Shown here in pieces: positions 1 to 64,000 of a stretch of 64,000 nt of DNA (positions are counted from its first letter, which is position 1; the number at the start of each line of letters is the position of its first letter). Position numbers and translations under genes: made by a program. The notes under the pieces were generated by a model, which was given only the letters and a program-made list of their open reading frames with translations, made no database searches and was not told where the DNA came from. The stretch is from Akkermansia muciniphila (GTDB lineage Bacteria; Verrucomicrobiota; Verrucomicrobiia; Verrucomicrobiales; Akkermansiaceae), in NCBI RefSeq assembly GCF_002884975.1, contig NZ_PJKB01000001.1, forward strand, positions 434,001-498,000, in the 5' to 3' direction.

Positions 1-3000
1 AGAGCGAGGCCCATCACCGCCTCCAGCAGGTCGTGGACCGCCTGGGGGACAAGGACTGTGAATACATCTCCGTCAAGATTTCAGCCATTTTCAGCCAGAT
101 TCATCTGGTTGCCTTTGAGGAAACCGTCAAGCTCATTCAGGAGCGCCTGCGCATCCTGTACCGGGCGGCCATTACGAATGCGGTGACGCTGCCGGACGGC
201 TCCAGAAAGCCCAAGTTCGTGAACCTGGACATGGAGGAGTACCGGGACCTTCACCTCACGGCGGAAGCGTTCAAGCGCACGCTGATGGAGGAGGAATTCA
301 TGCATCTGGAAGCCGGGATCGTCCTTCAGGCCTACCTGCCGGATTCCTGGGAAGAACAGATGAAGCTGTGCGCCTGGGCGAAGGAACGCGTGGAGCAGGG
401 CGGCGCGCGCATCAAGATACGCCTGGTGAAAGGCGCCAACCTGGCAATGGAGAAGGTAGAGGCCTCCATGCATGACTGGGCGCAGGCCCCGTACGGCACG
501 AAGGCCCAGGTGGACGCCAACTACAAGAGGATGCTCCATTACGGCTGCATGCCGGAGAATGCCAGATACGTGCAGTTCGGCGTGGCCTCCCACAACCTCT
601 TTGATCTGTGCTATGCCATGCTCCTGCGTGAGCGGGAAGGCGTGCGGGATTACGTGGAATTTGAAATGCTGGAAGGGATGGCGAACCACCAGGCGCGCGT
701 CATCCGCCAGGCGGCGGACGGCCTGCTGCTGTATGCGCCCGTGGTCCTGAAGGAAGACTTTCACAGCGCGATTGCGTACCTGGTGCGGCGGCTGGATGAA
801 AACACCAGTGAGGAGAACTTCCTGCATGACCTCTTTGGCATGACGCCGGGTTCCCGGAGCTGGGAAGCCCAGAAAAAGCGGTTTTTAAAGGCCTGCCAGG
901 AAAAGGACGAGGTGAAGTACGGCCCCAACCGCACGCAGAACCGCGCCGCGGACCCCGTACAGCCCACGCATTACCGGGATGCCTTTGCCAATGAACGGGA
1001 TACGGACTGGTCCCTGAGGCAGAATGCGGAATGGATCAACGGCCTGATTGCCGCGGAAAAAGAAAAATCCGGGGAGGAGATTCCCCTGGTTGTCAACGGG
1101 GAGGAAATCACCACCAACCTGTGGGGCGTGGGCCGCGACCCGTCACGCCACAATGAAGTTTCCTACAAATTCGCGTATGCGGACTTTGACCAGATTGAAC
1201 GCGCGCTGGACACGGCGGACAAGGCCCGCTCCTCCTGGGCTTCCAAAAGCGTCAGTGAGCGTGCTGAAATCCTGCACCAGGCGGCGCAGGAACTGTCCAG
1301 AATCCGCGGTGAGGCCATTGCGGCCATGGTACGGGACGCTGGAAAGGTGCCCACGGAGGCGGATGTGGAAGTAAGTGAGGCCATTGACTTCTGCCGCTAT
1401 TATGCGGAAGGGCTGGACCGGGACGGCATGAATGACGGCGTGGAAATGACCCCGCTGGGCACCGTTTGCGTGATGTCTCCCTGGAACTTCCCCTTCGCCA
1501 TTCCTACGGGGGGAATCGCCGCCGCGCTGATGGCGGGGAACACGGTGGTGTTCAAGCCGTCGGAGCTGGCCGTTTACACGGCCTGGCAGATTGCCCAGGC
1601 CTTCTGGCGCGCCGGGGTGCCCAGGAACGTGCTTCAGTTCATGCCGATGCCGCGCAATGAAATTTCCCACAAATTCCTGATGGATCCGCGCCTGAACGGC
1701 ATCATCATGACGGGCTCCTACCGCACCGGGAAGATGCTGCGCGGCCTGCGGCCTGATCTGCGCGTACTGGCTGAAACCAGTGGAAAAGACGCCATGGTCA
1801 TTACCGCCACGGCGGACCCGGACCAAGCCGTGAAAGACCTGGTAAAGAGCGCCTTCGGCCACTCCGGGCAGAAATGCTCCGCCGCCAGCGTGGCCATTGT
1901 GGAAGCATCCGTTTATGACAACCCGGGCTTTCTGCGCCAGTTGAAGGATGCCGCCGCCAGCCTGAAAGTGGGCGGCTCCTGGGAGGTCAACTCCGTAGTG
2001 ACCCCGCTCATCAAGGAGCCGGAAGGCAACCTGCTCCGGGCGCTCACGCAGCTGGAACCCGGGGAGGAATGGCTGCTCAAGCCGGAACCCTCGGAAGACA
2101 ACCCGTGCCTGTGGTCGCCCGGCATCCGGCTGGGCGTGAAGCCGGGAAGCTGGTTCCACCAGACGGAATGCTTCGGCCCGGTGCTGGGCATCATCCGCGC
2201 GGAAAACCTGGAAGAAGCCATTGACATTCAGAACGACTCCGAATTTGGCCTCACCGGAGGCCTCCAGTCCCTGGATGAACGGGAAATCGCCCTCTGGAAA
2301 AGCAAGGTGCAGGTGGGCAATGCCTACATCAACCGCGTCATTACCGGAGCCATCGTGCGCCGCCAGCCGTTCGGCGGGTGGAACCACTCCTCCATGGGGC
2401 CCGGCTCCAAGGCCGGGGGCCCCAACTACCTCACCATGCTGGGAAGCTGGGAGGAAAAGGCGCTCCCGCAGAAACTGCGCACGCCGGGGGAACGCATTAC
2501 CGGGCTGGTGGAAAAGCTGTGCTCCGAACTGCCGGACTGCGCCAAGCGCATCCGTTCCGCCGCGGGCTCCCAGGCCAAATGGTGGATGGAGGAATTCGGC
2601 GTGGAGCATAACCCCTCCCATATCTACGGGGAAAACAACACATTCCGTTACGTACCCGTGAAGGGGATACTGGCCCGTGTGGAAAACATGTCTGACGATG
2701 ATGCCGCCATCCTGCTGCTGGGCGCGAAACTGTGCGGAGCGGCCCTGCACCTGAGCGTGGAGGAAGGCCATCCCTGGATTCAGAAAATGAACGGCTACTA
2801 TGCCTCCCTGACGGTAGAGACGGAAGCCGAGCTCATCGACCGGATGCCGGAGGCAGCCCAGGGCGTGCAATTCCTGCGCGGAACGGGCATCTCCGAGACC
2901 CTGGCGAACGCCGCCCGCGCCCGTGACGTGGAAGTGCTGGACCGCCCGGTGCTTGCCAACGGACGCCTGGAACTGCTGGGCTACTTCCGGGAACAGGCCG

Positions 3001-3071
3001 TCTCTGAAACCGTCCACCGCTACGGCAACCTGATTCCGCCTCCCGGCAGTTTCAAGACGGCCGGGGCGTGA
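1..3071 (+). CDS. putA: Bifunctional proline dehydrogenase / L-glutamate gamma-semialdehyde dehydrogenase (5' partial)
   Basis: This is a PutA-type enzyme that oxidises proline to pyrroline-5-carboxylate and then to glutamate. The frame is open from base 3, so the true start lies upstream of the window; GTG at 33 is only the first internal start codon. The visible N-terminal part is the proline dehydrogenase barrel, with the motifs RLVKGA, SHN and EFEMLEGM within the first 230 residues. From about residue 350 onward there is an aldehyde dehydrogenase domain, with FKPSE in the cofactor region, the general-base Glu in ETSGKD and the catalytic Cys in GQKCSA (about visible residue 625). About 200 C-terminal residues continue past the ALDH core, as in other long PutA or RocA-like fusions. 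No frameshift is visible. A GC-rich hairpin (3112-3131) follows the stop but lacks a T-run. Confidence 0.93.
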   Translation, partial: SEAHHRLQQVVDRLGDKDCEYISVKISAIFSQIHLVAFEETVKLIQERLRILYRAAITNAVTLPDGSRKPKFVNLDMEEYRDLHLTAEAFKRTLMEEEFMHLEAGIVLQAYLPDSWEEQMKLCAWAKERVEQGGARIKIRLVKGANLAMEKVEASMHDWAQAPYGTKAQVDANYKRMLHYGCMPENARYVQFGVASHNLFDLCYAMLLREREGVRDYVEFEMLEGMANHQARVIRQAADGLLLYAPVVLKEDFHSAIAYLVRRLDENTSEENFLHDLFGMTPGSRSWEAQKKRFLKACQEKDEVKYGPNRTQNRAADPVQPTHYRDAFANERDTDWSLRQNAEWINGLIAAEKEKSGEEIPLVVNGEEITTNLWGVGRDPSRHNEVSYKFAYADFDQIERALDTADKARSSWASKSVSERAEILHQAAQELSRIRGEAIAAMVRDAGKVPTEADVEVSEAIDFCRYYAEGLDRDGMNDGVEMTPLGTVCVMSPWNFPFAIPTGGIAAALMAGNTVVFKPSELAVYTAWQIAQAFWRAGVPRNVLQFMPMPRNEISHKFLMDPRLNGIIMTGSYRTGKMLRGLRPDLRVLAETSGKDAMVITATADPDQAVKDLVKSAFGHSGQKCSAASVAIVEASVYDNPGFLRQLKDAAASLKVGGSWEVNSVVTPLIKEPEGNLLRALTQLEPGEEWLLKPEPSEDNPCLWSPGIRLGVKPGSWFHQTECFGPVLGIIRAENLEEAIDIQNDSEFGLTGGLQSLDEREIALWKSKVQVGNAYINRVITGAIVRRQPFGGWNHSSMGPGSKAGGPNYLTMLGSWEEKALPQKLRTPGERITGLVEKLCSELPDCAKRIRSAAGSQAKWWMEEFGVEHNPSHIYGENNTFRYVPVKGILARVENMSDDDAAILLLGAKLCGAALHLSVEEGHPWIQKMNGYYASLTVETEAELIDRMPEAAQGVQFLRGTGISETLANAARARDVEVLDRPVLANGRLELLGYFREQAVSETVHRYGNLIPPPGSFKTAGA

Positions 3072-3294
3072 AAAACTGCCGGGGACGGGAAGAAAGAAAA
3101 GCGTATGGGAACGCCGCAGGCCCCTGCGGCGCTCCTTGTGCCTGTTGGATGGGAAAGACCTCTTAAAACAACAGGACGTGCAAGCTTCCCCGCTCGTCTT
3201 CCACTGTTTTTTCTCTTTTTCCCTGCTTCCGCCGCTGCCGGACGCCTGTTTCCGGGAGCCTCTTGTTTCTTTTCCCCATTTTGTGATAGAACGT

Positions 3295-3322
3295 TTCCGG
3301 AAAACGGGTATATTTTCCGGAA
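3295..3322. promoter_or_regulatory. Inverted repeat upstream of the acyltransferase gene
   Basis: Two 10-base arms, TTCCGGAAAA and TTTTCCGGAA, flank the 8-base centre CGGGTATA, and each arm itself contains the palindrome TTCCGGAA. The element lies about 40 bp before the ATG at 3361. No T-run follows, so it looks more like an operator or mRNA leader structure than a terminator. No function can be assigned from sequence alone. Confidence 0.4.
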
Positions 3323-3360
3323 CGTCTGCAACGCTGCGGCGCTTTTTCTATCACACTTCC

Positions 3361-4515
3361 ATGAGCACCAACCAACCATTGAACTCACACGGCAGCCACA
3401 TCGCATGGGTTGACTTCCTGCGCATCCTGGCCTGTTTCCTCGTTGTCCTGGCCCATTGCTGCGACCCGTTCGTAGGCAGTTTTGACGGCACGTTCAACTT
3501 CAAATCAGCCGTCTTCTGGGGCAGCTTTGTGCGTCCCTGCGTCCCGCTCTTCGCCATGATCTCCGGCGTGCTGCTCTTCCCTGTCACCATGGAAATGGGC
3601 GCTTTTTATGCCAGGCGCCTTAAAAGGGTGCTGATTCCGCTCATCGTGTGGTCCCTGCTGCTTCCCCTCTTCTACTTCGGCTACTTTGCCGCAGGCGTGC
3701 AGACCGCCAGCCCCAACATCGTGATGGACACCTACACCTGGAGCGCCACCGTCCAGAAGCTGTATACCTTCCTGTTCAACTTCAACTATGACACCACCCC
3801 CCTGTGGTACGTGTACATGCTGGTAGGCCTGTACCTCTTCATGCCCATCATGAGCGCCTGGCTGACGCAGGCCAAAAGAAAAGACGTGAAAATCTTCCTG
3901 GGAATCTGGATATTCAGCATGACCCTCCCCTATATCCAGATGCTGGCTCCGGCGCTGGGTTATGAAGGCAATTACGGCAACATGGGCATCCTGGGCGTTT
4001 GCGACTGGAACCCGTACGGCATGTTCTATAACTTTTCCGGCTTCCTGGGGTACATGGTGCTGGCCCATTATCTGGTTAAATACCCCCTTGACTGGAGTTG
4101 GAAAAAGATGTTCGCCATCACCGCCCCCCTGTTCCTGGCTGGTTTTGCCATCACATTCTTCGGCTTCCTGGAAACCCAGAAACACTTCCCCGGCCAGTAC
4201 TCCAAGCTGGAAGTCATCTGGTACTTCTCCGGCATCAACGTCTTCATGATGACCTTCACTATCTTTGCCATCATCAGCAGGCTCAGGATCAAGCCGCGTC
4301 CGTGGCTGGGCAAATTGGCGGCGCTGACCTTCGGCGTGTACCTGTGCCACTTCTTCTTTGTCCAGTGCTCCTATGACTTTGTGAACTTCATCGGGCTGGG
4401 CGGCCTTCCCGTGGCAGTGAAGATTCCCCTGCTGGGCTGCATGGCCTCCGCCATCTCCGTGGTGCTGGTATGGCTGTTGAGCCTGAACAAGTGGACGCGC
4501 AAGAGCATCATGTAA
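3361..4515 (+). CDS. Acyltransferase-3 family integral membrane protein
   Basis: The 384-residue protein belongs to the acyltransferase-3 family, whose members O-acylate surface sugars or other envelope molecules. The N-terminus carries the family signature around WVDFLRILACFLVVLAHCC, with the early Arg and the His after the first membrane helix, followed by about ten hydrophobic segments. The frame is open back to 3136, but those extra residues are low-complexity. The ATG at 3361 places the conserved WxDxLR motif near the start as in relatives. The gene stands alone between the PutA end and a strong terminator. The acyl donor and acceptor cannot be told from sequence. Confidence 0.85.
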   Translation: MSTNQPLNSHGSHIAWVDFLRILACFLVVLAHCCDPFVGSFDGTFNFKSAVFWGSFVRPCVPLFAMISGVLLFPVTMEMGAFYARRLKRVLIPLIVWSLLLPLFYFGYFAAGVQTASPNIVMDTYTWSATVQKLYTFLFNFNYDTTPLWYVYMLVGLYLFMPIMSAWLTQAKRKDVKIFLGIWIFSMTLPYIQMLAPALGYEGNYGNMGILGVCDWNPYGMFYNFSGFLGYMVLAHYLVKYPLDWSWKKMFAITAPLFLAGFAITFFGFLETQKHFPGQYSKLEVIWYFSGINVFMMTFTIFAIISRLRIKPRPWLGKLAALTFGVYLCHFFFVQCSYDFVNFIGLGGLPVAVKIPLLGCMASAISVVLVWLLSLNKWTRKSIM

Positions 4516-4537
4516 AAGTTCGGATGTTTTCCCAAAG

Positions 4538-4576
4538 GCGCTTCAGGACGGCAGCAATGCTCCTGAAGCGCTTTTT
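4538..4576 (+). terminator. Rho-independent terminator of the acyltransferase gene
   Basis: An 11-bp perfect stem (GCGCTTCAGGA / TCCTGAAGCGC) with a 12-base loop is followed at once by TTTTT. It sits 22 bp after the acyltransferase stop. Confidence 0.88.
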
Positions 4577-4918
4577 GTATGAAGGGGCGGGGAAAACGGT
4601 ATTCCCGGGAAAAGGACTGTGTAAAATTCTGGACGGAGGAAAAGGCGCGGGTTAGGATGCCCCTGCATCGTGCACAGGCCCAGGTTGCCGGAGACGGTTG
4701 CTTTTTACAGAAGAAAAAGCATAGTGTCCGGTCTCCCTTGCGCCAACCCCAAGCTCACAGGAAATTCCCGGGACACCGGCGATTCCTGTAATCCGTTGGG
4801 AATCATATCTTGACAACAATGATCTCTTTTTTACGGCCTGGAATCCATGCATAGGCATGGGAGGTTGGCGCAAAACGCTCACGGCGTTATTGATAATCAA
4901 CCTGTAAACCCCCAGGCT
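4577..4918 (+). other. Non-coding leader side of the CRISPR array
   Basis: About 340 bp with no convincing gene. Three observations place the CRISPR leader here: the repeats read 5' to 3' on the plus strand with the ATTGAAAC end last, the degenerate repeat is at the far (right) end, and AT-rich stretches with a TTGACA hexamer (4810-4815) lie close to the first repeat. A transcription start cannot be fixed by eye. Confidence 0.55.
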
Positions 4919-5983
4919 GTCGCACCCTCACGGGTGCGTGGATTGAAACACGGGGAAGCCCTCCCCGTCATCCATATCTGCCCGTCGCACCCTCACGGGT
5001 GCGTGGATTGAAACTTGAAATCATCCAGCATTAAGGGAGTGATGCGGGTCGCACCCTCACGGGTGCGTGGATTGAAACATGCCGCCGGGATGGCAATCGT
5101 GGATGAAATGTTGTCGCACCCTCACGGGTGCGTGGATTGAAACTTCTTGAATATCTCGCCACGCAAGAAGCCATCCCGTCGCACCCTCACGGGTGCGTGG
5201 ATTGAAACTACTGTAGCACTTCCGTAACCGATATACCCAGAAAGTCGCACCCTCACGGGTGCGTGGATTGAAACCAGCCATCACTGCCTTCTTTTGGACT
5301 CTGAATTTGTCGCACCCTCACGGGTGCGTGGATTGAAACCGGAACGGCTGGGAGGCGTTGCCGTTTACGCAGTGTCGCACCCTCACGGGTGCGTGGATTG
5401 AAACTGGTGTAACAAGGCCGGGGATCAGTTGGCGCTGAGTCGCACCCTCACGGGTGCGTGGATTGAAACAGAGGAATGGGCTTTGCCCCTTGCGCCCGGT
5501 CATGTCGCACCCTCACGGGTGCGTGGATTGAAACTTTATACGTTAAAGTTAAAGGATTTTTGAACATTGTCGCACCCTCACGGGTGCGTGGATTGAAACC
5601 TCTAAGCAAGGGGCACAACAACTAATAAAAAGTCGCACCCTCACGGGTGCGTGGATTGAAACATGGAGAACATGGACCAGCTGCTGACACGCATGGGTCG
5701 CACCCTCACGGGTGCGTGGATTGAAACTTGAAATCGGAAGACTCACTTGACTCCTTAAAGGTCGCACCCTCACGGGTGCGTGGATTGAAACCATGTCGGA
5801 AAAACGGATGACTCCGCCTTGGCCGTCGCACCCTCACGGGTGCGTGGATTGAAACATTACCAACCGAGAAAATGCAGCCTTGATGCGGGGTCGCACCCTC
5901 ACGGGTGCGTGGATTGAAACTAAAACTTTATAAAAGAATTGTAACTGCCTATAGTCGCACCCTCACGGGTGCGTGGGTAAAAC
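4919..5983 (+). CRISPR. CRISPR array, type I-C-like repeats, 17 repeats and 16 spacers
   Basis: Sixteen identical 31-bp repeats begin GTCGCACCCTCACGGGTGCG and end TGGATTGAAAC. They start at 4919, 4984, 5048, 5113, 5178, 5244, 5309, 5374, 5439, 5504, 5569, 5632, 5697, 5761, 5825 and 5890. A seventeenth copy at 5954 diverges after its first 23 bases (GTAAAAC in place of ATTGAAAC) and marks the distal end. Spacers are 32-35 bp, mostly 34, and none is duplicated. The repeat has the short GC palindrome and ATTGAAAC tail typical of the type I-C (Dvulg) group. No cas gene lies on either side, so crRNA processing would need a cas operon elsewhere. The short reading frames with repeated IHAPVRVR or NPRTREGAT peptides are array artefacts. 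Confidence 0.97.
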
Positions 5984-6324
5984 ACGCTGCAGGAACAAGG
6001 AACCGTGCGGAAAGCCAATGCCATTGGGAGGCTTTACCAGTCGGAGAATGCATGCCCGGCAGCGCAGGTATGACAGGACGGCGGCGCGGACCATATTGCG
6101 GCGGCATGTTCCGCGTGGTTCTTTTTTGATATGAAAGTTCTTTTATTATGAGCGTGTTGTGTAAAATTTACGTATCCGTTGTTTAACGCTGGACCGGGAG
6201 AACTGGCTGAGCGGGAGCCGGGATGAATGAGGGAAACGTCCTCATTCTTGATCTTTTTTCCACGAATGCTGTCAAAGGTTTATACAGTATGAACGTGCAC
6301 GATCAGGTAGAAAGAGTAGCGGCA

Positions 6325-7152
6325 ATGGAACATTCAGTGATTTTTCCGGACCATCGGAAGGTTTGCGCCCTGGGGCAGGGAACCTGGAAGATGGGAAAAT
6401 CAGCCTTAAGGGAGGCTGAAGAGATCAGGGCGCTGCGTGCCGGCATCGAGCTGGGCATGAGCGTGGTTGACACGGCTGAAATGTACGGAAACGAGGATCT
6501 GGTGGGCGCGGCGATCCGCGGATTGCGCGACCGTGTTTTCCTCGTCACCAAGGTGCTTCCGGGCAATGCCAGCAGAACCGGAACGAAGGCCGCCTGTGAA
6601 CGCAGCCTGAAGAAGCTGAAGACGGATTTTATTGATTTATACCTGCTTCACTGGGGCGGCCCCCATCCCATTGAAGATACGGTGGCTTCCATGCTGGAGC
6701 TACAGCAGGAGGGTAAAATAAAGTCATGGGGCGTCAGCAATATGGATGTAGCGGAGATGGAACGGTTTTATGCCGTGCCGGGCGGAAAGAGCTGCGCGGC
6801 CAACCAGATTCTTTATAATTTATCCCACCGCGGCGTGGAGTATGATCTGCTGCCCTGGTGCCGGGAACGCCATATTCCCGTAATGGCCTATTCTCCGGCG
6901 GATGAAGGGCGTTTGTGCTCCCATCCCGTTCTGGTGGAGCTGGCCCTGAAGCATGAGGCCACCCCGGTGCAGATCGCGCTGGCCTGGATTATGCGGATGC
7001 CCGGAATGATTGCTATTCCCAAGGCCGGTTCCGTCACGCATGTGCAGGAGAATTACCACAGCCTGTCCATTAAGTTGACTGCGGGGGATTTGGAGCTGCT
7101 GGACGAGGCTTTTCCGCCTCCGGGCAGGAAAGTTCATCTGGATTCCTGGTAA
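6325..7152 (+). CDS. Aldo/keto reductase
   Basis: This is an NAD(P)H-dependent aldo/keto reductase of about 275 residues with a TIM-barrel fold. The catalytic tetrad is visible: Asp and Tyr in VVDTAEMYGNE, Lys in FLVTKV and His in LLHWGG. The cofactor-binding segment AIPKAG lies near the C-terminus. The frame is open to an ATG at 6223, which has a GGGAG-like sequence before it, and another ATG lies at 6289. Family similarity begins only near 6325 (PDHRKVCALGQGTWKMG), so I place the start there; the longer starts remain possible. The substrate is unknown. It sits alone between the CRISPR array and a shared terminator. Confidence 0.88.
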   Translation: MEHSVIFPDHRKVCALGQGTWKMGKSALREAEEIRALRAGIELGMSVVDTAEMYGNEDLVGAAIRGLRDRVFLVTKVLPGNASRTGTKAACERSLKKLKTDFIDLYLLHWGGPHPIEDTVASMLELQQEGKIKSWGVSNMDVAEMERFYAVPGGKSCAANQILYNLSHRGVEYDLLPWCRERHIPVMAYSPADEGRLCSHPVLVELALKHEATPVQIALAWIMRMPGMIAIPKAGSVTHVQENYHSLSIKLTAGDLELLDEAFPPPGRKVHLDSW

Positions 7153-7493
7153 CCCCATGCCGCCGTCCGGTTGTGAGTGAAGCGGGATGGGCGGGTTTTC
7201 CCGCTATTCCCCTTCACTGTTTTTTGTTTAAAGCGGTTGGATTTCCGGCATTCCCGGATTTTTCCCCCTCCTGATACTTCCGCCTTGGTTCCCCCATCCG
7301 CCCGGAAATGGGGAGAAGAAAAGACGGAAGCTCCCGTGAAGGCGGCTTTTGGGCATCAGGGCATCTCCCGGTTCTTCAGTGCGCCGTTGCCGTGTGCTTG
7401 CAACAACTCCGTTCAGGCATGGACAAAGGCCGTTCTTCCGGAAAGCCTGGTGTCCGGTAGAACGGCCTTTTGCAAGGGGGGAAGGGCGGGAGG
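7153..7493. other. Convergent intergenic region
   Basis: About 340 bp between the aldo/keto reductase and the end of the minus-strand Bat cluster. The short frames here have no family resemblance or convincing start. Apart from the terminator at 7425-7472, I see nothing in it. Confidence 0.6.
7425..7472. terminator. Bidirectional hairpin terminator
   Basis: Twelve-base arms AAAGGCCGTTCT and AGAACGGCCTTT flank a 22-base apical region. The right arm runs into TTT on the plus strand, and the left arm gives an A/T-rich flank on the minus strand, so the hairpin can serve the converging units on both sides. Confidence 0.7.
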
Positions 7494-9908
7494 CTACAGC
7501 GGCTGGGCGTCCGTCCTGGGAATCCAGACGGGCGTGTTCTGGAAGGTGCTGGCGTAGTACCAGGAGCCGCGTTCCGCGCGCAGGATAAGCGGAGTGGATT
7601 CCGGAAGGGTGATGATGGCCGGGCTGGCCAGGTCCGCCGCGTGCCTGCCGGGCGTCTTCTGCGTGACGATAAGGAGGCGGTCCGCCGGGATGGATTCCGG
7701 CGTTTCAGGGTACATGATGTAGTTCATGATGGCCGCCACGGTGACCAGGCCGCTGAGTGTGGCCAGGATGGTCAGCAGCGCCCCGTGCCTGCGGGTAACG
7801 GTCAGGAGGGCCAGGAAGGTGAGCATGACCGCCCCGGAAAGGATGGAGACCGGGCCCAGCGCATCATGGCTGAGGTAGGTGAGCCACTGGTTTTCCGTGG
7901 TGTCCGGCGGCAGGATGGCTCCCTCCTTGCGTTCAATGAATTTCAGGTTGTACCTGGCTTCCGTGAAGTATGGGGAGAGCTCCAGCGCGCGGCGGTAGTT
8001 GAGGGCCGCCAGTCCGGGCTTATTCATGCGGTAGTAGGCGTTGCCGACGCCGAAGCAGGCATAGGCGCGTTCCGCCCTGGAGAGGTCCGGGTTGGAGCTT
8101 TCCCTGCTGAAGTAGTCCGCGGCTTTTGCGTATTCCCCCTGCTCATAGGCCTGTACGCCCAGATTGTCCGTTTCCTCCGCGTTTGCGGCTGTTCCGGCCA
8201 GGGACAGGGCCAGGACGGCAGCCATGATGAGCACGGGAAGCTTGGCGATGGCTTTTTTAATGGAGTGCAGCATGTTCTGGCGTTCCGCATGGGGCAGTTC
8301 GTCCGCGGAGCCGGAAGGCTTGAACGCCCTGTCATCCCGGAGCTGAAGGATCGTTTTCATTTCTTCATTCTGTTTGGAGGGCGGAATGTAGCTTTCAATG
8401 AAGTTGCCCGCGGCGCGCAGGAATTCCGTGGAGCTGGCGTGGCGCGGGGTGGAGGCGAGCCTCCTGAAGGAGCGCATGCGTTCCCTGGCCGTGAAGCTTT
8501 CCTTCTGGACTTTCCGGATGTAGCGGATGAGGGCCATGCCCAGCAGGACGACGGCGGGGATGTAAGCCAGGAAGTACCATCCCCAGTGGGCCGGGGCGGT
8601 CAGGGCATTCATGACGGAGGCGGGCATGAGGCCGTAAATGTCCGTCATGTCCGCTACCGGAATGGTGCCCGCGGGGGGAGGAGTGGCGGGCGCAGCGGCT
8701 CCGGCCGCCGCTCCGGTGATGGCGGAGGCCTTCCATTCCAGGGGAATGGGGGCGGTGGTTACGGTTTTGTACTGTTGAGTGCTGGGGTCAAAAAAGGTGA
8801 GTTCAAAGGGTGGGATGGCATCCGTCTGGGCAATGGGGCGCAGCATTTGCTGGAATTCCACGGTTCCCTGGATGGTGCGGGTGTTCTGGCCCGGGTCCAG
8901 TTTGTTGGGCGGGTAGAGCTTCCAGTTGGAGGCGTCCGTGAGGGAAGGGCAGGCGATGCTGTGGATGTTGCCCGTGCCCGTCACCTTGATCTTGACGGTG
9001 ATGGGTTCATTGGCGCTGAGGTCCCGTGCATCCGTGCTGGAAGAGATGCGGAATTCCCCTACGGCATTGGTGAAGGAGGCGGGAGCTCCCTCCGGGAGTT
9101 CCTGCGCCGTGATTTTTACTTCCGGAATGGACATTTCCACCAGTACTTCCGAGCGGATGAAGTTGGCGATGAGGGGATCCGCCTCCGGCAGCGTGGCGCG
9201 GGCCGTGACGGTGCCTGCCGCGGTGACTTGTCCTGCGCGCAGCGGGAACAGGGTGCTCTGAAAGGTCATGACATTCCAGTTCACGCCTTTGTAGAGCACG
9301 GAGCCGCGGGGCTGCCCGCGGAGCAGTTCCACCAGCGTGGGTTCAAAGCGCCAGGTGGCCAGGTTGGAGGTGGTGATGGTTGGGGCGGTGTATTCCAGGA
9401 TGTATTCCGGAGCGTATATTTTCAGTTCGCAGCGGTCCGGCTGGTGCACGTAGGGCTTCTGGTTGTCCACATGCCACAGCATGCCGTATGGCACAGTGGT
9501 TCCGTTCATGTTCAGCGTGTTCCACTGGATGGCGCTGTACGGGTAAACGGTCAGCGTCTGGGGAAGCGTGGTATAGGTGCGCCCGTTGTTGGCCTGGAGG
9601 GTCAGGGAGGGGATTTCCACGGTGCCCACTTCATCCGGCGTGACTTCAATAGCCATCAGGAAGGCGGACTGGTTGGGGGACCCGGGCCAGCGGATGTAGT
9701 TGCCCTGGCTGACCCAGCGCAGGCTGGCCCCCTTCACCCTGGGGAGCGGGTCCTGGCGGGCGATGCTGCCGTCCGTCAGGATGATGAACAGGCGGGTCTG
9801 TTCTCCCGGCACGACGGCGTCAGACAACCAGGTGGTGACCACCTGCTGCGCCATGGCCGTTACGGCCATGCAGAAGAAGAGTGAAAGAATGGCGAACAAT
9901 TTTTTCAT
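7494..9908 (-). CDS. BatD/BatE-type fusion: BatD (oxygen-tolerance-like) and TPR domains with a C-terminal SH3-like tail
   Basis: The 804-residue protein begins with a signal peptide (MKKLFAILSLFFCMAVTAMAQ). About 400 residues of BatD-like beta-domain sequence follow, then a proline/alanine linker and a membrane helix near residue 445. A cytoplasmic helical stretch and another hydrophobic segment near 550 precede a TPR block (LGVQAYEQGEYAKAADYFSR and a following repeat). Two more membrane helices follow, and the last 60 residues look like a bacterial SH3 domain. In other genomes BatD and BatE are usually separate proteins, so this looks like a fusion. It is the last gene of the moxR-DUF58-BatA-BatB/C cluster and lies 48 bp after the preceding gene. 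The Bat system is linked to envelope stress or aerotolerance, but its biochemistry is not settled. Confidence 0.82.
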   Translation of the reverse strand: MKKLFAILSLFFCMAVTAMAQQVVTTWLSDAVVPGEQTRLFIILTDGSIARQDPLPRVKGASLRWVSQGNYIRWPGSPNQSAFLMAIEVTPDEVGTVEIPSLTLQANNGRTYTTLPQTLTVYPYSAIQWNTLNMNGTTVPYGMLWHVDNQKPYVHQPDRCELKIYAPEYILEYTAPTITTSNLATWRFEPTLVELLRGQPRGSVLYKGVNWNVMTFQSTLFPLRAGQVTAAGTVTARATLPEADPLIANFIRSEVLVEMSIPEVKITAQELPEGAPASFTNAVGEFRISSSTDARDLSANEPITVKIKVTGTGNIHSIACPSLTDASNWKLYPPNKLDPGQNTRTIQGTVEFQQMLRPIAQTDAIPPFELTFFDPSTQQYKTVTTAPIPLEWKASAITGAAAGAAAPATPPPAGTIPVADMTDIYGLMPASVMNALTAPAHWGWYFLAYIPAVVLLGMALIRYIRKVQKESFTARERMRSFRRLASTPRHASSTEFLRAAGNFIESYIPPSKQNEEMKTILQLRDDRAFKPSGSADELPHAERQNMLHSIKKAIAKLPVLIMAAVLALSLAGTAANAEETDNLGVQAYEQGEYAKAADYFSRESSNPDLSRAERAYACFGVGNAYYRMNKPGLAALNYRRALELSPYFTEARYNLKFIERKEGAILPPDTTENQWLTYLSHDALGPVSILSGAVMLTFLALLTVTRRHGALLTILATLSGLVTVAAIMNYIMYPETPESIPADRLLIVTQKTPGRHAADLASPAIITLPESTPLILRAERGSWYYASTFQNTPVWIPRTDAQPL

Positions 9909-9956
9909 GATGTTGCGGGGGTGTTTGAAGGGTTTTAATAATGAAGGAAATGAGGG

Positions 9957-12155
9957 TTAATAGTCCTTGTCCGGGGGGATTTCCGGGGAGCGCTGGGGAA
10001 CGGGGCAGCCGGGTTCAATATCCCTGCGTTCCATCAGGATAGCCCTGGCTTCACGGCGTTCCTTTTCCTCCTTGCTTTCCTTTTGCGTGGCTATTGGTAC
10101 GGGCTTGTCCCCTTCCGGGCGCGGCTGGGGCTGCGGCTGTTCCGCTCCCGGCGTTTCAGGCAGCTTGTCTTTTTCCGGAGAGGAGGGCAGCGGGGCGTTT
10201 TTCATCTCATTCCGGTCCCCCTGGTTTTCCCGGCCCTGGGCGTTGTCCTTGTCCTGCTGGTCCTTGTTTTGCTGGTCCTTGTTTTGCTGGTCCTTGTCCT
10301 GCTGGTCCTTGTCCTGCTGGTCCTTGTTCTGCTGATCCTTGTTCTGCTGATCCTTGTTCTGCTGATCCTTGTTCTGCTGATCCTTGTTCTGCTGATCCTT
10401 GTTCTGCTGATCCTTGTCCTGCTGATCCTTGTTCTGCTGATCCTTGTTCTGCTGATCCTTGTTCTGCTGATCCTTGTTCTGCTGATCCTTGTTCTGCTGA
10501 TCCTGCTGCTCTTGTTGTTTTTTCTTTTCTTCTTCCAATTTCTTCTTTAATTCCTCAAGCTGTTTGCGGTATTCGTCCAGCGCCTTGTCGTAACGCAGCA
10601 TGTCTTCCCTGTTGGCAGCGGCTCCTTCATGAGAACGGTAAGCATTAATGGCATCGTCAAAACGTTTGACGGCTTCCTTGACGTGTTCTTTTGCCACGGG
10701 AATTTTTGCCAGCCGGGCGTCTATTTCCTTGATCTGGTCATCAATGGAGGAGGATTGGGGCTTCGGTTGTTCCTCTTCCGGCCCGGAGAAGGTCATGGTT
10801 TTCCTAGCCTGGGCGGCTTCCAGGTTGCCAAGGTTGAAGTGGGAGTCCGCCTGGAGGCTGGCTTTGGGAGAAAGGAGCGCCCGGGAGAAGGCTTCAGCGG
10901 CTTCCTTGGCGTTGCCCTCCTTCCGTTCCAGCCAGCCTTTGGCGAATTCCAGCGCCTGGCGCGTTTCTTCCGCCAGGTCCGGTGCGGAAAGCATTCCGTC
11001 AATGGCGTTGACTGCCTCCTCCGTTTTTCCCGTGCGCAGCAGGTCCGTGACGTTATCCAGGGCGCTCGTGTCCGCACGCGCCTCTGTGCCCAACAGTCCG
11101 GCGGAGAGCAGGAGCATGGCTCCCAGGGCGGCCATGCCGCGGCGCCCGGAACGGCGGAAGGAGCGCCAGCGGGTGCCGGCAAGAAGGGTGAGGATCAGGC
11201 AGATCAGGGCCGGAACGGCAAAGATGACGTAACGGTCATTCGGCACGCGGCGCACTTCCTCCCGCCCCTCCGTGACGTCCAGGCGGTCCGCAATGTCCTT
11301 GACGAAGCGGTTGAGCGCGGCTCCGTCGGAGAGCTGCACATACTGGCCGTCCGTCTGCCGGGCCAGGTATTGCAGGCTTTCCGGATTGAGCTTGGAAACG
11401 ACGTGCTGGCCGCGGCGGTCGCGGTAAAGGCCGGAGGGGGATTGTTCATCCGGAATGGTGGTACCGATGGTGGTGCCGATGCCCGCCGTGACGATGATGA
11501 GTTCATGCTGCCTGGCGGCTTCCGCCGTCTTGTAGGTGATGTTGACGGTGTCTTCACCGTCGCTCAGGATGACCAGGGCATTTCTGGCGTCCGCCTCCTT
11601 GTCCCGCTTGAAGGTCTGGAGGGCCAGCCGAACGACGTTTTCCAGGTTGGTTCCCCCCTGGGAGACCCAGCCGAATTGAAGCTGTTCAATGGTTTCCTTC
11701 AGCGCGTTGTGGTCATGGGTGAGGGGCATGAGCAGAACGGCGTCCCCGGAGAAGATGATGATGCCGAAGTTGTCCCCCGGCAGGGCGTCCAGCAGGTCAT
11801 AGGCGGCGGTTTTAGCCCTTCCCAGGCGGGTGGGGGAGGCGTCCTTGCTGAGCATGGAGCGGGAGCAGTCAATGGCAATCAGGATGTTGCGCGATTTGGG
11901 AATTTCCCTTACCTCCGTGTATCCGTCCACCGGGCGCGCAACGGAGAGGATGGCGAAGATGGACGCCAGCACGGCAAAGATGACGGGGAGCACCCGGTGC
12001 CAGGTGGCCGGAGCGTGAACCAGCTCCTGCCGGTATTCCGGGGAGACGAGCACTTCCCATTTTCTGGAACGGCGGCGCCACAGCCACCAGGCCGCCGCCG
12101 CGAGCAGGGCGGGGAGGATAAGCGCGTACAGAACGTAGGGATAAAGGAAGGTCAT
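9957..12155 (-). CDS. BatB/BatC-type VWA-TPR membrane protein with a long Lys-Asp-Gln-Gln-Asn repeat
   Basis: The 732-residue protein starts with two membrane segments and a von Willebrand A domain with an intact MIDAS motif DCSRS near residue 95 and downstream Thr and Asp ligands (LMPLTHD, LSDGED). A membrane helix near 310 and a second near 340 follow, then helical TPR-like sequence (residues 370-460 and on to 550) as in BatC. A highly charged tail contains 16 consecutive five-residue units KDQQ(N/D), and the C-terminus is Pro/Glu-rich. The combination of BatB (VWA) and BatC (TPR) in one chain is a fusion. It lies 18 bp downstream of the BatA gene and so is probably translated from the same transcript. 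The repeat tail is probably disordered. Confidence 0.85.
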   Translation of the reverse strand: MTFLYPYVLYALILPALLAAAAWWLWRRRSRKWEVLVSPEYRQELVHAPATWHRVLPVIFAVLASIFAILSVARPVDGYTEVREIPKSRNILIAIDCSRSMLSKDASPTRLGRAKTAAYDLLDALPGDNFGIIIFSGDAVLLMPLTHDHNALKETIEQLQFGWVSQGGTNLENVVRLALQTFKRDKEADARNALVILSDGEDTVNITYKTAEAARQHELIIVTAGIGTTIGTTIPDEQSPSGLYRDRRGQHVVSKLNPESLQYLARQTDGQYVQLSDGAALNRFVKDIADRLDVTEGREEVRRVPNDRYVIFAVPALICLILTLLAGTRWRSFRRSGRRGMAALGAMLLLSAGLLGTEARADTSALDNVTDLLRTGKTEEAVNAIDGMLSAPDLAEETRQALEFAKGWLERKEGNAKEAAEAFSRALLSPKASLQADSHFNLGNLEAAQARKTMTFSGPEEEQPKPQSSSIDDQIKEIDARLAKIPVAKEHVKEAVKRFDDAINAYRSHEGAAANREDMLRYDKALDEYRKQLEELKKKLEEEKKKQQEQQDQQNKDQQNKDQQNKDQQNKDQQNKDQQDKDQQNKDQQNKDQQNKDQQNKDQQNKDQQNKDQQDKDQQDKDQQNKDQQNKDQQDKDNAQGRENQGDRNEMKNAPLPSSPEKDKLPETPGAEQPQPQPRPEGDKPVPIATQKESKEEKERREARAILMERRDIEPGCPVPQRSPEIPPDKDY
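10251..10502 (-). repeat. 15-bp in-frame tandem repeat encoding KDQQ(N/D)
   Basis: Sixteen full 15-bp units and a partial seventeenth lie inside the BatB/C-type gene. Read on the minus strand each unit gives Lys-Asp-Gln-Gln-Asn or the Asp-ending variant. Most units are identical at the nucleotide level; those near the 3' end of the gene carry GG for GA or TT for CT variants. The length is a multiple of three, so copy-number change keeps the frame. Confidence 0.97.
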
Positions 12156-12173
12156 GGCGGGGAAGGGATGGTG

Positions 12174-13160
12174 TTACGGCGCGGGGGCGGGTTTGAGCAC
12201 TTGCAGGGAGAGGCCCAGAAGCGTCAGCGCGGCGCCCGTGACAAGGAAGTACATGAAGTATTCCTCAATGTGGCGGACGGTCTGCACCTTGGCCTCGCTT
12301 TTTTCCAGCTTGCCGATGGAGGTGAACGCCTTGTTGAAGGAGGCCATGTTGGTGGCCCGGAAGTGTTCCCCGCCCGTAATCTGGGCTATTTTCCGCAGGG
12401 TGGGTTCATCAAATTCACTCTGCACCACCATGCCGTTCGCCAGGGTGCCGTCTTCCGTGCCCACGGCGATGGTATAAATCTTGATGCCCAGCTTGGCCGC
12501 GTTTTCCGCCGCCACCAGCGGGGATATCTGGCCGGAGTTGGAAGCGCCGTCCGTCACCAGGATGATGATTTTTGATTTGGTGTCCTTGCGGTCGTCCAGC
12601 CGGGTGGCCGCCGCCGCAATGGCGGAGCCGATGGCCGTGCCGTCCGCCTGGATCATGCGCAGGTGGAAGTCACGGATGATGCTGTTGACCAGGGCGTGGT
12701 CCAGCGTGAGGGGGCAGAAGGATTTGGTTTTCCCGGCGAAGCCCACGACGCCGATGCGGTCGTCCGGACGGCTGTCCACAAACTGGGTGATGACGTGCTT
12801 GGCCGCCACCAGGCGGTTGATGGGCATGCGGTTAAGGACCATGTCCGGCGTCTCCATGGAGTAGGAGAGGTCAAAGGCGATCATGATGTCAATGCCGTTG
12901 ACAGTGCGGAAGGTTTTGTCCTCCACCTTCTGCGGGCGGGCCAGGCCGATGGTGATGGCCGCTGCCGCCAGCACGAAGCAGACGGCCCCTATTTTCCCGG
13001 CCAGGGACTGGGGCGTGCGCGCCAGGGAGGCGATGAAGCGCACGGTGGGGTAGGTGATGGAGCCTTCCGCGCCCCGCCTGCGGCGGAGGATGATGAGGCA
13101 CAAGATGAAGGGAAGAACGTAAAGCCATTCAGGTTGTGCGAATTGGAAGTGTTCCGTCAT
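12174..13160 (-). CDS. BatA-type von Willebrand A domain membrane protein
   Basis: The 328-residue protein has two N-terminal membrane segments (about residues 10-25 and 55-75), a VWA domain and a C-terminal membrane helix near 305. The MIDAS motif DLSYS lies near residue 95. CPLTLDH and LVTDGASNSG give the other metal-contacting positions, so it should bind a divalent cation. The size and topology match BatA. It starts 6 bp after the DUF4381-like gene and is followed after 18 bp by the BatB/C protein; two adjacent VWA proteins are the hallmark of Bat operons. Confidence 0.9.
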   Translation of the reverse strand: MTEHFQFAQPEWLYVLPFILCLIILRRRRGAEGSITYPTVRFIASLARTPQSLAGKIGAVCFVLAAAAITIGLARPQKVEDKTFRTVNGIDIMIAFDLSYSMETPDMVLNRMPINRLVAAKHVITQFVDSRPDDRIGVVGFAGKTKSFCPLTLDHALVNSIIRDFHLRMIQADGTAIGSAIAAAATRLDDRKDTKSKIIILVTDGASNSGQISPLVAAENAAKLGIKIYTIAVGTEDGTLANGMVVQSEFDEPTLRKIAQITGGEHFRATNMASFNKAFTSIGKLEKSEAKVQTVRHIEEYFMYFLVTGAALTLLGLSLQVLKPAPAP

Positions 13161-13166
13161 GGTGTG

Positions 13167-13781
13167 CTAGCGTTGGTTGGAGCGTGCGGCAGGTTTTTTG
13201 ACGACGAGGTCCGTTTCCTCCTTCGTGCGCCGGGCGTCGTCCTCGATGTCATTGATAAGTTGGACTGTGTCGTCCGCCAGTTCGTTGACCAGGGAGTCGT
13301 TTTCCGGGGTGTCCGGTTCATATTTCAGGGCGGCCATGCGGTCCAGCAGGTCGCGCGTGGGGGTCTGGAGTTCAGAGGGGAGTGCGGTAAGCGCGTCCGC
13401 CCGGCGGTTGAACTCCTGCTGGGTTTCATACAGCGCCGGGTCCTTGGTTTCCCCCACCAGGTACTTGCGGAGGAGCAGGGAGAATTCCACGGCGGCCTGC
13501 CTGAGGGTGGGGTGGGTTTCCCGGAGGGCCGTGATGTCCCGGATGGCGGTTTCCGCCGGGGTAAGCGGCACGGCAGGAGTGCGCCCCTTCCTGCGGATGA
13601 GCACGATGACGGCGATGGCGACGGCCAGCAGGATGGCCGAGAGCATGATCCAGATGCCCCACGTATCCCAGAAGCCCGCGTGCAGGTAGGCGTCCGGGGA
13701 CTGCGTTTCCATCAGCGTGGGGAAGGCCGGCGGTTCCGGAATGGCCGTGGGGGGAGTCTGGAAGGTGGCGGGAGCGGGCAT
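13167..13781 (-). CDS. DUF4381-like membrane protein of the Bat cluster
   Basis: The product (about 204 residues) has a Pro/Ala-rich N-terminus, one membrane helix near residues 48-66 ending in RRKGR, and a helical cytoplasmic domain with sequence like AVEFSLLLRKYLVG. This is the layout of DUF4381 proteins found between DUF58 and VWA genes in MoxR operons. The frame extends to 13964, but that part overlaps the DUF58 gene in another frame. I choose the ATG at 13781, just after the DUF58 stop at 13801. The role is unknown; location suggests a partner of the VWA proteins. Confidence 0.78.
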   Translation of the reverse strand: MPAPATFQTPPTAIPEPPAFPTLMETQSPDAYLHAGFWDTWGIWIMLSAILLAVAIAVIVLIRRKGRTPAVPLTPAETAIRDITALRETHPTLRQAAVEFSLLLRKYLVGETKDPALYETQQEFNRRADALTALPSELQTPTRDLLDRMAALKYEPDTPENDSLVNELADDTVQLINDIEDDARRTKEETDLVVKKPAARSNQR

Positions 13782-13800
13782 GGCTGGCGGGGAAGGGGGG

Positions 13801-14691
13801 TTAGCGTGAGAATTTACGGGACCTTCTGGAGAAGAGGGCCTGGAGGGGCGGCATGAAGTTGTCCGTGGTCTGGAGGTCCAGGAAGTCGATCCCCAGGCGG
13901 CGGAAGTCCTGCGTCCATTTTTCGCGGTGCAGGTGCACCACGTTGGCGTGGGCTTCCCGGACATCCTGCCGGGAGAGGTTCAGGAACATGCTCCGGCTGG
14001 TTTCCGGGTCTTTCAGGATGACGCGCCCGGCGTCCGGAAGGTGAAGTTCCATGGGGTCCGCCACACGGATGGGGATGAAATCATGCTTAAAATTGAGCTG
14101 GCCCAGGGCGGCCTTGTTGTGCTCGCTCCAGAAGTCACTGATCATGATGACCATGGCCGCCTTTTTCTGGGAAAGGACAAGCTGGCGGGCCACGTCAGAG
14201 ATGCTTTGGTCGGTCCCGTCGTTTTTGCTGGCTACGATTTCACGCACGATGCGCAGGGTCTGCTTGATACCCTTGGCCGGGGGGATGTACCGGGAGTGGC
14301 TGTTCCCGTAAATGAGGAGGCCGCACTTGTCCCCGCTCTGGGCCGCGCTGAAGGCGAGCACCGCCGCCACTTCCGCCGCGTAGTCCAGTTTGGAGGCGCG
14401 GGCTGCGGAGGAGGCGTAGTGCATGGAGCCGCTGACGTCCACCGCCAGAATGACGGCCTGCTCCCGTTCCTCCCGGAAGCGGCGCACGAAGGGGGAATTC
14501 ATCCTGGCCGTCACCTTCCAGTCAATGAAGCGGGGATCGTCTCCCGGCATGTATTCCCGGAAGTCGTCAAAATCCAGCCCCTGGCCGCGGAAGCCGGACT
14601 GGTATTGCCCGGCGAAGCTTTCCGTGGCCAGATGCCTGGCGCGCAGTTCAATGCGGCGCACGCGCTTGAGAATGTCTGAGGCTTTATCCAT
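13801..14691 (-). CDS. DUF58 domain protein (VWA-like) of the MoxR/Bat cluster
   Basis: The 296-residue soluble protein has the DUF58 signature FDDFREYMPGDDPRFIDWK near residue 60, followed by a VWA-like half with DVSGSMHYAS. I choose ATG 14691 over an upstream start at 14718 because GGGAGG stands 8 bases before it, one of the few clear ribosome binding sites in this cluster. DUF58 proteins normally pair with a MoxR ATPase, whose gene lies directly upstream here. Confidence 0.9.
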   Translation of the reverse strand: MDKASDILKRVRRIELRARHLATESFAGQYQSGFRGQGLDFDDFREYMPGDDPRFIDWKVTARMNSPFVRRFREEREQAVILAVDVSGSMHYASSAARASKLDYAAEVAAVLAFSAAQSGDKCGLLIYGNSHSRYIPPAKGIKQTLRIVREIVASKNDGTDQSISDVARQLVLSQKKAAMVIMISDFWSEHNKAALGQLNFKHDFIPIRVADPMELHLPDAGRVILKDPETSRSMFLNLSRQDVREAHANVVHLHREKWTQDFRRLGIDFLDLQTTDNFMPPLQALFSRRSRKFSR

Positions 14692-14785
14692 GAAGTAATC
14701 CTCCCTGTTTGAGTTCAATCAGGTTTTAACGAGGTGCCCCGCAGGGCCTGAAGGATAAGGGCGGGGGAACGCCCGCCTTCTGCCG

Positions 14786-15769
14786 TCACGGCACGGGGAC
14801 CTTCGTCAGGATGTGGTCAATGACGTCGTCCGTGGTGATGTTTTCCGCTTCCGCTTCATAGGAGAGCAGGATGCGGTGGCGCAGGATGTCATGGGCCAGG
14901 TCCTTGATGTCCTGCGGGGTGACGAAGGAACGGTGGTGCATGAAGGCGTTGGCGCGGGAGGCCAGGGCCAGGTTGATGGTGGCGCGGGGGGATGCGCCCG
15001 CGCGGATGAGGCCGCGCAGCTTCACGTCCACCGTTTCCGGGAAACGGGTGGCGCGCACCAGGTCCACGATGTAGCCGCGCACGGCGTCGTCAATGTAAAT
15101 CTGGTTCACCAGGTCGCGGGAGGCAGCCACCTGTTCCGGCGTGGTGACCGGAGAGGTTTCCGGCGGCTTGGCGGAGCTTGCCATGAGGTCCAGCACCTGG
15201 AGTTCCTCCTCTCGGGTGGGATAGGTGACCAGCACCTTGAAGAGGAAGCGGTCAAGCTGGGCTTCCGGAAGCTGGTAGGTGCCTTCCTGGTCAATGGGGT
15301 TCTGCGTAGCCAGCACCAGGAAGGGGTCCGGCAGGCGGTAGGTGGTTTCACCCAGCGTCACCTGGCGTTCCTGCATGGCTTCCAGCAGGGCGGACTGCAC
15401 CTTGGCGGGGGCGCGGTTGATTTCATCCGCCAGAATAAGGTTGGCGAAGATCGGGCCTTTCTTGGCCGTGAACTGCCTTTCCTCCGGATTATAGATCATG
15501 GTGCCCAGCAGGTCCGCCGGCAGGAGGTCCGGCGTGAACTGGATGCGGGCGAACTGCGCGTGCAGCGTGCCCGCCATGGCTTTGACGGAAAGCGTCTTGG
15601 CAAGGCCGGGCACGCCTTCCAGAAGAACGTGCCCTTTGCAGAGGAGGCTGAGGATCAACCTGTCCACCAGCGCCTGCTGGCCGATGACCACCTTGCCAAC
15701 CTCCGTTCTGAGAGCAGAAATCCACGATGAGTTCGCGGCGATAATTTCGTTGAATTCTCGGGTGTCCAT
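14786..15769 (-). CDS. MoxR family AAA+ ATPase
   Basis: The 327-residue MoxR-type ATPase is a chaperone-like AAA+ protein that acts on VWA-domain partners. It has a Walker A region in EGVPGLAKT, Walker B in LILADEINRAP, sensor 1 in LATQNP and an arginine-rich segment QLDRFLFKV. I choose ATG 15769 (MDTREF); the frame runs on to 15841, but those 24 residues overlap the end of gatA and look non-coding. The gene heads the Bat set and lies 55 bp after gatA on the same strand. Confidence 0.93.
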   Translation of the reverse strand: MDTREFNEIIAANSSWISALRTEVGKVVIGQQALVDRLILSLLCKGHVLLEGVPGLAKTLSVKAMAGTLHAQFARIQFTPDLLPADLLGTMIYNPEERQFTAKKGPIFANLILADEINRAPAKVQSALLEAMQERQVTLGETTYRLPDPFLVLATQNPIDQEGTYQLPEAQLDRFLFKVLVTYPTREEELQVLDLMASSAKPPETSPVTTPEQVAASRDLVNQIYIDDAVRGYIVDLVRATRFPETVDVKLRGLIRAGASPRATINLALASRANAFMHHRSFVTPQDIKDLAHDILRHRILLSYEAEAENITTDDVIDHILTKVPVP

Positions 15770-15824
15770 GATTCTTAGTAGCGGGTGAGACAGTCTGCCG
15801 TGCGCCGGCGTTGAAAAATTCCGA

Positions 15825-17237
15825 TTATTTCCCAAGGGCAAATCCGGTTTTTAACAGAAGATCTTCCCGGAAATGGGGGGCGATCATCTGGAAGCCCACC
15901 GGGAGTTCCAGGTTCCCTTCCTTCACGGCTCCGCAGGGGATGGAGATGGCGGGCAGCCCGGCCAGGTTGGCGGGGATGGTGTAAATGTCCGCCAGGTAGG
16001 TCTGGAGGTGGTCCAGCGCGGAGTCTCCGATTTTAGGCGCGGGCGCGGGGGAGGTGGGGCCCACGATGATGTCCGCCCTGGAAAAGGCTTCCGCAAAGTC
16101 TTTGGCCACCAGGGAGCGGACCTTCTGCGCGCGGGAGTAGTAGGCGTCATAGTAGCCGGAACTGAGCACGTAGGTTCCCAGGATGATGCGGCGCTTGACT
16201 TCCGGGCCGAAGCCCTCTTCACGGGTGCGTGAGAAAAGTTCCACCAGGCCGTTGGCGTCTTCCGCCCGCTTGCCGTAGCGCACGCCGTCAAAGCGGGAGA
16301 GGTTGGAGGAAGCCTCCGCGCAGGCAATGATATAATAGGCGGCCACCACGGCGTCCGCGTGGGGAAGGCTGATTTCCACCAGTTCCGCGCCCAGGCTTTC
16401 CAGTTGCTTCACGGTGTTCTGCACGGCCTCGGAAATGCCCGGATGGTTGCCGGAGGTGAAATATTCCGCGGGGATGCCCACTTTTAGGCCCTTGACGTCG
16501 CGGCCCAATGCGGCCTCAAAATCCGGCACGGGCTGGTCTGCGGACGTGGAGTCCTTCGGGTCGTGCCCGGAGATGGCCTGGAGCAGGATGGCGGCGTCTT
16601 CCACCGTCCGGGTCATGGGGCCTATCTGGTCCAGGGAGGAGGCGAAGGCAACCAGGCCGTAGCGGGAGACGCGTCCGTAAGTAGGCTTGAGGCCCACGAT
16701 GCCGCAGTGCCCGGCGGGCTGCCGGATGGAACCGCCCGTGTCCGAACCCAGCGCGGCGATGGCGGTGGCGGACGCGACGGCGGCGGCGGAGCCGCTGGAG
16801 GAACCGCCGGGGATGTGGTCCGGAGCGTTCGGGTTGCGCGTGACGCCGTAAGCGGAGTTTTCACCGCTGGCGCCCATGGCGAATTCATCCATGTTCGTCC
16901 GGCCCAGGGGGATGCCGCCCGCTGCCTTCAGCAGGCGGATGGAGGTGGCGTCATAAGGAGAAGCATAGGGAGCCAGGAGGCGGGAGGCGCAGCGCGTCGG
17001 CTGGCCCAGGACGTTGATATTGTCCTTCACGGCGATGGGGATGCCGGCCAGGGGGCTGGCAGTGTCCGCCGCGGCTGCGGCCCGGAGGGCGGCCTCACGG
17101 TCAAAGGAGATATAGGCGTTGGTGGTCTGGTCCGCCTCAATGGCGTCCGCGGTCAGGTTGACCAGGTCGGCGGGGGAAAGTTCCTTGCGGCGCAGGCGGT
17201 CGCGCCACTGGGCCAGGGTGCCTTGAATGCTTGACAT
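15825..17237 (-). CDS. gatA: Aspartyl/glutamyl-tRNA(Asn/Gln) amidotransferase subunit A
   Basis: The 470-residue amidase subunit of GatCAB releases ammonia from glutamine to convert Glu-tRNA(Gln) or Asp-tRNA(Asn). The amidase-signature triad is present: Lys in AVKDNINV, the cis-Ser in GGSSSGSAAAV and the nucleophile Ser in DTGGSIRQPAG. The length is normal. gatC lies 55 bp upstream on the same strand. gatB is not in the window, so it must be elsewhere. Confidence 0.97.
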   Translation of the reverse strand: MSSIQGTLAQWRDRLRRKELSPADLVNLTADAIEADQTTNAYISFDREAALRAAAAADTASPLAGIPIAVKDNINVLGQPTRCASRLLAPYASPYDATSIRLLKAAGGIPLGRTNMDEFAMGASGENSAYGVTRNPNAPDHIPGGSSSGSAAAVASATAIAALGSDTGGSIRQPAGHCGIVGLKPTYGRVSRYGLVAFASSLDQIGPMTRTVEDAAILLQAISGHDPKDSTSADQPVPDFEAALGRDVKGLKVGIPAEYFTSGNHPGISEAVQNTVKQLESLGAELVEISLPHADAVVAAYYIIACAEASSNLSRFDGVRYGKRAEDANGLVELFSRTREEGFGPEVKRRIILGTYVLSSGYYDAYYSRAQKVRSLVAKDFAEAFSRADIIVGPTSPAPAPKIGDSALDHLQTYLADIYTIPANLAGLPAISIPCGAVKEGNLELPVGFQMIAPHFREDLLLKTGFALGK

Positions 17238-17292
17238 GGAAAGAAAGGGGTAAGAACGGTTGAAACGTGAAAAGGGAGGGACCGGGAGGAGG

Positions 17293-17586
17293 TCAGGCGG
17301 ATTCCACCACCTTGGGCGTGCGGAACTGCCCCTGGGACTGCTGGGGGGCGTTGGAAAGGGCTTCCTCCTGGGAAAGGCCGGGTTCCGGAACGTCCTCGCG
17401 CATCACGTCCATCGTGGGCAGGGGATGGTTCATGGGGGCGATGCCCGTGACGTCATAGGATTCCAGCTTGGTGATATAGGCCAGGACTTTGTCCAGGTCC
17501 TGGGAAAAGAGGGCGGCTTCTTCCTCCGTCAGGTCGATGCGCGCCAGTTTGGCAATGTAGGCTACGTCAATTTGGGGCGTGCTCAT
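17293..17586 (-). CDS. gatC: Aspartyl/glutamyl-tRNA amidotransferase subunit C
   Basis: The 97-residue protein has the GatC pattern: an N-terminal helix VAYIAKLARIDLTEEEAALF, then DKVLAYITKLESYDV, and a late MREDVPEPGLSQEEALSNAP motif. It wraps around GatA-GatB and helps assemble the complex. It is followed by gatA, with which it probably forms a transcript. Confidence 0.95.
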   Translation of the reverse strand: MSTPQIDVAYIAKLARIDLTEEEAALFSQDLDKVLAYITKLESYDVTGIAPMNHPLPTMDVMREDVPEPGLSQEEALSNAPQQSQGQFRTPKVVESA

Positions 17587-17631
17587 GATGTGGGAACGTG
17601 CGTAATATATAAGAGAAAGGGAGGGTGAGGC

Positions 17632-17964
17632 CTATTGCTGTTCCAGCAGGCGGACAATCCAGCAGAAGGAGGCGGCGATGGCGCAGACCAGCAGGCCCAG
17701 CAGCATGAAATTTTCACGCAGCTCCCGCCTCATGTTGGTGGCGCGGCCGTCGCGGGCCACCACGGCGCGCAGGGCGCGGTTCTGGGTGCCTTCCCGCACG
17801 CGGTCCGGCGGGGGCATGGTATTGCGGTCCAGGCGCATGCGCGTTTGCTGCGCGGGGCGTTTGAGAGAGGCTTCCAATTCCTGGATGCGGTTCTCAATTT
17901 CCCGGGAAGCGCGGTCCAGTTCTGCCAGTTCTGAGGAACGGCGTTTGGCTTTTCTTTTAATCAT
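17632..17964 (-). CDS. Small basic protein with a coiled coil and C-terminal membrane helix
   Basis: I do not recognise this 110-residue protein. It starts with a lysine/arginine-rich stretch (MIKRKAKRRSSELAELDR), has a short coiled-coil-like helix (residues 10-35), a basic middle, and one membrane helix near residues 86-104 with a five-residue tail. Its ATG overlaps the stop of the preceding gene by four bases (ATGA), so the two are translationally coupled. The topology suggests a tail-anchored membrane protein acting with the neighbouring coiled-coil protein. Confidence 0.72.
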   Translation of the reverse strand: MIKRKAKRRSSELAELDRASREIENRIQELEASLKRPAQQTRMRLDRNTMPPPDRVREGTQNRALRAVVARDGRATNMRRELRENFMLLGLLVCAIAASFCWIVRLLEQQ

Positions 17965-18578
17965 GATGCGGAGGGGCTGAAAATCCAGATGAAGAAGAGG
18001 ATGATGAGGGCGATCAGGAGCAGGGGAAGGTGGAAGGAAAGGCCCTGGAGGAACTGGGTCATGAATTCACGGGAGCTGATGCGCACCTTGCTGGAACGGC
18101 GCACGCCCGTGAGCACCTTGGTGTGCTGCATGCGGGCGCACTGCTGGACGGCGTCCGCGAACTCCTCCTCGCAGCGGTCAATGACCTGCTGGCCCTGGCT
18201 GATCAGGTTGTCCGTATTTTCAATGGGCCATTCATCCGGGCGCACGGTGCTGAGCATCTTCAGGCTGCGCGTCAGGGTCATGTGAATCTGTTCCAGTTCA
18301 TTGCTCTCCTGCCGGAGGCTCTCCACCTCCCGGGAAATGAGGTCCGCGGCATTCACCATGCGGTCTCCCAGTTCATTCTGCTGGTCCATGAAGCGGGCCT
18401 TGCGCAGATGGCTTTCCTCCAAACGGCGGCGGGAGCTTTCCACCTCCTCCTTCTCCTTCCGCAGCTGTTCCAGCCTCAGCTGGGCCTGTTCCATGTCGGA
18501 ATCCACCTGGTCGTCTGCCTGGGGATTGAAACCGGGATCGGCGTCCATGCGGCGGTATTGGGGATTGCTTGGTCTCAT
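17961..18578 (-). CDS. Coiled-coil protein with C-terminal membrane anchor
   Basis: An unrecognised protein of about 205 residues. Residues 25-115 are strongly helical and charged (EQLRKEKEEVESSRRRLEE and following heptads), consistent with a coiled coil. A hydrophobic helix at about 180-200 ends in IWIFSPSAS. The frame opens at 18659, but I choose ATG 18578 because the preceding residues lack the coiled-coil character and upstream DNA is promoter-like. It overlaps the next gene by 4 bp. Two tail-anchored coiled-coil proteins in a row suggest a membrane-linked complex; I cannot name it. Confidence 0.72.
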   Translation of the reverse strand: MRPSNPQYRRMDADPGFNPQADDQVDSDMEQAQLRLEQLRKEKEEVESSRRRLEESHLRKARFMDQQNELGDRMVNAADLISREVESLRQESNELEQIHMTLTRSLKMLSTVRPDEWPIENTDNLISQGQQVIDRCEEEFADAVQQCARMQHTKVLTGVRRSSKVRISSREFMTQFLQGLSFHLPLLLIALIILFFIWIFSPSAS

Positions 18579-18888
18579 ATGCGGTAAAAATGATGCGTGC
18601 CGGGATACGGGAATGCAGTGGATTACGGCGTTTCCGGGCAATATGGCCCCGTCAGGCAATCCCTGCGCGTGTTATTATTTAACTTTCACAAAATAAATCA
18701 AGCCAAGAAGAAGGTAAAAAGTGATTTTCCAAGTACATCCCCGGAACGGAATGCAGGGGCGTTTTATCCACCCCCGCCGCATGTCCGGACCCTCTGCCGG
18801 GGAGGAATCCGCCCCTCTTTCCCGCAAAGGTGGATGGCATGCGCTTTTTTTATGGTCAAGGGCATGGCATTGTTGGTATGTAAGGAAC
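18579..18888. other. Divergent intergenic region
   Basis: About 310 bp between the divergent coiled-coil gene and the pseudokinase/SUMF cluster. It has an AT-rich patch (18665-18725) suited to promoters in both directions. I see no RNA gene or convincing small reading frame. Confidence 0.5.
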
Positions 18889-19734
18889 ATGCAGTCTGAC
18901 ACGGTAGAATGTAAGCCGACCATGTGGTTCACCGGCAGGGCGGTTCTCATGGCTCTCATGTTCCTGGGGTTCGGAGTGTACTTTTATTATGATGCCTCCA
19001 CCGGGTATCCTCAAAAAAACCTGGAATTTTTCATGCACAAGGCATTTGTGGATGCCGGCGCCCTCTTTGACCGTGAAGTGGGCGGAAACGGCGCGTCCCG
19101 GGATGACTGGGAGCGTACCGTCATGGCGCGCACCGTGGAATTCCCTGAGGGGTACAAGATACCCTCAGGCGTGGACAGGACCGCAACGGCATGGCCCGCC
19201 GTGCTGGCGGATTACGGGCTGATGTCCGCTCCGGGGAAGGGGTGGAGCGCCGCATGGCAATCTTATTCCGGAGAAATGCGCTACCCGATCAAGCCGGAGG
19301 ACCATCCGTATGACGCCTCCAAGATTTTTGAACAATGGGTGGCCGGAAGCGTCTGCATGGTGCTGGCCATGGTGGCCCTGTTCTTCCTGGTCAGGACGCG
19401 CGGCAGGAAAATGGCCCTCAACAAAGGGCAGGTGATGGCTGCCGGCAAAACCTTCCGCGTGGAGGATATTGCCCGTCTGGATTTGCGCCGGTGGAAGCTG
19501 AAGGGGCTGGCCCTTGCGACGCTGAAGCCGGAATGCGGAGGAGCCCGGATCAGGCTGGACGGGCTGACCTACGGAGGCTTCCGCAAGGAGGACTCCCCCA
19601 ACAACGCGGAAGATTTCATGAAGGCCCTTCTGTCCCTTTACCGGGGAGAGGTAGTTGATTATGAAGAAGCTCCGGATGCGGACACCCCGTCTGCCCGGAA
19701 GGATGGCGGGGAACATGCGGAGCATGGCATATGA
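18889..19734 (+). CDS. Bitopic membrane protein, first gene of the SUMF cluster
   Basis: I do not recognise this protein (281 residues from ATG 18889). It has a membrane helix near residues 13-33, an extracytoplasmic segment of about 125 residues, a second helix near 155-175 (VAGSVCMVLAMVALFFLV), and a cytoplasmic C-terminal domain of about 100 residues containing VMAAGKTFRVEDIARLDLRRW. The start is chosen because TAAGGA lies just before ATG 18889, and the frame upstream to 18721 is of low quality. Its TGA overlaps the ATG of the next gene by four bases. The four genes to 23355 appear to be one unit. Confidence 0.75.
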   Translation: MQSDTVECKPTMWFTGRAVLMALMFLGFGVYFYYDASTGYPQKNLEFFMHKAFVDAGALFDREVGGNGASRDDWERTVMARTVEFPEGYKIPSGVDRTATAWPAVLADYGLMSAPGKGWSAAWQSYSGEMRYPIKPEDHPYDASKIFEQWVAGSVCMVLAMVALFFLVRTRGRKMALNKGQVMAAGKTFRVEDIARLDLRRWKLKGLALATLKPECGGARIRLDGLTYGGFRKEDSPNNAEDFMKALLSLYRGEVVDYEEAPDADTPSARKDGGEHAEHGI

Positions 19735-20939
19735 GCGAGTTCTCCCTACCGGAAAAAAACGCCCGTGACCGTGCGTTTGGCATCGCCTGCTGGACGCTGG
19801 GCGCGCTGGCCTTCATCCTGCTCCTGATGGTGGGCGTCTCCTTCAGCCTGTCCGCCCGTACCGTGGTGGTGGAAAAAGTGGTGGAAATGCCCGTGGCCGT
19901 TGCGGCGGAAGCCGCCCCTCAGGCCCCGTCTGCCGCTATTGAAGACGGGGACCCCGCGGATGTGGCCGCCGTACCGGGAACATCTTCTGAAAAACCCCGT
20001 TCCGTGGAGGAAATGCTCCGGGATGCCGACCTGTCTGATCCGGCCGACGATCCGGACCCCGCCGCCGTGGCGGCTGCCGTGCCGGGAGGGGGGGATGTTT
20101 CCTCCCAGGCCCCCCGGGCGCCGGAGGACCCGGCAGAAGCCATGCCGCCCATGACGGAGGAAGTGGCGGAACTCGTCAAGGCGGCGCGGTATGCCCAGAT
20201 TGACGGAGACCTGAAAGTGGCGGTGGTGAAGCTGGAGCAGGCCATGAGGCTGGAGCCGGACAGCCCGGTGGTGCTTTATTACTACGGCCTCACATATGAA
20301 TGGCTGCGGAATGCGGATAAATCCCGGGAGTTTTTCCTGAAGGTATACACCCAGCGGGAGAAAGCGGGGAAATACTTCGCGCGCGCTGCCCGGCACCTCC
20401 AGGCCGGTTTTTCCAGCCCGGCGGACCTGCGGGGCGATATGTCCTTCGGCACCATTCTGGAATACCGGGACCCGGAATGCCCCGCCGGGGAGCGCGTCAA
20501 GCTGATTGTCCCCATTCTGATGAAGGATGGCCTGAACGTCAGGCCGGAGGACCTGCGCGTCATCGTCCAGTTCTTTGACAAGGTCAACGGAAAAAAAGTG
20601 GAAAAGACGCACGCTCCGGAACCCTCCTCGCGGTGCGTCACGGAACCGGCGGACTGGGCGGACGGGGAGGAAATCATGGAGGTGACCTACTACATGCCCC
20701 CCCTGACGGAGGAGGAGACGATCGCCTACGGAAGCCTCAAATATTACGGGTATACCGCCAAATTATACTACAAGGGTGAACCGATGGATTGCCATGCCTC
20801 CCCCCCTGTGCTATTCTTGCTGGAACAGATGAACCAGAGCTCCCCTTCCGGCATGCCTGAAATTTATGACGGCGGCCTGCTTCCCCCGGTGGAGGCGTCT
20901 CCGGTTTCCGACACCTATGACTCCCTTCTGCCCCCCTGA
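19731..20939 (+). CDS. Membrane-anchored TPR-like protein
   Basis: The 402-residue protein has one N-terminal membrane helix (about residues 18-41), then a long Ala/Pro/Asp-rich linker to about 140. A tetratricopeptide-like pair follows (KAARYAQIDGDLKVAVVKLE and VVLYYYGLTYEWLRNADKSR), then a beta-rich C-terminal domain to the end. It probably presents the TPR domain outside the membrane as a docking module. Its start overlaps the previous stop (ATGA), and its stop shares one base with the next start (TGATG). Specific function is unknown. Confidence 0.8.
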   Translation: MSEFSLPEKNARDRAFGIACWTLGALAFILLLMVGVSFSLSARTVVVEKVVEMPVAVAAEAAPQAPSAAIEDGDPADVAAVPGTSSEKPRSVEEMLRDADLSDPADDPDPAAVAAAVPGGGDVSSQAPRAPEDPAEAMPPMTEEVAELVKAARYAQIDGDLKVAVVKLEQAMRLEPDSPVVLYYYGLTYEWLRNADKSREFFLKVYTQREKAGKYFARAARHLQAGFSSPADLRGDMSFGTILEYRDPECPAGERVKLIVPILMKDGLNVRPEDLRVIVQFFDKVNGKKVEKTHAPEPSSRCVTEPADWADGEEIMEVTYYMPPLTEEETIAYGSLKYYGYTAKLYYKGEPMDCHASPPVLFLLEQMNQSSPSGMPEIYDGGLLPPVEASPVSDTYDSLLPP

Positions 20940-22474
20940 TGCCTGAACTGTCCATGTTTGACCTTCCCCACAACTTTGGAGACTACACGCTGGTGGCGTT
21001 CATCGGCCGCACGCGGGGAGGGATTCTCTACCAGGCCATCCAGCAGGGCATGGACCGTTCCGTGTTCCTGGAACTGCTGGAACCGGACAACGCGGAGGGC
21101 GTGAGCGTGGAGGAATTCCTGATGAAAGCCCGCACGCGGGCGGCTGTCACCGCCCCGGTGCTGGGCACCGTTTATGAGGCCTCCCAGGCCCAGGGGTACT
21201 GGTTCGTCACCAGTGAACAGCTGGGAGGCTCCTCCCTCCAGTGCATGCTGGACCGCGGCCAGGCCCTGTCCATGAAGGACCTGCTGAAAGTGATTGAAAC
21301 GGTCGGCGGCATGTGCGGCAGGTATGAACGCCTGCAAACCGCCTTCAACGTCATGGAGCCGCGCCACATCTTCCTGGATGACAAGTCCGCCGTGCGGCTG
21401 ATGAATACGGCCATGCCCGGTGACTTTCATGAAGAAATATCCCGCGCGCAGATGGAGCGCCTGGGGGCGGACCTGCTGCCCCTGGTGACGCCGGACGTGC
21501 CCGGAACCACCCGCATGCGCACCCTGCTGGAATGGATGCGGGAGGGCCAGAACGGCAAGCCGATGCAGTGGGACCAGGTCATGGAGCTGATTGCCGCGGT
21601 CCGCGAACAACTGGGGCTCTCCCCGCGGGCCACCACCCACCGCTATACCGTTCCCGTGGAACCCCGCGGAAAAACCGGAAAATGGATGCTCTGGGCCGGA
21701 GCGGGCCTGCTGGGCGCGGGAATAGCCGCTGGTGCCGTGCTCCTTTCACTCCCCGGGGAGGAAGTCTCCGGGCCTGCACCGCCTCCGGCGCCGAAACACT
21801 ATCCTGATTTCTCCGCCAGCGACCATACGGAAGTACGCGTGAACCTTCCCGGCGGCGGCGAACTGATCGTGGGAGCCCATGAAATTACCATGGAATCCTA
21901 CCGCCTGTTTCTGGACCAGTGGGCGCGCCTTACTCCGGAGCTGAGGGAGGAATATTCCCATCCGGACCAGCCGGACAAGCAGGCCGCCACCCACGTTCCC
22001 GCAGACTGGGAAGCCATGTGGACGGCGGCCAACACTCCCGGGGGGAAATGGAAGGGCAGGAAAATCACGCCCCGTTCCCCCGTCGTCAACGTCACCTTCT
22101 GGGATGCCTGGGCGTATGCGGGCTGGAAGCCCGTGCCCCCCGGAGAGCCCCGTTACCGCCTGCCCGCGCGCCGGGAATGGATGGCCCTGGGAAGCATGCT
22201 GGAAACGGGTGAAAAAGGGGATAAAACCCTGGTGATTGACCGGTACAGCAATGACTATGATCTAAAAACGGGCGTGTGCGGCATGGCCTCCGGCGTGATG
22301 GAATGGACCTCCTCCATGGAAAAAGACCCCGCGCGCGTGAAGGAACCGCCGGGCCCGGTGGCCTGCGGCGGGGACTGGAAGCACCCCGGCATCACCAACC
22401 GGGTGGAATACCTGCGTTCCCGCGGAGAAAGCCGGGACAACCTGGGCTTCAGAATCGTGCGGGACGTCCGCTGA
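20939..22474 (+). CDS. Pseudokinase-like N-terminal domain fused through a membrane helix to a SUMF1/FGE-type domain
   Basis: The 511-residue protein has three parts. Residues 5-220 resemble a Hanks-type Ser/Thr kinase (GDYTLVAFIGRTRGGILYQA, with an N-lobe like kinases). However, the invariant VALK lysine segment reads VFLELL, the HRD loop reads NVMEPRHIFLDD, and no DFG is visible. One membrane helix follows at about 240-263. The C-terminal half is a formylglycine-generating-enzyme-type fold (HEITMESYRLFL, PVVNVTFWDAWAYAGW, YRLPARREW, GVMEWTSS, NLGFRIVRD). The catalytic cysteine pair of true FGE is not seen. It is likely a signalling or scaffold receptor rather than an enzyme. It is the third gene of the coupled cluster. 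Confidence 0.8.
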   Translation: MPELSMFDLPHNFGDYTLVAFIGRTRGGILYQAIQQGMDRSVFLELLEPDNAEGVSVEEFLMKARTRAAVTAPVLGTVYEASQAQGYWFVTSEQLGGSSLQCMLDRGQALSMKDLLKVIETVGGMCGRYERLQTAFNVMEPRHIFLDDKSAVRLMNTAMPGDFHEEISRAQMERLGADLLPLVTPDVPGTTRMRTLLEWMREGQNGKPMQWDQVMELIAAVREQLGLSPRATTHRYTVPVEPRGKTGKWMLWAGAGLLGAGIAAGAVLLSLPGEEVSGPAPPPAPKHYPDFSASDHTEVRVNLPGGGELIVGAHEITMESYRLFLDQWARLTPELREEYSHPDQPDKQAATHVPADWEAMWTAANTPGGKWKGRKITPRSPVVNVTFWDAWAYAGWKPVPPGEPRYRLPARREWMALGSMLETGEKGDKTLVIDRYSNDYDLKTGVCGMASGVMEWTSSMEKDPARVKEPPGPVACGGDWKHPGITNRVEYLRSRGESRDNLGFRIVRDVR

Positions 22475-22509
22475 CCTGTTTAAAAACACATACTCGACAT
22501 ACCAATACC

Positions 22510-23355
22510 ATGAAACACATCCTTGCAATGCTGCTGCTGGCCCTGATGGGGGCGTCCGGGGCCCTGGCCCAGATTTACGTGAAAGTAGTTCCGGAAAAGA
22601 AAACCTTCCTCAGCGGGGAGGCCATGTACATGAGGCTGACCGTGACCAACAACTCCGGCGTGCCCGTGGAACTGAAGAGCCAGGAATACTCCTCCTGGCT
22701 GGACATCCATGTGGAGCACTCCACCGCGGGCGCGGAACTTCCCCAGTCCAGATTTGCCATGTTCCCGCCGCTCAAGGTTCCCGCCGGCATGAGCGTCTCC
22801 CGCAAAATTGACCTGCGCCACTTCTATGACCTCTCCCGGGAAGGAAACTACCATGTGCAGGCTGTCGTGAAAATGCCCAACCAGAAGGACATGTTCGCCT
22901 CCCAGAAATCCCTCTTCGCCGTCCGGACCGGCACCCCCATGTGGTCCCAGACCGTAGCCATTCCGGCCAGCGCCAAGCGGTGCACCTTCTCCATCTGCAC
23001 CATTGCCGTGCGCGGAATCCAGAAACTGTACGTGCAGACGAAAGACCCGGATACGGGCGTGGCGTATAATGCCGTCTGCATCGGAGACTGGCTGGGCACC
23101 ACGCGCCCGCAGTGCATGGTGGACGGCAAGGCGAACGTGCACGTCTTCTTCCCCACCACTCCGCTTCTGGGAGCGTATTCCCGCATCAACTGCCGCGGAA
23201 CCATGGAAAAGCTCCAATACTACAAGAAGGTGATGGGCTCCCCCTCCATGGTCTTCCTGCCGGACGGCAGCGTGCGCGTGACCGGAGCCGTCCACTATGA
23301 CCCCACTGTGCAGCCCAAGGCGGTGCCGGATGCCGCGGACGTGCCGGGCATGTAA
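22510..23355 (+). CDS. Secreted beta-rich protein, last gene of the SUMF cluster
   Basis: The 281-residue protein has a signal peptide of about 20 residues (MKHILAMLLLALMGASGALA, then QIYVK). It continues as a beta-sandwich-like sequence in which residues 20-140 resemble an intracellular-proteinase-inhibitor or immunoglobulin-like domain (FLSGEAMYMRLTVTNNSGVPV). The frame is open to 22276 but overlaps the SUMF gene; ATG 22510 fits the signal peptide. It lies 35 bp after the SUMF gene and is followed by a strong terminator. Function is unknown; it may be the extracytoplasmic partner of the two membrane proteins upstream. Confidence 0.78.
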   Translation: MKHILAMLLLALMGASGALAQIYVKVVPEKKTFLSGEAMYMRLTVTNNSGVPVELKSQEYSSWLDIHVEHSTAGAELPQSRFAMFPPLKVPAGMSVSRKIDLRHFYDLSREGNYHVQAVVKMPNQKDMFASQKSLFAVRTGTPMWSQTVAIPASAKRCTFSICTIAVRGIQKLYVQTKDPDTGVAYNAVCIGDWLGTTRPQCMVDGKANVHVFFPTTPLLGAYSRINCRGTMEKLQYYKKVMGSPSMVFLPDGSVRVTGAVHYDPTVQPKAVPDAADVPGM

Positions 23356-23378
23356 GCCTGGCTTCTTTTTTCAGAATC

Positions 23379-23417
23379 CGCGCGGGGGAGGGTAAACTGT
23401 CTCCCGCGCGTTTTTTT
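23379..23417 (+). terminator. Rho-independent terminator of the SUMF cluster
   Basis: The arms CGCGCGGGGGAG and CTCCCGCGCG form a GC-rich stem around a 10-base loop, followed by TTTTTTT. It separates the plus-strand cluster from the convergent protease genes. Confidence 0.88.
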
Positions 23418-23441
23418 GCGCCGGAAAAAGCGGAAAATGGT

Positions 23442-24479
23442 TCAGGAATCTCCCTGGGGCTTCTTCTCCGGCTGCTGCGCTTTCTCCAAAATGCGCTTTA
23501 CGCTTTCCTGAACCACGCTGATGGGAAGGGCGTAATTCTCCGCCCGGTTCACCCTGGCGATGTTCATGCCGATAAGCTCTCCCTTCAGGTTGAGCAGCGG
23601 GCCGCCCATCAGCGTATACCGGGAAGGGGTGTCATGCTGTAGAACCATGGGGAAATCATCCCGGCGCTTGCTGAAGCCCCCGCTGATCAGGTCATTGGAA
23701 TTCTGGGGCGTATCCTCCCCCAGCGCCTTCCGCCGGGAACCCAGCGTGATGGCGTAGGAAACCTTGTTGCCCTTGCGGTTGACCTTCAGCGTTACCTTCT
23801 CCCCGATCTCCTTCTTTGACAAAATGGGGTAAATGGCTTCCAGCGTGGTGACGGGGGTGCCGTCCACGGCCAGAATCTCATCCCCGTCCATGGCTCCGGC
23901 CCTGGCGGCTGGACCATCCTTGACGACCTCCTGAATGGAGCACGGAGCGGCAAAAATCACGCCCATGTAGGCCGTATCACCGTTCGGGATGGGGCGCTGC
24001 GCCGCACTGAGCGTGCCGAGCTGGGCCCGTCTGGAACTGCGGGTGGTGGAACCGTTGCTGACCACCAGCATGCCCATGTGAGCCTCATTGCTGACGGGGC
24101 CGGGAGCGGCCAGGCCGGAAGCGTCCACCTTCACCACGGCGATGTCCGTGGCCGGATCCGTGCCGATCTCCTTGAAATGGCTGTACTTGGCAGCCCCTAT
24201 CCGGATCACCGGATTCTGGTGGGAGTGGAGTTCGGAAGCCTTGGTGGCTATATAGCCGTCCGGACTCAGGACAATGCCGTAAACCATCACGTCATGGCCG
24301 GAAAAGAAAACGGCGCTCAACTCCTGAAGGCGTTCGCGGACGGGTTCAATAGTCTTCAGAACCGTCTTTCCATTGATGCGCTGTTCAAAATCCAGGCTCC
24401 CGTTATAGCCTTCCGCCACGGCGGAGGGAAACAGGGAACAGGCCACGGGAAGCAGGTATGCGCAGGAGGGGAGTTTCAT
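23442..24479 (-). CDS. Catalytically dead HtrA-like protein with an inserted PDZ domain
   Basis: The 345-residue exported protein (signal peptide of about 22 residues) follows the trypsin/HtrA fold but lacks the triad. The usual His segment (TNNHV in HtrA) reads GYIATKASEL, the Asp strand survives as DPATDIAVVKVD (Asp112), and the GNSGGPL loop reads TLMGGPL with Met in place of the nucleophilic Ser (291). A PDZ domain occupies about residues 170-247 (VVKDGPAARAGAMDGDEIL). It lies before the Ser-loop strand (VLQHDTPSRYTL) rather than after the protease domain, so the protease fold is interrupted. It is encoded 20 bp after an intact protease of the same family, and is probably a regulator, decoy or substrate-binding partner. 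Confidence 0.85.
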   Translation of the reverse strand: MKLPSCAYLLPVACSLFPSAVAEGYNGSLDFEQRINGKTVLKTIEPVRERLQELSAVFFSGHDVMVYGIVLSPDGYIATKASELHSHQNPVIRIGAAKYSHFKEIGTDPATDIAVVKVDASGLAAPGPVSNEAHMGMLVVSNGSTTRSSRRAQLGTLSAAQRPIPNGDTAYMGVIFAAPCSIQEVVKDGPAARAGAMDGDEILAVDGTPVTTLEAIYPILSKKEIGEKVTLKVNRKGNKVSYAITLGSRRKALGEDTPQNSNDLISGGFSKRRDDFPMVLQHDTPSRYTLMGGPLLNLKGELIGMNIARVNRAENYALPISVVQESVKRILEKAQQPEKKPQGDS

Positions 24480-24499
24480 AACCGGCGGGAATAAATGAT

Positions 24500-25249
24500 T
24501 TAACTGTCCTGTTCCGGTGACGGGGGAAGGGGCGCTTTTCCTCCGGTGGGAGGTTCCATCAGGGCGTCGAAATCCTTCATGGGAACGTGGAGGTTATCCT
24601 CCAGGCCGGAACCAACCCGGCTATGAATGCCGATCAACTCTCCGTTCAAGTTGAACAGAGGGCCGCCGGAATCCCCGCGGATCAGCTTGCAATCCGTCTG
24701 GATGACGCCATTCTTAAGGGAAACCACGCGGCCCAGGCGCACCATCGGGCCGCGTTTCTGGTCCAGTCCGCCGCCGTGGCCCAGAGCGAACACCCAGTCT
24801 CCTACACGGGGCAGTTTCTCCGTCCGCTCTACACGGGGAAGGTCTTTGTCCAGCCTGGTGGTGATTTCGGCCAGGCCGGCGTCGGACTCGCTATTCTGCG
24901 CCGTGGTCTTTCCGAGCAGGCGCGTACCGTCCGGCATGATGATCTTGAGCACGGTCCCCTGCTTGTCAACGACGTGGGCCGCTGAAAAAATCAGCCCCTT
25001 CTCCGAGACCAGGATGCCGGAGCCGCTCCCATTATTCACCTCAATGCAGACCAGGGCCGGAAGCACTCTGGGTAGCACCTGCTGAAGCTGGTGTTCAATG
25101 CGCTGGAGATCTTCTACGGACTGTGGCGTGGTGGAAAGGATTCCGGCGCCGTCCGCAGACTGCGCCGGAGCCTGCGGAAAAGGCGCCAGCAGGGCTGTGC
25201 CGCAGAGAATGGCGGAAAAACAGGGTTTCCGGAAGGCCGTATTCATCAT
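24500..25249 (-). CDS. Secreted trypsin-like serine protease (HtrA-type protease domain without PDZ)
   Basis: The 249-residue protein has an N-terminal export signal (about 30 residues, ending APAQ) and a compact trypsin-like domain with the full triad: His92 in SAAHVVD, Asp123 in SESDAGLAEI and Ser194 in RGDSGGPLFN. It lacks a PDZ domain, unlike DegP or HtrA. The gene lies directly upstream of the dead, PDZ-containing relative, which suggests that catalysis and peptide binding have been divided between two periplasmic proteins. Confidence 0.9.
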   Translation of the reverse strand: MMNTAFRKPCFSAILCGTALLAPFPQAPAQSADGAGILSTTPQSVEDLQRIEHQLQQVLPRVLPALVCIEVNNGSGSGILVSEKGLIFSAAHVVDKQGTVLKIIMPDGTRLLGKTTAQNSESDAGLAEITTRLDKDLPRVERTEKLPRVGDWVFALGHGGGLDQKRGPMVRLGRVVSLKNGVIQTDCKLIRGDSGGPLFNLNGELIGIHSRVGSGLEDNLHVPMKDFDALMEPPTGGKAPLPPSPEQDS

Positions 25250-25258
25250 TGCCTGGAG

Positions 25259-25387
25259 CTATTGGACGGAAGCGGGAACTTCCGTCTTCTGCTGGTCCGC
25301 CTGTCCGTCTCCTGCCAGGGAATCATGATAATGCATGCCGATGAACAGGCCTGCCAGCGTAATAAGGGTAATGAGCAATTCTTTCAT
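25259..25387 (-). CDS. Small membrane or exported peptide (42 aa) ahead of the protease pair
   Basis: A 42-codon frame starts at ATG 25387. It begins MKELLITLITLAGLFIGMHY, a lysine-led hydrophobic segment that could be a signal anchor, and ends with a polar tail (DGQADQQKTEVPASVQ). Its stop lies 10 bp before the protease start, as expected of an operon member. There is no clear ribosome binding site, but many genes here lack one. It has no recognisable family, so coding status is plausible, not proven. Confidence 0.5.
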   Translation of the reverse strand: MKELLITLITLAGLFIGMHYHDSLAGDGQADQQKTEVPASVQ

Positions 25388-25573
25388 GCCGCCACAGCAT
25401 AGAATTTGTCCCTCCGTCTGACGAGAGAATTTCATTTATAAGCCACACTTTGATACAGTTCGGCAGACAAGGAAGGACCGCGGGACGGGAAAATTCCAAA
25501 ATAAAGATTGCTTTTTTCCGCCGCACGCGTATAAACCCTCCAGCGGCCAATTCCGGTTCGCTGACCCATCCAA

Positions 25574-25648
25574 GCGGATGTAGCTCAGGGGTAGAGCGCA
25601 ACCTTGCCAAGGTTGATGTCGTGGGTTCGAATCCCATCATCCGCTCCA
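25574..25648 (+). tRNA. tRNA-Gly (anticodon GCC)
   Basis: The cloverleaf is complete: acceptor GCGGATG with CATCCGC, D arm GCTC/GAGC, anticodon stem CAACC/GGTTG with loop TTGCCAA (anticodon GCC), T arm GTGGG TTCGAAT CCCAT, discriminator T, and an encoded CCA. The AT-rich island begins about 30-120 bp downstream, so the gene could be its attachment site. I did not find a second copy of its 3' end within the following 5 kb. Confidence 0.97.
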
Positions 25649-25771
25649 TTTTTCCAAGAGAAGTGGTTGTGAGTCTCCATTTTAGAATGAAAGAGGCCCA
25701 CTCAAGAATAGACTGGATTTTTATGGTCGTGAAGAGGCTTGGCAATTTCATTCTTCCTCATTCTTCCTCCG

Positions 25772-28072
25772 CTAACTGGTCGCTAAGATAAGTTTTTCAA
25801 GCTTTTGTAAGAATTCATATTCAGTTGTAGTTACACTATAACTAGTGAAATCTTGTTTTGAAATTTTATCTAGTTCCTTTATCCATTCTGTTTTTTTATC
25901 TTTGCCGCCGATTAGCTTTTCATCTCCAGGTATTGTACATATTTTTTCAAATAGGGAACTCCAATTATCTCCGTAAAGTGCAATTTTCCGATAATCTCCA
26001 ATTTGGAGACAATTCCAAGGGTCAGTTTTAGGTTCGTCAGAAGCTTTCTGATAATCAATATCGGTAGCTCTTTTATGTAAATCTGTAAAAACAGATTTAG
26101 GTATACCTAGTTTTAACCAATCATTTGGGCCATATTTGTTCATAAGAGCTTCTTTAAATGTAAGTGTCATCCATTCTCTTATTTCATGTATAATATCCAG
26201 AGATTGTACATTGTATGTTTTGGATTGATCTTTCCAGTATTCATCCAATCCATCAACAATAAAGTCTTCTCTTGTATTACGAATTGCTCTTTGTAGTATT
26301 CTCCAATATTTAGTTCGACCTCCTGTACCGTAACATCCTTTTAATTCTAATTTTTCTTCAGGAGTAAGCCCCTGCAAAAAATGCAATAATGGATCTAGGT
26401 AGTAATCAACGGACTCTAGAAATGTAGACATATTGACAGATTTAGGATCTAGCTTCTCTTTTGTAATAATAGTATCTGCAATGTCATTAAAAATACGGAG
26501 TAAACTAATAATCCCTGCATTGATTGTAAGATAACCGGCATTGTCTTTGCCTTGGTTCCATTCTGTAGTCAAATTTTTCTGAACACGCCTAAAACAACCT
26601 ACTAAAAAAGAGTATAATAATTTAGCTGTTTCATCATTATCTCCTAAATCAAAAGTCCCATGTTTTCGAAGTGTTTGGTCTGTGTATATATTAAAAAAAT
26701 TACTAGAATCTAATCCTATTTTTATGGAATCAATACTAATGCATTTTGTCGCTGTGCTGGTTGATTCTCCCACCAAAATACGATCATATAGAGGAGAATC
26801 TTTTGTCTCTCCTAATTTTTGCGCAAGGTGAAGTTTTAAAGCCACTACCTGATTTGTTTTATTTTCATCAGTCCAAAGTAGATCAGAATTTAATGTATTT
26901 CTTAAATTTTTTGAAACAGATTTCTGATTTTCATTAATTTGCATGAATAACTTTACTTGATCTTTACGACTCAGGTTTACAAATAAAACTACGGGTATAG
27001 TATTTGATTTGCTGTATTTGGTGTCTGTATAACCATACAAACGATGCTGTCCATCAATAATATAAGCACTTCCATATTTTTTAGGAAGGTGCAGAATGCC
27101 GATTTTGGACTCTGTGTCTTCTACCTGAGTAGTAGCTTGATCAAATTGTAGGGCTCTCCGTGTATCAATATTGACAACGATAGAGTTAGGGAAGAAGCCG
27201 CCTTCATCAATAAATTGTCGAATTGACTGTAAGCGACTCTTTTTAATAAGGCGCTGATAAGTAGGCATCATTTCTGCATTTGCTTTACTTCGATGTAGAA
27301 CATAACTAATTTTTAATAATTTTTCAGGTTCTATTGAGAAGGAATAATATTTATACCCACCCATTTTCCCAGATATAGCCGGTATTTTGTTCGCTATTCC
27401 AGGTATGTCGCTACTACGAAATATATTTGCTAATAATTGGAATTTAGATGATGATCCAAGATGTTTTGCTAATTCCCTATAATATTCTAATACATCTTCA
27501 TCAAAATGTAGGATATTAAATTCTTTCAATCTATCTTGATCATTTTTTGATAAATAGTAGTTATTAGTTGCTAAAATCCATTTGAATTTATGATTATTTA
27601 GTTTTAAATTCTTTTTAAGATTAGTTATTATTCCTTTTTGAAATCCACTGATAGCCTCAATGTCTTTTTTGAAATTGCCACATTTCGGACCTTCTGGTGC
27701 TGATTTACATTCAATCAACAATACGCATTCATCATCTACTGCGAATACGTCAATTTGTTTGGTTAATTTAGCATCTGATTTGTGATAAGGAAGATCAAAA
27801 TTTCTATCTTTATTCATGTAATGAAACCCCATATCGGCAAAAATATTCCAGACTTGATCTTCAAATGCCATGTCTTGAGATTTTTTTTTGATTATACGGG
27901 CACTTTGTTTATAGTACTTACATACAGACCATCCTTTTTTTTCACGTTCGGAGATTTCAGAAAGGGGGATGCTTTCACTAAGATAATCGCTTCGGCGTCT
28001 TTTCTTTTGTGCTCGCAATTCATGGCCTGTTACAAGTTTGTTTTGGAGACAATTCTCTTCTTCTCTTTTCAT
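25772..28072 (-). CDS. PD-(D/E)XK nuclease-like domain fused to a DGQHR (DndB-like) domain
   Basis: The 766-residue protein starts with a basic stretch. A restriction-endonuclease-like domain follows at about residues 65-200: AFEDQVWNIFADMGF helix, then Asp108 in KQIDVFAV and Glu121-x-Lys123 in LLIECKSA, which fits a PD-(D/E)XK core of the Mrr or type III/IV kind. The middle carries the DGQHR motif (about 340-344, AYIIDGQHRLYGYTD), followed by an LFMQINENQKSV segment, diagnostic of DGQHR/DndB-family proteins in the ParB/sulfiredoxin-like superfamily. A helical C-terminal region of about 350 residues is unassigned. ATG 28072 lies 4 bp after the methylase stop; a TTG at 28087 is an alternative start. 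Likely role: the nuclease or NTP-dependent effector of a modification-linked restriction system. Confidence 0.82.
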   Translation of the reverse strand: MKREEENCLQNKLVTGHELRAQKKRRRSDYLSESIPLSEISEREKKGWSVCKYYKQSARIIKKKSQDMAFEDQVWNIFADMGFHYMNKDRNFDLPYHKSDAKLTKQIDVFAVDDECVLLIECKSAPEGPKCGNFKKDIEAISGFQKGIITNLKKNLKLNNHKFKWILATNNYYLSKNDQDRLKEFNILHFDEDVLEYYRELAKHLGSSSKFQLLANIFRSSDIPGIANKIPAISGKMGGYKYYSFSIEPEKLLKISYVLHRSKANAEMMPTYQRLIKKSRLQSIRQFIDEGGFFPNSIVVNIDTRRALQFDQATTQVEDTESKIGILHLPKKYGSAYIIDGQHRLYGYTDTKYSKSNTIPVVLFVNLSRKDQVKLFMQINENQKSVSKNLRNTLNSDLLWTDENKTNQVVALKLHLAQKLGETKDSPLYDRILVGESTSTATKCISIDSIKIGLDSSNFFNIYTDQTLRKHGTFDLGDNDETAKLLYSFLVGCFRRVQKNLTTEWNQGKDNAGYLTINAGIISLLRIFNDIADTIITKEKLDPKSVNMSTFLESVDYYLDPLLHFLQGLTPEEKLELKGCYGTGGRTKYWRILQRAIRNTREDFIVDGLDEYWKDQSKTYNVQSLDIIHEIREWMTLTFKEALMNKYGPNDWLKLGIPKSVFTDLHKRATDIDYQKASDEPKTDPWNCLQIGDYRKIALYGDNWSSLFEKICTIPGDEKLIGGKDKKTEWIKELDKISKQDFTSYSVTTTEYEFLQKLEKLILATS

Positions 28073-28076
28073 AATT

Positions 28077-28928
28077 TTATCTAACAATATTAGTAAATAA
28101 GAATTCGTCTACATGTCCCCGTTGAGCGTTTTTTCCACCAAGTAAATTAGCTCGGTTGACTTGAATTAATAAATCGCCTTTGTTAAATATTTCAGATATT
28201 TTACTGTGGGCGGCATTAGTTAACACGTAGAAAGCTTTCTTTAATTTAATTTTATCAATTAAATTACTAAGACGATATTGGTCTTCTAATGAGAAAATCT
28301 TTTGATTGTATTTAATAAATCCATTATTATTGTGTGAGATCGTATACGGAGGATCTATGAAAATAAGATCTCCTTTTTCAATGCGAGAAAGTGTTGACTC
28401 GAAATCACAACACATTAATTCAGCTCCTTGTAATTTAGCGCTGGCTTTTCGTAGTACATTTTCATTCAAAACAATTTTATTCCTATACCCATAAGGGACA
28501 TTATATTTTCCTTTAAGATTGACACGATATATACCATTAAATGACGTTTGATTTAGGTATATAAACCGTGCAGATTTTTCTACCAGAGAGGGCGGAGATG
28601 AATCGCGTAAATTATAATAAAAATCTTTTTCATTAGGATATTTCCTTAATAAGGAAATTATTTCATCAACATTATCACGTATGCTGAGATAAGTTTCAAT
28701 AAGCTCTCGGTTGGAATCAGATAAAAATATGCGACCATGGTGGGTGAGAGAAAAAAATACGGAACCTCCTCCTAAGAAGGGTTCATGATAGTTGACAAAT
28801 GAACATTCGCTCAAAAGAGGGCGTAGATACTTGACTATCCAGCTTTTCCCTCCAGCCCAACGTAGAAAAGGTTTTGCAACATTTTCTTCAGGAAAATGAT
28901 CCTTTGGTTGAGATTGGTGGATTTTCAT
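28077..28928 (-). CDS. Dam-type DNA adenine-N6 methyltransferase (D12 class)
   Basis: The 283-residue enzyme transfers a methyl group from S-adenosylmethionine to adenine in DNA. It has the D12-class motifs: PFLRWAGGK (residues 20-28) for cofactor binding, HEPFLGGGSVFF, and the catalytic DPPY at 192-195. The length matches the Dam/DpnM class. The target could be GATC, but specificity cannot be read from sequence. It is the first gene of the island operon, 4 bp before the nuclease-DGQHR gene, and is preceded by a good sigma-70-like promoter. Strong AT bias supports recent transfer. Confidence 0.93.
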   Translation of the reverse strand: MKIHQSQPKDHFPEENVAKPFLRWAGGKSWIVKYLRPLLSECSFVNYHEPFLGGGSVFFSLTHHGRIFLSDSNRELIETYLSIRDNVDEIISLLRKYPNEKDFYYNLRDSSPPSLVEKSARFIYLNQTSFNGIYRVNLKGKYNVPYGYRNKIVLNENVLRKASAKLQGAELMCCDFESTLSRIEKGDLIFIDPPYTISHNNNGFIKYNQKIFSLEDQYRLSNLIDKIKLKKAFYVLTNAAHSKISEIFNKGDLLIQVNRANLLGGKNAQRGHVDEFLFTNIVR

Positions 28929-29297
28929 CGGAAACGCGTTGCTCTAATATAGAAGATTTTTTACAACAATACAATATAATTTCCCCAGTGTAGTGCTTGA
29001 GAGTACGATCTGCCCTGAACGAATTTTGGAAAAACTAATTTAGGGTAACTGGGAGTGTAAACAGGTCCATTCTTTTGAGGGCGAATATGTTGACGATATC
29101 GACCTCTCAACTTTTTCCTAGGGAATGAATCAGAGTACATCGACTATTTAGTGATTTTTGAGTAGAGACATCATAGGGTATCAATGGCTTTTTTTTCTTT
29201 GTTATTTTGTATTTTATAAAAATATATTATCCATTAATCATTCTAGGAAAATCTAAGAAAATCTTGATCATATATGGGGATTTTGAATAACTGGCTC
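28929..29297. other. AT-rich intergenic DNA after the island operon
   Basis: About 370 bp. Apart from the operon promoter, I find no intact gene. The stretch 29190-29270 is very AT-rich, with T-runs. It probably contains the island boundary or decayed prophage sequence. Confidence 0.45.
28946..28974 (-). promoter_or_regulatory. Promoter of the methylase / nuclease-DGQHR operon
   Basis: On the minus strand, TTGTAT (28974-28969) and TATATT (28951-28946) are separated by exactly 17 bp. The expected start point lies about 10 bp before the methylase ATG at 28928, giving a very short leader. Confidence 0.6.
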
Positions 29298-29414
29298 ATG
29301 AGTTTGCAGCAGTGCGAAGAGACGTCTAAGGGAACATCGGTTAGAGATTTAACCGTACTTTTCCGAAAGCTCAGCGAATTCGTCAATTCAGTGAAGGTTG
29401 ACGGTAATAATTAA
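29298..29414 (+). CDS. Short frame, probable prophage remnant (38 aa)
   Basis: ATG 29298 opens a 38-codon frame (MSLQQCEETSKGTSVRDLTV and on to VDGNN). The predicted peptide is mainly helical. It lies just upstream of another short frame and the tail-like pseudogene on the same strand, so it may be a surviving small gene or a fragment. I do not recognise it. Confidence 0.35.
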   Translation: MSLQQCEETSKGTSVRDLTVLFRKLSEFVNSVKVDGNN

Positions 29415-29474
29415 TATCCAAGCAAACCGGACGGGTTCATACAATCCTGGACGGGGGGCCTGATTTAACGTTTC

Positions 29475-29648
29475 ATGCAGGATGCTATTTTTCTGCAACA
29501 GATACAGGATTTTTTTGAAGTGGCAGCAATGATTGCTGTGTATTCGGAAAATGGAGGACACGTTAAACCAGGGGATGGCTGGATCAGATTCCGGTTGCCC
29601 CGGCTGGAAAAAGGGGCTCCTGTGGAAACCACCATAGAAGCTATCTAA
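29475..29648 (+). CDS. Short frame, probable prophage remnant (57 aa)
   Basis: A 57-codon frame from ATG 29475 to TAA 29648 follows an in-frame stop by two codons, so this ATG is the only start. The peptide includes AAMIAVYSENGGHVKPGDGW and ends with TTIEAI. The composition is balanced and the base content returns to the chromosomal average. The position upstream of a tail-fibre-like pseudogene suggests a small phage structural or accessory protein. Function is unknown. Confidence 0.42.
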   Translation: MQDAIFLQQIQDFFEVAAMIAVYSENGGHVKPGDGWIRFRLPRLEKGAPVETTIEAI

Positions 29649-29783
29649 CCGTTGAAGCTGTCAAAATCCGGGAAGACCGCAGGCTTTTCGCGAGCGAGAA
29701 TGTTTTTGGAGTTACCATCATGAATATGAAGGCAGCAGAGTCGTCATGCCACTTCATTACAAGTAACAACAATAAACAAAACC

Positions 29784-31006
29784 ATGAATACTATTAATAT
29801 TCTCAATGGAGTCACCCTGGCATCCCAGGAGGAAGTAACCGGACATACCGGGAATACAACGATGCATCTTACGGAAGAAGAGCGTACGGCCTGGAATTCC
29901 GCCGCCGCTATTCCTGACGCATCCGGTACTTACACCGGCAACAACACGCACGCAGGCGTGGAAACATTCAACGGGGCTGTGGTTTTGAACGGCCCCGTAA
30001 CATCGACGCACTGGAAACCGGGCGCATGCTCGCGAAGGTGACGGCTTGTTCCTGCATACCTCTGATAAGCGCCTTCAACGCGACGGTTAAGCAGAAGGGG
30101 CCTATGGGGTTCAATATCTCCAGGCCTGCCGACGGAAGGCCAGTAAAAGTGGGAGGCACCGGAAACCCGTGGGGATGGTGGAGCAAGGACAAGGTCGTTG
30201 TACAAATCAATTTCGTTCCGGATGAACGGGCCGTTTTTGAGGTGGGCTCATGCACGTTTGCGGATTTTACCGCTCCTCCGGAAGATCATTATGCCTATGC
30301 CCATACCATACGGCAAACAGGCAATGCCGCCGGCATTTATATCAGTCTTCAAATCGACAGTGCTCTGCGCAAATTCCGGGTGAAATATCATTCCAGGCTC
30401 TCGAATTCCGCCGTGGCTCCGGGGGTGCTGAGCGTTTATGAATGGGATATGCCGGAGGAATTTTACAATGTTAAAATGGCACGCCTCATTTATGCCTACC
30501 GTCACCAGTATCTGGACGTGTATTACGTGACGCCCTCGGGAGAACTGAAGCTTATCGCTGCTACGCCGGCCTCACAGGGTTACGCCATCACTGAGGCTCA
30601 ATTGCTGTTTCATGGCAACAGTGAAATTTATTCCGCCATAGCGCACGTGGAGGATAACAAGCTGAGGGACTGGCTCGGCAAGCAGCCGCTTCCCTATTCC
30701 CGTTCCAAATGGGTTGAGCGCAATTCGAATGCTCCTTTATCCGGTATTGATCTGCCTTCTGCCGGGGGAAGCTCTTCGTTGACGCTGAATTCCGGCGTCG
30801 GTTCTGCATGGACGCTGGTTTCAAAGCCCGACTGGCTGGACGCAGGTGCGGAGCATTGGAAGAACGGCGCTGTCGTGACCGTATCAGCCGGAGCTGCGGA
30901 AGAAACGCGGCATGGCTCGCTCATCCTTGCGACGGATGGCAACCATGCGGCGGCCGGAGTTAAAGCCTATGAAAAAGTTGTCATCACGCAAACTGTCCAA
31001 GCGTGA
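29784..31006 (+). pseudogene. Frameshifted phage tail-fibre-like gene with a C-terminal BACON-like domain
   Basis: Two overlapping frames read as one broken gene. The first (from ATG 29784) encodes MNTINILNGVTLASQEEVTG, HLTEEERTAWNSA and a repeat-like GTYTGNNTHAGVETFNGAVV, typical of phage tail-fibre N-termini. It runs out after about 85 codons. The second frame, offset by -1, can be joined near 29995-30000 at the run CCCC (GPV continuing as NIDALETGRMLAKV) and is open to 31006. It contains a lectin-like body and a C-terminal BACON-like module (SAWTLVSKPDWLDA, VVTVSAGAAEETRHGSLILA, VVITQ). No slippery heptamer lies at the join, so loss of one base is more likely than programmed frameshifting. 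The second part could still be translated from ATG 30026. Confidence 0.62.
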
Positions 31007-31110
31007 GGCAGATGTAAATAACGGTCATGGCCTGCTCTGGGCTGATGGGCAGTAACGCTTGAAGCGGCTGTCCGCATCAACCGACAGAGGCGAACATTGG
31101 TTCGCATTCA

Positions 31111-31142
31111 GACGGGCGGCTTTTAGCCGTCCGTCTTTTTTT
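31111..31142. terminator. Bidirectional terminator between the tail-like pseudogene and acyltransferase
   Basis: GACGGGCGGCT and AGCCGTCCGTC form an 11-bp stem (one G-T pair) with a tiny loop, followed by TTTTTTT on the plus strand. It overlaps the last codons of the minus-strand acyltransferase, whose stop lies in the loop. Confidence 0.8.
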
Positions 31143-32310
31143 GGAGTACGGAAGATGAAGGTTCAAGGCTGCGGTTATTTTTCCGTTTCAGGAAATGCTT
31201 CGCCAGGAAGCTCCGGACGGGTTCATCGTAGAACTTCAGGCAGAGCCAAGCCAGCAGGATGCTTCCGATGACGACGGCCAGAGCGCCGGGGAGGGATTCA
31301 GAGAAGGAGAGGTCTCCGTTTTTCACCCACGCATAGTACAGGTAGATGAACGGGTAGTGCACCATGTACAGGGGGTAGGAGATTCTGCCCAGGAACCGGC
31401 ATATTTTATCCGTATAGGGATCAGTGATTTTTCCGGAAGCGCCAAAGAGGAGGATAAGGGGGAAGAAGACCGCGAAGCACACGGTTTCATAGAGGCTGTT
31501 CATCCAGAAGGCGTCTTCTCCCCCCAGCCGGGGAACGGCCAGCAGGATGGCGAGGGAAATGCCGCATAGCCAGAAGGAACCCTTGATGTTGACGGGCTTG
31601 AACAGGCGGAACAGAAGCAGCCCCGCGGAGAAGGAGTACAGCAGGCGCAGGGAGCCGCCTGTCCATTCCGTGCCGGTCATGGCGAAGCCGGAGCAGATGT
31701 CACCATTGGGTCCCCAAAAGCTGAAGGAAGCCAGGCCGCATCCGGCCAGGATCACCAGCACGGCCAGGGAACGCGTGGAGAGTTTCCGGATGAACAGCGC
31801 ATAGAGAAGGTTGCCGATGTATTCAAAGAATAGCGACCAGCTTGGCCCGTTGAGCGGGTACATCTCTCCCAGTCCCCGGATTTCAAGGCCGGGAGGCGAC
31901 GGAATCAGCAGGACATTGACGAAGGTGGCGACCAGCAGGGAGATGACCGCGACTTGGGACACATCCCATACGGAACAGCCCTGGAAATAAAAGATGAGCG
32001 CGCCGATGACCGCTCCTATCGCCACCATGGGCTGCAGGCGTATGAGGCGGCGCTTGATGAATTCCCCGGTCGTCATCGTTTTCCAGCGGTTGTCGTAGGC
32101 GTAACCGATGACGAACCCGGACAGCATGAAGAAGAAGTCAACGGCCAGGTAGCCGTGGTTGATGATTTGGTCCACATGGCTGGTGGCGTATGCTTCAAAG
32201 ATATGGAACCACACGACGACAATGGCGGCCACCCCGCGCAATCCGTCAAGAATGTGGTAGTGATGTTTTTCACTTCCGGGTGGGATGGGAGAGTTCTGTG
32301 AGTTCGACAT
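31123..32310 (-). CDS. Acyltransferase-3 family membrane protein
   Basis: The 395-residue member of the acyltransferase-3 family has about ten membrane helices. The N-terminal signature is clear: HILDGLRGVAAIVVVWFHIF with the catalytic-type His, then YLAVDFFFMLSGFVIGYAY. It probably acylates a cell-surface saccharide or lipid. It differs considerably from the acyltransferase at 3361-4515 and is closer to OafA-type members. It lies between prophage remnants and the S24 repressor, so it could be accessory gene content. Its GC content, however, matches the chromosome. Confidence 0.88.
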   Translation of the reverse strand: MSNSQNSPIPPGSEKHHYHILDGLRGVAAIVVVWFHIFEAYATSHVDQIINHGYLAVDFFFMLSGFVIGYAYDNRWKTMTTGEFIKRRLIRLQPMVAIGAVIGALIFYFQGCSVWDVSQVAVISLLVATFVNVLLIPSPPGLEIRGLGEMYPLNGPSWSLFFEYIGNLLYALFIRKLSTRSLAVLVILAGCGLASFSFWGPNGDICSGFAMTGTEWTGGSLRLLYSFSAGLLLFRLFKPVNIKGSFWLCGISLAILLAVPRLGGEDAFWMNSLYETVCFAVFFPLILLFGASGKITDPYTDKICRFLGRISYPLYMVHYPFIYLYYAWVKNGDLSFSESLPGALAVVIGSILLAWLCLKFYDEPVRSFLAKHFLKRKNNRSLEPSSSVLQKKTDG

Positions 32311-32671
32311 AGGAGAAGCTGTTTTTTAATGTTGTTTTTGTTTTGTTTTGAGAGAGTGTCCGCCGTATCAGCCCATTCCCCGCTACGGATAGCCCCGTAC
32401 AGGGGAGAAATCATCCGGAGGCGCAGTTTTCGCGTTACCTAATCAAATACCATTCCACCCTGCAAGTTCTTTCATCCATTGTCCTTTATCATAGGGCTTT
32501 ATAGGGGGAATAGGGGGAATAGGGGGAATAGGGGGAATAGGGGGAATAGGGGGAATAGGGGGAATAGGGGGAATAGGGGGAATCACCGCCGGGCAGGGAG
32601 GGAAGACGGCTTTAGAGGCGGGAGTGGATGGGGGACAGGGAGCGCCTTTTCCTGTATGATGGGGCAGAAGG
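32311..32671. other. Intergenic region with a 9-bp tandem repeat
   Basis: About 360 bp between the acyltransferase start and the repressor stop. It contains the promoter side of the acyltransferase and a 9-copy minisatellite (32502-32582). The reading frames through the repeat (poly-IPP and poly-RGN) have no other coding character. Confidence 0.6.
32502..32582. repeat. Nine perfect copies of a 9-bp unit (TAGGGGGAA)
   Basis: The unit TAGGGGGAA is repeated nine times with no mismatch over 81 bp. The G5 runs could form G-rich structures. It lies 90 bp beyond the end of the S24 repressor gene and is not within a convincing gene. Perfect identity suggests recent expansion, so copy number should vary between strains. 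Confidence 0.95.
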
Positions 32672-33469
32672 CTACCCCTTGCGGTAGTTCGCGAGCGTTT
32701 CCACGTATATTCCAGAGATGCTGCCTCCCTCCATGGGGGCAATATCCTTGAACGCGGGATTGAGGGGCTGGAGCAGGTATTCCGTTTTTCCGGTTTCCGC
32801 ATTTTTCCTCCGGATCAGTTTTTTCAGGGTCACTCCGCGGCCGTCGTTGTATTCCACGATAGTGCCCGGTTTCGGGACGGGCGGGGCCGTATGGCGCCGC
32901 ATGACCACCAGCGCGCCGTCCGGGATGAGGGGTTCCATGGATTTTCCTTCCACGCGGACCACGTATTCGTTTTTGCCCAGGGGCCTTTCCATGTAAATGG
33001 TGGACGGGACGGTATCGCTTTCTGAAAGGGAGCCCGCGGCGATGTTGCCGACAATCTGCGTGCTGTATTCGCGCCTGCCAGGGGACGGGAATTGTTCCGC
33101 CAGCGGAACGAAGGGAGTTCGTTCCGGCCGGAGCTGGCGCACGTCCGCCGCTTCATCCGCCAGCTCGGTCAGCCACTGGCGCAGGGGAACTCCCTTTTCA
33201 GAGGCGGCCCTTTCATAGTTCCTCATGCGTTCCTCCGTGATTTCCAGCACAAGGCGGTTGGTCTGGATAGCCTCATTTTCCGGCTGAACCGGCCCGTATT
33301 GGGACATCAGGGAGTGGATTTTTAAAATGGCGTTGGAGGGGAAGGGGCCGGAGGGGGAAAGCCAGTTGTTGACCGTTCCTTTCTCCGTGCCGCATTCCCT
33401 GGCGAGCCAGTCACGGTCCTTTCCGATGGCTTTCAGCCAGTTTTTCACGTCCCCTTTTGTCGGTGTCAT
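32672..33469 (-). CDS. Phage-type repressor: helix-turn-helix with S24 (LexA-like) peptidase domain
   Basis: The 265-residue protein has a short N-terminal helix-turn-helix (WLARECGTEKGTVNNWLS). A helical linker with ELADEAADVRQLRPER follows, then an S24 signal-peptidase-like fold. The catalytic Ser lies in GKSMEPLIPDGA and the Lys in GVTLKKLIRRK. Such proteins repress phage or stress genes until self-cleavage is stimulated by RecA. I choose ATG 33469 (MTPTKGDV) over 33484. It is transcribed away from a small membrane gene. The palindromes at 33483 and 33548 are its likely operators, the first overlapping the region just upstream of its own start. Confidence 0.88.
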   Translation of the reverse strand: MTPTKGDVKNWLKAIGKDRDWLARECGTEKGTVNNWLSPSGPFPSNAILKIHSLMSQYGPVQPENEAIQTNRLVLEITEERMRNYERAASEKGVPLRQWLTELADEAADVRQLRPERTPFVPLAEQFPSPGRREYSTQIVGNIAAGSLSESDTVPSTIYMERPLGKNEYVVRVEGKSMEPLIPDGALVVMRRHTAPPVPKPGTIVEYNDGRGVTLKKLIRRKNAETGKTEYLLQPLNPAFKDIAPMEGGSISGIYVETLANYRKG

Positions 33470-33482
33470 GGCTTGATGATAC

Positions 33483-33493
33483 ACGATTTTCGT
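33483..33493. promoter_or_regulatory. Probable repressor operator 1
   Basis: ACGA-TTT-TCGT, an 11-bp perfect dyad, lies 14 bp upstream of the repressor start. It matches the second site at 33548-33560 (ACGA-ATA-TCGT), so the shared pattern is ACGA-N3-TCGT. The two sites are about 66 bp apart. Confidence 0.6.
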
Positions 33494-33547
33494 GAATTGT
33501 CGATAAAAAGAAGTAAATTAAATCCGTGAAAAATGTGTTGACTGATT

Positions 33548-33560
33548 AACGAATATCGTT
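33548..33560. promoter_or_regulatory. Probable repressor operator 2
   Basis: AACGA-ATA-TCGTT is a 13-bp perfect dyad ending 12 bp before ATG 33573 of the divergent gene. It shares the ACGA-N3-TCGT core with operator 1 and sits where bound repressor would block transcription. A TTGACT hexamer lies at 33538-33543. Confidence 0.62.
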
Positions 33561-33572
33561 AAAAAAGAAGTC

Positions 33573-33899
33573 ATGAAGTACATGCCTTTGGACATTTCCA
33601 TGATGAAGCCGGAGCCGTTCCCGTATTCCGTGATGATGAGGTCCGACCTGCATCCCAAAAGACAGCCCTCCGGGGAAGAAGGATGGCGCGGCCGCCTGGG
33701 GGCAGTCTGCGGCGCAGTGCAAACGCTGGTCCTTCAATGCAGGGCAAAGGCGGAACGGCAGAAGATGGTGATGACCGTTCTTTCCGTCGCGGGGGCTTGT
33801 GCTTTCGGCCTGTTGGCCGTCGGCGTGTTCTGGCTGGCCGTAGAAATGGACAATTCCGATTTGCAGGCATCCAAGTCTTCCTGTTCCATAAGGCCGTAA
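33573..33899 (+). CDS. Small membrane protein divergent from the S24 repressor
   Basis: I do not recognise this 108-residue protein. Residues 1-60 are polar and basic, a membrane helix spans about 65-90 (VMTVLSVAGACAFGLLAVGV), and a short acidic/serine tail follows. Being divergent from a phage-type repressor and directly behind its operator, it occupies the place of an early phage or stress-induced gene. Membrane topology fits an SOS-type small effector, but this is only inference. Confidence 0.6.
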   Translation: MKYMPLDISMMKPEPFPYSVMMRSDLHPKRQPSGEEGWRGRLGAVCGAVQTLVLQCRAKAERQKMVMTVLSVAGACAFGLLAVGVFWLAVEMDNSDLQASKSSCSIRP

Positions 33900-34323
33900 G
33901 CCGGACCCTGGCCGGAGTTCCTGAGCGGTTTTTTGTGGCGCCGCTCCCGGAAATAAACAGGGACTGCGTTTGATGAAGCCGGGTCCGTTTTCCCCCGGTT
34001 GAAACGGCTTGCGAAAGCATGAAAGGTTCCAGTGGGGAACCGGAGTCCGGATGAGCTTCCATTGTTGCGGAGTTTCTCCGTGGCGGTGGGGGAATGAATA
34101 GAAATCGGCTCTTTTTTGAGGAGGAAACGGCAGGGGTTAATTATTTTTTTTGTGTCGGAAATATTTGGTAATAAGTTATTTGAAATGAAGATAAAATTAT
34201 TTTTAAGATTTTTCTTTCATTAGAGCAGGTGTAACCTTTTAGATGATAGGTAGTGTGTTGCTTCCCGTTTCCGGACGAGTGTTCCGGGAGTCCGGGAAGC
34301 GGCCGTTAAACCAACCTGTCATC
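33900..34323. other. Intergenic region before the alcohol dehydrogenase
   Basis: About 420 bp. The first half is chromosome-like without a convincing gene. The second half (34130-34240) is AT-rich, with TAATTATTTTTTTTGTG and other A/T runs that suit a promoter. I see no further feature. Confidence 0.5.
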
Positions 34324-35511
34324 ATGTCAAACCATACCCATTCCGCCTTTCTCATGCATGTGCCCACCCGGCTTCTTTTCGGGGCCGGGCAACTGGATAA
34401 CCTGCATGTGGAAGCATTGCCGGGCCGCAAGGCCATGATCGTCATTTCCAACGGGAAGTCCACCCGGGCCAACGGTTATCTGGACCGCCTCACGGGGCAA
34501 CTGGACAAGGCCGGAATCGCCTGCGCCGTCTTTGACCGAGTGGAACCCAATCCCCTGAATTCAACCGTCAATGCCGGAGGCCGGTTCGCCCGGGAACATG
34601 GCTGCGATTTCATCATCGCCCTGGGCGGAGGGAGCTGCATGGACGCCGCCAAGTCCATCGCGCTGATCGCAGTGAATGACGGCGATTACTGGGATTACAT
34701 TCCCTCCGGCACGGGGAAGGGGAAGCCGGTTTCCAACAGGCCCCTGCCGATCGTTGCCATTACCACCACCGCCGGCACCGGATCGGAGGCGGACGCGGGC
34801 ACTGTCATCACGAACGAGAAAACGCATGAAAAGACGGGCTTTGTCCATCCGGACCTGTTTCCGGCGCTTTCCATCGTGGACCCGGAGCTGATGCTTACCG
34901 TTCCTCCGCTGTTCACGGCCTTCCAGGGCTTTGACGCCCTGTTCCACAGCGTGGAGGGCTACGTTTCCAACGGCACGAACCTGATGAGCGACATGTACGC
35001 CCTGGAGGCCATTAAGCATATCAGCCGCTACCTGCCCAGGGCGGTGGCCGACGGCTCCGACCTGAAGGCCCGTACCCATGTGGCCTTCGGCAATACCCTG
35101 TCCGGCTACGTGATGTGCGTGGGCCGCTGCACCAGCGAGCATTCCCTGGAGCATGCCTTGTCCGCCTACCATCAGGGGCTGCCCCACGGGGCCGGCCTCA
35201 TCATGATCAGCAAGGCGTATTTTACGCACCTGATTGAACGGCATGTGTCGGATGAACGCTTTGTCCGCATGGCGCAGGCCATGGGAATGCCGGAGGCGGC
35301 GGACCCCATGGATTTCATCACCATGCTGGACAGGCTGCAACGGGATTGCGGCGTAAGCGGCCTGCGCATGAGCGATTACGGCATTGCGCCGGAGGAGTTC
35401 GGGAAAATGGCTCACAATGCGCGGGAAACCATGGGGTTCCTGTTCCAGTGCGACCGCGCGGAGCTGTCCGTGGAGGATTGCGTTTCCATTTACCGGAAGT
35501 CTTATCTGTAA
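34324..35511 (+). CDS. Iron-containing alcohol dehydrogenase
   Basis: The 395-residue group III alcohol dehydrogenase reduces an aldehyde or ketone with NAD(P)H. It has the nucleotide-binding motif LGGGSCMDAAKS, ITTTAGTGSEAD, and the metal ligands Asp/His in FDALFHSVEGY and the histidines in SEHSLEHAL and HQGLPHGAG. The ATG at 34324 gives the usual N-terminus; an upstream ATG at 34243 adds 27 residues without similarity. The following flavoprotein gene lies 17 bp downstream, so the two probably form an operon. Confidence 0.92.
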   Translation: MSNHTHSAFLMHVPTRLLFGAGQLDNLHVEALPGRKAMIVISNGKSTRANGYLDRLTGQLDKAGIACAVFDRVEPNPLNSTVNAGGRFAREHGCDFIIALGGGSCMDAAKSIALIAVNDGDYWDYIPSGTGKGKPVSNRPLPIVAITTTAGTGSEADAGTVITNEKTHEKTGFVHPDLFPALSIVDPELMLTVPPLFTAFQGFDALFHSVEGYVSNGTNLMSDMYALEAIKHISRYLPRAVADGSDLKARTHVAFGNTLSGYVMCVGRCTSEHSLEHALSAYHQGLPHGAGLIMISKAYFTHLIERHVSDERFVRMAQAMGMPEAADPMDFITMLDRLQRDCGVSGLRMSDYGIAPEEFGKMAHNARETMGFLFQCDRAELSVEDCVSIYRKSYL

Positions 35512-35528
35512 GCCGGGGAGCTTGTACC

Positions 35529-36065
35529 ATGAGCAAGAAGATTTTAATCATTTCCTCCAGTCCGCGCAAGGGCGGCAATTCCGACCTCCTGTGCGATGAG
35601 TTCATGAAAGGGGCGCGGGGCGCAGGGCATGACGTGGAGAAGGTGCGCCTGGCGGAGAAGCGCATCGGCTATTGCCGCGGCTGCGGCGTGTGCCATGACA
35701 CCCACGCCTGCCTCCAGAAGGACGATATGGAAGAGTTGCTGGACAAGCTGCTGGAAGCGGATGCCATCGTGCTGGCCACTCCCGTGTATTTTTATACGCT
35801 GTGCGGCCAGATGAAGACGTTTATCGACCGCACGGTTCCCCGTTATCTGGACATCCGTGACAAGGAGTTTTATTTCATTCTGGCCGCGGCGGAAGATAAC
35901 CGGGCCAATATGGAGCGCACCGTGGAGTGCTTCCGCGGTTTTCTGGACTGCCTGGAAGGGGCGGTGGAGAAAGGCGTGGTTTACGGCACCGGGGCCTGGA
36001 AGATGGGCGGCATCAAGGGCAATCCGGCCATGAAGCAGGCCAGAATCATGGGGATAGGGGTTTGA
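35529..36065 (+). CDS. Flavodoxin-fold NAD(P)H reductase / iron-sulfur-flavoprotein-like
   Basis: The 178-residue flavodoxin-fold protein has the FMN-binding loop SSSPRKGGNSDLL at the N-terminus and a Cys cluster CRGCGVCHDTHAC at about 48-60, as in iron-sulfur flavoproteins and multimeric flavodoxins. A TPVYFYTLCGQMKTFIDR segment marks the second FMN loop. Lying 17 bp after an alcohol dehydrogenase, it is likely to pass electrons in the same pathway. The frame upstream to 35346 overlaps the dehydrogenase and is not used. Confidence 0.88.
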   Translation: MSKKILIISSSPRKGGNSDLLCDEFMKGARGAGHDVEKVRLAEKRIGYCRGCGVCHDTHACLQKDDMEELLDKLLEADAIVLATPVYFYTLCGQMKTFIDRTVPRYLDIRDKEFYFILAAAEDNRANMERTVECFRGFLDCLEGAVEKGVVYGTGAWKMGGIKGNPAMKQARIMGIGV

Positions 36066-36371
36066 GCCTTTTTCCCCACTAAAGAAGATCAGCCGTAAAA
36101 CCGCCCATGGAATAATATCAACCGGATTTCATATAGAATGTTTTTTGCGCCCAGCGAGGATAGGTGAGACAGCTTCCCGCGGCGTCCGATTTCCCGGGTG
36201 GGGATGAGGGCGCCGCGGGAAGAAAAGCTCCGGCAATGTTTCCGGCTTCTCCCCTGCCTGTGGTGCGCCTTCCGTTGCCGGAGAAGGCCGGCAGCCGTTT
36301 TTTCTTTCTTCGCGGGGATTCCCGGTCCCGTTCAATCCTGCCGGGCAGCCATTCCTATTAAAATATAGACG
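36066..36371. other. Intergenic region
   Basis: About 305 bp between the flavoprotein and the cyclophilin-like gene. It ends in TAAAATATAGACG directly before ATG 36372, a -10-like element so close to the start codon that the transcript could be leaderless. No gene or strong terminator is evident. Confidence 0.45.
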
Positions 36372-36821
36372 ATGAAAAAATTATTACCATATTTGTACGC
36401 GGCAGGGGCTTTCCTTGCCCCCTGTTGCGCCGCGGAGCCGGAGACTCCCCAGCCATCCCCGAACACCATGAATATTACGATTAAAGCAGGAGAAAAGGAA
36501 ATTGCCGCCACTCTTCAGGACAATGCCGCCGCCAGGGATTTCGTGGCCCGGCTTCCCCTGACGCTGACGCTGGAGGATTACGGCGATACCGAGAAGATCA
36601 GCCCTCTGCCCGGCAAGTTGTCCACTGCCGGGGCTCCGGCCATGGGGAAGCCCTTCCGGGGGGCCATCGCCTATTACGCCCCGTGGGGCAATTTGTGCAT
36701 TTTCAGGAAGGCCTTCGAGCCGTCCCGCGGCCTGGTGATTCTGGGGAGCGTGGACGGGGAAGGGATGAAGGCGCTGGATGTTTCCGGAAAGATCCGCGTG
36801 ACCATTGACGTGAAACGCTGA
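36372..36821 (+). CDS. Secreted cyclophilin-like-fold protein, probable lipoprotein
   Basis: The 149-residue protein has a signal sequence ending near AFLAPCCA, with a Cys that could be lipidated, followed by a cyclophilin-like domain. Typical features are the start ITIKAGEKEIAATLQDN, ARLPLTLTLEDYGDTEKI, and YYAPWGNLCIF. Proteins of this family are often encoded beside flavodoxins and aldo/keto reductases. The substrate or role is unknown. Confidence 0.82.
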   Translation: MKKLLPYLYAAGAFLAPCCAAEPETPQPSPNTMNITIKAGEKEIAATLQDNAAARDFVARLPLTLTLEDYGDTEKISPLPGKLSTAGAPAMGKPFRGAIAYYAPWGNLCIFRKAFEPSRGLVILGSVDGEGMKALDVSGKIRVTIDVKR

Positions 36822-37047
36822 CCTTCCGGTTTGTCCGGCAGGTTTTTATCCCGGTTCTCCGGGATGGGGCAGCGTTCCTTTTTTAAGGAATCGGGAGAAG
36901 GCTGTTTTTCCCGGGCAGGGGCCTGTTGCCTCATTTTTTTGGGAGAAAAGATATTAAAGATACATGAGGCTTTTTGTAATGATATGAAAATAAAATATTT
37001 ATTGAATACGTGCGTTGCAGTGCCCGGAGATGGGAAAGGAGGGGCGG

Positions 37048-38325
37048 ATGCCTCCCGTTGACAGGATGGGACCCGTCAGCACGCGGGAGCGTTCCGTGAT
37101 TCTGGACGCCTTGAGGGGACTGGCGCTTTTCGGCATCTGCCTGGCGAATTTTCCAGAGTTTTCCCTGTACACGTTCCAGAGTCCGGAGGTTGTTTCCGCC
37201 ATGCCCACCGCCGGAATCGACCGGGTGGTCCGCTTCCTCCAGTACGTGTTTATTGACGGCAAGTTTTACAGCCTGTTTTCCCTGTTGTTCGGCATCGGCT
37301 TTTCCATCATGATGTCCCATTCCATGGAGAAGGGGCGCGACGGCATCGCCGTTTTTTACCGCAGGATGGGCCTTCTGGCCCTGATCGGGCTGCTGCACCT
37401 GATGCTCCTGTGGAGCGGGGACATCCTGCTTCTGTATGCGCTGGCCGGCCTGCTGCTGCCGCTGTTCCGGAATGTGCCGGACAGAAAGCTGCTGGCGATT
37501 GCCGCCGCGCTTGTTTTCTGCCCCGTTCTCATGGATGCCCTGAAGGTTTTTTCAGGCTACCGGTTTGACCTCGCCGCCCCGGTGGGGGGCGCAGTACGGT
37601 ATTTCAACGGCCTCAGCGGGATTACGGACGCGAATTTCGGCAGATGGCTGGTGGACGGGGAACATTATTCCGACGTTCTGAAGTTCACCCTGTCCGGGGC
37701 GTTCATCCGCGTCCAGGAGCTGCTGGAGAGCAACCGCGTCTTCAAGGTGCTGGGCTTGTTCCTGCTGGGGCTGTATGTGGGAAGGAACGGAATTTATGCG
37801 AATCTGGAGAGGCGGCGGACGCTGTTGAAGAGGGTATGCCGCTGCGGTTTTCTGGCGGGGCTGCCCCTTTCCTTCCTGTACGCCGCCCATGCGCTTCACC
37901 TGCTGGGCGGCGGGCCCGTGGCCGGGGCCTTCCTGTATGCCGTCAGCGTTATTCCCCTCAGCCTGGCGTATGTGTCCGTTTTCTGCCTGTGGTTCCTTCG
38001 CCGGAAAGACGCTTCCTTGTTCCGGGCGCTGGCGGCTCCCGGGCGGATGGCGCTGACCAATTACATCGGGCAGTCCGTGCTGGGCATCGTCCTGTTTTAC
38101 GGAATAGGCTTCCGCCTGGGGGCCCGGCTGGGGCTGGCGCAGGTGGAACTGGTAGCTGCCTCCGTCTTCCTGTTCCAGGCGCTGTTCAGCCGCGTCTGGC
38201 TGAAGTTCTGCCTGTTCGGCCCCCTGGAATGGGGCTGGCGCATGCTGACGTACGGGAAAAGGCTCCGGTTGTTCCGGAAGACTCCGGTTTTCCCCGGAAG
38301 GAAGGCGGCTCCTTTTAACAAGTAA
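37048..38325 (+). CDS. DUF418 family membrane protein
   Basis: The 425-residue integral membrane protein has about ten hydrophobic segments. Its N-terminal ILDALRGLALFGICLANF and FSLLFGIGFSIMM motifs match the DUF418/acyltransferase-like superfamily. A C-terminal domain (RMALTNYIGQSVLGIVLFYG) is typical of DUF418. I choose ATG 37048 because AAAGGAGG stands 6-9 bases upstream. Function is not known; the family is related to membrane acyltransferases. A drug/metabolite transporter gene follows after 21 bp. Confidence 0.87.
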   Translation: MPPVDRMGPVSTRERSVILDALRGLALFGICLANFPEFSLYTFQSPEVVSAMPTAGIDRVVRFLQYVFIDGKFYSLFSLLFGIGFSIMMSHSMEKGRDGIAVFYRRMGLLALIGLLHLMLLWSGDILLLYALAGLLLPLFRNVPDRKLLAIAAALVFCPVLMDALKVFSGYRFDLAAPVGGAVRYFNGLSGITDANFGRWLVDGEHYSDVLKFTLSGAFIRVQELLESNRVFKVLGLFLLGLYVGRNGIYANLERRRTLLKRVCRCGFLAGLPLSFLYAAHALHLLGGGPVAGAFLYAVSVIPLSLAYVSVFCLWFLRRKDASLFRALAAPGRMALTNYIGQSVLGIVLFYGIGFRLGARLGLAQVELVAASVFLFQALFSRVWLKFCLFGPLEWGWRMLTYGKRLRLFRKTPVFPGRKAAPFNK

Positions 38326-38346
38326 AGAGTTCATGGAGGTTTTCCA

Positions 38347-39357
38347 ATGGCTGTTTATCCAATCACGGAGCCGCCGGGCCGGCTGGGAGTCATCACCGCG
38401 TATCTGATGATTTACGTGGTGTGGGGGTCCACCTATTATTTTATCGGGACGGCGCTGCAGGGGTTCCCTCCGTTTCTGCTGGGCGGAATGCGCTTCTGCA
38501 CGGCGGGGCTCCTTCTGCTGCTGGCCGGGCGGGCAAGGGGGGAGGATATTTTCCGGGGTCCCCTGGTCCGGAAGTCCGCCGTCAGCGGCATTATCCTCCT
38601 TTTCGTGGATATGGCCGTCGTCATGCTGGCCCAGCAGTATTTGAGCAGCAGCCTGGTGGCGATCATCGCATCGTCCACGGCCATCTGGATTATCGCGCTG
38701 GATGTTCCCATGTGGCGCAGGAATTTCCGGAGCATTTCCGTTTTGGCGGGGATAGCGGCCGGATTCCTGGGAGTAGGCCTTTTGTTCGCGGAGCAGCTTG
38801 GACGGGAGGAAGGGGGCGGCCAGGGCGCGCACGGTATCCTGCTGCTGGTTTTCGGCTGCGTTTCCTGGGCTTTGGGGACGCTGTACGCCAAGTACCGTTC
38901 CTGCGCGGAGGAGGCGGTCAACAATGTGGGCGGGGCGGCGTGGCAAATGCTCGCGGCGGGGGTGATGTTCTGGTGCTGGGCCCTCGTCCGGAAGGAGCCG
39001 GAGAACATGGATTGGGAGGAAGTTCCTGCTTCCGCGTGGCTGTCACTCCTTTATCTGGTGCTGTTCGGCTCCGTCCTGGCGTACACCAGCTATATCTGGC
39101 TGCTGAAGGTTCGTCCGGCGGCGGAAGTAGGCACGCACGCCTATGTGAACCCCCTGGTGGCCGTCGTCCTGGGGTGCGCGGCGGGAGGGGAAGGGATGAC
39201 GTGGGCGCGGATGGCCGGGCTGTTCATCATCCTGGGGAGCATCGCGCTGGTGAGGAGAACGCCTCCGGAAGATTCCGCCGGGAAAGGGCGCGCGCTTTCC
39301 CCTGCGGCCGCCATGGCGTACAGAAAGGGAATATCGTGCCGGGAACCTGAAAAATGA
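38347..39357 (+). CDS. EamA/DMT family transporter
   Basis: The 336-residue protein has ten predicted membrane helices in two EamA repeats. The first begins YLMIYVVWGSTYYFIGTAL and the second LLLVFGCVSWALGTLYAKY. A positively charged tail follows. It probably exports a small metabolite or amino acid; the substrate cannot be inferred. It lies 21 bp after the DUF418 gene, probably on one transcript. Confidence 0.9.
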   Translation: MAVYPITEPPGRLGVITAYLMIYVVWGSTYYFIGTALQGFPPFLLGGMRFCTAGLLLLLAGRARGEDIFRGPLVRKSAVSGIILLFVDMAVVMLAQQYLSSSLVAIIASSTAIWIIALDVPMWRRNFRSISVLAGIAAGFLGVGLLFAEQLGREEGGGQGAHGILLLVFGCVSWALGTLYAKYRSCAEEAVNNVGGAAWQMLAAGVMFWCWALVRKEPENMDWEEVPASAWLSLLYLVLFGSVLAYTSYIWLLKVRPAAEVGTHAYVNPLVAVVLGCAAGGEGMTWARMAGLFIILGSIALVRRTPPEDSAGKGRALSPAAAMAYRKGISCREPEK

Positions 39358-39468
39358 AGTTGTTTTCATGATTTCACGGTTCATGAAATGATCTTTATGA
39401 CAGTTAATATTTATTAATTATGAATACATTACAAATGATGAACGAGAAAATGCTAAAAATCCTTTGCA

Positions 39469-39483
39469 TTACAGTTACTATAA
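39469..39483. promoter_or_regulatory. MerR-type operator upstream of the redox operon
   Basis: TTACAGTTACTATAA has the 15-bp dyad form TTA-n-AGT-n-ACT-n-TAA. The same dyad occurs at 48409-48423 before the MerR gene of this region, with 14 of 15 bases equal. TTGCAT (39464-39469) touches its left edge. Similar TTAGAGT...ACTCTAA dyads are recognised by MerR-family regulators that control aldo/keto reductase genes. Confidence 0.65.
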
Positions 39484-39507
39484 GGAATAGCCTGAAGGAA
39501 GAAAGAA

Positions 39508-39562
39508 GAAGGCCGGGAATGCGGAGAATGCCGCTCCCCGTCTTTTTCCCGGTCTTCCTTTT
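39508..39562 (+). terminator. Hairpin between the MerR-type operator and DUF3737, terminator or attenuator
   Basis: GAAGGCCGGGAA pairs with TTCCCGGTCTTC (12 bp, one G-T pair) around a loop of about 26 bases, followed by CTTTTCC. It could end the transporter transcript. Because it lies after the putative operator, a transcript starting there would have to pass it. Confidence 0.5.
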
Positions 39563-39632
39563 CCGGATGCCGATTGCCGCCGCTTAAACGCATATGATGA
39601 ATTCCAAAAGAACATTTTACCAACCCATCACC

Positions 39633-40505
39633 ATGACCAAGAAAATGATTAAGAATACTTCCTACGAGGGGGAGCGCCCCTTGTTTGCCTCCCATCATCT
39701 GAGGCTGGAAGACGTCACGATTTATCCGGGAGAGTCCGCCCTGAAGGAATGCTCCGACATTGAAGCCGTACGGTGCGAGTTCCGGGGGAAGTACCCTTTC
39801 TGGCACAACGACGGCTTGCTGATTGAGAATTGCCTGTTCAGGGAAGGCGCCCGAGCCGCCATCTGGTATTCCCGGAACCTGCGCATGAAGGATACGCGGG
39901 TGGAAGCCCCCAAGATGTTCCGGGACATGGACGGGATGGTTCTGGAGAACGTGGTCCTGACGGACGCCCTGGAATGCTGCTGGCACTGCCGGAACGCGGA
40001 GCTGCGCAACGTACAGGCGGAGCACGGGGATTACCTGTTCATGCACGGGGAGAATATGGACATTGACGGTTTCCGGCTGAACGGGAACTACTCCTTCCAG
40101 TATTGCAGGAATGTGGTGATCCGGAATGCGGAGATTCATTCCAAGGACGCCTTCTGGAATACGGAGGACGTGACGGTGTACGATTCCGTGGTGGACGGGG
40201 AATACCTGGGCTGGCATTCCAAAAACCTCCGCCTGGTGAATTGCCGTATTTCCGGCACGCAGGCATTGTGCTACGCGGAGAACCTGGTGCTGGAAAACTG
40301 CACGTTCGGGGAGGATGCGGACCTTTGTTTTGAATATTCCTCCGTGCAGGCGGAAATCAAGGGGCGCGTGCACAGCGTCAAGAACCCGCGCAGCGGACGC
40401 ATCGTGGCGGAAGAGTACGGGGAGGTTATTTTGGACGAGCATTGCAAGGCTCCGGCCAACTGCTCCATTGAAACGGGAAAAACGCAGTCGGGAGAAGCAG
40501 CATGA
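39633..40505 (+). CDS. DUF3737 family protein (right-handed beta-helix)
   Basis: The protein (about 290 residues) matches DUF3737: the N-terminal IKNTSYEGERPLFASHHLRL and SALKEC, then repeating short beta-helix turns such as WHNDGLLIENCLFREGARAA and FMHGENMDIDGFRLNG. These folds bind or modify carbohydrate, but this family has no known activity. The frame opens at 39594; homology begins at MIKNTSYEGE, so ATG 39633 is preferred. Its TGA overlaps the ATG of the aminotransferase (ATGA), which indicates coupling. Confidence 0.85.
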   Translation: MTKKMIKNTSYEGERPLFASHHLRLEDVTIYPGESALKECSDIEAVRCEFRGKYPFWHNDGLLIENCLFREGARAAIWYSRNLRMKDTRVEAPKMFRDMDGMVLENVVLTDALECCWHCRNAELRNVQAEHGDYLFMHGENMDIDGFRLNGNYSFQYCRNVVIRNAEIHSKDAFWNTEDVTVYDSVVDGEYLGWHSKNLRLVNCRISGTQALCYAENLVLENCTFGEDADLCFEYSSVQAEIKGRVHSVKNPRSGRIVAEEYGEVILDEHCKAPANCSIETGKTQSGEAA

Positions 40506-41677
40506 AGTACGATTTTGACACCGTTGTGCCGCGCCGGGGAACGAATTCCTACAAGTGGGATTCCATGCCCCGGGCGGACATTCTGCCCATGTGGGTGGCG
40601 GACATGGATTTCCGCACGGCTCCGGCGGTGACGGAAGCCATCCGGAAGAGGGCCGAACACGGCATTTTCGGCTACACGCGGGTTCCGGATTCCTATTATG
40701 AGGCGGTCATGAACTGGTTTGAACGCCGCCACGGCTGGAAGATCAGTCCGGAGTGGATTATTTACACCACGGGGGTGGTGCCCGCGCTGTCCGCCATCAT
40801 CCGGGCCCTGACGGCTCCGGGGGACAAGGTGCTGGTGCAGACGCCCGTGTACAATTGCTTTTTTTCCTCCATCCGCAATAACGGGTGCGTGGCGGAAACC
40901 AGCCCGCTGAAGTACGAGAACGGGAGGTACGCGCTTGACGCGGAGGACCTGGAGCAGAAGGCGGCGGATCCCGCCGTCAAGCTCCTGCTCCTGTGCAATC
41001 CCCACAATCCCGCCGGGCGCGTCTGGATGAGGCCGGAGCTGGAGAAGATCGCGGATATCTGCCGGAGAAACGGCGTGCTGGTGGTGGCGGATGAGATTCA
41101 TTGCGAGCTGACGTATCCCGGCCATCCCTACATGCCGTTCGCCTCCCTTTCGGAGGAGGCCCTGCTCCATTCCGTCACCTGCATTTCCCCCAGCAAGGCC
41201 TTTAATCTGGCGGGCATCCAGATCGCCAATATCGTCGCGGCGGATGAGGAGGTTCGGAGGAAGATTGACAAGGCCATCAACATCAACGAGGTGTGCGATG
41301 TCAATTCCTTCGCCGTGGATGCTCTGGAAGCGGCCTACAACGGCGGAGAGGACTGGCTGGAGGAGCTGAAGCTTTACCTTTACGGGAATTACGAGACGCT
41401 CCGGGACATGCTGGGCGAACGCCTGCCGCAGCTCCGCGTGCTGCCGCTGGAGGGAACGTACCTGGTCTGGATAGATTGCTCCGCGCTGGGGCTTTCCTCC
41501 GCGGAAATTGTCCGTTTGCTGGAGGAAGAGGGACGGGTGCTCGTCAACGGCGGGGAAATGTACGGGGAATCGGAGGGCTGTTTCATCCGCCTGAACATTG
41601 CCTGTCCCCGGAAACTGCTGATTGAGGGGGTGGAAAGAATCTGCCGTACGCTGGGCGGCCGCGTTTCCGGAACATGA
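40502..41677 (+). CDS. PatB/MalY-type pyridoxal-phosphate aminotransferase / cystathionine beta-lyase
   Basis: The 391-residue fold-type I PLP enzyme has the MalY/PatB hallmark start FDTVVPRRGTNSYKWD and LPMWVADMDF. The PLP-binding Asp lies in VVADEIH (197) and the Schiff-base Lys in SPSKAFNLAG (232). Relatives cleave cystathionine or other cysteine-S-conjugates to a thiol, pyruvate and ammonia. It is translationally coupled to the DUF3737 gene, a pair seen often in gut bacteria. Confidence 0.93.
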   Translation: MKYDFDTVVPRRGTNSYKWDSMPRADILPMWVADMDFRTAPAVTEAIRKRAEHGIFGYTRVPDSYYEAVMNWFERRHGWKISPEWIIYTTGVVPALSAIIRALTAPGDKVLVQTPVYNCFFSSIRNNGCVAETSPLKYENGRYALDAEDLEQKAADPAVKLLLLCNPHNPAGRVWMRPELEKIADICRRNGVLVVADEIHCELTYPGHPYMPFASLSEEALLHSVTCISPSKAFNLAGIQIANIVAADEEVRRKIDKAININEVCDVNSFAVDALEAAYNGGEDWLEELKLYLYGNYETLRDMLGERLPQLRVLPLEGTYLVWIDCSALGLSSAEIVRLLEEEGRVLVNGGEMYGESEGCFIRLNIACPRKLLIEGVERICRTLGGRVSGT

Positions 41678-41753
41678 ACGCGTCCGGCGGCCTGAAAGGT
41701 CTCACTGGAGAGAGCGCGAAGAACGATCATCAAGAACAAACAATCAAGTTGCC

Positions 41754-42761
41754 ATGAGAAACAATATGACGAGAAGAGCGTGGCTCCAGTCTTCCACCGC
41801 GGCCCTGGCGTGCCTGGCCTTGCCGGAATATGCGCTGGGCGCGGCCGCGGAGAAGAACGGAGCTTCCAGGGTATGGATGACAAAGGAGATTTCTCCGGAG
41901 GCTCTCGTAAGGATTTACGAGGCCCTGGGGCGTCCGGCCACGGGAAAGGCGGCCGTCAAGATCAGCACCGGGGAGCCGGGCGGCCGCAATTTCCTGAGTC
42001 CGGCCCTGATCAAGGGCCTGGTGCACCGCGTGAACGGCACCATCGTAGAGTGCAATACGGCTTACGGCGGCAAGCGGTCCTGGACGGAGGACCACCTCCG
42101 TGCCGCGAAGGAGCACGGTTTTTCCGACATTGCCAGGGTGGATATCATGGACGCGGAGGGAGAGTTCACCATCCCGGTGAAGGACAGGAAGCACCTGGAA
42201 TACGATATCGTAGGGAACCATTTGAAGAATTATGATTTCATGATCAACCTGGCCCACTTCAAGGGGCACGCCATGGGCGGCTTCGGCGGCGTGATCAAGA
42301 ACCAGTCCATCGGCGTGGCTTCCGCAAGCGGCAAGGCGTACATCCATTCCGCCGGAAAAACGCGGGACGTTGCCGCCGTGTGGAACAATCTGGCCGCGCA
42401 GGACGACTTTCTGGAGTCCATGGCCGCCTCCGCTCAGGCGGTGGCCGATTACTTCGGGGACAGGATTCTGTATATCAACGTGATGAACAAGCTGTCCATT
42501 GACTGCGATTGCGATGCCCACCCCCATGACCCGGAGATGAAGGACATCGGCATTCTGGCTTCCCTTGACCCGGTGGCGCTGGACCAGGCCTGCCTGGACC
42601 TCGTTTACGCCGTCAAGCCTTCCGCCGGAGACAACAGCAAACCCCTGATTGAGCGCATTGAAAGCCGCCATGGGCGGCACACGGTGGATTACGCCGAACA
42701 GATAGGCCTGGGTACCAGGAAGTATGAGCTGAAGGAGCTGGAACCGCAGCAGGGCGTTTAA
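41754..42761 (+). CDS. Tat-exported DUF362 domain protein
   Basis: The 335-residue protein begins with a twin-arginine-type signal (MTRRAWLQSSTAALACLAL). The DUF362 body follows: KISTGEPGGRNFLSPALIKG, LKNYDFMINLAHFKGHAMGGFGGVIKN, and DCDCDAHPHDP near residue 245. DUF362 proteins are associated with iron-sulfur or redox proteins; here no ferredoxin cysteine set is present. I choose ATG 41754 (MRNNMTRR), since the upstream frame to 41622 overlaps the aminotransferase. It is part of the same redox run as the neighbours. Confidence 0.88.
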   Translation: MRNNMTRRAWLQSSTAALACLALPEYALGAAAEKNGASRVWMTKEISPEALVRIYEALGRPATGKAAVKISTGEPGGRNFLSPALIKGLVHRVNGTIVECNTAYGGKRSWTEDHLRAAKEHGFSDIARVDIMDAEGEFTIPVKDRKHLEYDIVGNHLKNYDFMINLAHFKGHAMGGFGGVIKNQSIGVASASGKAYIHSAGKTRDVAAVWNNLAAQDDFLESMAASAQAVADYFGDRILYINVMNKLSIDCDCDAHPHDPEMKDIGILASLDPVALDQACLDLVYAVKPSAGDNSKPLIERIESRHGRHTVDYAEQIGLGTRKYELKELEPQQGV

Positions 42762-42810
42762 CGGAGTATTTCCCTTTCAATATCAAAAATAATAAAAAAC
42801 AGAAACAGTT

Positions 42811-43656
42811 ATGGAAGAAGTTACATTAAACAACGGAGTTGTCATGCCCATCCTGGGCTTTGGAGTTTTTCAGATTCCCGACGCCGCAGAGTGCGAGCGC
42901 TGCGTGCTGGACGCGATCGGCGCCGGCTACCGTTCCATTGATACGGCCCAGATTTACGGCAATGAGGAGGCCGTAGGCCGCGCGGCGGAGAAGAGCGGGG
43001 TGCCGCGCGAGGAATTGTTCCTCACCACGAAGGTGTGGATTACCAACGGCGGGTATGAAAAGGCGAAGGCTTCCATTGACGAGTCCCTGCGCAAGCTGCG
43101 CACGGATTACGTGGACCTGCTGCTCATCCACCAGCCCTTCAACGATTATTACGGCACTTACCGGGCCATGGAAGAGGCTAACCGGGCCGGAAAGGTCCGT
43201 GCCATCGGCGTGAGCAATTTTTATCCGGACCGTTTTGTGGACCTGGCGGAGTTCTGCGAGATCAAGCCCGCCGTCAACCAGGTGGAAACGCACGTGTTCA
43301 ACCAGCAGGTGAAGGCCCGGGAGCTGATGGCGAAGTACAGTACCAGGATGGAATCCTGGGGGCCCTTCGCGGAAGGCCGCAATGGATTTTTCACGAATCC
43401 GGTGCTGAAGGACATCGGAGAGAAGTACGGCAAGACTCCGGCGCAGACGGCCCTGCGCTTCCTGATCCAGCGCGGCGTCATCGTCATTCCGAAGACGACC
43501 CACCGGGAAAGGATGGAGGAGAATTTCAACGTCTTTGACTTTGAACTTTCCCAGGAGGACATGGGGGCCATCGCCAGGCTGGACCGCGGAGAGAGCCTTT
43601 TCCTGTGCCATCAGGACCCCGAATCAGTCCTGTACCTGATCAATTACGGAAAGTAA
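42811..43656 (+). CDS. Aldo/keto reductase (2,5-diketo-gluconate reductase type)
   Basis: The 281-residue reductase has the AKR core: [16 protein letters not shown], Asp/Tyr in [11 protein letters not shown], Lys in LTTKVW, His in LLIHQPF, and the cofactor loop [14 protein letters not shown]. It reduces carbonyls with NADPH. It follows an A-rich leader (42781-42810) without a strong ribosome binding site. It belongs to a MerR-linked redox run and differs from the aldo/keto reductase at 6325. Confidence 0.92.
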
Positions 43657-43680
43657 TAATTCACCTTAAGTATTAGAAAG

Positions 43681-44760
43681 ATGACAGGGCATTCATTTAA
43701 AAGGTTTTGCGCGGCTTTCTCCGCCTGCATTTGCTGTGCAGGGAGCTTATCTGCTGAAAATAATAACGCCAACACGGACAGGATCATGAACGAAAAACTG
43801 AATTTAACGCAGGAATGGGACAAGGTGTTTCCGAAGAGCGACAAGGTAGACCACCGCAAGGTAAGCTTCCGCAACCGCTACGGCATTACGCTGGCCGCGG
43901 ATTTGTATATCCCCCGGAAGGCTGGCGGAAAGTTGCCGGCTATCGCCGTTTCCGGCCCCTTCGGAGCCGTGAAGGAACAATCTTCCGGGCTCTATGCCCA
44001 GACGATGGCCGAGCGCGGTTTTCTAACGATCGCGTTTGATCCCTCGTATACGGGAGAAAGCGGCGGGGAACCCCGTTATGTCGCTTCCCCGGACATCAAT
44101 ACGGAGGATTTCTCCGCCGCCGTCGACTACCTCTCCACACGCGACGACGTGGACCCCGAACGCATCGGAATCATCGGCATTTGCGGGTGGGGCGGCATGG
44201 CGGTGAACGCGGCGGCTATCGACACCCGCATCAAGGCGGCGGTAGCGTCCACGATGTACGATATGAGCCGAGTGAACGCCAACGGCTATTTCGACGCGAT
44301 GGACGCCGACGCCCGTTATGAGCTTCGCAAACAACTGAATGCCCAGCGCACCGCCGATGCAAAAAACGGTTCTTATGCGCTCGCGGGGGGCGTGCCCGAT
44401 CCCCTGCCCGACGATGCCCCCGGATTCGTGAAGGATTACTACAATTACTATAAGACGCCCCGCGGCTACCACAAGCGTTCGCTCAACTCAAACGGCGGAT
44501 GGAATACCACCTCCGCGCTCTCGTTCATCAATATGCCCCTCCTGGCGTACAGCGGGGAAATCCGCAGCGCCGTGCTCATGATTCACGGAGAAAAAGCCCA
44601 TTCACGCTATTTCAGCGAGGATGCCTTCAAGAAATTGAAGGGGGATAACAAGGAGCTGATGATCATTCCCGGCGCGAGCCATGTGGATCTCTATGACAAT
44701 CAAGCCGGGGTTATTCCTTTCGGCAAAATCGAGCAGTTCTTTCAGGAGCATCTGAAATAA
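43681..44760 (+). CDS. Secreted alpha/beta hydrolase with a cysteine nucleophile (YcjY/dienelactone-hydrolase-like)
   Basis: The 359-residue protein starts with a signal peptide of about 25 residues, followed by an alpha/beta-hydrolase domain. In the nucleophile elbow the sequence is IGICGWGGM, so Cys168 replaces the usual Ser. AFDPSYTGESGG and VLMIHGEKAHSRYF mark the oxyanion and acid regions, and the His is in GASHVDLYD. Cys nucleophiles are typical of dienelactone hydrolases and YcjY-like proteins. It lies 24 bp downstream of the aldo/keto reductase. The substrate is unknown. Confidence 0.87.
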   Translation: MTGHSFKRFCAAFSACICCAGSLSAENNNANTDRIMNEKLNLTQEWDKVFPKSDKVDHRKVSFRNRYGITLAADLYIPRKAGGKLPAIAVSGPFGAVKEQSSGLYAQTMAERGFLTIAFDPSYTGESGGEPRYVASPDINTEDFSAAVDYLSTRDDVDPERIGIIGICGWGGMAVNAAAIDTRIKAAVASTMYDMSRVNANGYFDAMDADARYELRKQLNAQRTADAKNGSYALAGGVPDPLPDDAPGFVKDYYNYYKTPRGYHKRSLNSNGGWNTTSALSFINMPLLAYSGEIRSAVLMIHGEKAHSRYFSEDAFKKLKGDNKELMIIPGASHVDLYDNQAGVIPFGKIEQFFQEHLK

Positions 44761-44900
44761 GGAGGTTCTGCGGCTGACTTTGAAGGGAGCTGATTACGGT
44801 GAGGGACTCAACATGATAAGCCGTCTGCCGGTTGTTCACAGGGGAAGGACAGCGTTCTTCCCGTTCCGGCGGGGTTCAAGCCATTTTAAGCAAGAGACAC

Positions 44901-46040
44901 ATGATACTGATTTTCGGAGCACTGCTGGCGGTTTACGTTTTCTGCCGCGCCATTCTGCCGCTTAGGTTGAAATGGGGCTGGAAGGCCCTGCTTTCTGTCC
45001 TTCTGGCGGTGGCGGCGTTCAAATTCCATCTGCTGCATTTGTTCGGCGGCCCCATGTTTTTCTCCCCGGTTCTGCCGGAAGGCGTCCTGCTGGCGGCCGC
45101 ATGGCTGTTCTCCGTGCTTTTCCTGTTCTTTTTCCTGCTGCTGGCGGCGGACGCGGCGCGCCTCCTGTACCTGCTGGTTCTGTTCTGCCTGCGGAAGAAG
45201 AGGATGGAACGGTTCCGCATCATCGGCAACCGGGTGAACCTTGTCCTGCTGGCTTTCGCCGCCGTACTGGCTACCGTGGGGATGGCCGGAGGCACCGGGG
45301 TGCCGCGGGTGAAGGAGGAAACGATTTCCGTGAACCATCTGCCGGATGGGGCGGACGGCCTGGCAGTCGCCGTGCTGGCGGACCTTCATGTGGACGGCAT
45401 CACGCGGGCGGACCGCATCAGGAAAATTGTGGAACGCACGAATGCCCTGAATCCGGACATCGTCATTATTGCCGGGGACTTCGTGGACGGGACGGTTCCC
45501 GTGCACGGGGATGATTTGAGGCCGCTTGCGGATTTGAAGGCCAGGTACGGGGTATTCGGCGTGCCGGGCAATCATGAGTATTATTCCGGTTATGAGGAGT
45601 GGATGGAGTTCCTGCCCACCCTGGGCATCCGTATGCTTCACAATGAACATGTGCAGACGGGCGGGGGCGCGGTGGTGCTGGCGGGGGTGACGGATCCTGT
45701 GGCCGGCATCATGGGGAAGGAGGAGCCGGATATACGCAAGGCGTTGGTGGGAGCCCCGGAAAAGGGGGTGCGCATCCTGGCCTCCCACCAGCCGCGCTTG
45801 GCCCCGGAAGCGGCCGCGCACGGCGTGGACCTCCAGGTTTCCGGCCATACGCACGGCGGCATGATTGCCGGCATTGACCGGCTGGTGGCCCGGTTCAACG
45901 AGGGCTTTGTGTCCGGATTGTACACGGTGGGGGGTATGAAGCTGTATGTCTCCAACGGGGCGGGGATTTGGAACGGCTTTCCCATCCGCATCGGCGTTCC
46001 TTCGGAAATCGTGCTGATCCGGCTCCGGAAAGAGGAATAA
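44901..46040 (+). CDS. Membrane-anchored metallophosphoesterase
   Basis: The protein (379 residues from ATG 44901) has four N-terminal membrane helices (to about residue 140). A calcineurin-like phosphoesterase domain follows, with ADLHVDG, AGDFVDG, GNHEYY and the C-terminal VSGHTHGG: the full set of metal-binding motifs for two metal ions. This resembles YaeI-type enzymes that act on lipid or nucleotide phosphates. The frame opens at 44832, but the first 23 residues are poor. Confidence 0.9.
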   Translation: MILIFGALLAVYVFCRAILPLRLKWGWKALLSVLLAVAAFKFHLLHLFGGPMFFSPVLPEGVLLAAAWLFSVLFLFFFLLLAADAARLLYLLVLFCLRKKRMERFRIIGNRVNLVLLAFAAVLATVGMAGGTGVPRVKEETISVNHLPDGADGLAVAVLADLHVDGITRADRIRKIVERTNALNPDIVIIAGDFVDGTVPVHGDDLRPLADLKARYGVFGVPGNHEYYSGYEEWMEFLPTLGIRMLHNEHVQTGGGAVVLAGVTDPVAGIMGKEEPDIRKALVGAPEKGVRILASHQPRLAPEAAAHGVDLQVSGHTHGGMIAGIDRLVARFNEGFVSGLYTVGGMKLYVSNGAGIWNGFPIRIGVPSEIVLIRLRKEE

Positions 46041-46133
46041 GAGTGTTGAGGGTGGAGAGTTCAGAGTTCAGAGTGAGTGGGCGTAGTCCCGGAGATGACG
46101 GGGGAAAACATGTTGACTTATAGCTTCTAACTT

Positions 46134-46712
46134 ATGAAAACAACATCAATGATATGCACGCTGGCGGTCGCCCTGATGACGGGGGCCGGATGCTCGGGAC
46201 AGGAACAGCCCAAGGTTTCCGCTGAACCCTCCAAGGTTCTCATTGCCTATTATTCATGGGGCGGCAATACGAAGTACGCCGCCGCGCAGATTCAGAAGGC
46301 GACGGGCGGAACCCTGTTTGAAATCAAGCCGGTCAAGCCTTACCCGTCCGGGTACCGGGAATGTACGGTACAGGCCAAAAAGGAGATTCAGGAAGGCGTC
46401 AGGCCGGAGCTGGCCGCCAGGGTGGAGGACATGGGCAAGTACGACGTGATTTTCATCGGCAGTCCCAACTGGTGGAGCACGATTGCGCCTCCGGTCGCCT
46501 CTTTCCTGGCAAGCCACGACCTTTCCGGCAAGACGGTGATTCCGTTTGTGACGCACGGAGGCGGCGGCATGGCGCGCTGCGGGGACGAGGTGCGGAAGCT
46601 GTGCCCCAAATCCACCGTTCTCAAGGGGGGAGCCTTTGCCGGGGAAGGGATCCGGACGGCCAGGCCCGCGCTGGTCAAGTGGGTCAATGACACGATCACC
46701 ATCAACAAATAA
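46134..46712 (+). CDS. Lipoprotein flavodoxin
   Basis: The 192-residue protein has a lipoprotein-type signal ending LMTGAGC and a long-chain flavodoxin domain. The FMN phosphate loop is AYYSWGGNTKYAA, followed by IFIGSPNWWSTIAPPVASFL and FVTHGGGG. Export and lipidation mean that it acts outside the cytoplasm, which is common for flavodoxins in this type of aldo/keto reductase cluster. Its TAA shares a base with the ATG of the next gene. Confidence 0.92.
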   Translation: MKTTSMICTLAVALMTGAGCSGQEQPKVSAEPSKVLIAYYSWGGNTKYAAAQIQKATGGTLFEIKPVKPYPSGYRECTVQAKKEIQEGVRPELAARVEDMGKYDVIFIGSPNWWSTIAPPVASFLASHDLSGKTVIPFVTHGGGGMARCGDEVRKLCPKSTVLKGGAFAGEGIRTARPALVKWVNDTITINK

Positions 46713-47767
46713 TGCTCCTTATGAAACGAACCCTTGCGGGAATGGCTTTTTCCCTTGCCTGTCTGATGAACCTTTCAGAAGCCCAAACCATGAATAACGA
46801 TACAAGCGCCTTGTCGCCAAAAGAACAACAGATTGCCGCCATCAGTGCCCATACGGCCAGGGGCGACATGCCCGGCCTGCGGAACGCCCTAACGGCGGGG
46901 CTGGATGCCGGACTGACCCTGAACGAGCTCAAGGAGGTGCTGGTCCAGATGTATGCCTATTGCGGTTTTCCACGCAGCCTGAATGCCCTTAATGAGTTGA
47001 TGGTTCTGGCGAAGGAACGGGCCTCGCGCGGCATTAATGATACGGTGGGCAGGGAGGCCGGAGCGCCTCCCGCCGGAAAGAGCATTGACTTCGGCACGGC
47101 CAACCAGACGAAGCTTTGCGGCGCTCCGGTGAAGGGGGAGCTATTCCTGTTCGCCCCGGCCATTGACGAGTTCCTGAAGGCGCATTTGTTCGGAGATATT
47201 TTCGGCCGCGACAATATGGACTGGAAGACCCGGGAGCTGGCCACCATTGCGGCCCTGTCCGCCATGACGGGCACGGAAAGCCAGTTGAACTCCCACATCC
47301 GCATCGGGAAGCACAACGGCCTGACTGACGGGCAGGTGGAGGCCATTCTGGCCGTATCCGCCGCTGCCGGGAAGAAGGACGCCTTCCCCAAAGGGGAGCC
47401 GGCTCCGGCCAATTTCACCGGAAAAGCCTGGGTAGCCATGCTGGTGGACAACAGGGATTACGACATGTCCGCCTATAACGTCACCTTTGCCCCCGGCACG
47501 CGGAACAACTGGCACAGCCATTCCGTGGGGCAGGTGCTGTTCTGCACGGAAGGCACGGGATACTACCAGGAGCGCGGCAAGGCCGCCCGGCGCCTGACGC
47601 CCGGTTCCGTGGTGGAAATCCCGGCCAATACGGAGCACTGGCACGGCGCGGCGCCGGACAGTGGGTTCGTGCACCTTGGCATCACGCCCAGGGCGGCTTC
47701 CAACAGGACGGCGTGGGGAGGCCCCGTGACGGATGCTGAATATGCTGAAGCCACGGGCAGCAAATAA
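46712..47767 (+). CDS. Carboxymuconolactone decarboxylase and cupin fusion, exported
   Basis: The 351-residue protein has a signal peptide (about 25 residues) and two CMD-type helical segments: residues about 35-120 (LKEVLVQMYAYCGFPRSLNAL) and about 150-230 (ELATIAALSAMTGTESQLNSH). A C-terminal cupin follows, with metal-binding HSHSVGQVLFCTEGTGYYQ and IPANTEHWHGA. It may detoxify or handle peroxide-like or quinone substrates; the specific reaction is unknown. Start 46712 overlaps the preceding stop (TAATG), favouring translational coupling. It ends the plus-strand redox run. Confidence 0.9.
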   Translation: MLLMKRTLAGMAFSLACLMNLSEAQTMNNDTSALSPKEQQIAAISAHTARGDMPGLRNALTAGLDAGLTLNELKEVLVQMYAYCGFPRSLNALNELMVLAKERASRGINDTVGREAGAPPAGKSIDFGTANQTKLCGAPVKGELFLFAPAIDEFLKAHLFGDIFGRDNMDWKTRELATIAALSAMTGTESQLNSHIRIGKHNGLTDGQVEAILAVSAAAGKKDAFPKGEPAPANFTGKAWVAMLVDNRDYDMSAYNVTFAPGTRNNWHSHSVGQVLFCTEGTGYYQERGKAARRLTPGSVVEIPANTEHWHGAAPDSGFVHLGITPRAASNRTAWGGPVTDAEYAEATGSK

Positions 47768-47846
47768 AAACGCCGGGGCAGCCCCGCGGTCCCTCCTTTT
47801 CCCGGGGAGAGGGAAAGGGGCGTTTTCTTCCTGAGCGGGAACACGG

Positions 47847-47888
47847 AAGGGCCGGGGATTCCAACGGAATTCCCGGCCCTTCCTTTTT
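47847..47888. terminator. Bidirectional terminator of the redox run and the MerR gene
   Basis: AAGGGCCGGGGATTCC pairs with GAATTCCCGGCCCTT around a short loop, and CCTTTTT follows on the plus strand. It lies between the CMD-cupin stop and the convergent MerR stop. Confidence 0.8.
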
Positions 47889-47907
47889 ACGGTTTTGAGG
47901 GAGCGGC

Positions 47908-48393
47908 CTATTCCTCCGGAGCGATGTTCGGTTCGCTGGCGCTGGCATGGTTCAGCGGATTACAGCTGTCCGGCCTGCGGTTGTCCAGCAGGTCCTGGTA
48001 GAATTTCTTCTTGTATTTCAAGACTTCCATCTGTTTTTTCAGGATGCGGAGCTGTTCCCGGAGGCTTTTCTCCTGCTTGAAAATCAGTTCCGCGCGTTCC
48101 GGAATGGTGGTGTCCCCTTCCTGGCACAGGTCAATGTAGTGCTTGACGCCTTCAATCGGGAGGCCCGTCATCCGGAGGCAGTGAACCAGGCGCAGCCAGC
48201 CCAGGGTGTAGTCCGAAAACATGCGGGCATTGCCTCCGCTGCGGTCCACATCCGGAATCAATCCGGCGTTTTCATAATACCGGATGGTGTAGGCGGACAT
48301 CTCCATCATTTCCGCAACCTGTTTCACGGTATATTTGGGAGTGCGGTCATAGGAAGGCCGGTAGGAGCTGGATGGGTTCTTTTGTGTGATCAT
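47908..48393 (-). CDS. MerR family transcriptional regulator
   Basis: The 161-residue regulator has the MerR DNA-binding region (YTVKQVAEMMEMSAYTIRYY and AGLIPDVDRS, then MFSDYTLGWLRLVHCLRMTG). A long dimerisation helix (KSLREQLRILKKQMEVLKYK) follows and a short tail without metal-binding Cys clusters. The lack of Cys ligands points to a small-molecule or redox sensor. It converges on the redox run, and its own upstream region contains the same dyad as the run's upstream region, so it probably controls both. Confidence 0.92.
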   Translation of the reverse strand: MITQKNPSSSYRPSYDRTPKYTVKQVAEMMEMSAYTIRYYENAGLIPDVDRSGGNARMFSDYTLGWLRLVHCLRMTGLPIEGVKHYIDLCQEGDTTIPERAELIFKQEKSLREQLRILKKQMEVLKYKKKFYQDLLDNRRPDSCNPLNHASASEPNIAPEE

Positions 48394-48737
48394 TGTGCAG
48401 TTGATGGCTTACAGTTACTCTAATATACTTCCAGGCGCGGAAAGACAAGCGTTTTGACGGGATTCAGGGAGGGGAAGGTTCTGAAAACGCGTGAACATCC
48501 ATCAGTGAATAACATGATGATAACATGTGAATAAACAGAGGGGCGTTTTTTCATCTCTGTTCCGGAGAAGAACGGCGGAAAGAACGCGGCAGTTTTTCTT
48601 CCGGCGGAAGAGTACGCCTCTTTTCATGTACTCCCCGGACTGCGGGGAAAGGGCGCAGGATCGCCGGGAGGGCCAAAGGGTTTGACGGCTGGCGGCGGCG
48701 CATTACAATGAAGACCGTTCCAGACAAGACCCCCGCC
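48394..48737. other. Intergenic region containing the MerR promoter
   Basis: About 340 bp between the MerR start and the YhcH-family gene. It holds the dyad at 48409-48423. Nothing else with convincing coding or RNA character is seen. Confidence 0.5.
48409..48423. promoter_or_regulatory. MerR-type operator at the MerR gene
   Basis: TTACAGTTACTCTAA has the dyad form TTA-n-AGT-n-ACT-n-TAA and ends 15 bp upstream of the MerR ATG. The same dyad occurs at 39469-39483, so autoregulation and control of the redox run are likely. Confidence 0.68.
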
Positions 48738-49187
48738 ATGATTATTGCCTCCCTTTCCGACGCCGCCCGATACGAGAAACTGAATCCGCTGTTCAAGCGG
48801 GCTTTTGATTTTGTGAGGGGGGCTGATCCGGCTTCCCTGGAGCCGGGACCCCACGTCCTGGAGGAAGATGCCCTGGTTGTGATGGTGAATGAACCCGTGA
48901 TGAAGAAGCCGGAGAAGGCCCGCATGGAAGTGCACGACAGGTTCATAGACATCCATGTGCCCCTCACCCGGGAGGAAGGGTTTGCGTGGAAGGACCGCTC
49001 TGCCCTGGAAAAGCCTTCCGAGCCGTTCAACACGGAGAAGGACGCGCAGCATTACGACGATGCGCCGGATACCTCTTTTGCCGTGAAGCCGGGGCAGTTC
49101 GCCGTCTTTTTCCCGGAGGATGCCCATGCCGGCTGCATCGGGGAAGGGGCTCTCCGTAAACTGGTGATTAAAGTCAGAACGGCCTGA
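48738..49187 (+). CDS. YhcH/YjgK/YiaL family protein
   Basis: The protein (149 residues from ATG 48738) has the YhcH-family N-terminus MIIASLSDAARYEKLNPLFKRAF and the core MEVHDRFIDIHVPL and FAVFFPEDAHAGC, a beta-sandwich with putative metal-binding His and Glu residues. Relatives act in sialic-acid or other sugar catabolism, perhaps as sugar epimerases. An ATG at 48708 is in frame but precedes the conserved start. It fits the mucin-sugar lifestyle inferred from the GH20 and NagB genes. Confidence 0.87.
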   Translation: MIIASLSDAARYEKLNPLFKRAFDFVRGADPASLEPGPHVLEEDALVVMVNEPVMKKPEKARMEVHDRFIDIHVPLTREEGFAWKDRSALEKPSEPFNTEKDAQHYDDAPDTSFAVKPGQFAVFFPEDAHAGCIGEGALRKLVIKVRTA

Positions 49188-49276
49188 CCCGCATTCCGGA
49201 AAGATGGTCCGGTGCCGGGACAGGCCGTTCCTCCACGCCCGCTCCGGCTTGCCTGCCGGCGGGGCAATCATTCAAT

Positions 49277-50767
49277 TTATTCCTCGTCTTCCACCCTGGC
49301 GTCCTGCTTGGGGTCCTGCGGAGCGTTTTCCGGAATCCAGACGGCCACGTTGCCGCCGTGGACGAGGAACTGGCCATTGCCTTCCTCGTCAATGGTGACG
49401 GTTTCCTCCACGTTCCCGGTGGCTTCCTTCCAGGTTTCCCCGGCGTGCTGCTTGCCCACGTTCATCACCTTGTCCCCGTCCTCTCCGTTGGAGATGAGCA
49501 CGGCCACGCCGGAATGCGGGTGGTCGTCATCCCCCACGCGGGTGAAACCGATGGTGTTTGGGTGGTCAAAGTAGTAGTTCTGCTCCCCGAAGGCATGGTT
49601 TTTGCGGATTTCCAGCAAGTTGTCGATGATGCCGCGGTGCATGGGAGGATTGCCGCTTACTCCGTAATAGTCCCCGTAGAAGATGCAGGGGTAGCCTTCC
49701 TTCATGAGCAGGATGAGCGCATAGGCGGAGGGCTTGAACCAGTCTTCCACGGCTGATTCCAGGGAGCTGCCCCACTGGGAGTCATGGTTGTCCACAAAGG
49801 TGACGGCCAGCGTGGGGTGGTTCTGGACCAGGGTGCCGTCCAGAATCTTGGAAAGGTCGTAATCACGGCCCTGCTTGGAGGCCTGGTACATGTTGTAGTG
49901 CAGGGGCACGTCAAACAGGTCCACCTTGTAGCGTTCCTCCTTGAGATAATCGTTCAGGGAGTCCAGGTCCTGCTTCCAGTATTCGCCCACGGCGTAGAAA
50001 TCCTCTCCCCGCTCCTTGCGGACGGCGGCCAGGAATTTCTTGATGAACTCGTCATTGATGTGTTTGATGGCGTCCAGCCTCATGCCGTCCAGGTCCAGTT
50101 CCCTGGCGACCCATCCGCCCCATTTTTCCATTTCCTTCACCACTTCCGGGTGGTCGAAGTCCAGATTGGCGAACATGAGGTAGTCATAGTTGCCGTTTTC
50201 TTCGTCCACGCCCTCGCTCCAGTCCTTGCCATCCCCCATGATCTTGAAGATGGCGGTCTTCTCCGTAGCGGCGTCGTAGTCCGTGCCGGTGAAATGGTAC
50301 CAGTGCCATTTGAAGTCGGAGTACTTGTCTCCGCGGCCGGGGAAGTTGAAGCCGGTCCAGCCTTCGATTTCGTAGGCGTCCGTGATTTCCTTGTCCCGGT
50401 TCTGCTGGTCCACTTCCTTGGCCATGAATTTTTCCGTATAGTCCGCTCCGGCCTTGTGGTTCATCACGGCGTCCAGGTAGACGTCCACATGGTGTTCATG
50501 AAGGGCCTTGATGGCGTCCTGGAGTTCCTGCTTGGTGCCGTATTTGGTGCGGACCGTGTTCTTCTGGTCGAATTCCCCCAGGTCAAACAGGTCGTAGGTG
50601 CCGTAGCCCACGTCGTTCTGTTCCTTGCCCTTGTAGGCCGGCGGAATCCAGACGGCTGTGACGCCTATTTCCTCCAGATGGGGGGCGTCTTCCTTCAGCT
50701 TGTTCCAGAACTGCCCGTCGTTGGGCAGGTTCCACTCAAAATATTGCATCATGATTCCGTTTTTCAT
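49277..50767 (-). CDS. Cytoplasmic alpha-amylase (GH13)
   Basis: The 496-residue GH13 enzyme hydrolyses alpha-1,4-glucan. It has no signal peptide, so it acts inside the cell. The four conserved regions are visible: DAVMNHKAG, GMRLDAIKHI (nucleophile Asp232), VGEYWK (acid/base Glu262) and FVDNHDSQ (Asp329). The beginning (KNGIMMQYFEWNLPNDGQFW) matches the GH13_5 alpha-amylases of the AmyA/AmyS type. AAGGA stands 10 bases upstream of the ATG. The C-terminal tail past residue 470 is acidic and short. Confidence 0.95.
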   Translation of the reverse strand: MKNGIMMQYFEWNLPNDGQFWNKLKEDAPHLEEIGVTAVWIPPAYKGKEQNDVGYGTYDLFDLGEFDQKNTVRTKYGTKQELQDAIKALHEHHVDVYLDAVMNHKAGADYTEKFMAKEVDQQNRDKEITDAYEIEGWTGFNFPGRGDKYSDFKWHWYHFTGTDYDAATEKTAIFKIMGDGKDWSEGVDEENGNYDYLMFANLDFDHPEVVKEMEKWGGWVARELDLDGMRLDAIKHINDEFIKKFLAAVRKERGEDFYAVGEYWKQDLDSLNDYLKEERYKVDLFDVPLHYNMYQASKQGRDYDLSKILDGTLVQNHPTLAVTFVDNHDSQWGSSLESAVEDWFKPSAYALILLMKEGYPCIFYGDYYGVSGNPPMHRGIIDNLLEIRKNHAFGEQNYYFDHPNTIGFTRVGDDDHPHSGVAVLISNGEDGDKVMNVGKQHAGETWKEATGNVEETVTIDEEGNGQFLVHGGNVAVWIPENAPQDPKQDARVEDEE

Positions 50768-51037
50768 TTTGTCAGATTCCTTGTAAATGTCGTTCGGGTT
50801 GTTCCGCCTTCAGGAGGCCGGCTGATGGGGAAGGCGGTTCCCTGGCGTCTGCCGGGCGGGGCTCCGCATGATGATTTCACACGAAGCCGTCAACAAAATA
50901 GAGTCCTAAAAGCGCGGCGCGTTCGGCATACTGCCGGTGTTATGTCCTGCAAAATGGCGCGGAGAACGCGTGGAAAGCTGGAAAAGAGGGCTTTTCATCA
51001 AGGCCGGACTGCCCCGTGCCCGTTCTCTGGAATGGTT

Positions 51038-52423
51038 TCACGCCCCGCCCGGGCTGTGGTCCAGGTAGTGCCTGTTTTTCAGCCGGTAGTATTTGAGGAA
51101 CCTGCGGATAAAGAGCAGGGTGACGATGAAGGAGAGCACGTCCGCCAGCGGCAGGGAGGCCCAGACGCCGTCCTGGCCCCAGAACCTGGGCAGCACCAGC
51201 AGGAACGGCAACAGGAAGAGCATCTGGCGCGTCAGGGAAAGGAAGATGGCCAGCCGGGCCTTCCCGATGGCCTGGAAGAAGTTGCCGATGATGATCTGGC
51301 TGCCGATGAGCGGGAAGGCCAGCACGCAGATGGTGAGGCCGTTGGCCGCCAGGCTGATGAGCGCGGCGTCATCCGTAAAGAGCCCGGCAATGCCGCGGGG
51401 GAAGAGGACGCAGGCCAGGAAGCCCAGCGTGGTGAAGGATGTTCCAGCCAGCACGCCGTACTTGAGGGTGAGCAGGACGCGTCCCGGCTTCATGGCCCCG
51501 TGGTTGTAGCCGATGATGGGCTGCATGCCCTGCGTGAGGCCGATGACGAGCATGGCGAACAGGATGAGGATGCGGTTGATGATGCCGTAAGCGCCGATAG
51601 CCAGGTCCCCCCCGTGGTCCGCAAGCTGCCTGTTGATGGCGATGGTGACCGCGCTGCCGCAGACGTTCACCAGGCACGGAGCCATGCCGATGGACAGGAT
51701 GCCGGTGACGATGGCCTTCCGCAGTTCCCAGATGCCGCGGCGGAAGTGGACCGTGCTGGCCGCGTCGGAGAAGTGGAGCAGCACGCGCACCATGCCGGTG
51801 ACCTGGGCAAGCAGGGTGGCCAGGGCGGCCCCGGTGATGCCCCATTTGAACCAGAAGATGAAGATGGGCGCCAGGATGATGTTAACCCCCACGGAGAGCA
51901 GGGTGGAGCCCATGGCCTTTTTCGGGTAGCCGGTGGCCCTCATGACGTGGTTGAGGTTGAAGAAAACGTACGTGACGGGCAGCCCCAGCAGGGTGACCAG
52001 CATGAAATCGTACGCGTACGTGAGCGTCTGGCCGCTGGCTCCGAAGGCGGTCAGAATTTCCGTCAGGAAGAGAAGCGTGGGAGTGACAAGCACCACGGCG
52101 GCGATCAGGCTCATGATGAGGACGTTCCCCAGCGTGCGCTCCGTTCCCTCCTGGTCTTTCTTGCCCAGCCGGATGGAGCTGATGGCCGCCCCGCCGATGC
52201 CCACCAGCGTGCCCAGCGCAAAGGTCAGGTTCATGATGGGGAAGGTGACGGCCAGGCCGGACAGGGCCAGGGGGCCCACCCCGTGGCCGATGAAGACGCT
52301 GTCAATGATGTTGTACAGGGAGTACACCACCATGCCGGCGATGGAGGGCAGGGAGTACTGGACCAGCAGACGCCATACGGATGCGTTTTCCAATTCTGCG
52401 ATGTTGCGTGACTGGGCTGCCAT
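51038..52423 (-). CDS. MATE family efflux transporter
   Basis: The 461-residue protein has twelve membrane helices in two MatE halves. Typical segments are YSLPSIAGMVVYSLYNIIDS in the first half and GLTQGMQPIIGYNHGAM in the second. It exports drugs or organic cations by sodium or proton antiport. A strong AAGGAGG is placed 7 bases before the ATG, unusually clear for this region. Confidence 0.93.
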   Translation of the reverse strand: MAAQSRNIAELENASVWRLLVQYSLPSIAGMVVYSLYNIIDSVFIGHGVGPLALSGLAVTFPIMNLTFALGTLVGIGGAAISSIRLGKKDQEGTERTLGNVLIMSLIAAVVLVTPTLLFLTEILTAFGASGQTLTYAYDFMLVTLLGLPVTYVFFNLNHVMRATGYPKKAMGSTLLSVGVNIILAPIFIFWFKWGITGAALATLLAQVTGMVRVLLHFSDAASTVHFRRGIWELRKAIVTGILSIGMAPCLVNVCGSAVTIAINRQLADHGGDLAIGAYGIINRILILFAMLVIGLTQGMQPIIGYNHGAMKPGRVLLTLKYGVLAGTSFTTLGFLACVLFPRGIAGLFTDDAALISLAANGLTICVLAFPLIGSQIIIGNFFQAIGKARLAIFLSLTRQMLFLLPFLLVLPRFWGQDGVWASLPLADVLSFIVTLLFIRRFLKYYRLKNRHYLDHSPGGA

Positions 52424-52602
52424 GAACGGACCTCCTTTTCAGACGGGAGGCAAACTATAGAAATGCGCGGAGGGGTTGTCAAGCTGTCCACCCGTCCGGG
52501 GAACGGGCATTTTTCCGCCGCAGCGGGCGGGAGGCCTGTTTTTGATTGACTGGGGAGGTTTTTGGTAGTTGATTCCTTTCCGCCTTTTTTCAGGAACACG
52601 CC

Positions 52603-53046
52603 ATGTCTCTATCCCTTCGCCCCGTTCTTTGCGCCGCCGTCTGCGGAACCGCCTTTTTGTGCTCTTCCTGCCTGCCCATGCTCGGTACCGGGCAGATGCT
52701 GGCGGGCAGCCATCTTGCGGACGGCCTGCTGTCCACCTCCCCCCTGGACCTGGTCTGGAGGGGGGACATCAGCTCCTTCCCCTCCTCCGGGCTGGAGACG
52801 CCCCGGGGGTTCAAGGTCTCCCCGGCGGATTCCTATTCCCTGCTGATGGAGGCGCGCCCCGGCATAAGCGGAGAGTGGGCCTGCTACCATGACCGGAACA
52901 GTTACTACTGGGCCTTTGTGGCCGGGAAGAAGGAGGAGGAAGCGGGGCTTTACGCCGTGCGCCGCGGCGTGGCCGTGAACGGAACCACCGGGGAGATTGA
53001 AGACCACCCCGCCGTGCAGGCTGTCCAGCCTCCCTCCGTCATGTAG
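52603..53046 (+). CDS. Small lipoprotein of unknown function
   Basis: The 147-residue protein has a lipoprotein signal ending FLCSSC (lipobox). The mature part includes LDLVWRGDISSF, SPADSYSLLMEARPG and YYWAFVAGKKEEEAGLYAVR, which suggest a small beta-rich domain. I do not recognise the family. It lies 110 bp upstream of the GH20 gene in the same direction but has a separate promoter-like spacer. Confidence 0.72.
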   Translation: MSLSLRPVLCAAVCGTAFLCSSCLPMLGTGQMLAGSHLADGLLSTSPLDLVWRGDISSFPSSGLETPRGFKVSPADSYSLLMEARPGISGEWACYHDRNSYYWAFVAGKKEEEAGLYAVRRGVAVNGTTGEIEDHPAVQAVQPPSVM

Positions 53047-53117
53047 GCGCGGGTTCTGGTCTTTTTGCAAAAACCGCTGCCAGGAGCCCGTTTTCCGGGC
53101 TGTGGAGCACGATAGAT

Positions 53118-53149
53118 TTGACAGGCAGGGGCCTTTGCGGGCGTATTAT
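53118..53149 (+). promoter_or_regulatory. Promoter-like element before the GH20 gene
   Basis: TTGACA (53118-53123) and TATTAT (53144-53149) are separated by 20 bp, longer than optimal. The -10-like hexamer ends only 7 bases before ATG 53157, so the transcript could begin at or just before the start codon. Confidence 0.42.
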
Positions 53150-53156
53150 TACCCGC

Positions 53157-55334
53157 ATGAAGTTCCTTTTATTATCGTTTGCATGGATGTGCATGGCGTG
53201 CGCCGGGGCGTGGGGGCAGGATACGGCTCCCTCCTTCCCGGCGAACGGAGCCAATTACAGGTTGTTCCCGGCGGACCAGCCGCCGCTGGTCCCCAAGCCC
53301 CAGCAGCTCCGCTGGGACGGCAAGGCCATTCCCGTGCAGTCCGTGCGCATCCTGGCCCCGTCTCCGTCCAGTACTTCCTATCCGGAACAGATGAAGTTCA
53401 TCGTTTCCGAATTGAAGTCCTTTCTGGCGGACCACCGGGTGAAGGTGGCTCCGGACGGGGCGTTCGCCATCAAGTTCGTGAAGGGGGAGGTGAAGGCCGG
53501 AACAGAGAATCCCAAACTGAAGGAAGAGGCCTATTCCCTCCGCGTGACTCCCGGCGGCGCGCTGATTACGGCGGCGGACACCAGGGGGTTTTATTACGGC
53601 ATGAAAACGCTGGAGCAGCTTCTCCTGCGCCGCGGCGGGACGACGACCATCGCCGCCTGCGACATCGTGGACTGGCCGGATTTTGAAATCCGCGGGTTCA
53701 TGAATGACGTGGGCCGCAATTACATGCCGCTCCCCCTGATCGCGCAGGAGCTGGATTCCATGGCGCAGCTTAAGCTGAACGTGTACCACTTCCATTTCAC
53801 GGAGCATCCCGGCTGGCGGCTGGAATCCAAGATTTATCCGGAGCTGAATGATCCCAAGAATTTCACCCGCATGCCGGGCAAATTCTACACGCAGAAGGAG
53901 TTCAAGCAGCTCGTGGAGTACTGCCGCCTGCGCAACATCCTGCTGATTCCGGAGATGGACATGCCGGGGCACAGCCAGGCGTTCCGGAAGGCGCTCAACG
54001 TGAAGATGAGCGATGAAAAGGCCACCAAGGCCCTGGTGGCCCTGATCAAGGAGATGTGCGCCCTGGTGCCCAAGGAGAAGATGCCTATCATCCACATCGG
54101 CACGGACGAGGCCCACGGCAAGGACGAGCAGGTGAACAATGACATTCTGAAGGAATACATCAATGCGGTGGAGTCCTGCGGCCGCACGCCCATGAGGTGG
54201 CACCCCGGCCTGACGCCTAAGGGCTATAACGGCTCCATCCTGCAGTTGTGGTCCGGCCGCCAGAACCGCGGTGCATGGCCTGTCAACGGGGCCAAATACG
54301 TGGATTCCCTGGAGACCTACCTGAACCACCTCGATCCGTTTGAAACGGCCATGACCATGTATTTCCGCCGGGCGTGCCCGTTCCAGAATGCGGACGGCCT
54401 GGGCATGATGCTGTGCTCCTTCCCGGACCTGGAAATTACGGACCCGCGCAACCAGGTTCTCCAGACGCCCGTTTACGCAGGGATGGCGTTCGTTTCCGAG
54501 CCCTTGTGGAACAATCCCCATGAAAAGGTGCAGGGAGACCCCAACCAGGACGAGTACATGAAGTATTTCTCCAACCTCCCTGTGCAGGGGGACCCCCTGC
54601 TGAAAGGATTTGCGGAGTATGAAAACCGCGTGCTCGCCATCCGGGACCGCTTTTTTGTGAACAAGGAGTTCAATTACGTGCGGCAGGCCAATATTCCGTG
54701 GAAGCTGCTTGGCCCCATTCCCAACGGCGGGAAGACGGAAACGGAATTCGCCCCGGAGGCGGACAACAAGACCGGGAAGATGAAGGATTCCTACGAGATT
54801 GACGGCGTTACCTACGAGTGGTCCAAGGACGCCTACACCGGAGCCACCATCATCTTCAAGCATTACTGCGATTTCCCGACGCTGTTCAACGGAGCGAAGA
54901 TGGGGGCCTATCCCCACAAGAACCACACCTATTACGCGCAGACCTGGATTTATTCCCCGAAGGCGCAGACGGTGCCTTTCTGGATCAGCGGCCATACCTG
55001 GGCCACGTCCGACTGGCGCAACGGCCCGGCGAGCGTCCCCGGCAAGTGGTTCCACGCGAATCCCAGGTTCTTTGTGAACGGGCAGGAGATTGCCCCCCCT
55101 CAATGGAAGAAGCCGCGCAACGGCGGCGTGCTGGTGGATGAAAACTACCATTTTCGGGAGCCTTCCATGGTTCCCCTGAAGAAGGGCTGGAACCGCGTGC
55201 TGGTGAAGAGCCCCAGCAACAATTCCGCGCGCCGGTGGATGTTCACGTTCGTTCCGGTGCAGGTGAACCCCAAAACGCCCGGCTGCAACGTGAAGGAGTA
55301 TCCCGGCCTCAAGTTCTCCACGGAGCCGAAGTAA
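53157..55334 (+). CDS. Secreted beta-N-acetylhexosaminidase (GH20)
   Basis: The 725-residue exported glycoside hydrolase removes terminal GlcNAc or GalNAc from glycans. The signal peptide spans about 20 residues. An alpha/beta GH20b-like domain follows (residues 40-165), then the catalytic barrel with EIRGFMNDVGRNYM, NVYHFHFTEHPGW, and the Asp-Glu pair (317-318) in IHIGTDEAHG, the general acid/base of the family. A C-terminal beta domain (residues 540-725) includes a possible carbohydrate-binding part. ATG 53157 is chosen over 53118 because the signal peptide starts there. It fits mucin glycan degradation and the nagB gene near the window end. Confidence 0.95.
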   Translation: MKFLLLSFAWMCMACAGAWGQDTAPSFPANGANYRLFPADQPPLVPKPQQLRWDGKAIPVQSVRILAPSPSSTSYPEQMKFIVSELKSFLADHRVKVAPDGAFAIKFVKGEVKAGTENPKLKEEAYSLRVTPGGALITAADTRGFYYGMKTLEQLLLRRGGTTTIAACDIVDWPDFEIRGFMNDVGRNYMPLPLIAQELDSMAQLKLNVYHFHFTEHPGWRLESKIYPELNDPKNFTRMPGKFYTQKEFKQLVEYCRLRNILLIPEMDMPGHSQAFRKALNVKMSDEKATKALVALIKEMCALVPKEKMPIIHIGTDEAHGKDEQVNNDILKEYINAVESCGRTPMRWHPGLTPKGYNGSILQLWSGRQNRGAWPVNGAKYVDSLETYLNHLDPFETAMTMYFRRACPFQNADGLGMMLCSFPDLEITDPRNQVLQTPVYAGMAFVSEPLWNNPHEKVQGDPNQDEYMKYFSNLPVQGDPLLKGFAEYENRVLAIRDRFFVNKEFNYVRQANIPWKLLGPIPNGGKTETEFAPEADNKTGKMKDSYEIDGVTYEWSKDAYTGATIIFKHYCDFPTLFNGAKMGAYPHKNHTYYAQTWIYSPKAQTVPFWISGHTWATSDWRNGPASVPGKWFHANPRFFVNGQEIAPPQWKKPRNGGVLVDENYHFREPSMVPLKKGWNRVLVKSPSNNSARRWMFTFVPVQVNPKTPGCNVKEYPGLKFSTEPK

Positions 55335-55368
55335 AGGGCTTTTCCAGCTGTTATTCCCGGTAAATGAC

Positions 55369-55405
55369 GAAGGCATGAAGCGCGTTCCGCTTCATGCCTT
55401 CTTTG
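55369..55405. terminator. Bidirectional terminator after GH20
   Basis: A perfect 14-bp stem (GAAGGCATGAAGCG / CGCTTCATGCCTTC) with a 5-base loop is followed by TTTGTG. It separates GH20 from the convergent enolase-superfamily gene. Confidence 0.85.
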
Positions 55406-55441
55406 TGTCCGGACGAAGTTCCGGGAGAGCGCGGCGCCCCG

Positions 55442-56392
55442 TCAAAGTTTTTTCCAGGGCAGGGCCTCAAGCATCCCGTCAAAGCCCAGCCCCGTTCCGG
55501 CGGGAACGGCTACCTGCGGGTTCATGCCGCCCATCTGGTCAATGAAGGGGTCCGGCTCAAACAGGAGGTGCGTGCAGAGGCCGCAGAGCGGAATTTCCGT
55601 GGGCAGGGCGTTGCGGTAGTAGTCCGCGGCCTGGTAGACGGCCCAGAGCTGGCCCACGGGATGGTCCATGACGGTGGTGAAGACGGGAGGCTCGTAAAGG
55701 TGCGCGGGGGTGGCTTCCCGCGCGGGCTTGACGATGCGGATGATAGGCAGGTCGGAAGAGATGGCTGGCTGGTGCTCCGAGTCCGAGCCCATGTCCAGGG
55801 CCAGCGGCATGCCGGCGTCCACCAGCCTTTCCCAGCTCTGGACGGAGAAGGGGCACGGGTCTTCAATGAAGTCTATCCGGGTTTTCAGGTGGTGGGGCAG
55901 GGATTTCCAGAATTTAAGAGAATCGTTTTCATTCAGGCAGCCGTTGAAGTCCAGCCGCCAGCGCCAGGCTGGGACCATGGAGGCCAGCATGGTCAGCCGT
56001 TCCAGAGCGGCCGCCAGGTTGGGGCTGGCCTTGATTTTTCCGGCCTTGAACCCCTTGGATTCCATGATGCGGATGGTGGCGGGGCTGACGCAGGAGGGCA
56101 GCGTGGCGTGGCTGGCGGGGATGTGGAGGCCGTCAAACAGGCTGACGCCCTTCGCGCGCGCCTCCCCGTCCGTCCGGGCGCACTCCAAGGCGCGGACGCC
56201 CAGGGGCAGCGGGTTTCCCTTCCTGAGCGCATCCAGTTCCTCCTGCAGGGTGGCGTCCCCCAGCTCCGGCCACGGCTGGATGCAGCCGTACCCGCCTTCA
56301 TCCGTTTTAATGAGGGCTCCCTTCCTGCATACTTCCGCGGCTCTGGCGTTCAGCGGACCGCATGCCGTTAAAGAATATTCATGGTAAAACAC
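55442..56392 (-). CDS. Enolase-superfamily protein, o-succinylbenzoate-synthase-like
   Basis: The 316-residue protein resembles MenC, which dehydrates SHCHC to o-succinylbenzoate in menaquinone synthesis. The KxK-type base lies in GFKAGKIKASPN (about 135). Metal ligands lie in LDFNGC, DFIEDPCPF and LDMGSDSE, and a second Lys in IIRIVKPARE. An N-terminal capping segment is present. MenC is poorly conserved, so another muconate-lactonising-type enzyme is possible. No other menaquinone gene lies nearby. It is divergent from the RmlD-like gene. Confidence 0.68.
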   Translation of the reverse strand: MFYHEYSLTACGPLNARAAEVCRKGALIKTDEGGYGCIQPWPELGDATLQEELDALRKGNPLPLGVRALECARTDGEARAKGVSLFDGLHIPASHATLPSCVSPATIRIMESKGFKAGKIKASPNLAAALERLTMLASMVPAWRWRLDFNGCLNENDSLKFWKSLPHHLKTRIDFIEDPCPFSVQSWERLVDAGMPLALDMGSDSEHQPAISSDLPIIRIVKPAREATPAHLYEPPVFTTVMDHPVGQLWAVYQAADYYRNALPTEIPLCGLCTHLLFEPDPFIDQMGGMNPQVAVPAGTGLGFDGMLEALPWKKL

Positions 56393-56464
56393 AACTTTAA
56401 TTCAAACAGCCTTTCAATCTTTTGTCACGATGAAAAAAGGTTTTCATTGGATTTTGGAGGGGGA

Positions 56465-57388
56465 ATGGCTAAGCTCCGTGTCATGTACAGAACATTGGTG
56501 TTCGGCGCGGGCGGCCGTGTGGGAAGCCGGCTGGCGGCGCATCTGGAAAAGGAAGGCATGGAAGTGGTGGGATGCGGACGGAACGCGTGTGATTTAAAGG
56601 ATTTAAAAGCCCTGAAAAACGTGCTGCTTTCCTCGGGCGCCACCCACGTGGTGAACTGCGCCGCCGTGAGCGGCCTGGAGGCCTGCCTGGACGATCCGGA
56701 GACGGCGCACCGCGTGAACGCCATGGCGCCGGAGATGATGGCCCGCATCTGCCGCCTGGAGGGCATGCGCTTCATCCACCTGAGCACGGACTACGTGCTG
56801 GACGGCAGGAGGGGCGGCCTGAAAACGGAGTCGGACAAGTGCCGCCCCGTGAACGTGTACGGAGAATCCAAGCTGGAGGCGGAACTCCGCGTGCGGGAGG
56901 AAATGCCGGAGGCGCTGGTTGCCCGCGTTTCCTGGGTGTTCGGCAATCCGGAGCGGCCTTCCTTCCCGGAGATGGTGCTGCGGAAGGCGCTGAACGGAGA
57001 ACCCCTCTCCGCCGTGGCGGACAAATGGTCCATGCCCGCGTGGGTGGAGGACCTGTGCGGGTGGCTGCGCTTCCTGGCGTATGAAAGCGATGCTTCCGGC
57101 GTGCTACACCTGTGCCAGTCCGGGGAGCCCGTTTCCTGGCACGGATATGCCGTGGCCGCTCTGAAATGCGCCGTGAAGCACGGGCTACTGCCTTCTTTGC
57201 CGCCCGTGGCGGAACAAAAGCTCGACGAACAGGCCGGTTTCAGGGATGCTCGGCCCCGGCATACCGCCATGTCCTGCGAACGGCTCGCTTCCCTGATGGA
57301 GCGGCCCGTGAGGACGTATGAAGAGGCCATCGACCTGGCCGTGGCCCGCTATGCCTCAGATCCAACCTTCCTCTCCCGCATCTCATGA
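56465..57388 (+). CDS. RmlD-like NAD(P)-dependent sugar nucleotide reductase
   Basis: The 307-residue short-chain-type protein resembles dTDP-4-dehydrorhamnose reductase: VFGAGGRVGSRLAAHL for NAD(P) binding, NCAAVSGLEACLDDPETAHRVNAMAPEM, and the active-site Tyr-x3-Lys in VYGESKLEAE. I choose ATG 56465 (MAKLRV), preceded by GGAGGGGG; this also avoids overlap with the divergent MenC-like gene. No other rhamnose gene is nearby, so the substrate is uncertain. The stop overlaps the next ATG by four bases. Confidence 0.83.
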   Translation: MAKLRVMYRTLVFGAGGRVGSRLAAHLEKEGMEVVGCGRNACDLKDLKALKNVLLSSGATHVVNCAAVSGLEACLDDPETAHRVNAMAPEMMARICRLEGMRFIHLSTDYVLDGRRGGLKTESDKCRPVNVYGESKLEAELRVREEMPEALVARVSWVFGNPERPSFPEMVLRKALNGEPLSAVADKWSMPAWVEDLCGWLRFLAYESDASGVLHLCQSGEPVSWHGYAVAALKCAVKHGLLPSLPPVAEQKLDEQAGFRDARPRHTAMSCERLASLMERPVRTYEEAIDLAVARYASDPTFLSRIS

Positions 57389-58695
57389 ACGATTTCCGCA
57401 ATTCCCGTGATTCTAGCGATTCCCGCCCCAGGCCCGCCTACCGGGACCGCCGCTCCCAGCCGGGGCGCCCGCGCACGGCTCCCAAAAAGAACCTTTTTGT
57501 CAACAAGTCACCGGAAGGCAGTGAACAATGGCTCACGCCGTGGGTGGAACTGAAATACTTCACGTACAATCCCGCCGTATTCCCCCGCATGCTCGGCTCC
57601 GTGAGCGGGGAAATAGCCCCGGGAAGCCTGGTGCATGTCTATGACAAGAACGGGGAGCTCTTCGGCTCCGGCTTCTGGAATGAAGCCAGCCGCACGCCTC
57701 TGCGCGTGGTATACCACGGGAAGGACGCCTTTACCGAACGGGACCTGGACGCCGCCCTGGAACGCGCCGTGAAGCTGCGCCGGGATATTCTGCGCCTGGA
57801 TGAAACCACCAACGCTTACCGCGTGCTGCACGGTGACTCCGACGGCCTGGGCGGCCTGGTGGTGGATCGTTACGCGGACGTGCTGAGCCTGGAGGTAAGC
57901 ACGCTGGCCGTCTGGCAGAGGCTGGACCGCTGGCTGCCCCTGCTGCACCGCCTGTGCGGCACAAAGCGCCACGTGGTGCAGGTGGATGAGGGCATTGCCC
58001 GCATGGAGGGCATCCGCGCGGAAGACGCCCCGGAATCCCCGGCTCCCGTCCGGCTGGTGAAGATTGTAGAGAACGGCATCACTTATGAAGTGGACTTCGC
58101 CCAGGGGCACAAGACGGGCTTCTTCTGTGACCAGCGGGACAACCGCCTTAAATTCGCCTCCCTGGTGAAGGGAGCCACGGTGCTGGACCTGTGCTGCTAC
58201 AGCGGCGGCTTTTCCATTGCCGCCAAGATGCTGGGAGGCGCCGCGGAAGTCACGGGCGTGGACCTGGATGAAAAGGCCATCGCCATGGCGAAGAGGAACG
58301 GCAATATCAACCAGCAGCGTATCGACTTCGTGCATGCGGACGCCTTTGTCTACGCGCGCCAGATGGTGCGTAACGGGCGGCTGTTTGACGCCGTGCTGCT
58401 GGACCCGCCCAAATTCATCATCGGCAGGGAGGGGTATGAGGAAGGCATCAAGAAGTACCATGACCTCAACATGCTGGGGCTGCAATGCGTGCGGCCCGGC
58501 GGCCTGTTCGTCACCTGTTCCTGTTCCGGCCTGCTTTCCCCCGCGGAATTTGAGCACACCGTCATCAAGGCCGCCCAGCGGCAGGGGCGCAAGCTCCAGA
58601 TCATGGCGATGACCGGCCCCGGCTGGGACCACCCCTTCCTGAGCACGTACCCGGAAGGCCGTTACCTGAAGGTGCTGTGGGCCATTGCCCTGTAA
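57385..58695 (+). CDS. RlmI/RlmK-type class I rRNA methyltransferase, paralogue 1
   Basis: The 436-residue SAM-dependent methyltransferase has a basic, Arg/Pro-rich N-terminal tail (about 45 residues) and a PUA-like domain (ELKYFTYNPAVFPRMLGSVS). The catalytic domain has VLDLCCYSGGFSIAA for SAM and DAVLLDPPKF for the active site, and ends with TCSCSGLL. This arrangement is that of RlmI, which methylates cytosine-5 of 23S rRNA. It is coupled to the RmlD-like gene. A second family member lies at 61872-63056. Confidence 0.9.
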   Translation: MNDFRNSRDSSDSRPRPAYRDRRSQPGRPRTAPKKNLFVNKSPEGSEQWLTPWVELKYFTYNPAVFPRMLGSVSGEIAPGSLVHVYDKNGELFGSGFWNEASRTPLRVVYHGKDAFTERDLDAALERAVKLRRDILRLDETTNAYRVLHGDSDGLGGLVVDRYADVLSLEVSTLAVWQRLDRWLPLLHRLCGTKRHVVQVDEGIARMEGIRAEDAPESPAPVRLVKIVENGITYEVDFAQGHKTGFFCDQRDNRLKFASLVKGATVLDLCCYSGGFSIAAKMLGGAAEVTGVDLDEKAIAMAKRNGNINQQRIDFVHADAFVYARQMVRNGRLFDAVLLDPPKFIIGREGYEEGIKKYHDLNMLGLQCVRPGGLFVTCSCSGLLSPAEFEHTVIKAAQRQGRKLQIMAMTGPGWDHPFLSTYPEGRYLKVLWAIAL

Positions 58696-58788
58696 CCGGG
58701 CCATGCCCGGAACGCATCCGGAAGAAGACGGAAAACCTTTCAGGCGTGTTGACGGCTTTTCCTCCTCCCTGCTTTGATGGGGAGGAAT

Positions 58789-61257
58789 ATGGCAAAACAA
58801 GTATTACAGCGGCTCAGTTTTACGGCCGGGGAGCTGACCCCGTGGCTGGCCGGGCGCGCCGACCTGGACCCTGTGTCCCGCGGCGCCTCCCGGCTGATGA
58901 ATTTCCTGGTCAGCCCCTTCGGCGGCCTCCGGCGCAGGCCCGGAACGCGCCTGGTTGCCCGCGCGGGATGCGCGGAAGGGGCCGTGAGGCTGGTTTCCTT
59001 CAAATACTCCACGGGCGTGCAGTTCATGCTGGAAGCGGGGCGCGGCTACATCCGGTATTTCAAGGACGGCTCCCCCCTGCGGGATGCGGACGGCGGCGTG
59101 CTGGAAACCTCCACTCCCTGGAAGACGGACGAACAGGTTAGGAACCTCCGGTTGCAGCAGCTGAATGATGTGATTTACTGCGTGGAGCCGTCTACCCCGC
59201 CCATGACGCTTTCCCGCCATGCGGACGATGACTGGCGGCTGGAGGCGCTGGAGTTTTCCGGCATGCCTTATGAAAGCTCCCTGTTCAATGCCGTGAGGCT
59301 GGAATGCCGGATGGTGAGGGAAGGGAGTGCCGCCAGATTGCTGGCCAGTGCGGACGAAGACGTTTTCACGCCGGAAATGGAGGGCAGGGAGTTCCTCCGC
59401 ATTACCCGGAAATACGGGGAATCCGTAGTGGAGGGGACCCAGATGCCCTTTTACCATCTGACGAACCTGGACCGGGACCTTTACAAGGGGGAGACTTTCT
59501 CCATGGACCGGGAGGACGGCTGGCGGCAGGCTTATACGTGCATCCGGGATTTCAGCAGGAAGACCGACTACCAGCCCGGCGTGAATCGCCCGGAGAGGTA
59601 CACGGCATTTTTTGAAAAGGGCTCCGATGCCAGCGCGCGTGTTTACGTCAGCGGCGCGTGGACGCTGGAAACCACGGGAACCTGGGATGCGGAGTGGGAA
59701 GTGTGCCGGGGGTATCCGGACGGCTCCAATTACCTCCCCGCCCAGCCCTCCCTGGTCTGGCACTCCGTGAAGAGCTTCCAGCAGAAGGACGGCTTCCGGA
59801 ACAATTTTTCCCTGAGCGGCAATGAAGAGGAATTATCCTATTATAAAATCCGCCTGATGGCGTACAGGAACGGGGCCTCTGCGGGAACGCCCGTGCTCCG
59901 GGCGGCGGCAGGCTCCTTTGACCATGAAATGGTGGTGGAGGAATACGTTTCCCCCCGCAGCGCGTATCTCACGAACGCCCTTCACCTGTCCTACTACGCG
60001 CTGGGGGATTGTGAGACCAATGACTGGTCCTTCGGCGCGTTCGGCGTCCGGAACGGGTATCCGTGCACGGTGGAATTCCATCAGGGGCGGCTGTGGTTCG
60101 GCGGAACTCCCGGGCAGCCCCAGACGCTGTGGGCCAGCCGGGTGGATGATTTTTCCGCGTTTACTCCGGGTGTTCCGGCGGATTCCGCCATGATTCTGAC
60201 GATGGCGGCCTCCCAGCAGAACCGCATCTCCTGGATTGCCTCCCTGCGGGGGCTGATGATCGGCACCAGCGAAGGGGAGTGGCGGCTGTCCGCCTCCAAC
60301 TCGGAAGGGCTGAGCGCGGCCAATGCCGAATTCCAGCGCCATTCCGGGGTGGGTTCCGCCTCCCTGGACGCCCTGACGGTGGAAAACAGCCTCCTCTTTG
60401 TCCAGCAGGGAAGCATGATGGTGCGGGAACTGTTTTATTCCCTGGAGGCTGACGGCTACCAGACGCGGGACGTCAGCCTGCTGTCCGGCCATCTGCTGAA
60501 GGCGGGGATTGTGGACTGGACGGTGCAGAGAAGCACGGCGTTCCATGTCTGGTGCGTGCTGGGGGACGGCTCCGCCGTGTGCATGACGCTGAACAGGGAG
60601 CAGAATGTGGCGGCGTGGCACGCCCACCGCCTGGAACATGGCCGCATCCTGTCCGTGGCGGCTTTGCGCGGCTCCCGTGATACTCCGGATGAGGACGTGT
60701 GGTTTGCCGTAGCGCGCGGGGAGGGGGAACGGGCCTGCATCACCATAGAGCGCCTGGCGGACGGCCATGCCTGCCTGGACGCCTGCACGGAAGCCGTGGT
60801 GCGGGGGGAGGCTTTGTCCGGGCTGGAGCATTTGGCGGGATGCGGCGCCCTCCTGCTGGACGGGGACGGCGCATGTATGCCCATTAGCATTGACGGGGAG
60901 GGGAATGCCGCCTGCCCCGGCAGGAGGGACGGGGAAGCCGTGTCTGTAGGGCTGGCCGCCCCGGCGGAAGTGAGGACGATGCCCCTGGAAACGCTTGAGA
61001 CGCTGGGCAGGTTTAAAAAGCAGCTCGGCGCGAGGGCGCTGCTTCACGAAAGCACGCTGAAGTTCCGGTACGGAACGGGCCACCCGGATGCGTGGAGGGA
61101 TTTCCAGCCCGGCAGGTACGGCGTGGCGGAGCCTTATTCCGGCTACGTGCGCATGATCCACAACTACGGCATGGATGAGCAGTCCCGCTTTGCCCTCCGG
61201 GTGGAGACGCCGGACCCGTTCAATCTGCTGGCCCTGGTGCTGGATGTGGAATTATAG
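58789..61257 (+). CDS. Isolated phage-tail-like structural protein (822 aa)
   Basis: The protein begins with a pattern typical of a podovirus-type tail protein: LSFTAGELTPWLAGRADLDP and MNFLVSPFGGLRRRPGTRLV. Beta-rich repeats follow, including VEFHQGRLWFGGTPGQPQTL and ISWIASLRGLMIGTSEGEW. I choose ATG 58789, which has GGGGAGG close before it; an upstream ATG at 58774 is less convincing. No terminase, portal, capsid or integrase gene is adjacent. The composition matches the chromosome, and the frame is intact over 2.5 kb, which argues for selection rather than decay. A domesticated tail component or a component of a scattered gene-transfer or contractile device is possible. Confidence 0.75.
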   Translation: MAKQVLQRLSFTAGELTPWLAGRADLDPVSRGASRLMNFLVSPFGGLRRRPGTRLVARAGCAEGAVRLVSFKYSTGVQFMLEAGRGYIRYFKDGSPLRDADGGVLETSTPWKTDEQVRNLRLQQLNDVIYCVEPSTPPMTLSRHADDDWRLEALEFSGMPYESSLFNAVRLECRMVREGSAARLLASADEDVFTPEMEGREFLRITRKYGESVVEGTQMPFYHLTNLDRDLYKGETFSMDREDGWRQAYTCIRDFSRKTDYQPGVNRPERYTAFFEKGSDASARVYVSGAWTLETTGTWDAEWEVCRGYPDGSNYLPAQPSLVWHSVKSFQQKDGFRNNFSLSGNEEELSYYKIRLMAYRNGASAGTPVLRAAAGSFDHEMVVEEYVSPRSAYLTNALHLSYYALGDCETNDWSFGAFGVRNGYPCTVEFHQGRLWFGGTPGQPQTLWASRVDDFSAFTPGVPADSAMILTMAASQQNRISWIASLRGLMIGTSEGEWRLSASNSEGLSAANAEFQRHSGVGSASLDALTVENSLLFVQQGSMMVRELFYSLEADGYQTRDVSLLSGHLLKAGIVDWTVQRSTAFHVWCVLGDGSAVCMTLNREQNVAAWHAHRLEHGRILSVAALRGSRDTPDEDVWFAVARGEGERACITIERLADGHACLDACTEAVVRGEALSGLEHLAGCGALLLDGDGACMPISIDGEGNAACPGRRDGEAVSVGLAAPAEVRTMPLETLETLGRFKKQLGARALLHESTLKFRYGTGHPDAWRDFQPGRYGVAEPYSGYVRMIHNYGMDEQSRFALRVETPDPFNLLALVLDVEL

Positions 61258-61269
61258 GGGCGGGTGGCC

Positions 61270-61551
61270 TTACGGCTGTTCCGCCGCTTCTTCATGGGAA
61301 AGCATGTGCACGATGACCTTGAGGCCGTGCTTTTCCCCCGCCGCCTTCGCCAGGGAGCGGATGGCCGAGGCCGTCATCCCGTTGCGGCCGATGATGCGGG
61401 CCACGTCTGTTTTTTCCAGAATCAGGCGGAAGCGGACAGCGTCTCCCTGCGGGGATTCCGCAACGCGCAATTCCGCCTGTTCCGGGTGTTGCACGAATTG
61501 CAGGGCGATCAATTGCAGGTACTGGCGGATTTGTTCTACGGCAGGATGCAT
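61270..61551 (-). CDS. KH-domain RNA-binding protein (KhpA-like)
   Basis: The 93-residue protein contains one KH domain. The GxxG loop reads GRNG within IIGRNGMTASAIRSLAKAAG and is preceded by FRLILEKTDVAR. KhpA proteins bind RNA with a partner and influence cell division or ribosome assembly. The length is typical. A TATAGT box (minus strand, 61588-61583) lies about 30 bp upstream. It is convergent with the phage-tail-like gene. Confidence 0.85.
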   Translation of the reverse strand: MHPAVEQIRQYLQLIALQFVQHPEQAELRVAESPQGDAVRFRLILEKTDVARIIGRNGMTASAIRSLAKAAGEKHGLKVIVHMLSHEEAAEQP

Positions 61552-61871
61552 GAGGGGAAATGTGGGTTATTTCAACCAACCTACTATAAAACCGCCTGAT
61601 TGAAAAGATGCAATTCCAGACATTCCCTGAAAAAGAAAGTCGCCCCGGTCGTAAAACGACCGGGGCGCCCCAACTACCCTATGAAACTGGATCCGTTAAG
61701 ATCCAGAGAGCTTTTTTAACGAGCGCTCACCTGCTCGAAACGCAATATAGGACAGGAAAAAGGGATAAGCAAGTATTTTTTCATTGAAACGATTGTTTTT
61801 ATTCCGGAAAAACAACATCGTATTCTTTACAATATCAGGCCATGCGGAAGGATATTGTTATTGCAACAAAA
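61552..61871. ncRNA. Structured intergenic region, candidate small RNA or attenuator
   Basis: About 320 bp without a gene but with three hairpins in 100 bp. The first is a 12-bp stem CGCCCCGGTCGT/ACGACCGGGGCG (61641-61667), with T-rich sequence on its minus-strand downstream side. The second is CTGGATC/GATCCAG (61687-61706), followed by AGAGCTTTTTT on the plus strand. The third is CGAGC/GCTCG (61720-61737). TATAAA at 61585-61590 could start a plus-strand transcript of about 120 nt. Alternatively the first hairpin ends the minus-strand methyltransferase transcript. No known RNA family is recognised. Confidence 0.35.
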
Positions 61872-63056
61872 TCATCTGCCGGGAAGCAGTTCATAAGTGA
61901 AGCCCTTAAGGTACTCCGTTTCCGGAATGTTCAGTAAAACCGGGTGGTCCGGCCTCTGGCCGTGTTGCTGTACCAGGCGCAGGGTGGCCGGCGCGTCAAT
62001 GGCGGCGTCCAGAACGCTCTCCCGGAACAGGTCCGCCCCGGCGTGGTGGGAGCAGCAGAAGGTGGAAAGGATGCCTCCCGGCGCCAGGAGCTTCATGGCG
62101 CGGAGGTGGATTTCCTTATACCCGCGCATGGCGTCATGCACGGATTTCTTGTTTCTGGTGAAGGAGGGCGGGTCCAGGATGATCAGGTCCCACTTGTGCT
62201 CCCCGCCGTCCCGGACGAGGGCGGCCTCCTTCTTCAGGAAGTCAAACGCGTTGTCCGTAACGCACTGGATGGAGACGCCGTTCAGCGTTGCGTTGCGCGC
62301 CACGGCGTCCATGGCGTCCTGGGAGACGTCCACGGCCGTGACTTCCGCGGCTCCCTCCAGGGCGCAGGCCAGGGCAAAGCCGCCCTGGTTGCAGAAGCAG
62401 TCCAGCACGCGGCGTCCGCGGGCGAAACGGGCCACGGCGGCGTAATTGTCCAGCTGGTCCAGGTACAGTCCGGTTTTCTGCCCCGTCTGGAGGTCAATCA
62501 TGAACTGCACGCTGCCGCTGCGTGCGGCAAAGGGTTCCGGCTCCTGCCCGCGCGCCACGCGGACGGAAGGCTCAATGCCCTCCGCCGCCAGCATGGGGGA
62601 ATCATTCCTGACAATGATCCCCCGGGGGGAGAGCAGGTCTTCCAGAACGTTCAGGATGATGGGAAGGCGGCGTTCCATGGCGACGGTCAGCGTCTGCACG
62701 ACCAGGTAATCCGCGTAACGGTCCACGATCAGGCCGGGGAGGCCGTCCGACTCGCTCCAGACGAGGCGCGTGAGGGTTTCTTCCGGCAGATACCGGCGGC
62801 GCAGTTCCACCGCCTGGCTGATGCGCCGGGAAAAGAAGTCCCCGTCCAGTTCCTGCTTGCGGCGGGAAAAACGCCTGGCGACGATCTGGGAATGGGGGTT
62901 GAACATGGCGGACCCCAGGAAGCGGTCCTTGAAATCCTTCAGCGCCACCACGTCCCCTGGCTGGGGATTGCCGAACACCTTGCGCACTTCCGTGCCGTAA
63001 ACCCAGTCGTGCCCCTGGAAAAGGCGTGCCCTTGGAGAAATAATCAAACCTGCCAT
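61872..63056 (-). CDS. RlmI-type class I rRNA methyltransferase, paralogue 2
   Basis: The 394-residue enzyme has a PUA-like N-terminal domain (LFQGHDWVYGTEVRKVF) and a Rossmann methyltransferase domain with VLDCFCNQGGFALACAL, DLIILDPPSF and a late FCCSHHAG motif. This is closer to canonical RlmI length than the paralogue at 57385, whose N-terminus is extended. Both have PUA and catalytic motifs, so both may be active on different rRNA positions or the same one under different conditions. Confidence 0.92.
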   Translation of the reverse strand: MAGLIISPRARLFQGHDWVYGTEVRKVFGNPQPGDVVALKDFKDRFLGSAMFNPHSQIVARRFSRRKQELDGDFFSRRISQAVELRRRYLPEETLTRLVWSESDGLPGLIVDRYADYLVVQTLTVAMERRLPIILNVLEDLLSPRGIIVRNDSPMLAAEGIEPSVRVARGQEPEPFAARSGSVQFMIDLQTGQKTGLYLDQLDNYAAVARFARGRRVLDCFCNQGGFALACALEGAAEVTAVDVSQDAMDAVARNATLNGVSIQCVTDNAFDFLKKEAALVRDGGEHKWDLIILDPPSFTRNKKSVHDAMRGYKEIHLRAMKLLAPGGILSTFCCSHHAGADLFRESVLDAAIDAPATLRLVQQHGQRPDHPVLLNIPETEYLKGFTYELLPGR

Positions 63057-63245
63057 GTCAGGAAAGGCAATACATGATCAGGGTGGAAAGTTCAAGGGTA
63101 ATGCGGGCGGGGACGCTCCCGGCCTCTTTTCCCGGAACCGGGAAGCTTCCGTTTCCGGGAATTTTCCGCTCAAGCGCATCAAAGTGCATGATTCCGGGAC
63201 TATTCCATTGAAAAAGATTCCCCGCACGGTAAAATGAGGCGCGTT

Positions 63246-63989
63246 ATGAAAGTAGAAACTTTTGAAACTCCCCAGGATGCTGCCAAGTCTTTGGCAGGAG
63301 AAGTTGCGGAACTCATCCGCAAGCGCGCCGCTGAAGGCAGGAACGTGGTTCTTGGCCTTGCCACGGGCGCCACTCCGCTGCCTTTTTATGCGGAACTGGT
63401 CCGTCTCCACAAGGAGGAAGGCCTTTCCTTCAGCAACGTCATCTCCTTCAATCTGGACGAATACAGCGGCCTGGACCACGACCATCCGGAATCCTACTGG
63501 TATTTCATGCACACCAACCTTTTCAACCACATTGACATGAAGCCGGAAAACATCAATCTGCCCTCCGGAACCGTCAAGGGTGATGAAATTGCCGCCCACT
63601 GCGCCGCCTATGAACAGAAAATCAAGGATTGCGGCGGCATTGACCTCCAGATTCTCGGCATCGGCCGCACCGGCCACATCGGTTTCAATGAACCCGGCTC
63701 CGATGATACCACCATTACGCGCCAGGTGCACCTGGACGAACTGACCCGCTCCGACGCCGGCCCCGCCTTCGGCGGTGTGGAAAACGTTCCCACCACGGCC
63801 ATCACCATGGGCGTGGCTACCATCATGGGCGCCCGTGAAGTGGCCCTGATGGCCTGGGGGGAAAAGAAGGCTTCCATCGTGAAGAAAGCCGTTCAGGGTC
63901 CTGTGACGGTGGATGTGGCCGCCTCTTACCTGCAGAAGCATCCGAACGCCAAGTTCCTTCTGGACAAGGGCGCCGCTTCCCAGCTTTAA
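63246..63989 (+). CDS. nagB: Glucosamine-6-phosphate deaminase
   Basis: The 247-residue enzyme converts glucosamine-6-phosphate to fructose-6-phosphate and ammonia. It has the phosphate loop GLATGATPLPFYAEL, the catalytic Asp in FNLDEYSGLD, and GIGRTGHIGFNEPGS around the ring-opening His. I choose ATG 63246, with GAGG six bases upstream; the frame opens at 63234. It lacks the extended C-terminus of E. coli NagB. It fits the GlcNAc released by the GH20 enzyme. Confidence 0.96.
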   Translation: MKVETFETPQDAAKSLAGEVAELIRKRAAEGRNVVLGLATGATPLPFYAELVRLHKEEGLSFSNVISFNLDEYSGLDHDHPESYWYFMHTNLFNHIDMKPENINLPSGTVKGDEIAAHCAAYEQKIKDCGGIDLQILGIGRTGHIGFNEPGSDDTTITRQVHLDELTRSDAGPAFGGVENVPTTAITMGVATIMGAREVALMAWGEKKASIVKKAVQGPVTVDVAASYLQKHPNAKFLLDKGAASQL

Positions 63990-64000
63990 TTCTCCGTTTC

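Follow-up and report, generated by a model that had tools for sequence, protein, structure and literature searches.

HtrA proteases of the DegS, DegP and DegQ types are single proteins in which the protease domain is followed by the PDZ. Their allostery is hard to dissect because sensing and cutting are combined in each protomer of a homotrimer. In DegS and DegP, loop L3 takes the signal from the PDZ, after which an arginine (respectively Arg178 and Arg187) touches loop LD of the adjacent subunit. Loop L3 corresponds to residues 176-189 of DegS (PMC11642142), and a cluster including Arg178 and Gln191 joins the L3 of one subunit to the LD of the next (PMC11642142; PMC5666011); Arg302 of HtrA1 has been named alongside the residues of this activation cluster (PMC5666011). 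In plants, Deg5 is an accepted exception among HtrA proteins in having no PDZ, and Deg8 has one at its C-terminus (PD-PDZ). Joint action of Deg5 and Deg8 in the thylakoid lumen has been reported; neither of them is known to be a pseudoprotease. Active and inactive HtrA protease domains share a single chain in Deg7 and in the fungal Nma111. In the plant AtDeg7, which is ordered PD-PDZ-PDZ-PDia-PDZ-PDZ, the inactive protease domain mediates trimerisation (PMC3473262).

Two proteins without catalysis of their own are also relevant here. MamO of magnetotactic bacteria has a dead trypsin/HtrA-like domain and promotes proteolysis by MamE, an active HtrA encoded in the same cluster, without requiring its own triad (PMC4794232). 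Its C-terminal TauE domain is needed for this activation, the protease domain alone being insufficient, and it has a separate function in metal binding; the same study detected no contact with MamE and mentions no PDZ (PMC4794232). PflC from Campylobacter jejuni is an HtrA-derived periplasmic protein that lacks the triad and has the usual protease-PDZ-PDZ order, but it is a scaffold of the flagellar disk and not the partner of a protease (PMC12222027). In the open-access papers searched, no account was found of an HtrA-type protein with a PDZ in L3 or of the gene pair studied here. If one protomer of a natural pair is dead but carries a PDZ, the roles that homotrimers combine would be separated, and the trans-activation from L3 to LD would become testable without engineered mixed trimers. 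Akkermansia, a prominent gut commensal, has two copies of the pair per genome, and annotation could mistake it for two unrelated "trypsin-like" proteins.

The window (the whole stretch of 64,000 nucleotides that was analysed) belongs to a 2.9 Mb Akkermansia genome. The nearest named records are strains of A. muciniphila, in which P0001 is 96% identical. The two genes lie in tandem, P0001 starting 20 bp downstream of P0002 (Table 1). The upstream product, P0002, has the His-Asp-Ser triad of the HtrA/DegP family (peptidase S1C) in a trypsin-like domain that is complete in Pfam (Trypsin_2, 76-208), and no PDZ was found in it by Pfam, at the C-terminus typical of the family or elsewhere. Its AlphaFold model (pLDDT 77, about 90 in the core) has HTRA1, DegP and PDZ-deleted DegS among its best Foldseek matches, with E-values of about 1e-14 to 1e-13. 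P0002 matches DegS/DegP/DegQ in both profile and fold. The original prediction of a full triad (H92, D123, S194) without a PDZ is thus borne out by Pfam and by the alignment to the catalytic residues. In P0001 the residue alignment likewise agrees with what had been read from the sequence: the catalytic His is missing (Ser82), the Asp is kept (Asp112) and Met291 stands in place of the Ser.

Table 1. Features of the protease pair, with positions in the window.
Feature	Position	Strand	Remarks
P0001	23442..24479	-	345 aa; dead HtrA-like protein; signal-like sequence at N-terminus, PDZ internal
P0001 residues 57-162, first part of protease fold	23994..24311	-	Trypsin_2 68-169; DegP-like chain 94-201
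P0001 Ser82 codon, catalytic His position, TKASE motif	24234..24236	-	Ser 119/121, His 0/121
P0001 Asp112 codon, catalytic Asp position, kept	24144..24146	-	Asp in 119/121 relatives
P0001 Arg162 codon, matching DegS Arg178 in loop L3	23994..23996	-	from alignment; Arg 117/121
P0001 residues 170-249, PDZ, placed at loop L3	23733..23972	-	Pfam PDZ_2 182-246; PDZ model 170-249
P0001 residues 276-335, rest of protease fold with Ser-strand and C-terminal helix	23475..23654	-	DegP-like chain 206-264; dN/dS 0-0.11
P0001 Met291 codon, catalytic Ser position	23607..23609	-	mostly Val/Met/Cys/Ile/Thr/Ala in 121; Ser in one
P0002	24500..25249	-	249 aa; active HtrA-type protease, signal-like sequence at N-terminus, without PDZ
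P0002 His92 codon, catalytic	24974..24976	-	aligned with DegS H96
P0002 Asp123 codon, catalytic	24881..24883	-	aligned with DegS D126
P0002 Ser194 codon, catalytic	24668..24670	-	aligned with DegS S201

The domain order of P0001 was studied by comparing a profile of 31 of its relatives with solved PDB chains. The DegP-like chain 22kg is matched in permuted order: profile positions 57-164 correspond to residues 94-201 of the chain, and 277-330 to 206-264, while the PDZ between them (175-265) corresponds to PDZ1 of 22kg (291-380). The two protease segments are 4 residues apart in 22kg and about 110 in the profile, and the Ser-strand of P0001 (QHDTPSRYTLMGGPLLNLKGELIGMN) comes after the PDZ. Such an order was absent from the best stretch of all 60 solved chains listed. 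When the PDZ is excised, 54 dead proteins align with canonical HtrA over 167 columns, unbroken across the L3 junction (probability 99.9, E = 2e-31), and Arg162, Phe276 and Gln281 of P0001 map to DegS Arg178, residue 186 and Gln191. It follows from this mapping that the PDZ of P0001 takes the place of most of L3. Since AlphaFold, run on P0001 with six close orthologues, returned a mean pLDDT of only 32.6 and the model was not used, the position of the PDZ between the two halves of the trypsin-like domain, at the L3 sensor loop, is deduced from sequence profiles. A mixed set including the partners and viral trypsin-like proteins was also aligned with MAFFT, but the second-barrel strands were misplaced (mostly 30-165 columns) under all the settings tried, and this set was not folded. 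The permuted profile matches uphold the earlier proposal that the PDZ precedes the Ser-loop strand, with limits of 170-249 in the PDZ model against the 170-247 first suggested. The insertion site is more specific than first stated, namely loop L3, just after the equivalent of Arg178.

P0001 shares its fold, the L3 arginine and the activation-cluster glutamine with DegS/DegP/DegQ, but differs from them by the absence of the triad and the permuted position of the PDZ, which lies between profile positions 164 and 277. Because it has neither the triad nor the protease-then-PDZ order, while the PDZ-excised alignment supports common descent of the protease fold, P0001 is an HtrA-derived pseudoprotease and not an HtrA protease. 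Its best NCBIfam DegP/DegS score, 83 bits (TIGR02037), falls short of the cut-off of 416, and neither P0001 (20.7 bits) nor P0002 (25.7 bits) reaches the MamO cut-off of 800.

A relative of P0001 is present in 163 of 195 Akkermansiaceae genomes, and a census gathered 121 distinct internal-PDZ relatives, which come from related genomes and do not represent independent events. The catalytic His is found in none of the 121 and is replaced by Ser in 119; a Ser occupies the catalytic Ser site in a single sequence, which also lacks the His. Relatives with an intact triad, which would have suggested local degradation, were looked for and amount to 0/121. Each of Lys80, Ser82 and Asp112 is conserved in 119 sequences, Arg162 in 117, Arg312 in 116 and Gln281 in 109, and the PDZ and its internal position are kept across the whole dead family as sampled. 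The 41 dead sequences included in the phylogeny form one clade (support 100). With the PDZ removed, dead and active proteins each make up a fully supported clade, apart from the DegP/Q/S types. The dN/dS values of P0001 against five orthologues (0.09-0.21) resemble those of the active partner (0.07-0.18) and are lowest in the pseudo-Ser strand (0-0.11), showing purifying selection on the dead gene. That two triad residues are lost might by itself suggest that P0001 is a decaying HtrA copy. Nevertheless, the triad is lost in all 121 relatives, which span three families, and the single clade and low dN/dS make local degradation so implausible that it was rejected. Judging from these comparisons, the arrangement is old and conserved.

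The dead family is tightly linked to an active one. The active partner lies directly upstream, on the same strand, in 106 of the 121 cases. Nine others are active-dead fusions, one is a fusion in the reverse, dead-active order (L062), three are dead genes adjoining an active-dead fusion and two have no neighbouring partner; of these two, L109 stops at a contig end and G404 has a partner on another contig. The H-D-S triad is present in 119/119 partner assignments, and all 116 aligned active partners have His at the position of H92. The fusions are supported by Pfam domain matches and carry one or two PDZs, one of them internal (for instance L027, L061, L065, L067 and L076). They recall the coexistence of active and inactive domains in Deg7, but the dead module of the P0001 family has its PDZ inside the protease fold; moreover, the proteins of the window are encoded by separate genes and not by a Deg7-type chain. 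Fused and separate states require at least five changes on either tree, and the reverse-order fusion together with this repeated fusion argues for a physical association. Three genomes from a single genus encode, immediately upstream of an active-dead fusion, a second and larger dead protein of about 520-560 aa with an internal PDZ (L070 3-1559, L071 169-1842 and L072 3-1577), so that one active module is accompanied by two dead ones at these loci.

Co-occurrence in the phylum had been suggested as a check. The dead-family profile matches 35 of 335 Verrucomicrobiota genomes, all in families f1, f2 and f40, and the same 35/335 stand out with the active-family profile at E <= 1e-55; the next active matches, at 1e-51 or weaker, resemble canonical DegQ proteins. 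No full-length P0001 relative was found in the viral contigs and plasmids searched. Within the genus Akkermansia, at least one pair is present in 15 of 76 genomes and neither member in the other 61. In these 61 genomes (e.g. G002, G063 and G078; nearly all 1.7-2.8 Mb in size) both pairs are missing entirely, and, with a single exception, the active HtrA query finds no strong match in them; periplasmic HtrA proteases seem to be reduced in that subgroup. The dead and active trees correspond to one another (r = 0.77; highest value on shuffling, 0.28). In the nine genomes with at least two pairs, swapping partners within genomes destroys the match (observed 0.86, mean 0.21, 2/2000 as high), which indicates that the pair was duplicated as a unit.

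A second tandem pair is encoded in the same genome (about C1:1390000-1392200). Its active member, a 350-aa HtrA with the triad and a C-terminal PDZ, overlaps by 4 bp with a 390-aa dead protein with an internal PDZ. About 100 active relatives also have their own C-terminal PDZ, and no PDZ was detected on the active side only in the first-pair partners of the genus Akkermansia and in two fusions of family f40. Since the PDZ is so common among the other active partners, its lack in P0002 looks like a derived loss. These observations separate two parts of the original prediction. That the genes form a conserved functional pair whose second member is not decaying agrees with the 0/121 intact triads, but a division of catalysis and substrate recognition between the two proteins does not hold as written, because the active partner has a PDZ of its own in the second pair and in most relatives.

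We consider it somewhat probable (about 0.55) that the pair makes up a heteromeric, two-component HtrA, in which P0002 would be the catalytic subunit and P0001 an obligatory dead subunit that binds it and regulates or assembles it. Both proteins, which begin with signal-like sequences, would be exported; a peptide bound to the internal PDZ could alter the contact between the dead and active subunits, and the altered contact may in turn gate or target the proteolysis of envelope proteins. The obligate pairing, the repeated and once reversed fusions, the presence of both families in the same genomes and the partner-swap result all point in this direction, although the mirroring of trees from adjacent genes partly reflects co-inheritance. 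The retention of Arg162 and Gln281, the counterparts of DegS Arg178 and Gln191, is most easily understood as an action on the active neighbour, since P0001 itself lacks an active site that the cluster could align; yet it could also be purely structural. MamO and the inactive domain of Deg7 provide precedents. Nevertheless, MamO is no proof of subunit contact, given the need for TauE and the lack of detected contact with MamE. P0001 differs from it by its internal PDZ and by belonging to a family fused to its partner in several lineages, and its link to P0002 is a genetic pairing. The complex is inferred from such patterns and not from a model of P0001. Fixed 1:1 fusions misfit a simple mixed trimer and call for an even-numbered assembly or for stacked trimers, which, by analogy with Deg7, would fit better than a mixed trimer. 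An attractive but more tentative proposal is that the PDZ in L3 wires ligand binding to the Arg178 equivalent, which would reach the LD loop (157-171) of P0002 as the active neighbour; in that case sensing and catalysis would sit on different protomers and allostery would operate only in trans. In addition, the conserved Lys80-Ser82-Asp112 pseudo-site may have gained a binding function.

Other roles for P0001 have to be weighed against this two-component HtrA. According to the original prediction, its PDZ would capture C-termini and hand them to a PDZ-free protease whose catalysis is unaltered. Such an adaptor would suit the first Akkermansia pair, where only the dead partner has a PDZ, and the conserved PDZ fold with its binding-loop glycine (G173 in 117/121). 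However, most active partners have their own PDZ, and a simple adaptor would need neither a whole protease fold nor a conserved L3 arginine, which makes this explanation unlikely. Alternatively, the dead module could only oligomerise the enzyme, as a trimerisation module like that of Deg7, the position of the PDZ being incidental. The recurrent origin of active-dead fusions could be explained in this way, but the PDZs of Deg7 come after the protease domains, and the retention of the PDZ and its position throughout the sampled family goes beyond the needs of a pure scaffold; we regard this as improbable. Finally, P0001 could be co-transcribed without being a protease subunit: it might be a chaperone or a binding protein, or its active site might have been rebuilt. 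Both MamO and PflC illustrate how a dead protease fold may acquire a separate function, and the pseudo-active site (Lys80, Ser82 and Asp112) is itself conserved. Yet a separate function would hardly account for the obligate pairing, the joint losses and the fusions, and seems distinctly improbable as a full explanation.

Two neighbours of the pair deserve mention. On one side (20939-22474), a gene that is syntenic with the pair in 5/5 Akkermansia loci encodes a protein of 511 aa whose N-terminal part weakly resembles Ser/Thr kinases and which also has a transmembrane segment and a domain of the FGE-sulfatase-like kind; neither an HRD nor a DFG motif is recognisable in it, and it is probably a pseudokinase fusion. 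On the other side, an AT-rich stretch (25574-28928; about 32% GC against 60% around it) lies beside a tRNA-Gly(gcc). Its genes code for an adenine methyltransferase of the Dam family and for a DpdB/DndB-like protein of 771 aa with a DGQHR domain. The five related Akkermansia loci keep the tRNA and other flanking genes but lack this stretch, which is probably a small island for defence or modification that was inserted near the tRNA.

Follow-up and report, generated by a model that had tools for sequence, protein, structure and literature searches.

A solitary tail nozzle gene in Akkermansia as a probable component of a dispersed, podovirus-derived gene transfer agent

The window analysed here is a 64,000-nucleotide stretch of contig C1 from a member of the Akkermansia muciniphila group (genome G000; 2.90 Mb in 7 contigs, including C1, C2 and C3), and towards its end it contains an ATG-started, unbroken frame of 822 codons, preceded by a Shine-Dalgarno-like motif (Table 1). 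An earlier note on this DNA had described the gene as intact, chromosomal in composition and of a podovirus tail type, and each part of that description holds. The frame is uninterrupted, its GC3 of 0.80 falls within the range of the neighbouring genes (0.73-0.83), and a profile search matches residues 1-821 of the protein to PHROG 376 (‘tail protein’, E 1.2e-129), while a second match is to the ‘Tail Nozzle’ of Cobetia phage Carin1 (PDB 8ck1_A, E 6.4e-62). A full-length profile match combined with a match to a solved nozzle places the protein in PHROG 376, among the podovirus nozzles. A Pfam search with the protein returned no match, and a structure prediction, built from 6 similar sequences, reached a pLDDT of 31. 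Just 5' of the gene a block containing TTGAC is identical across 12 close genomes, and is possibly a promoter element.

According to Pfam, the genes flanking the nozzle encode two PF10672/PUA (SAM) methyltransferases (for which the earlier label of rRNA methyltransferase is plausible), a KhpA/B-type KH protein, as had been claimed, an RmlD-type reductase and a GlcN-6-P isomerase. Nozzles of 75-96% identity occur in five named records, assigned to Akkermansia muciniphila or Akkermansia/Akkermansiaceae, and in every one of them the same two genes, one for a methyltransferase and one for the KH protein, bracket the nozzle, with an extra 1.7-2.3 kb separating methyltransferase from nozzle in two. 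Across 16 genomes there are at least 7 different nozzle neighbourhoods, made up of housekeeping genes that differ by clade. The one exception is G022, where the nozzle adjoins a standalone terminase. Its other neighbour there (530 aa) is 63% identical to a gene abutting the terminase in G024, and the pair that is split by the nozzle in G022 is contiguous in G024. Because the counterpart of the 530-aa gene directly abuts the terminase in G024, gene order suggests that the nozzle was probably inserted beside the G022 terminase as a one-gene move. The earlier note had named two findings that would speak against its reading, adjacent phage genes in other strains (marks of a recent prophage remnant) and frameshifts in close relatives; the neighbours in relatives are housekeeping genes, the terminase in G022 is likewise of the non-prophage kind, and none of 47 extracted nozzle copies carries a frameshift.

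Outside its prophages, G000 holds four loci with phage-particle genes (loci A to D, Table 1). The search for separate head and tail loci that the earlier note had proposed thus yielded capsid, portal, adaptor and terminase loci, which co-occur with the nozzle. Nozzle and capsid lie 661 kb apart on one contig, and terminase and portal are found on two others. The portal belongs to PF12236 (E 1.8e-140), the adaptor to phrog_394 (E 1.4e-42) and the scaffold/protease to phrog_3742 and 458. The portal matches the Carin1 portal (8ck0) and the adaptor the Carin1 connector (8ck1_E), meaning that portal, adaptor and nozzle all match the Carin1 portal and tail structures (8ck0/8ck1) despite sitting on two contigs. 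Carin1, although it possesses these homologous proteins, exists as a free phage (40.5 kb), whereas the Akkermansia homologues lie on different chromosomal contigs.

Table 1 Positions of the scattered phage-particle genes of G000 and of other features mentioned in the text
Feature	Position	Strand	Family or remark
Conserved block with TTGAC	window:58740-58760
Shine-Dalgarno-like GGGGAGG	window:58779..58785	+	Spotted by eye, directly before the nozzle ATG
Locus A: tail nozzle gene, 822 aa	window:58789..61257 = G000:C1:492789-495257	+	PHROG 376, PDB 8ck1_A; only member of the scattered set within the window
Locus B: lone major capsid gene	G000:C1:1153756-1154676		PF19821, E 7.5e-100
Locus C: genes of 423 and 1728 codons before large terminase	G000:C2:223905-231980		Terminase phrog_2, phrog_2472
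Locus D: scaffold, 93-aa gene, portal, 71-aa gene; in the opposite direction adaptor, winged-helix 97-aa gene, 85-aa gene	G000:C3:73881-78425
Winged-helix 97-aa gene	L094:11879-12172		Weak PF03965 match
CRISPR-Cas-like genes adjoining portal module, G000	L094:13329-19901
CRISPR-Cas-like genes adjoining portal module, G004	L096:12737-19382
Terminase and 530-aa gene split by nozzle, G022	L039:6970-12890
Terminase and 530-aa gene contiguous, G024	L068:7262-10557
Clustered podovirus-type prophage, G000	G000:C1 ~151-190 kb (L048-L050)		Own nozzle at ~160.7-162.8 kb
Open frame of 3738 aa	L050:5842-17058 (G000:C1 ~177-188 kb)		Inside the clustered prophage region
Degenerate prophage, G000	L126:6835-10494 (G000:C1 ~558.8-562.5 kb)
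Podovirus-type prophage, G060	G060:C1 ~2.45-2.465 Mb
Viral-collection contig with related terminase	L356:1-9383		Terminase at contig end

The composition of these loci is largely maintained in other genomes. The 423-aa and 1728-aa genes, whose products found no family match in profile searches, occur at 17 of 17 terminase loci examined in other genomes and at none of 23 prophage-type loci. At portal loci, the scaffold and the 93-aa gene are present in 16 of 16 cases and the 71-aa gene in 10 of 16; on the divergent side, the adaptor and the 85-aa gene are found in 15 of 16 and the winged-helix gene in 12 of 16. None of the 23 prophage-type loci gave a match to the 97-aa, 85-aa or 71-aa gene. 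The winged-helix protein, confined in this comparison to the scattered set, is a candidate switch for particle production. Among genes of the scattered set we recognised no receptor-binding tail fibre, holin or endolysin; a single visual pass over conserved upstream blocks revealed no promoter motif common to the loci, and inspection by eye of the genes listed near the standalone loci, most of them unannotated, revealed no recombinase. The capsid gene, judged by eye, neighbours ribosomal-protein genes in some genomes and a chaperone or ATP-synthase region in others. In G000 and G004 the portal module is directly adjoined by CRISPR-Cas-like genes, which by eye we take to be cas2, cas1, cas4 and cas3.

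For the genus as a whole, standalone copies were recognised by bit-score cut-offs set at gaps in the match lists (nozzle at least 330, capsid at least 410, terminase at least 690, portal at least 570). Second capsid copies (G000, G060, G061, G070) and partial terminases (G012, a 94-aa frame; G028, a 300-aa frame) were excluded from the counts, while the portal of G021 (370-aa frame) and the nozzles of G018 (750-aa frame) and G033 (694-aa frame) were included; these two nozzles, the shortest, are incomplete and lie on short contigs. One internal stop was listed in several capsids and in the G005 portal, and two of the capsids so listed, those of G011 and G079, were extracted as full-length frames. 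On this basis the conservation check suggested in the earlier note finds the nozzle in 58 of 76 Akkermansia genomes, alongside capsid in 56, terminase in 57 and portal in 58. All four hallmark genes occur together in 50 genomes, three in 9, two in 1 and none in 16; among the 55 genomes that are at least 90% complete with at most 5% contamination, the corresponding numbers are 40, 4, 0 and 11. For the 10 of 60 carriers that are without one or two of the genes, draft assembly is the sole explanation we offer. Co-occurrence is strong (Fisher p 6e-11 to 2e-12, kinship ignored), and it involves genes that are far apart: in six single-contig genomes the closest two of the four lie 82-348 kb from one another, and all four together span 882-2712 kb, far larger than a phage head holds, which bears on whether one particle could package them all.

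Absence was placed on a host tree of one marker, GatA, for 30 chosen genomes (all 16 lacking the genes and 14 of the 60 carrying them). Four changes are needed, at least three of which are forced by well-supported branches. The lineages concerned are a clade of 13 genomes, G097, G013 and G028. Carriers are sister to the first two of these (G034 to the clade, G015 to G097); the placement of G013 and G028 is less sure. From this pattern the whole set appears to have been lost together about four times, and the joint disappearance of genes hundreds of kilobases apart argues for a single common function.

Selection was estimated with our own Nei-Gojobori script in 12 close genomes. The nozzle has a median dN/dS of 0.126 (maximum 0.216; 64 of 66 pairs usable), so that the dN/dS check proposed in the earlier note points to purifying selection. 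Median values are 0.033 for the capsid, 0.044 for the portal and 0.066 for the terminase, making the nozzle the fastest evolving of the four, with 0.015 for the KH gene as a control. For a second control, the methyltransferase compared with G000, 4 of 11 comparisons hit a paralogue (0.82-0.91) and were dropped, and the remaining seven gave 0.037-0.10. All extracted frames are open (47 nozzle, 38 capsid, 36 terminase and 37 portal). Across 36 terminase sequences, the stretches KARQLGIST, LHVSELA and WDLGLSDHTA, and one ending in SHTADAAR, are invariant or nearly so; they presumably represent the motifs of the ATPase and the nuclease, although the match to the Pfam nuclease domain is below cut-off.

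For the four genes, protein distances are mutually correlated (rho 0.87-0.95; 0 of 999 permutations as high), also after removal of 11 near relatives (rho 0.71-0.91), and each correlates with distances of GatA (rho 0.81-0.85; 0-1 of 4999 permutations as high; 13-14 genomes, one host marker). Prophage terminases, in contrast, do not track GatA (rho 0.14, 6 genomes). In the terminase tree, non-prophage copies form one clade (99/97) apart from 18 prophage copies, and in a quick portal tree they fall on one side of a weakly supported branch (49). Three prophage capsids, those of G060, G061 and the G000 degenerate prophage, are nested among non-prophage ones in the capsid tree, showing that exchange of this gene with prophages has occurred. 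At the level of sequence, the scattered genes are intact, under selection, co-inherited with the host, and jointly present or absent.

The genus has many podovirus-type prophages, and those of G000 and G060 possess the same terminase, portal, capsid and nozzle families as the scattered set. They differ in that their genes are clustered and in that their terminases are 39-52% identical to the non-prophage terminase of G000. The clustered prophage of G000 has a nozzle of its own, and its region also contains an open frame of 3738 aa. The degenerate prophage of the same genome retains a frame of 374 aa that looks recombinase-like by eye, along with an adaptor homologue and a nozzle truncated to 122 aa, and contrasts with the intact scattered set; its capsid is 75% identical to the lone capsid, and the G060 prophage capsid 70%. 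Lone genes and short modules at separate loci, tracking GatA, are unlike either of the G000 prophages. That the nozzle is a recent prophage remnant is rejected in view of open frames, dN/dS, co-occurrence, the losses on the GatA tree and the housekeeping neighbours.

A single-query search of viral contigs produced no close relative of the nozzle or the terminase. In alignments, the top-scoring phage nozzle is 29% identical over residues 10-791, with the best segments of the lower-scoring listed matches reaching at most 41%, and phage terminases are at most 51% identical to the scattered type, apart from one contig at 64%. On that contig (L356) the terminase is 96% identical to that of G011, and the remainder belongs to an unrelated phage, with terminase, portal and protease genes recognised by eye; its scattered-type terminase appears to be host DNA bordering a prophage. 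Among the viral contigs searched, no free phage was found to have a nozzle or terminase of this type in its own right. Capsid relatives in viral contigs reach 40% identity among the matches listed, and outside the genus terminases reach at most 46% (239 genomes drawn from the order).

A terminase with conserved stretches, together with portal, scaffold, capsid, adaptor and nozzle, amounts to the parts of a head-filling machine with a short tail. Six features have been proposed to define gene transfer agents (GTAs), known examples of which are domesticated phage gene sets, often scattered (PMC9662315), and three of the six are found in the Akkermansia set: its proteins are of tailed-phage ancestry (nozzle, capsid, portal, adaptor, scaffold and terminase families), it is fully endogenized at multiple loci (four, among housekeeping genes), and it is inherited vertically with the host, as judged from the correlations with one host marker given above. 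The possibility of a dispersed particle or GTA raised in the earlier note is supported at this level by the co-occurring capsid, portal, terminase and adaptor loci. We consider it probable that the nozzle is part of a vertically inherited, dispersed GTA of podovirus origin that was domesticated by Akkermansia and occupies at least four chromosomal loci. With somewhat less assurance, we favour the fuller proposal that Akkermansia makes a GTA derived from an independent podovirus domestication in Verrucomicrobiota, its genome split into loci of one or a few genes that move as units, kept by selection across most of the genus and lost whole about four times. Alphaproteobacterial GTAs carry a low-carbon protein signature; it is absent here, as nozzle, portal and capsid are slightly richer in carbon than their prophage homologues and the terminase is equal.

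Under the GTA proposal, the loci would be switched on together in a fraction of cells, and a head would be assembled from portal, scaffold and capsid. Host DNA would be packed into this head by the terminase, for which the 85-aa protein may act as small subunit, and adaptor and nozzle would close it as a short tail. Particles would then be released by lysis and inject their DNA into relatives, helped by the two large proteins of the terminase locus, which we would guess to be ejection proteins.

Several alternative hypotheses may be considered. The genes could encode a domesticated podovirus-like particle put to another use, such as killing relatives or delivering proteins, for which DNA packaging would be incidental. 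All head, portal and nozzle genes are retained, packaged DNA is only inferred here, and the 423-aa and 1728-aa genes could encode cargo; nevertheless, a terminase with conserved motifs, a dN/dS of 0.066 and a history of loss with the rest would be superfluous for DNA-free particles, and we regard this explanation as unlikely. Considerably less probable, in our view, is that the genes are kept against related Akkermansia phages, with their products poisoning or mis-assembling incoming virions. The frequency of related prophages in the genus and the closeness of some of their capsids to the non-prophage ones (those of G060 and of the degenerate prophage in G000) are consistent with such interference, which would, however, have no need of a complete head-tail pathway and is exceeded by unlinked, co-inherited parts and conserved terminase motifs.

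It is very improbable that the genes, nozzle included, are functionless leftovers of an old prophage: a degenerate prophage does exist in G000, and prophages and the scattered set have one capsid family in common, but values of dN/dS far below 1, open frames in every extracted copy of the four genes and the genus-wide all-or-none pattern speak against decay. We give the least credence to a lone surface adhesin or enzyme of tail-protein origin. The nozzle is indeed solitary at its locus and the fastest evolving of the four genes, yet its profile match is full-length and it is lost together with capsid, portal and terminase. The adhesin, also suggested in the earlier note, is not favoured because it would leave the co-inheritance of these genes unexplained.

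The RcGTA of Rhodobacter capsulatus likewise consists of domesticated phage genes over several loci (five) and is vertically inherited, although its transfer of DNA is proven (PMC9662315) whereas the Akkermansia set is known from sequence. Also comparable is the FpGTA of Faecalibacterium, a podovirus-like, GTA-like element of a gut bacterium, located at separate loci, widespread in its genus and similarly equipped with terminase, portal, scaffold and capsid; its genes make up two operons (10.5 and 5.5 kb), and its particles, with ~9 kb of DNA, are proven (Nat Commun 2026, PMC12946183). The Akkermansia set differs in occupying four loci, of which two consist of one gene, in belonging to another phylum and in being known from its genes. 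We regard it as a candidate GTA of independent origin whose genes are more finely dispersed than those of FpGTA. A search of the literature for gene transfer agents in Akkermansia or Verrucomicrobia found no such element (most subscription journals and preprints lay outside its scope), and the main text of the cited GTA paper mentions neither Akkermansia nor Verrucomicrobia. RcGTA also differs in ancestry, tracing back to long-tailed phages.

Lone phage genes annotated as remnants can belong to a scattered machine, and searching for co-inherited lone phage genes may uncover GTAs that cluster-based finders miss. The GTA reading is directly testable in culturable Akkermansia and, if true, would mean that this much-studied gut mucin degrader has a built-in route for the transfer of chromosomal DNA, the first GTA for its phylum within the literature searched.
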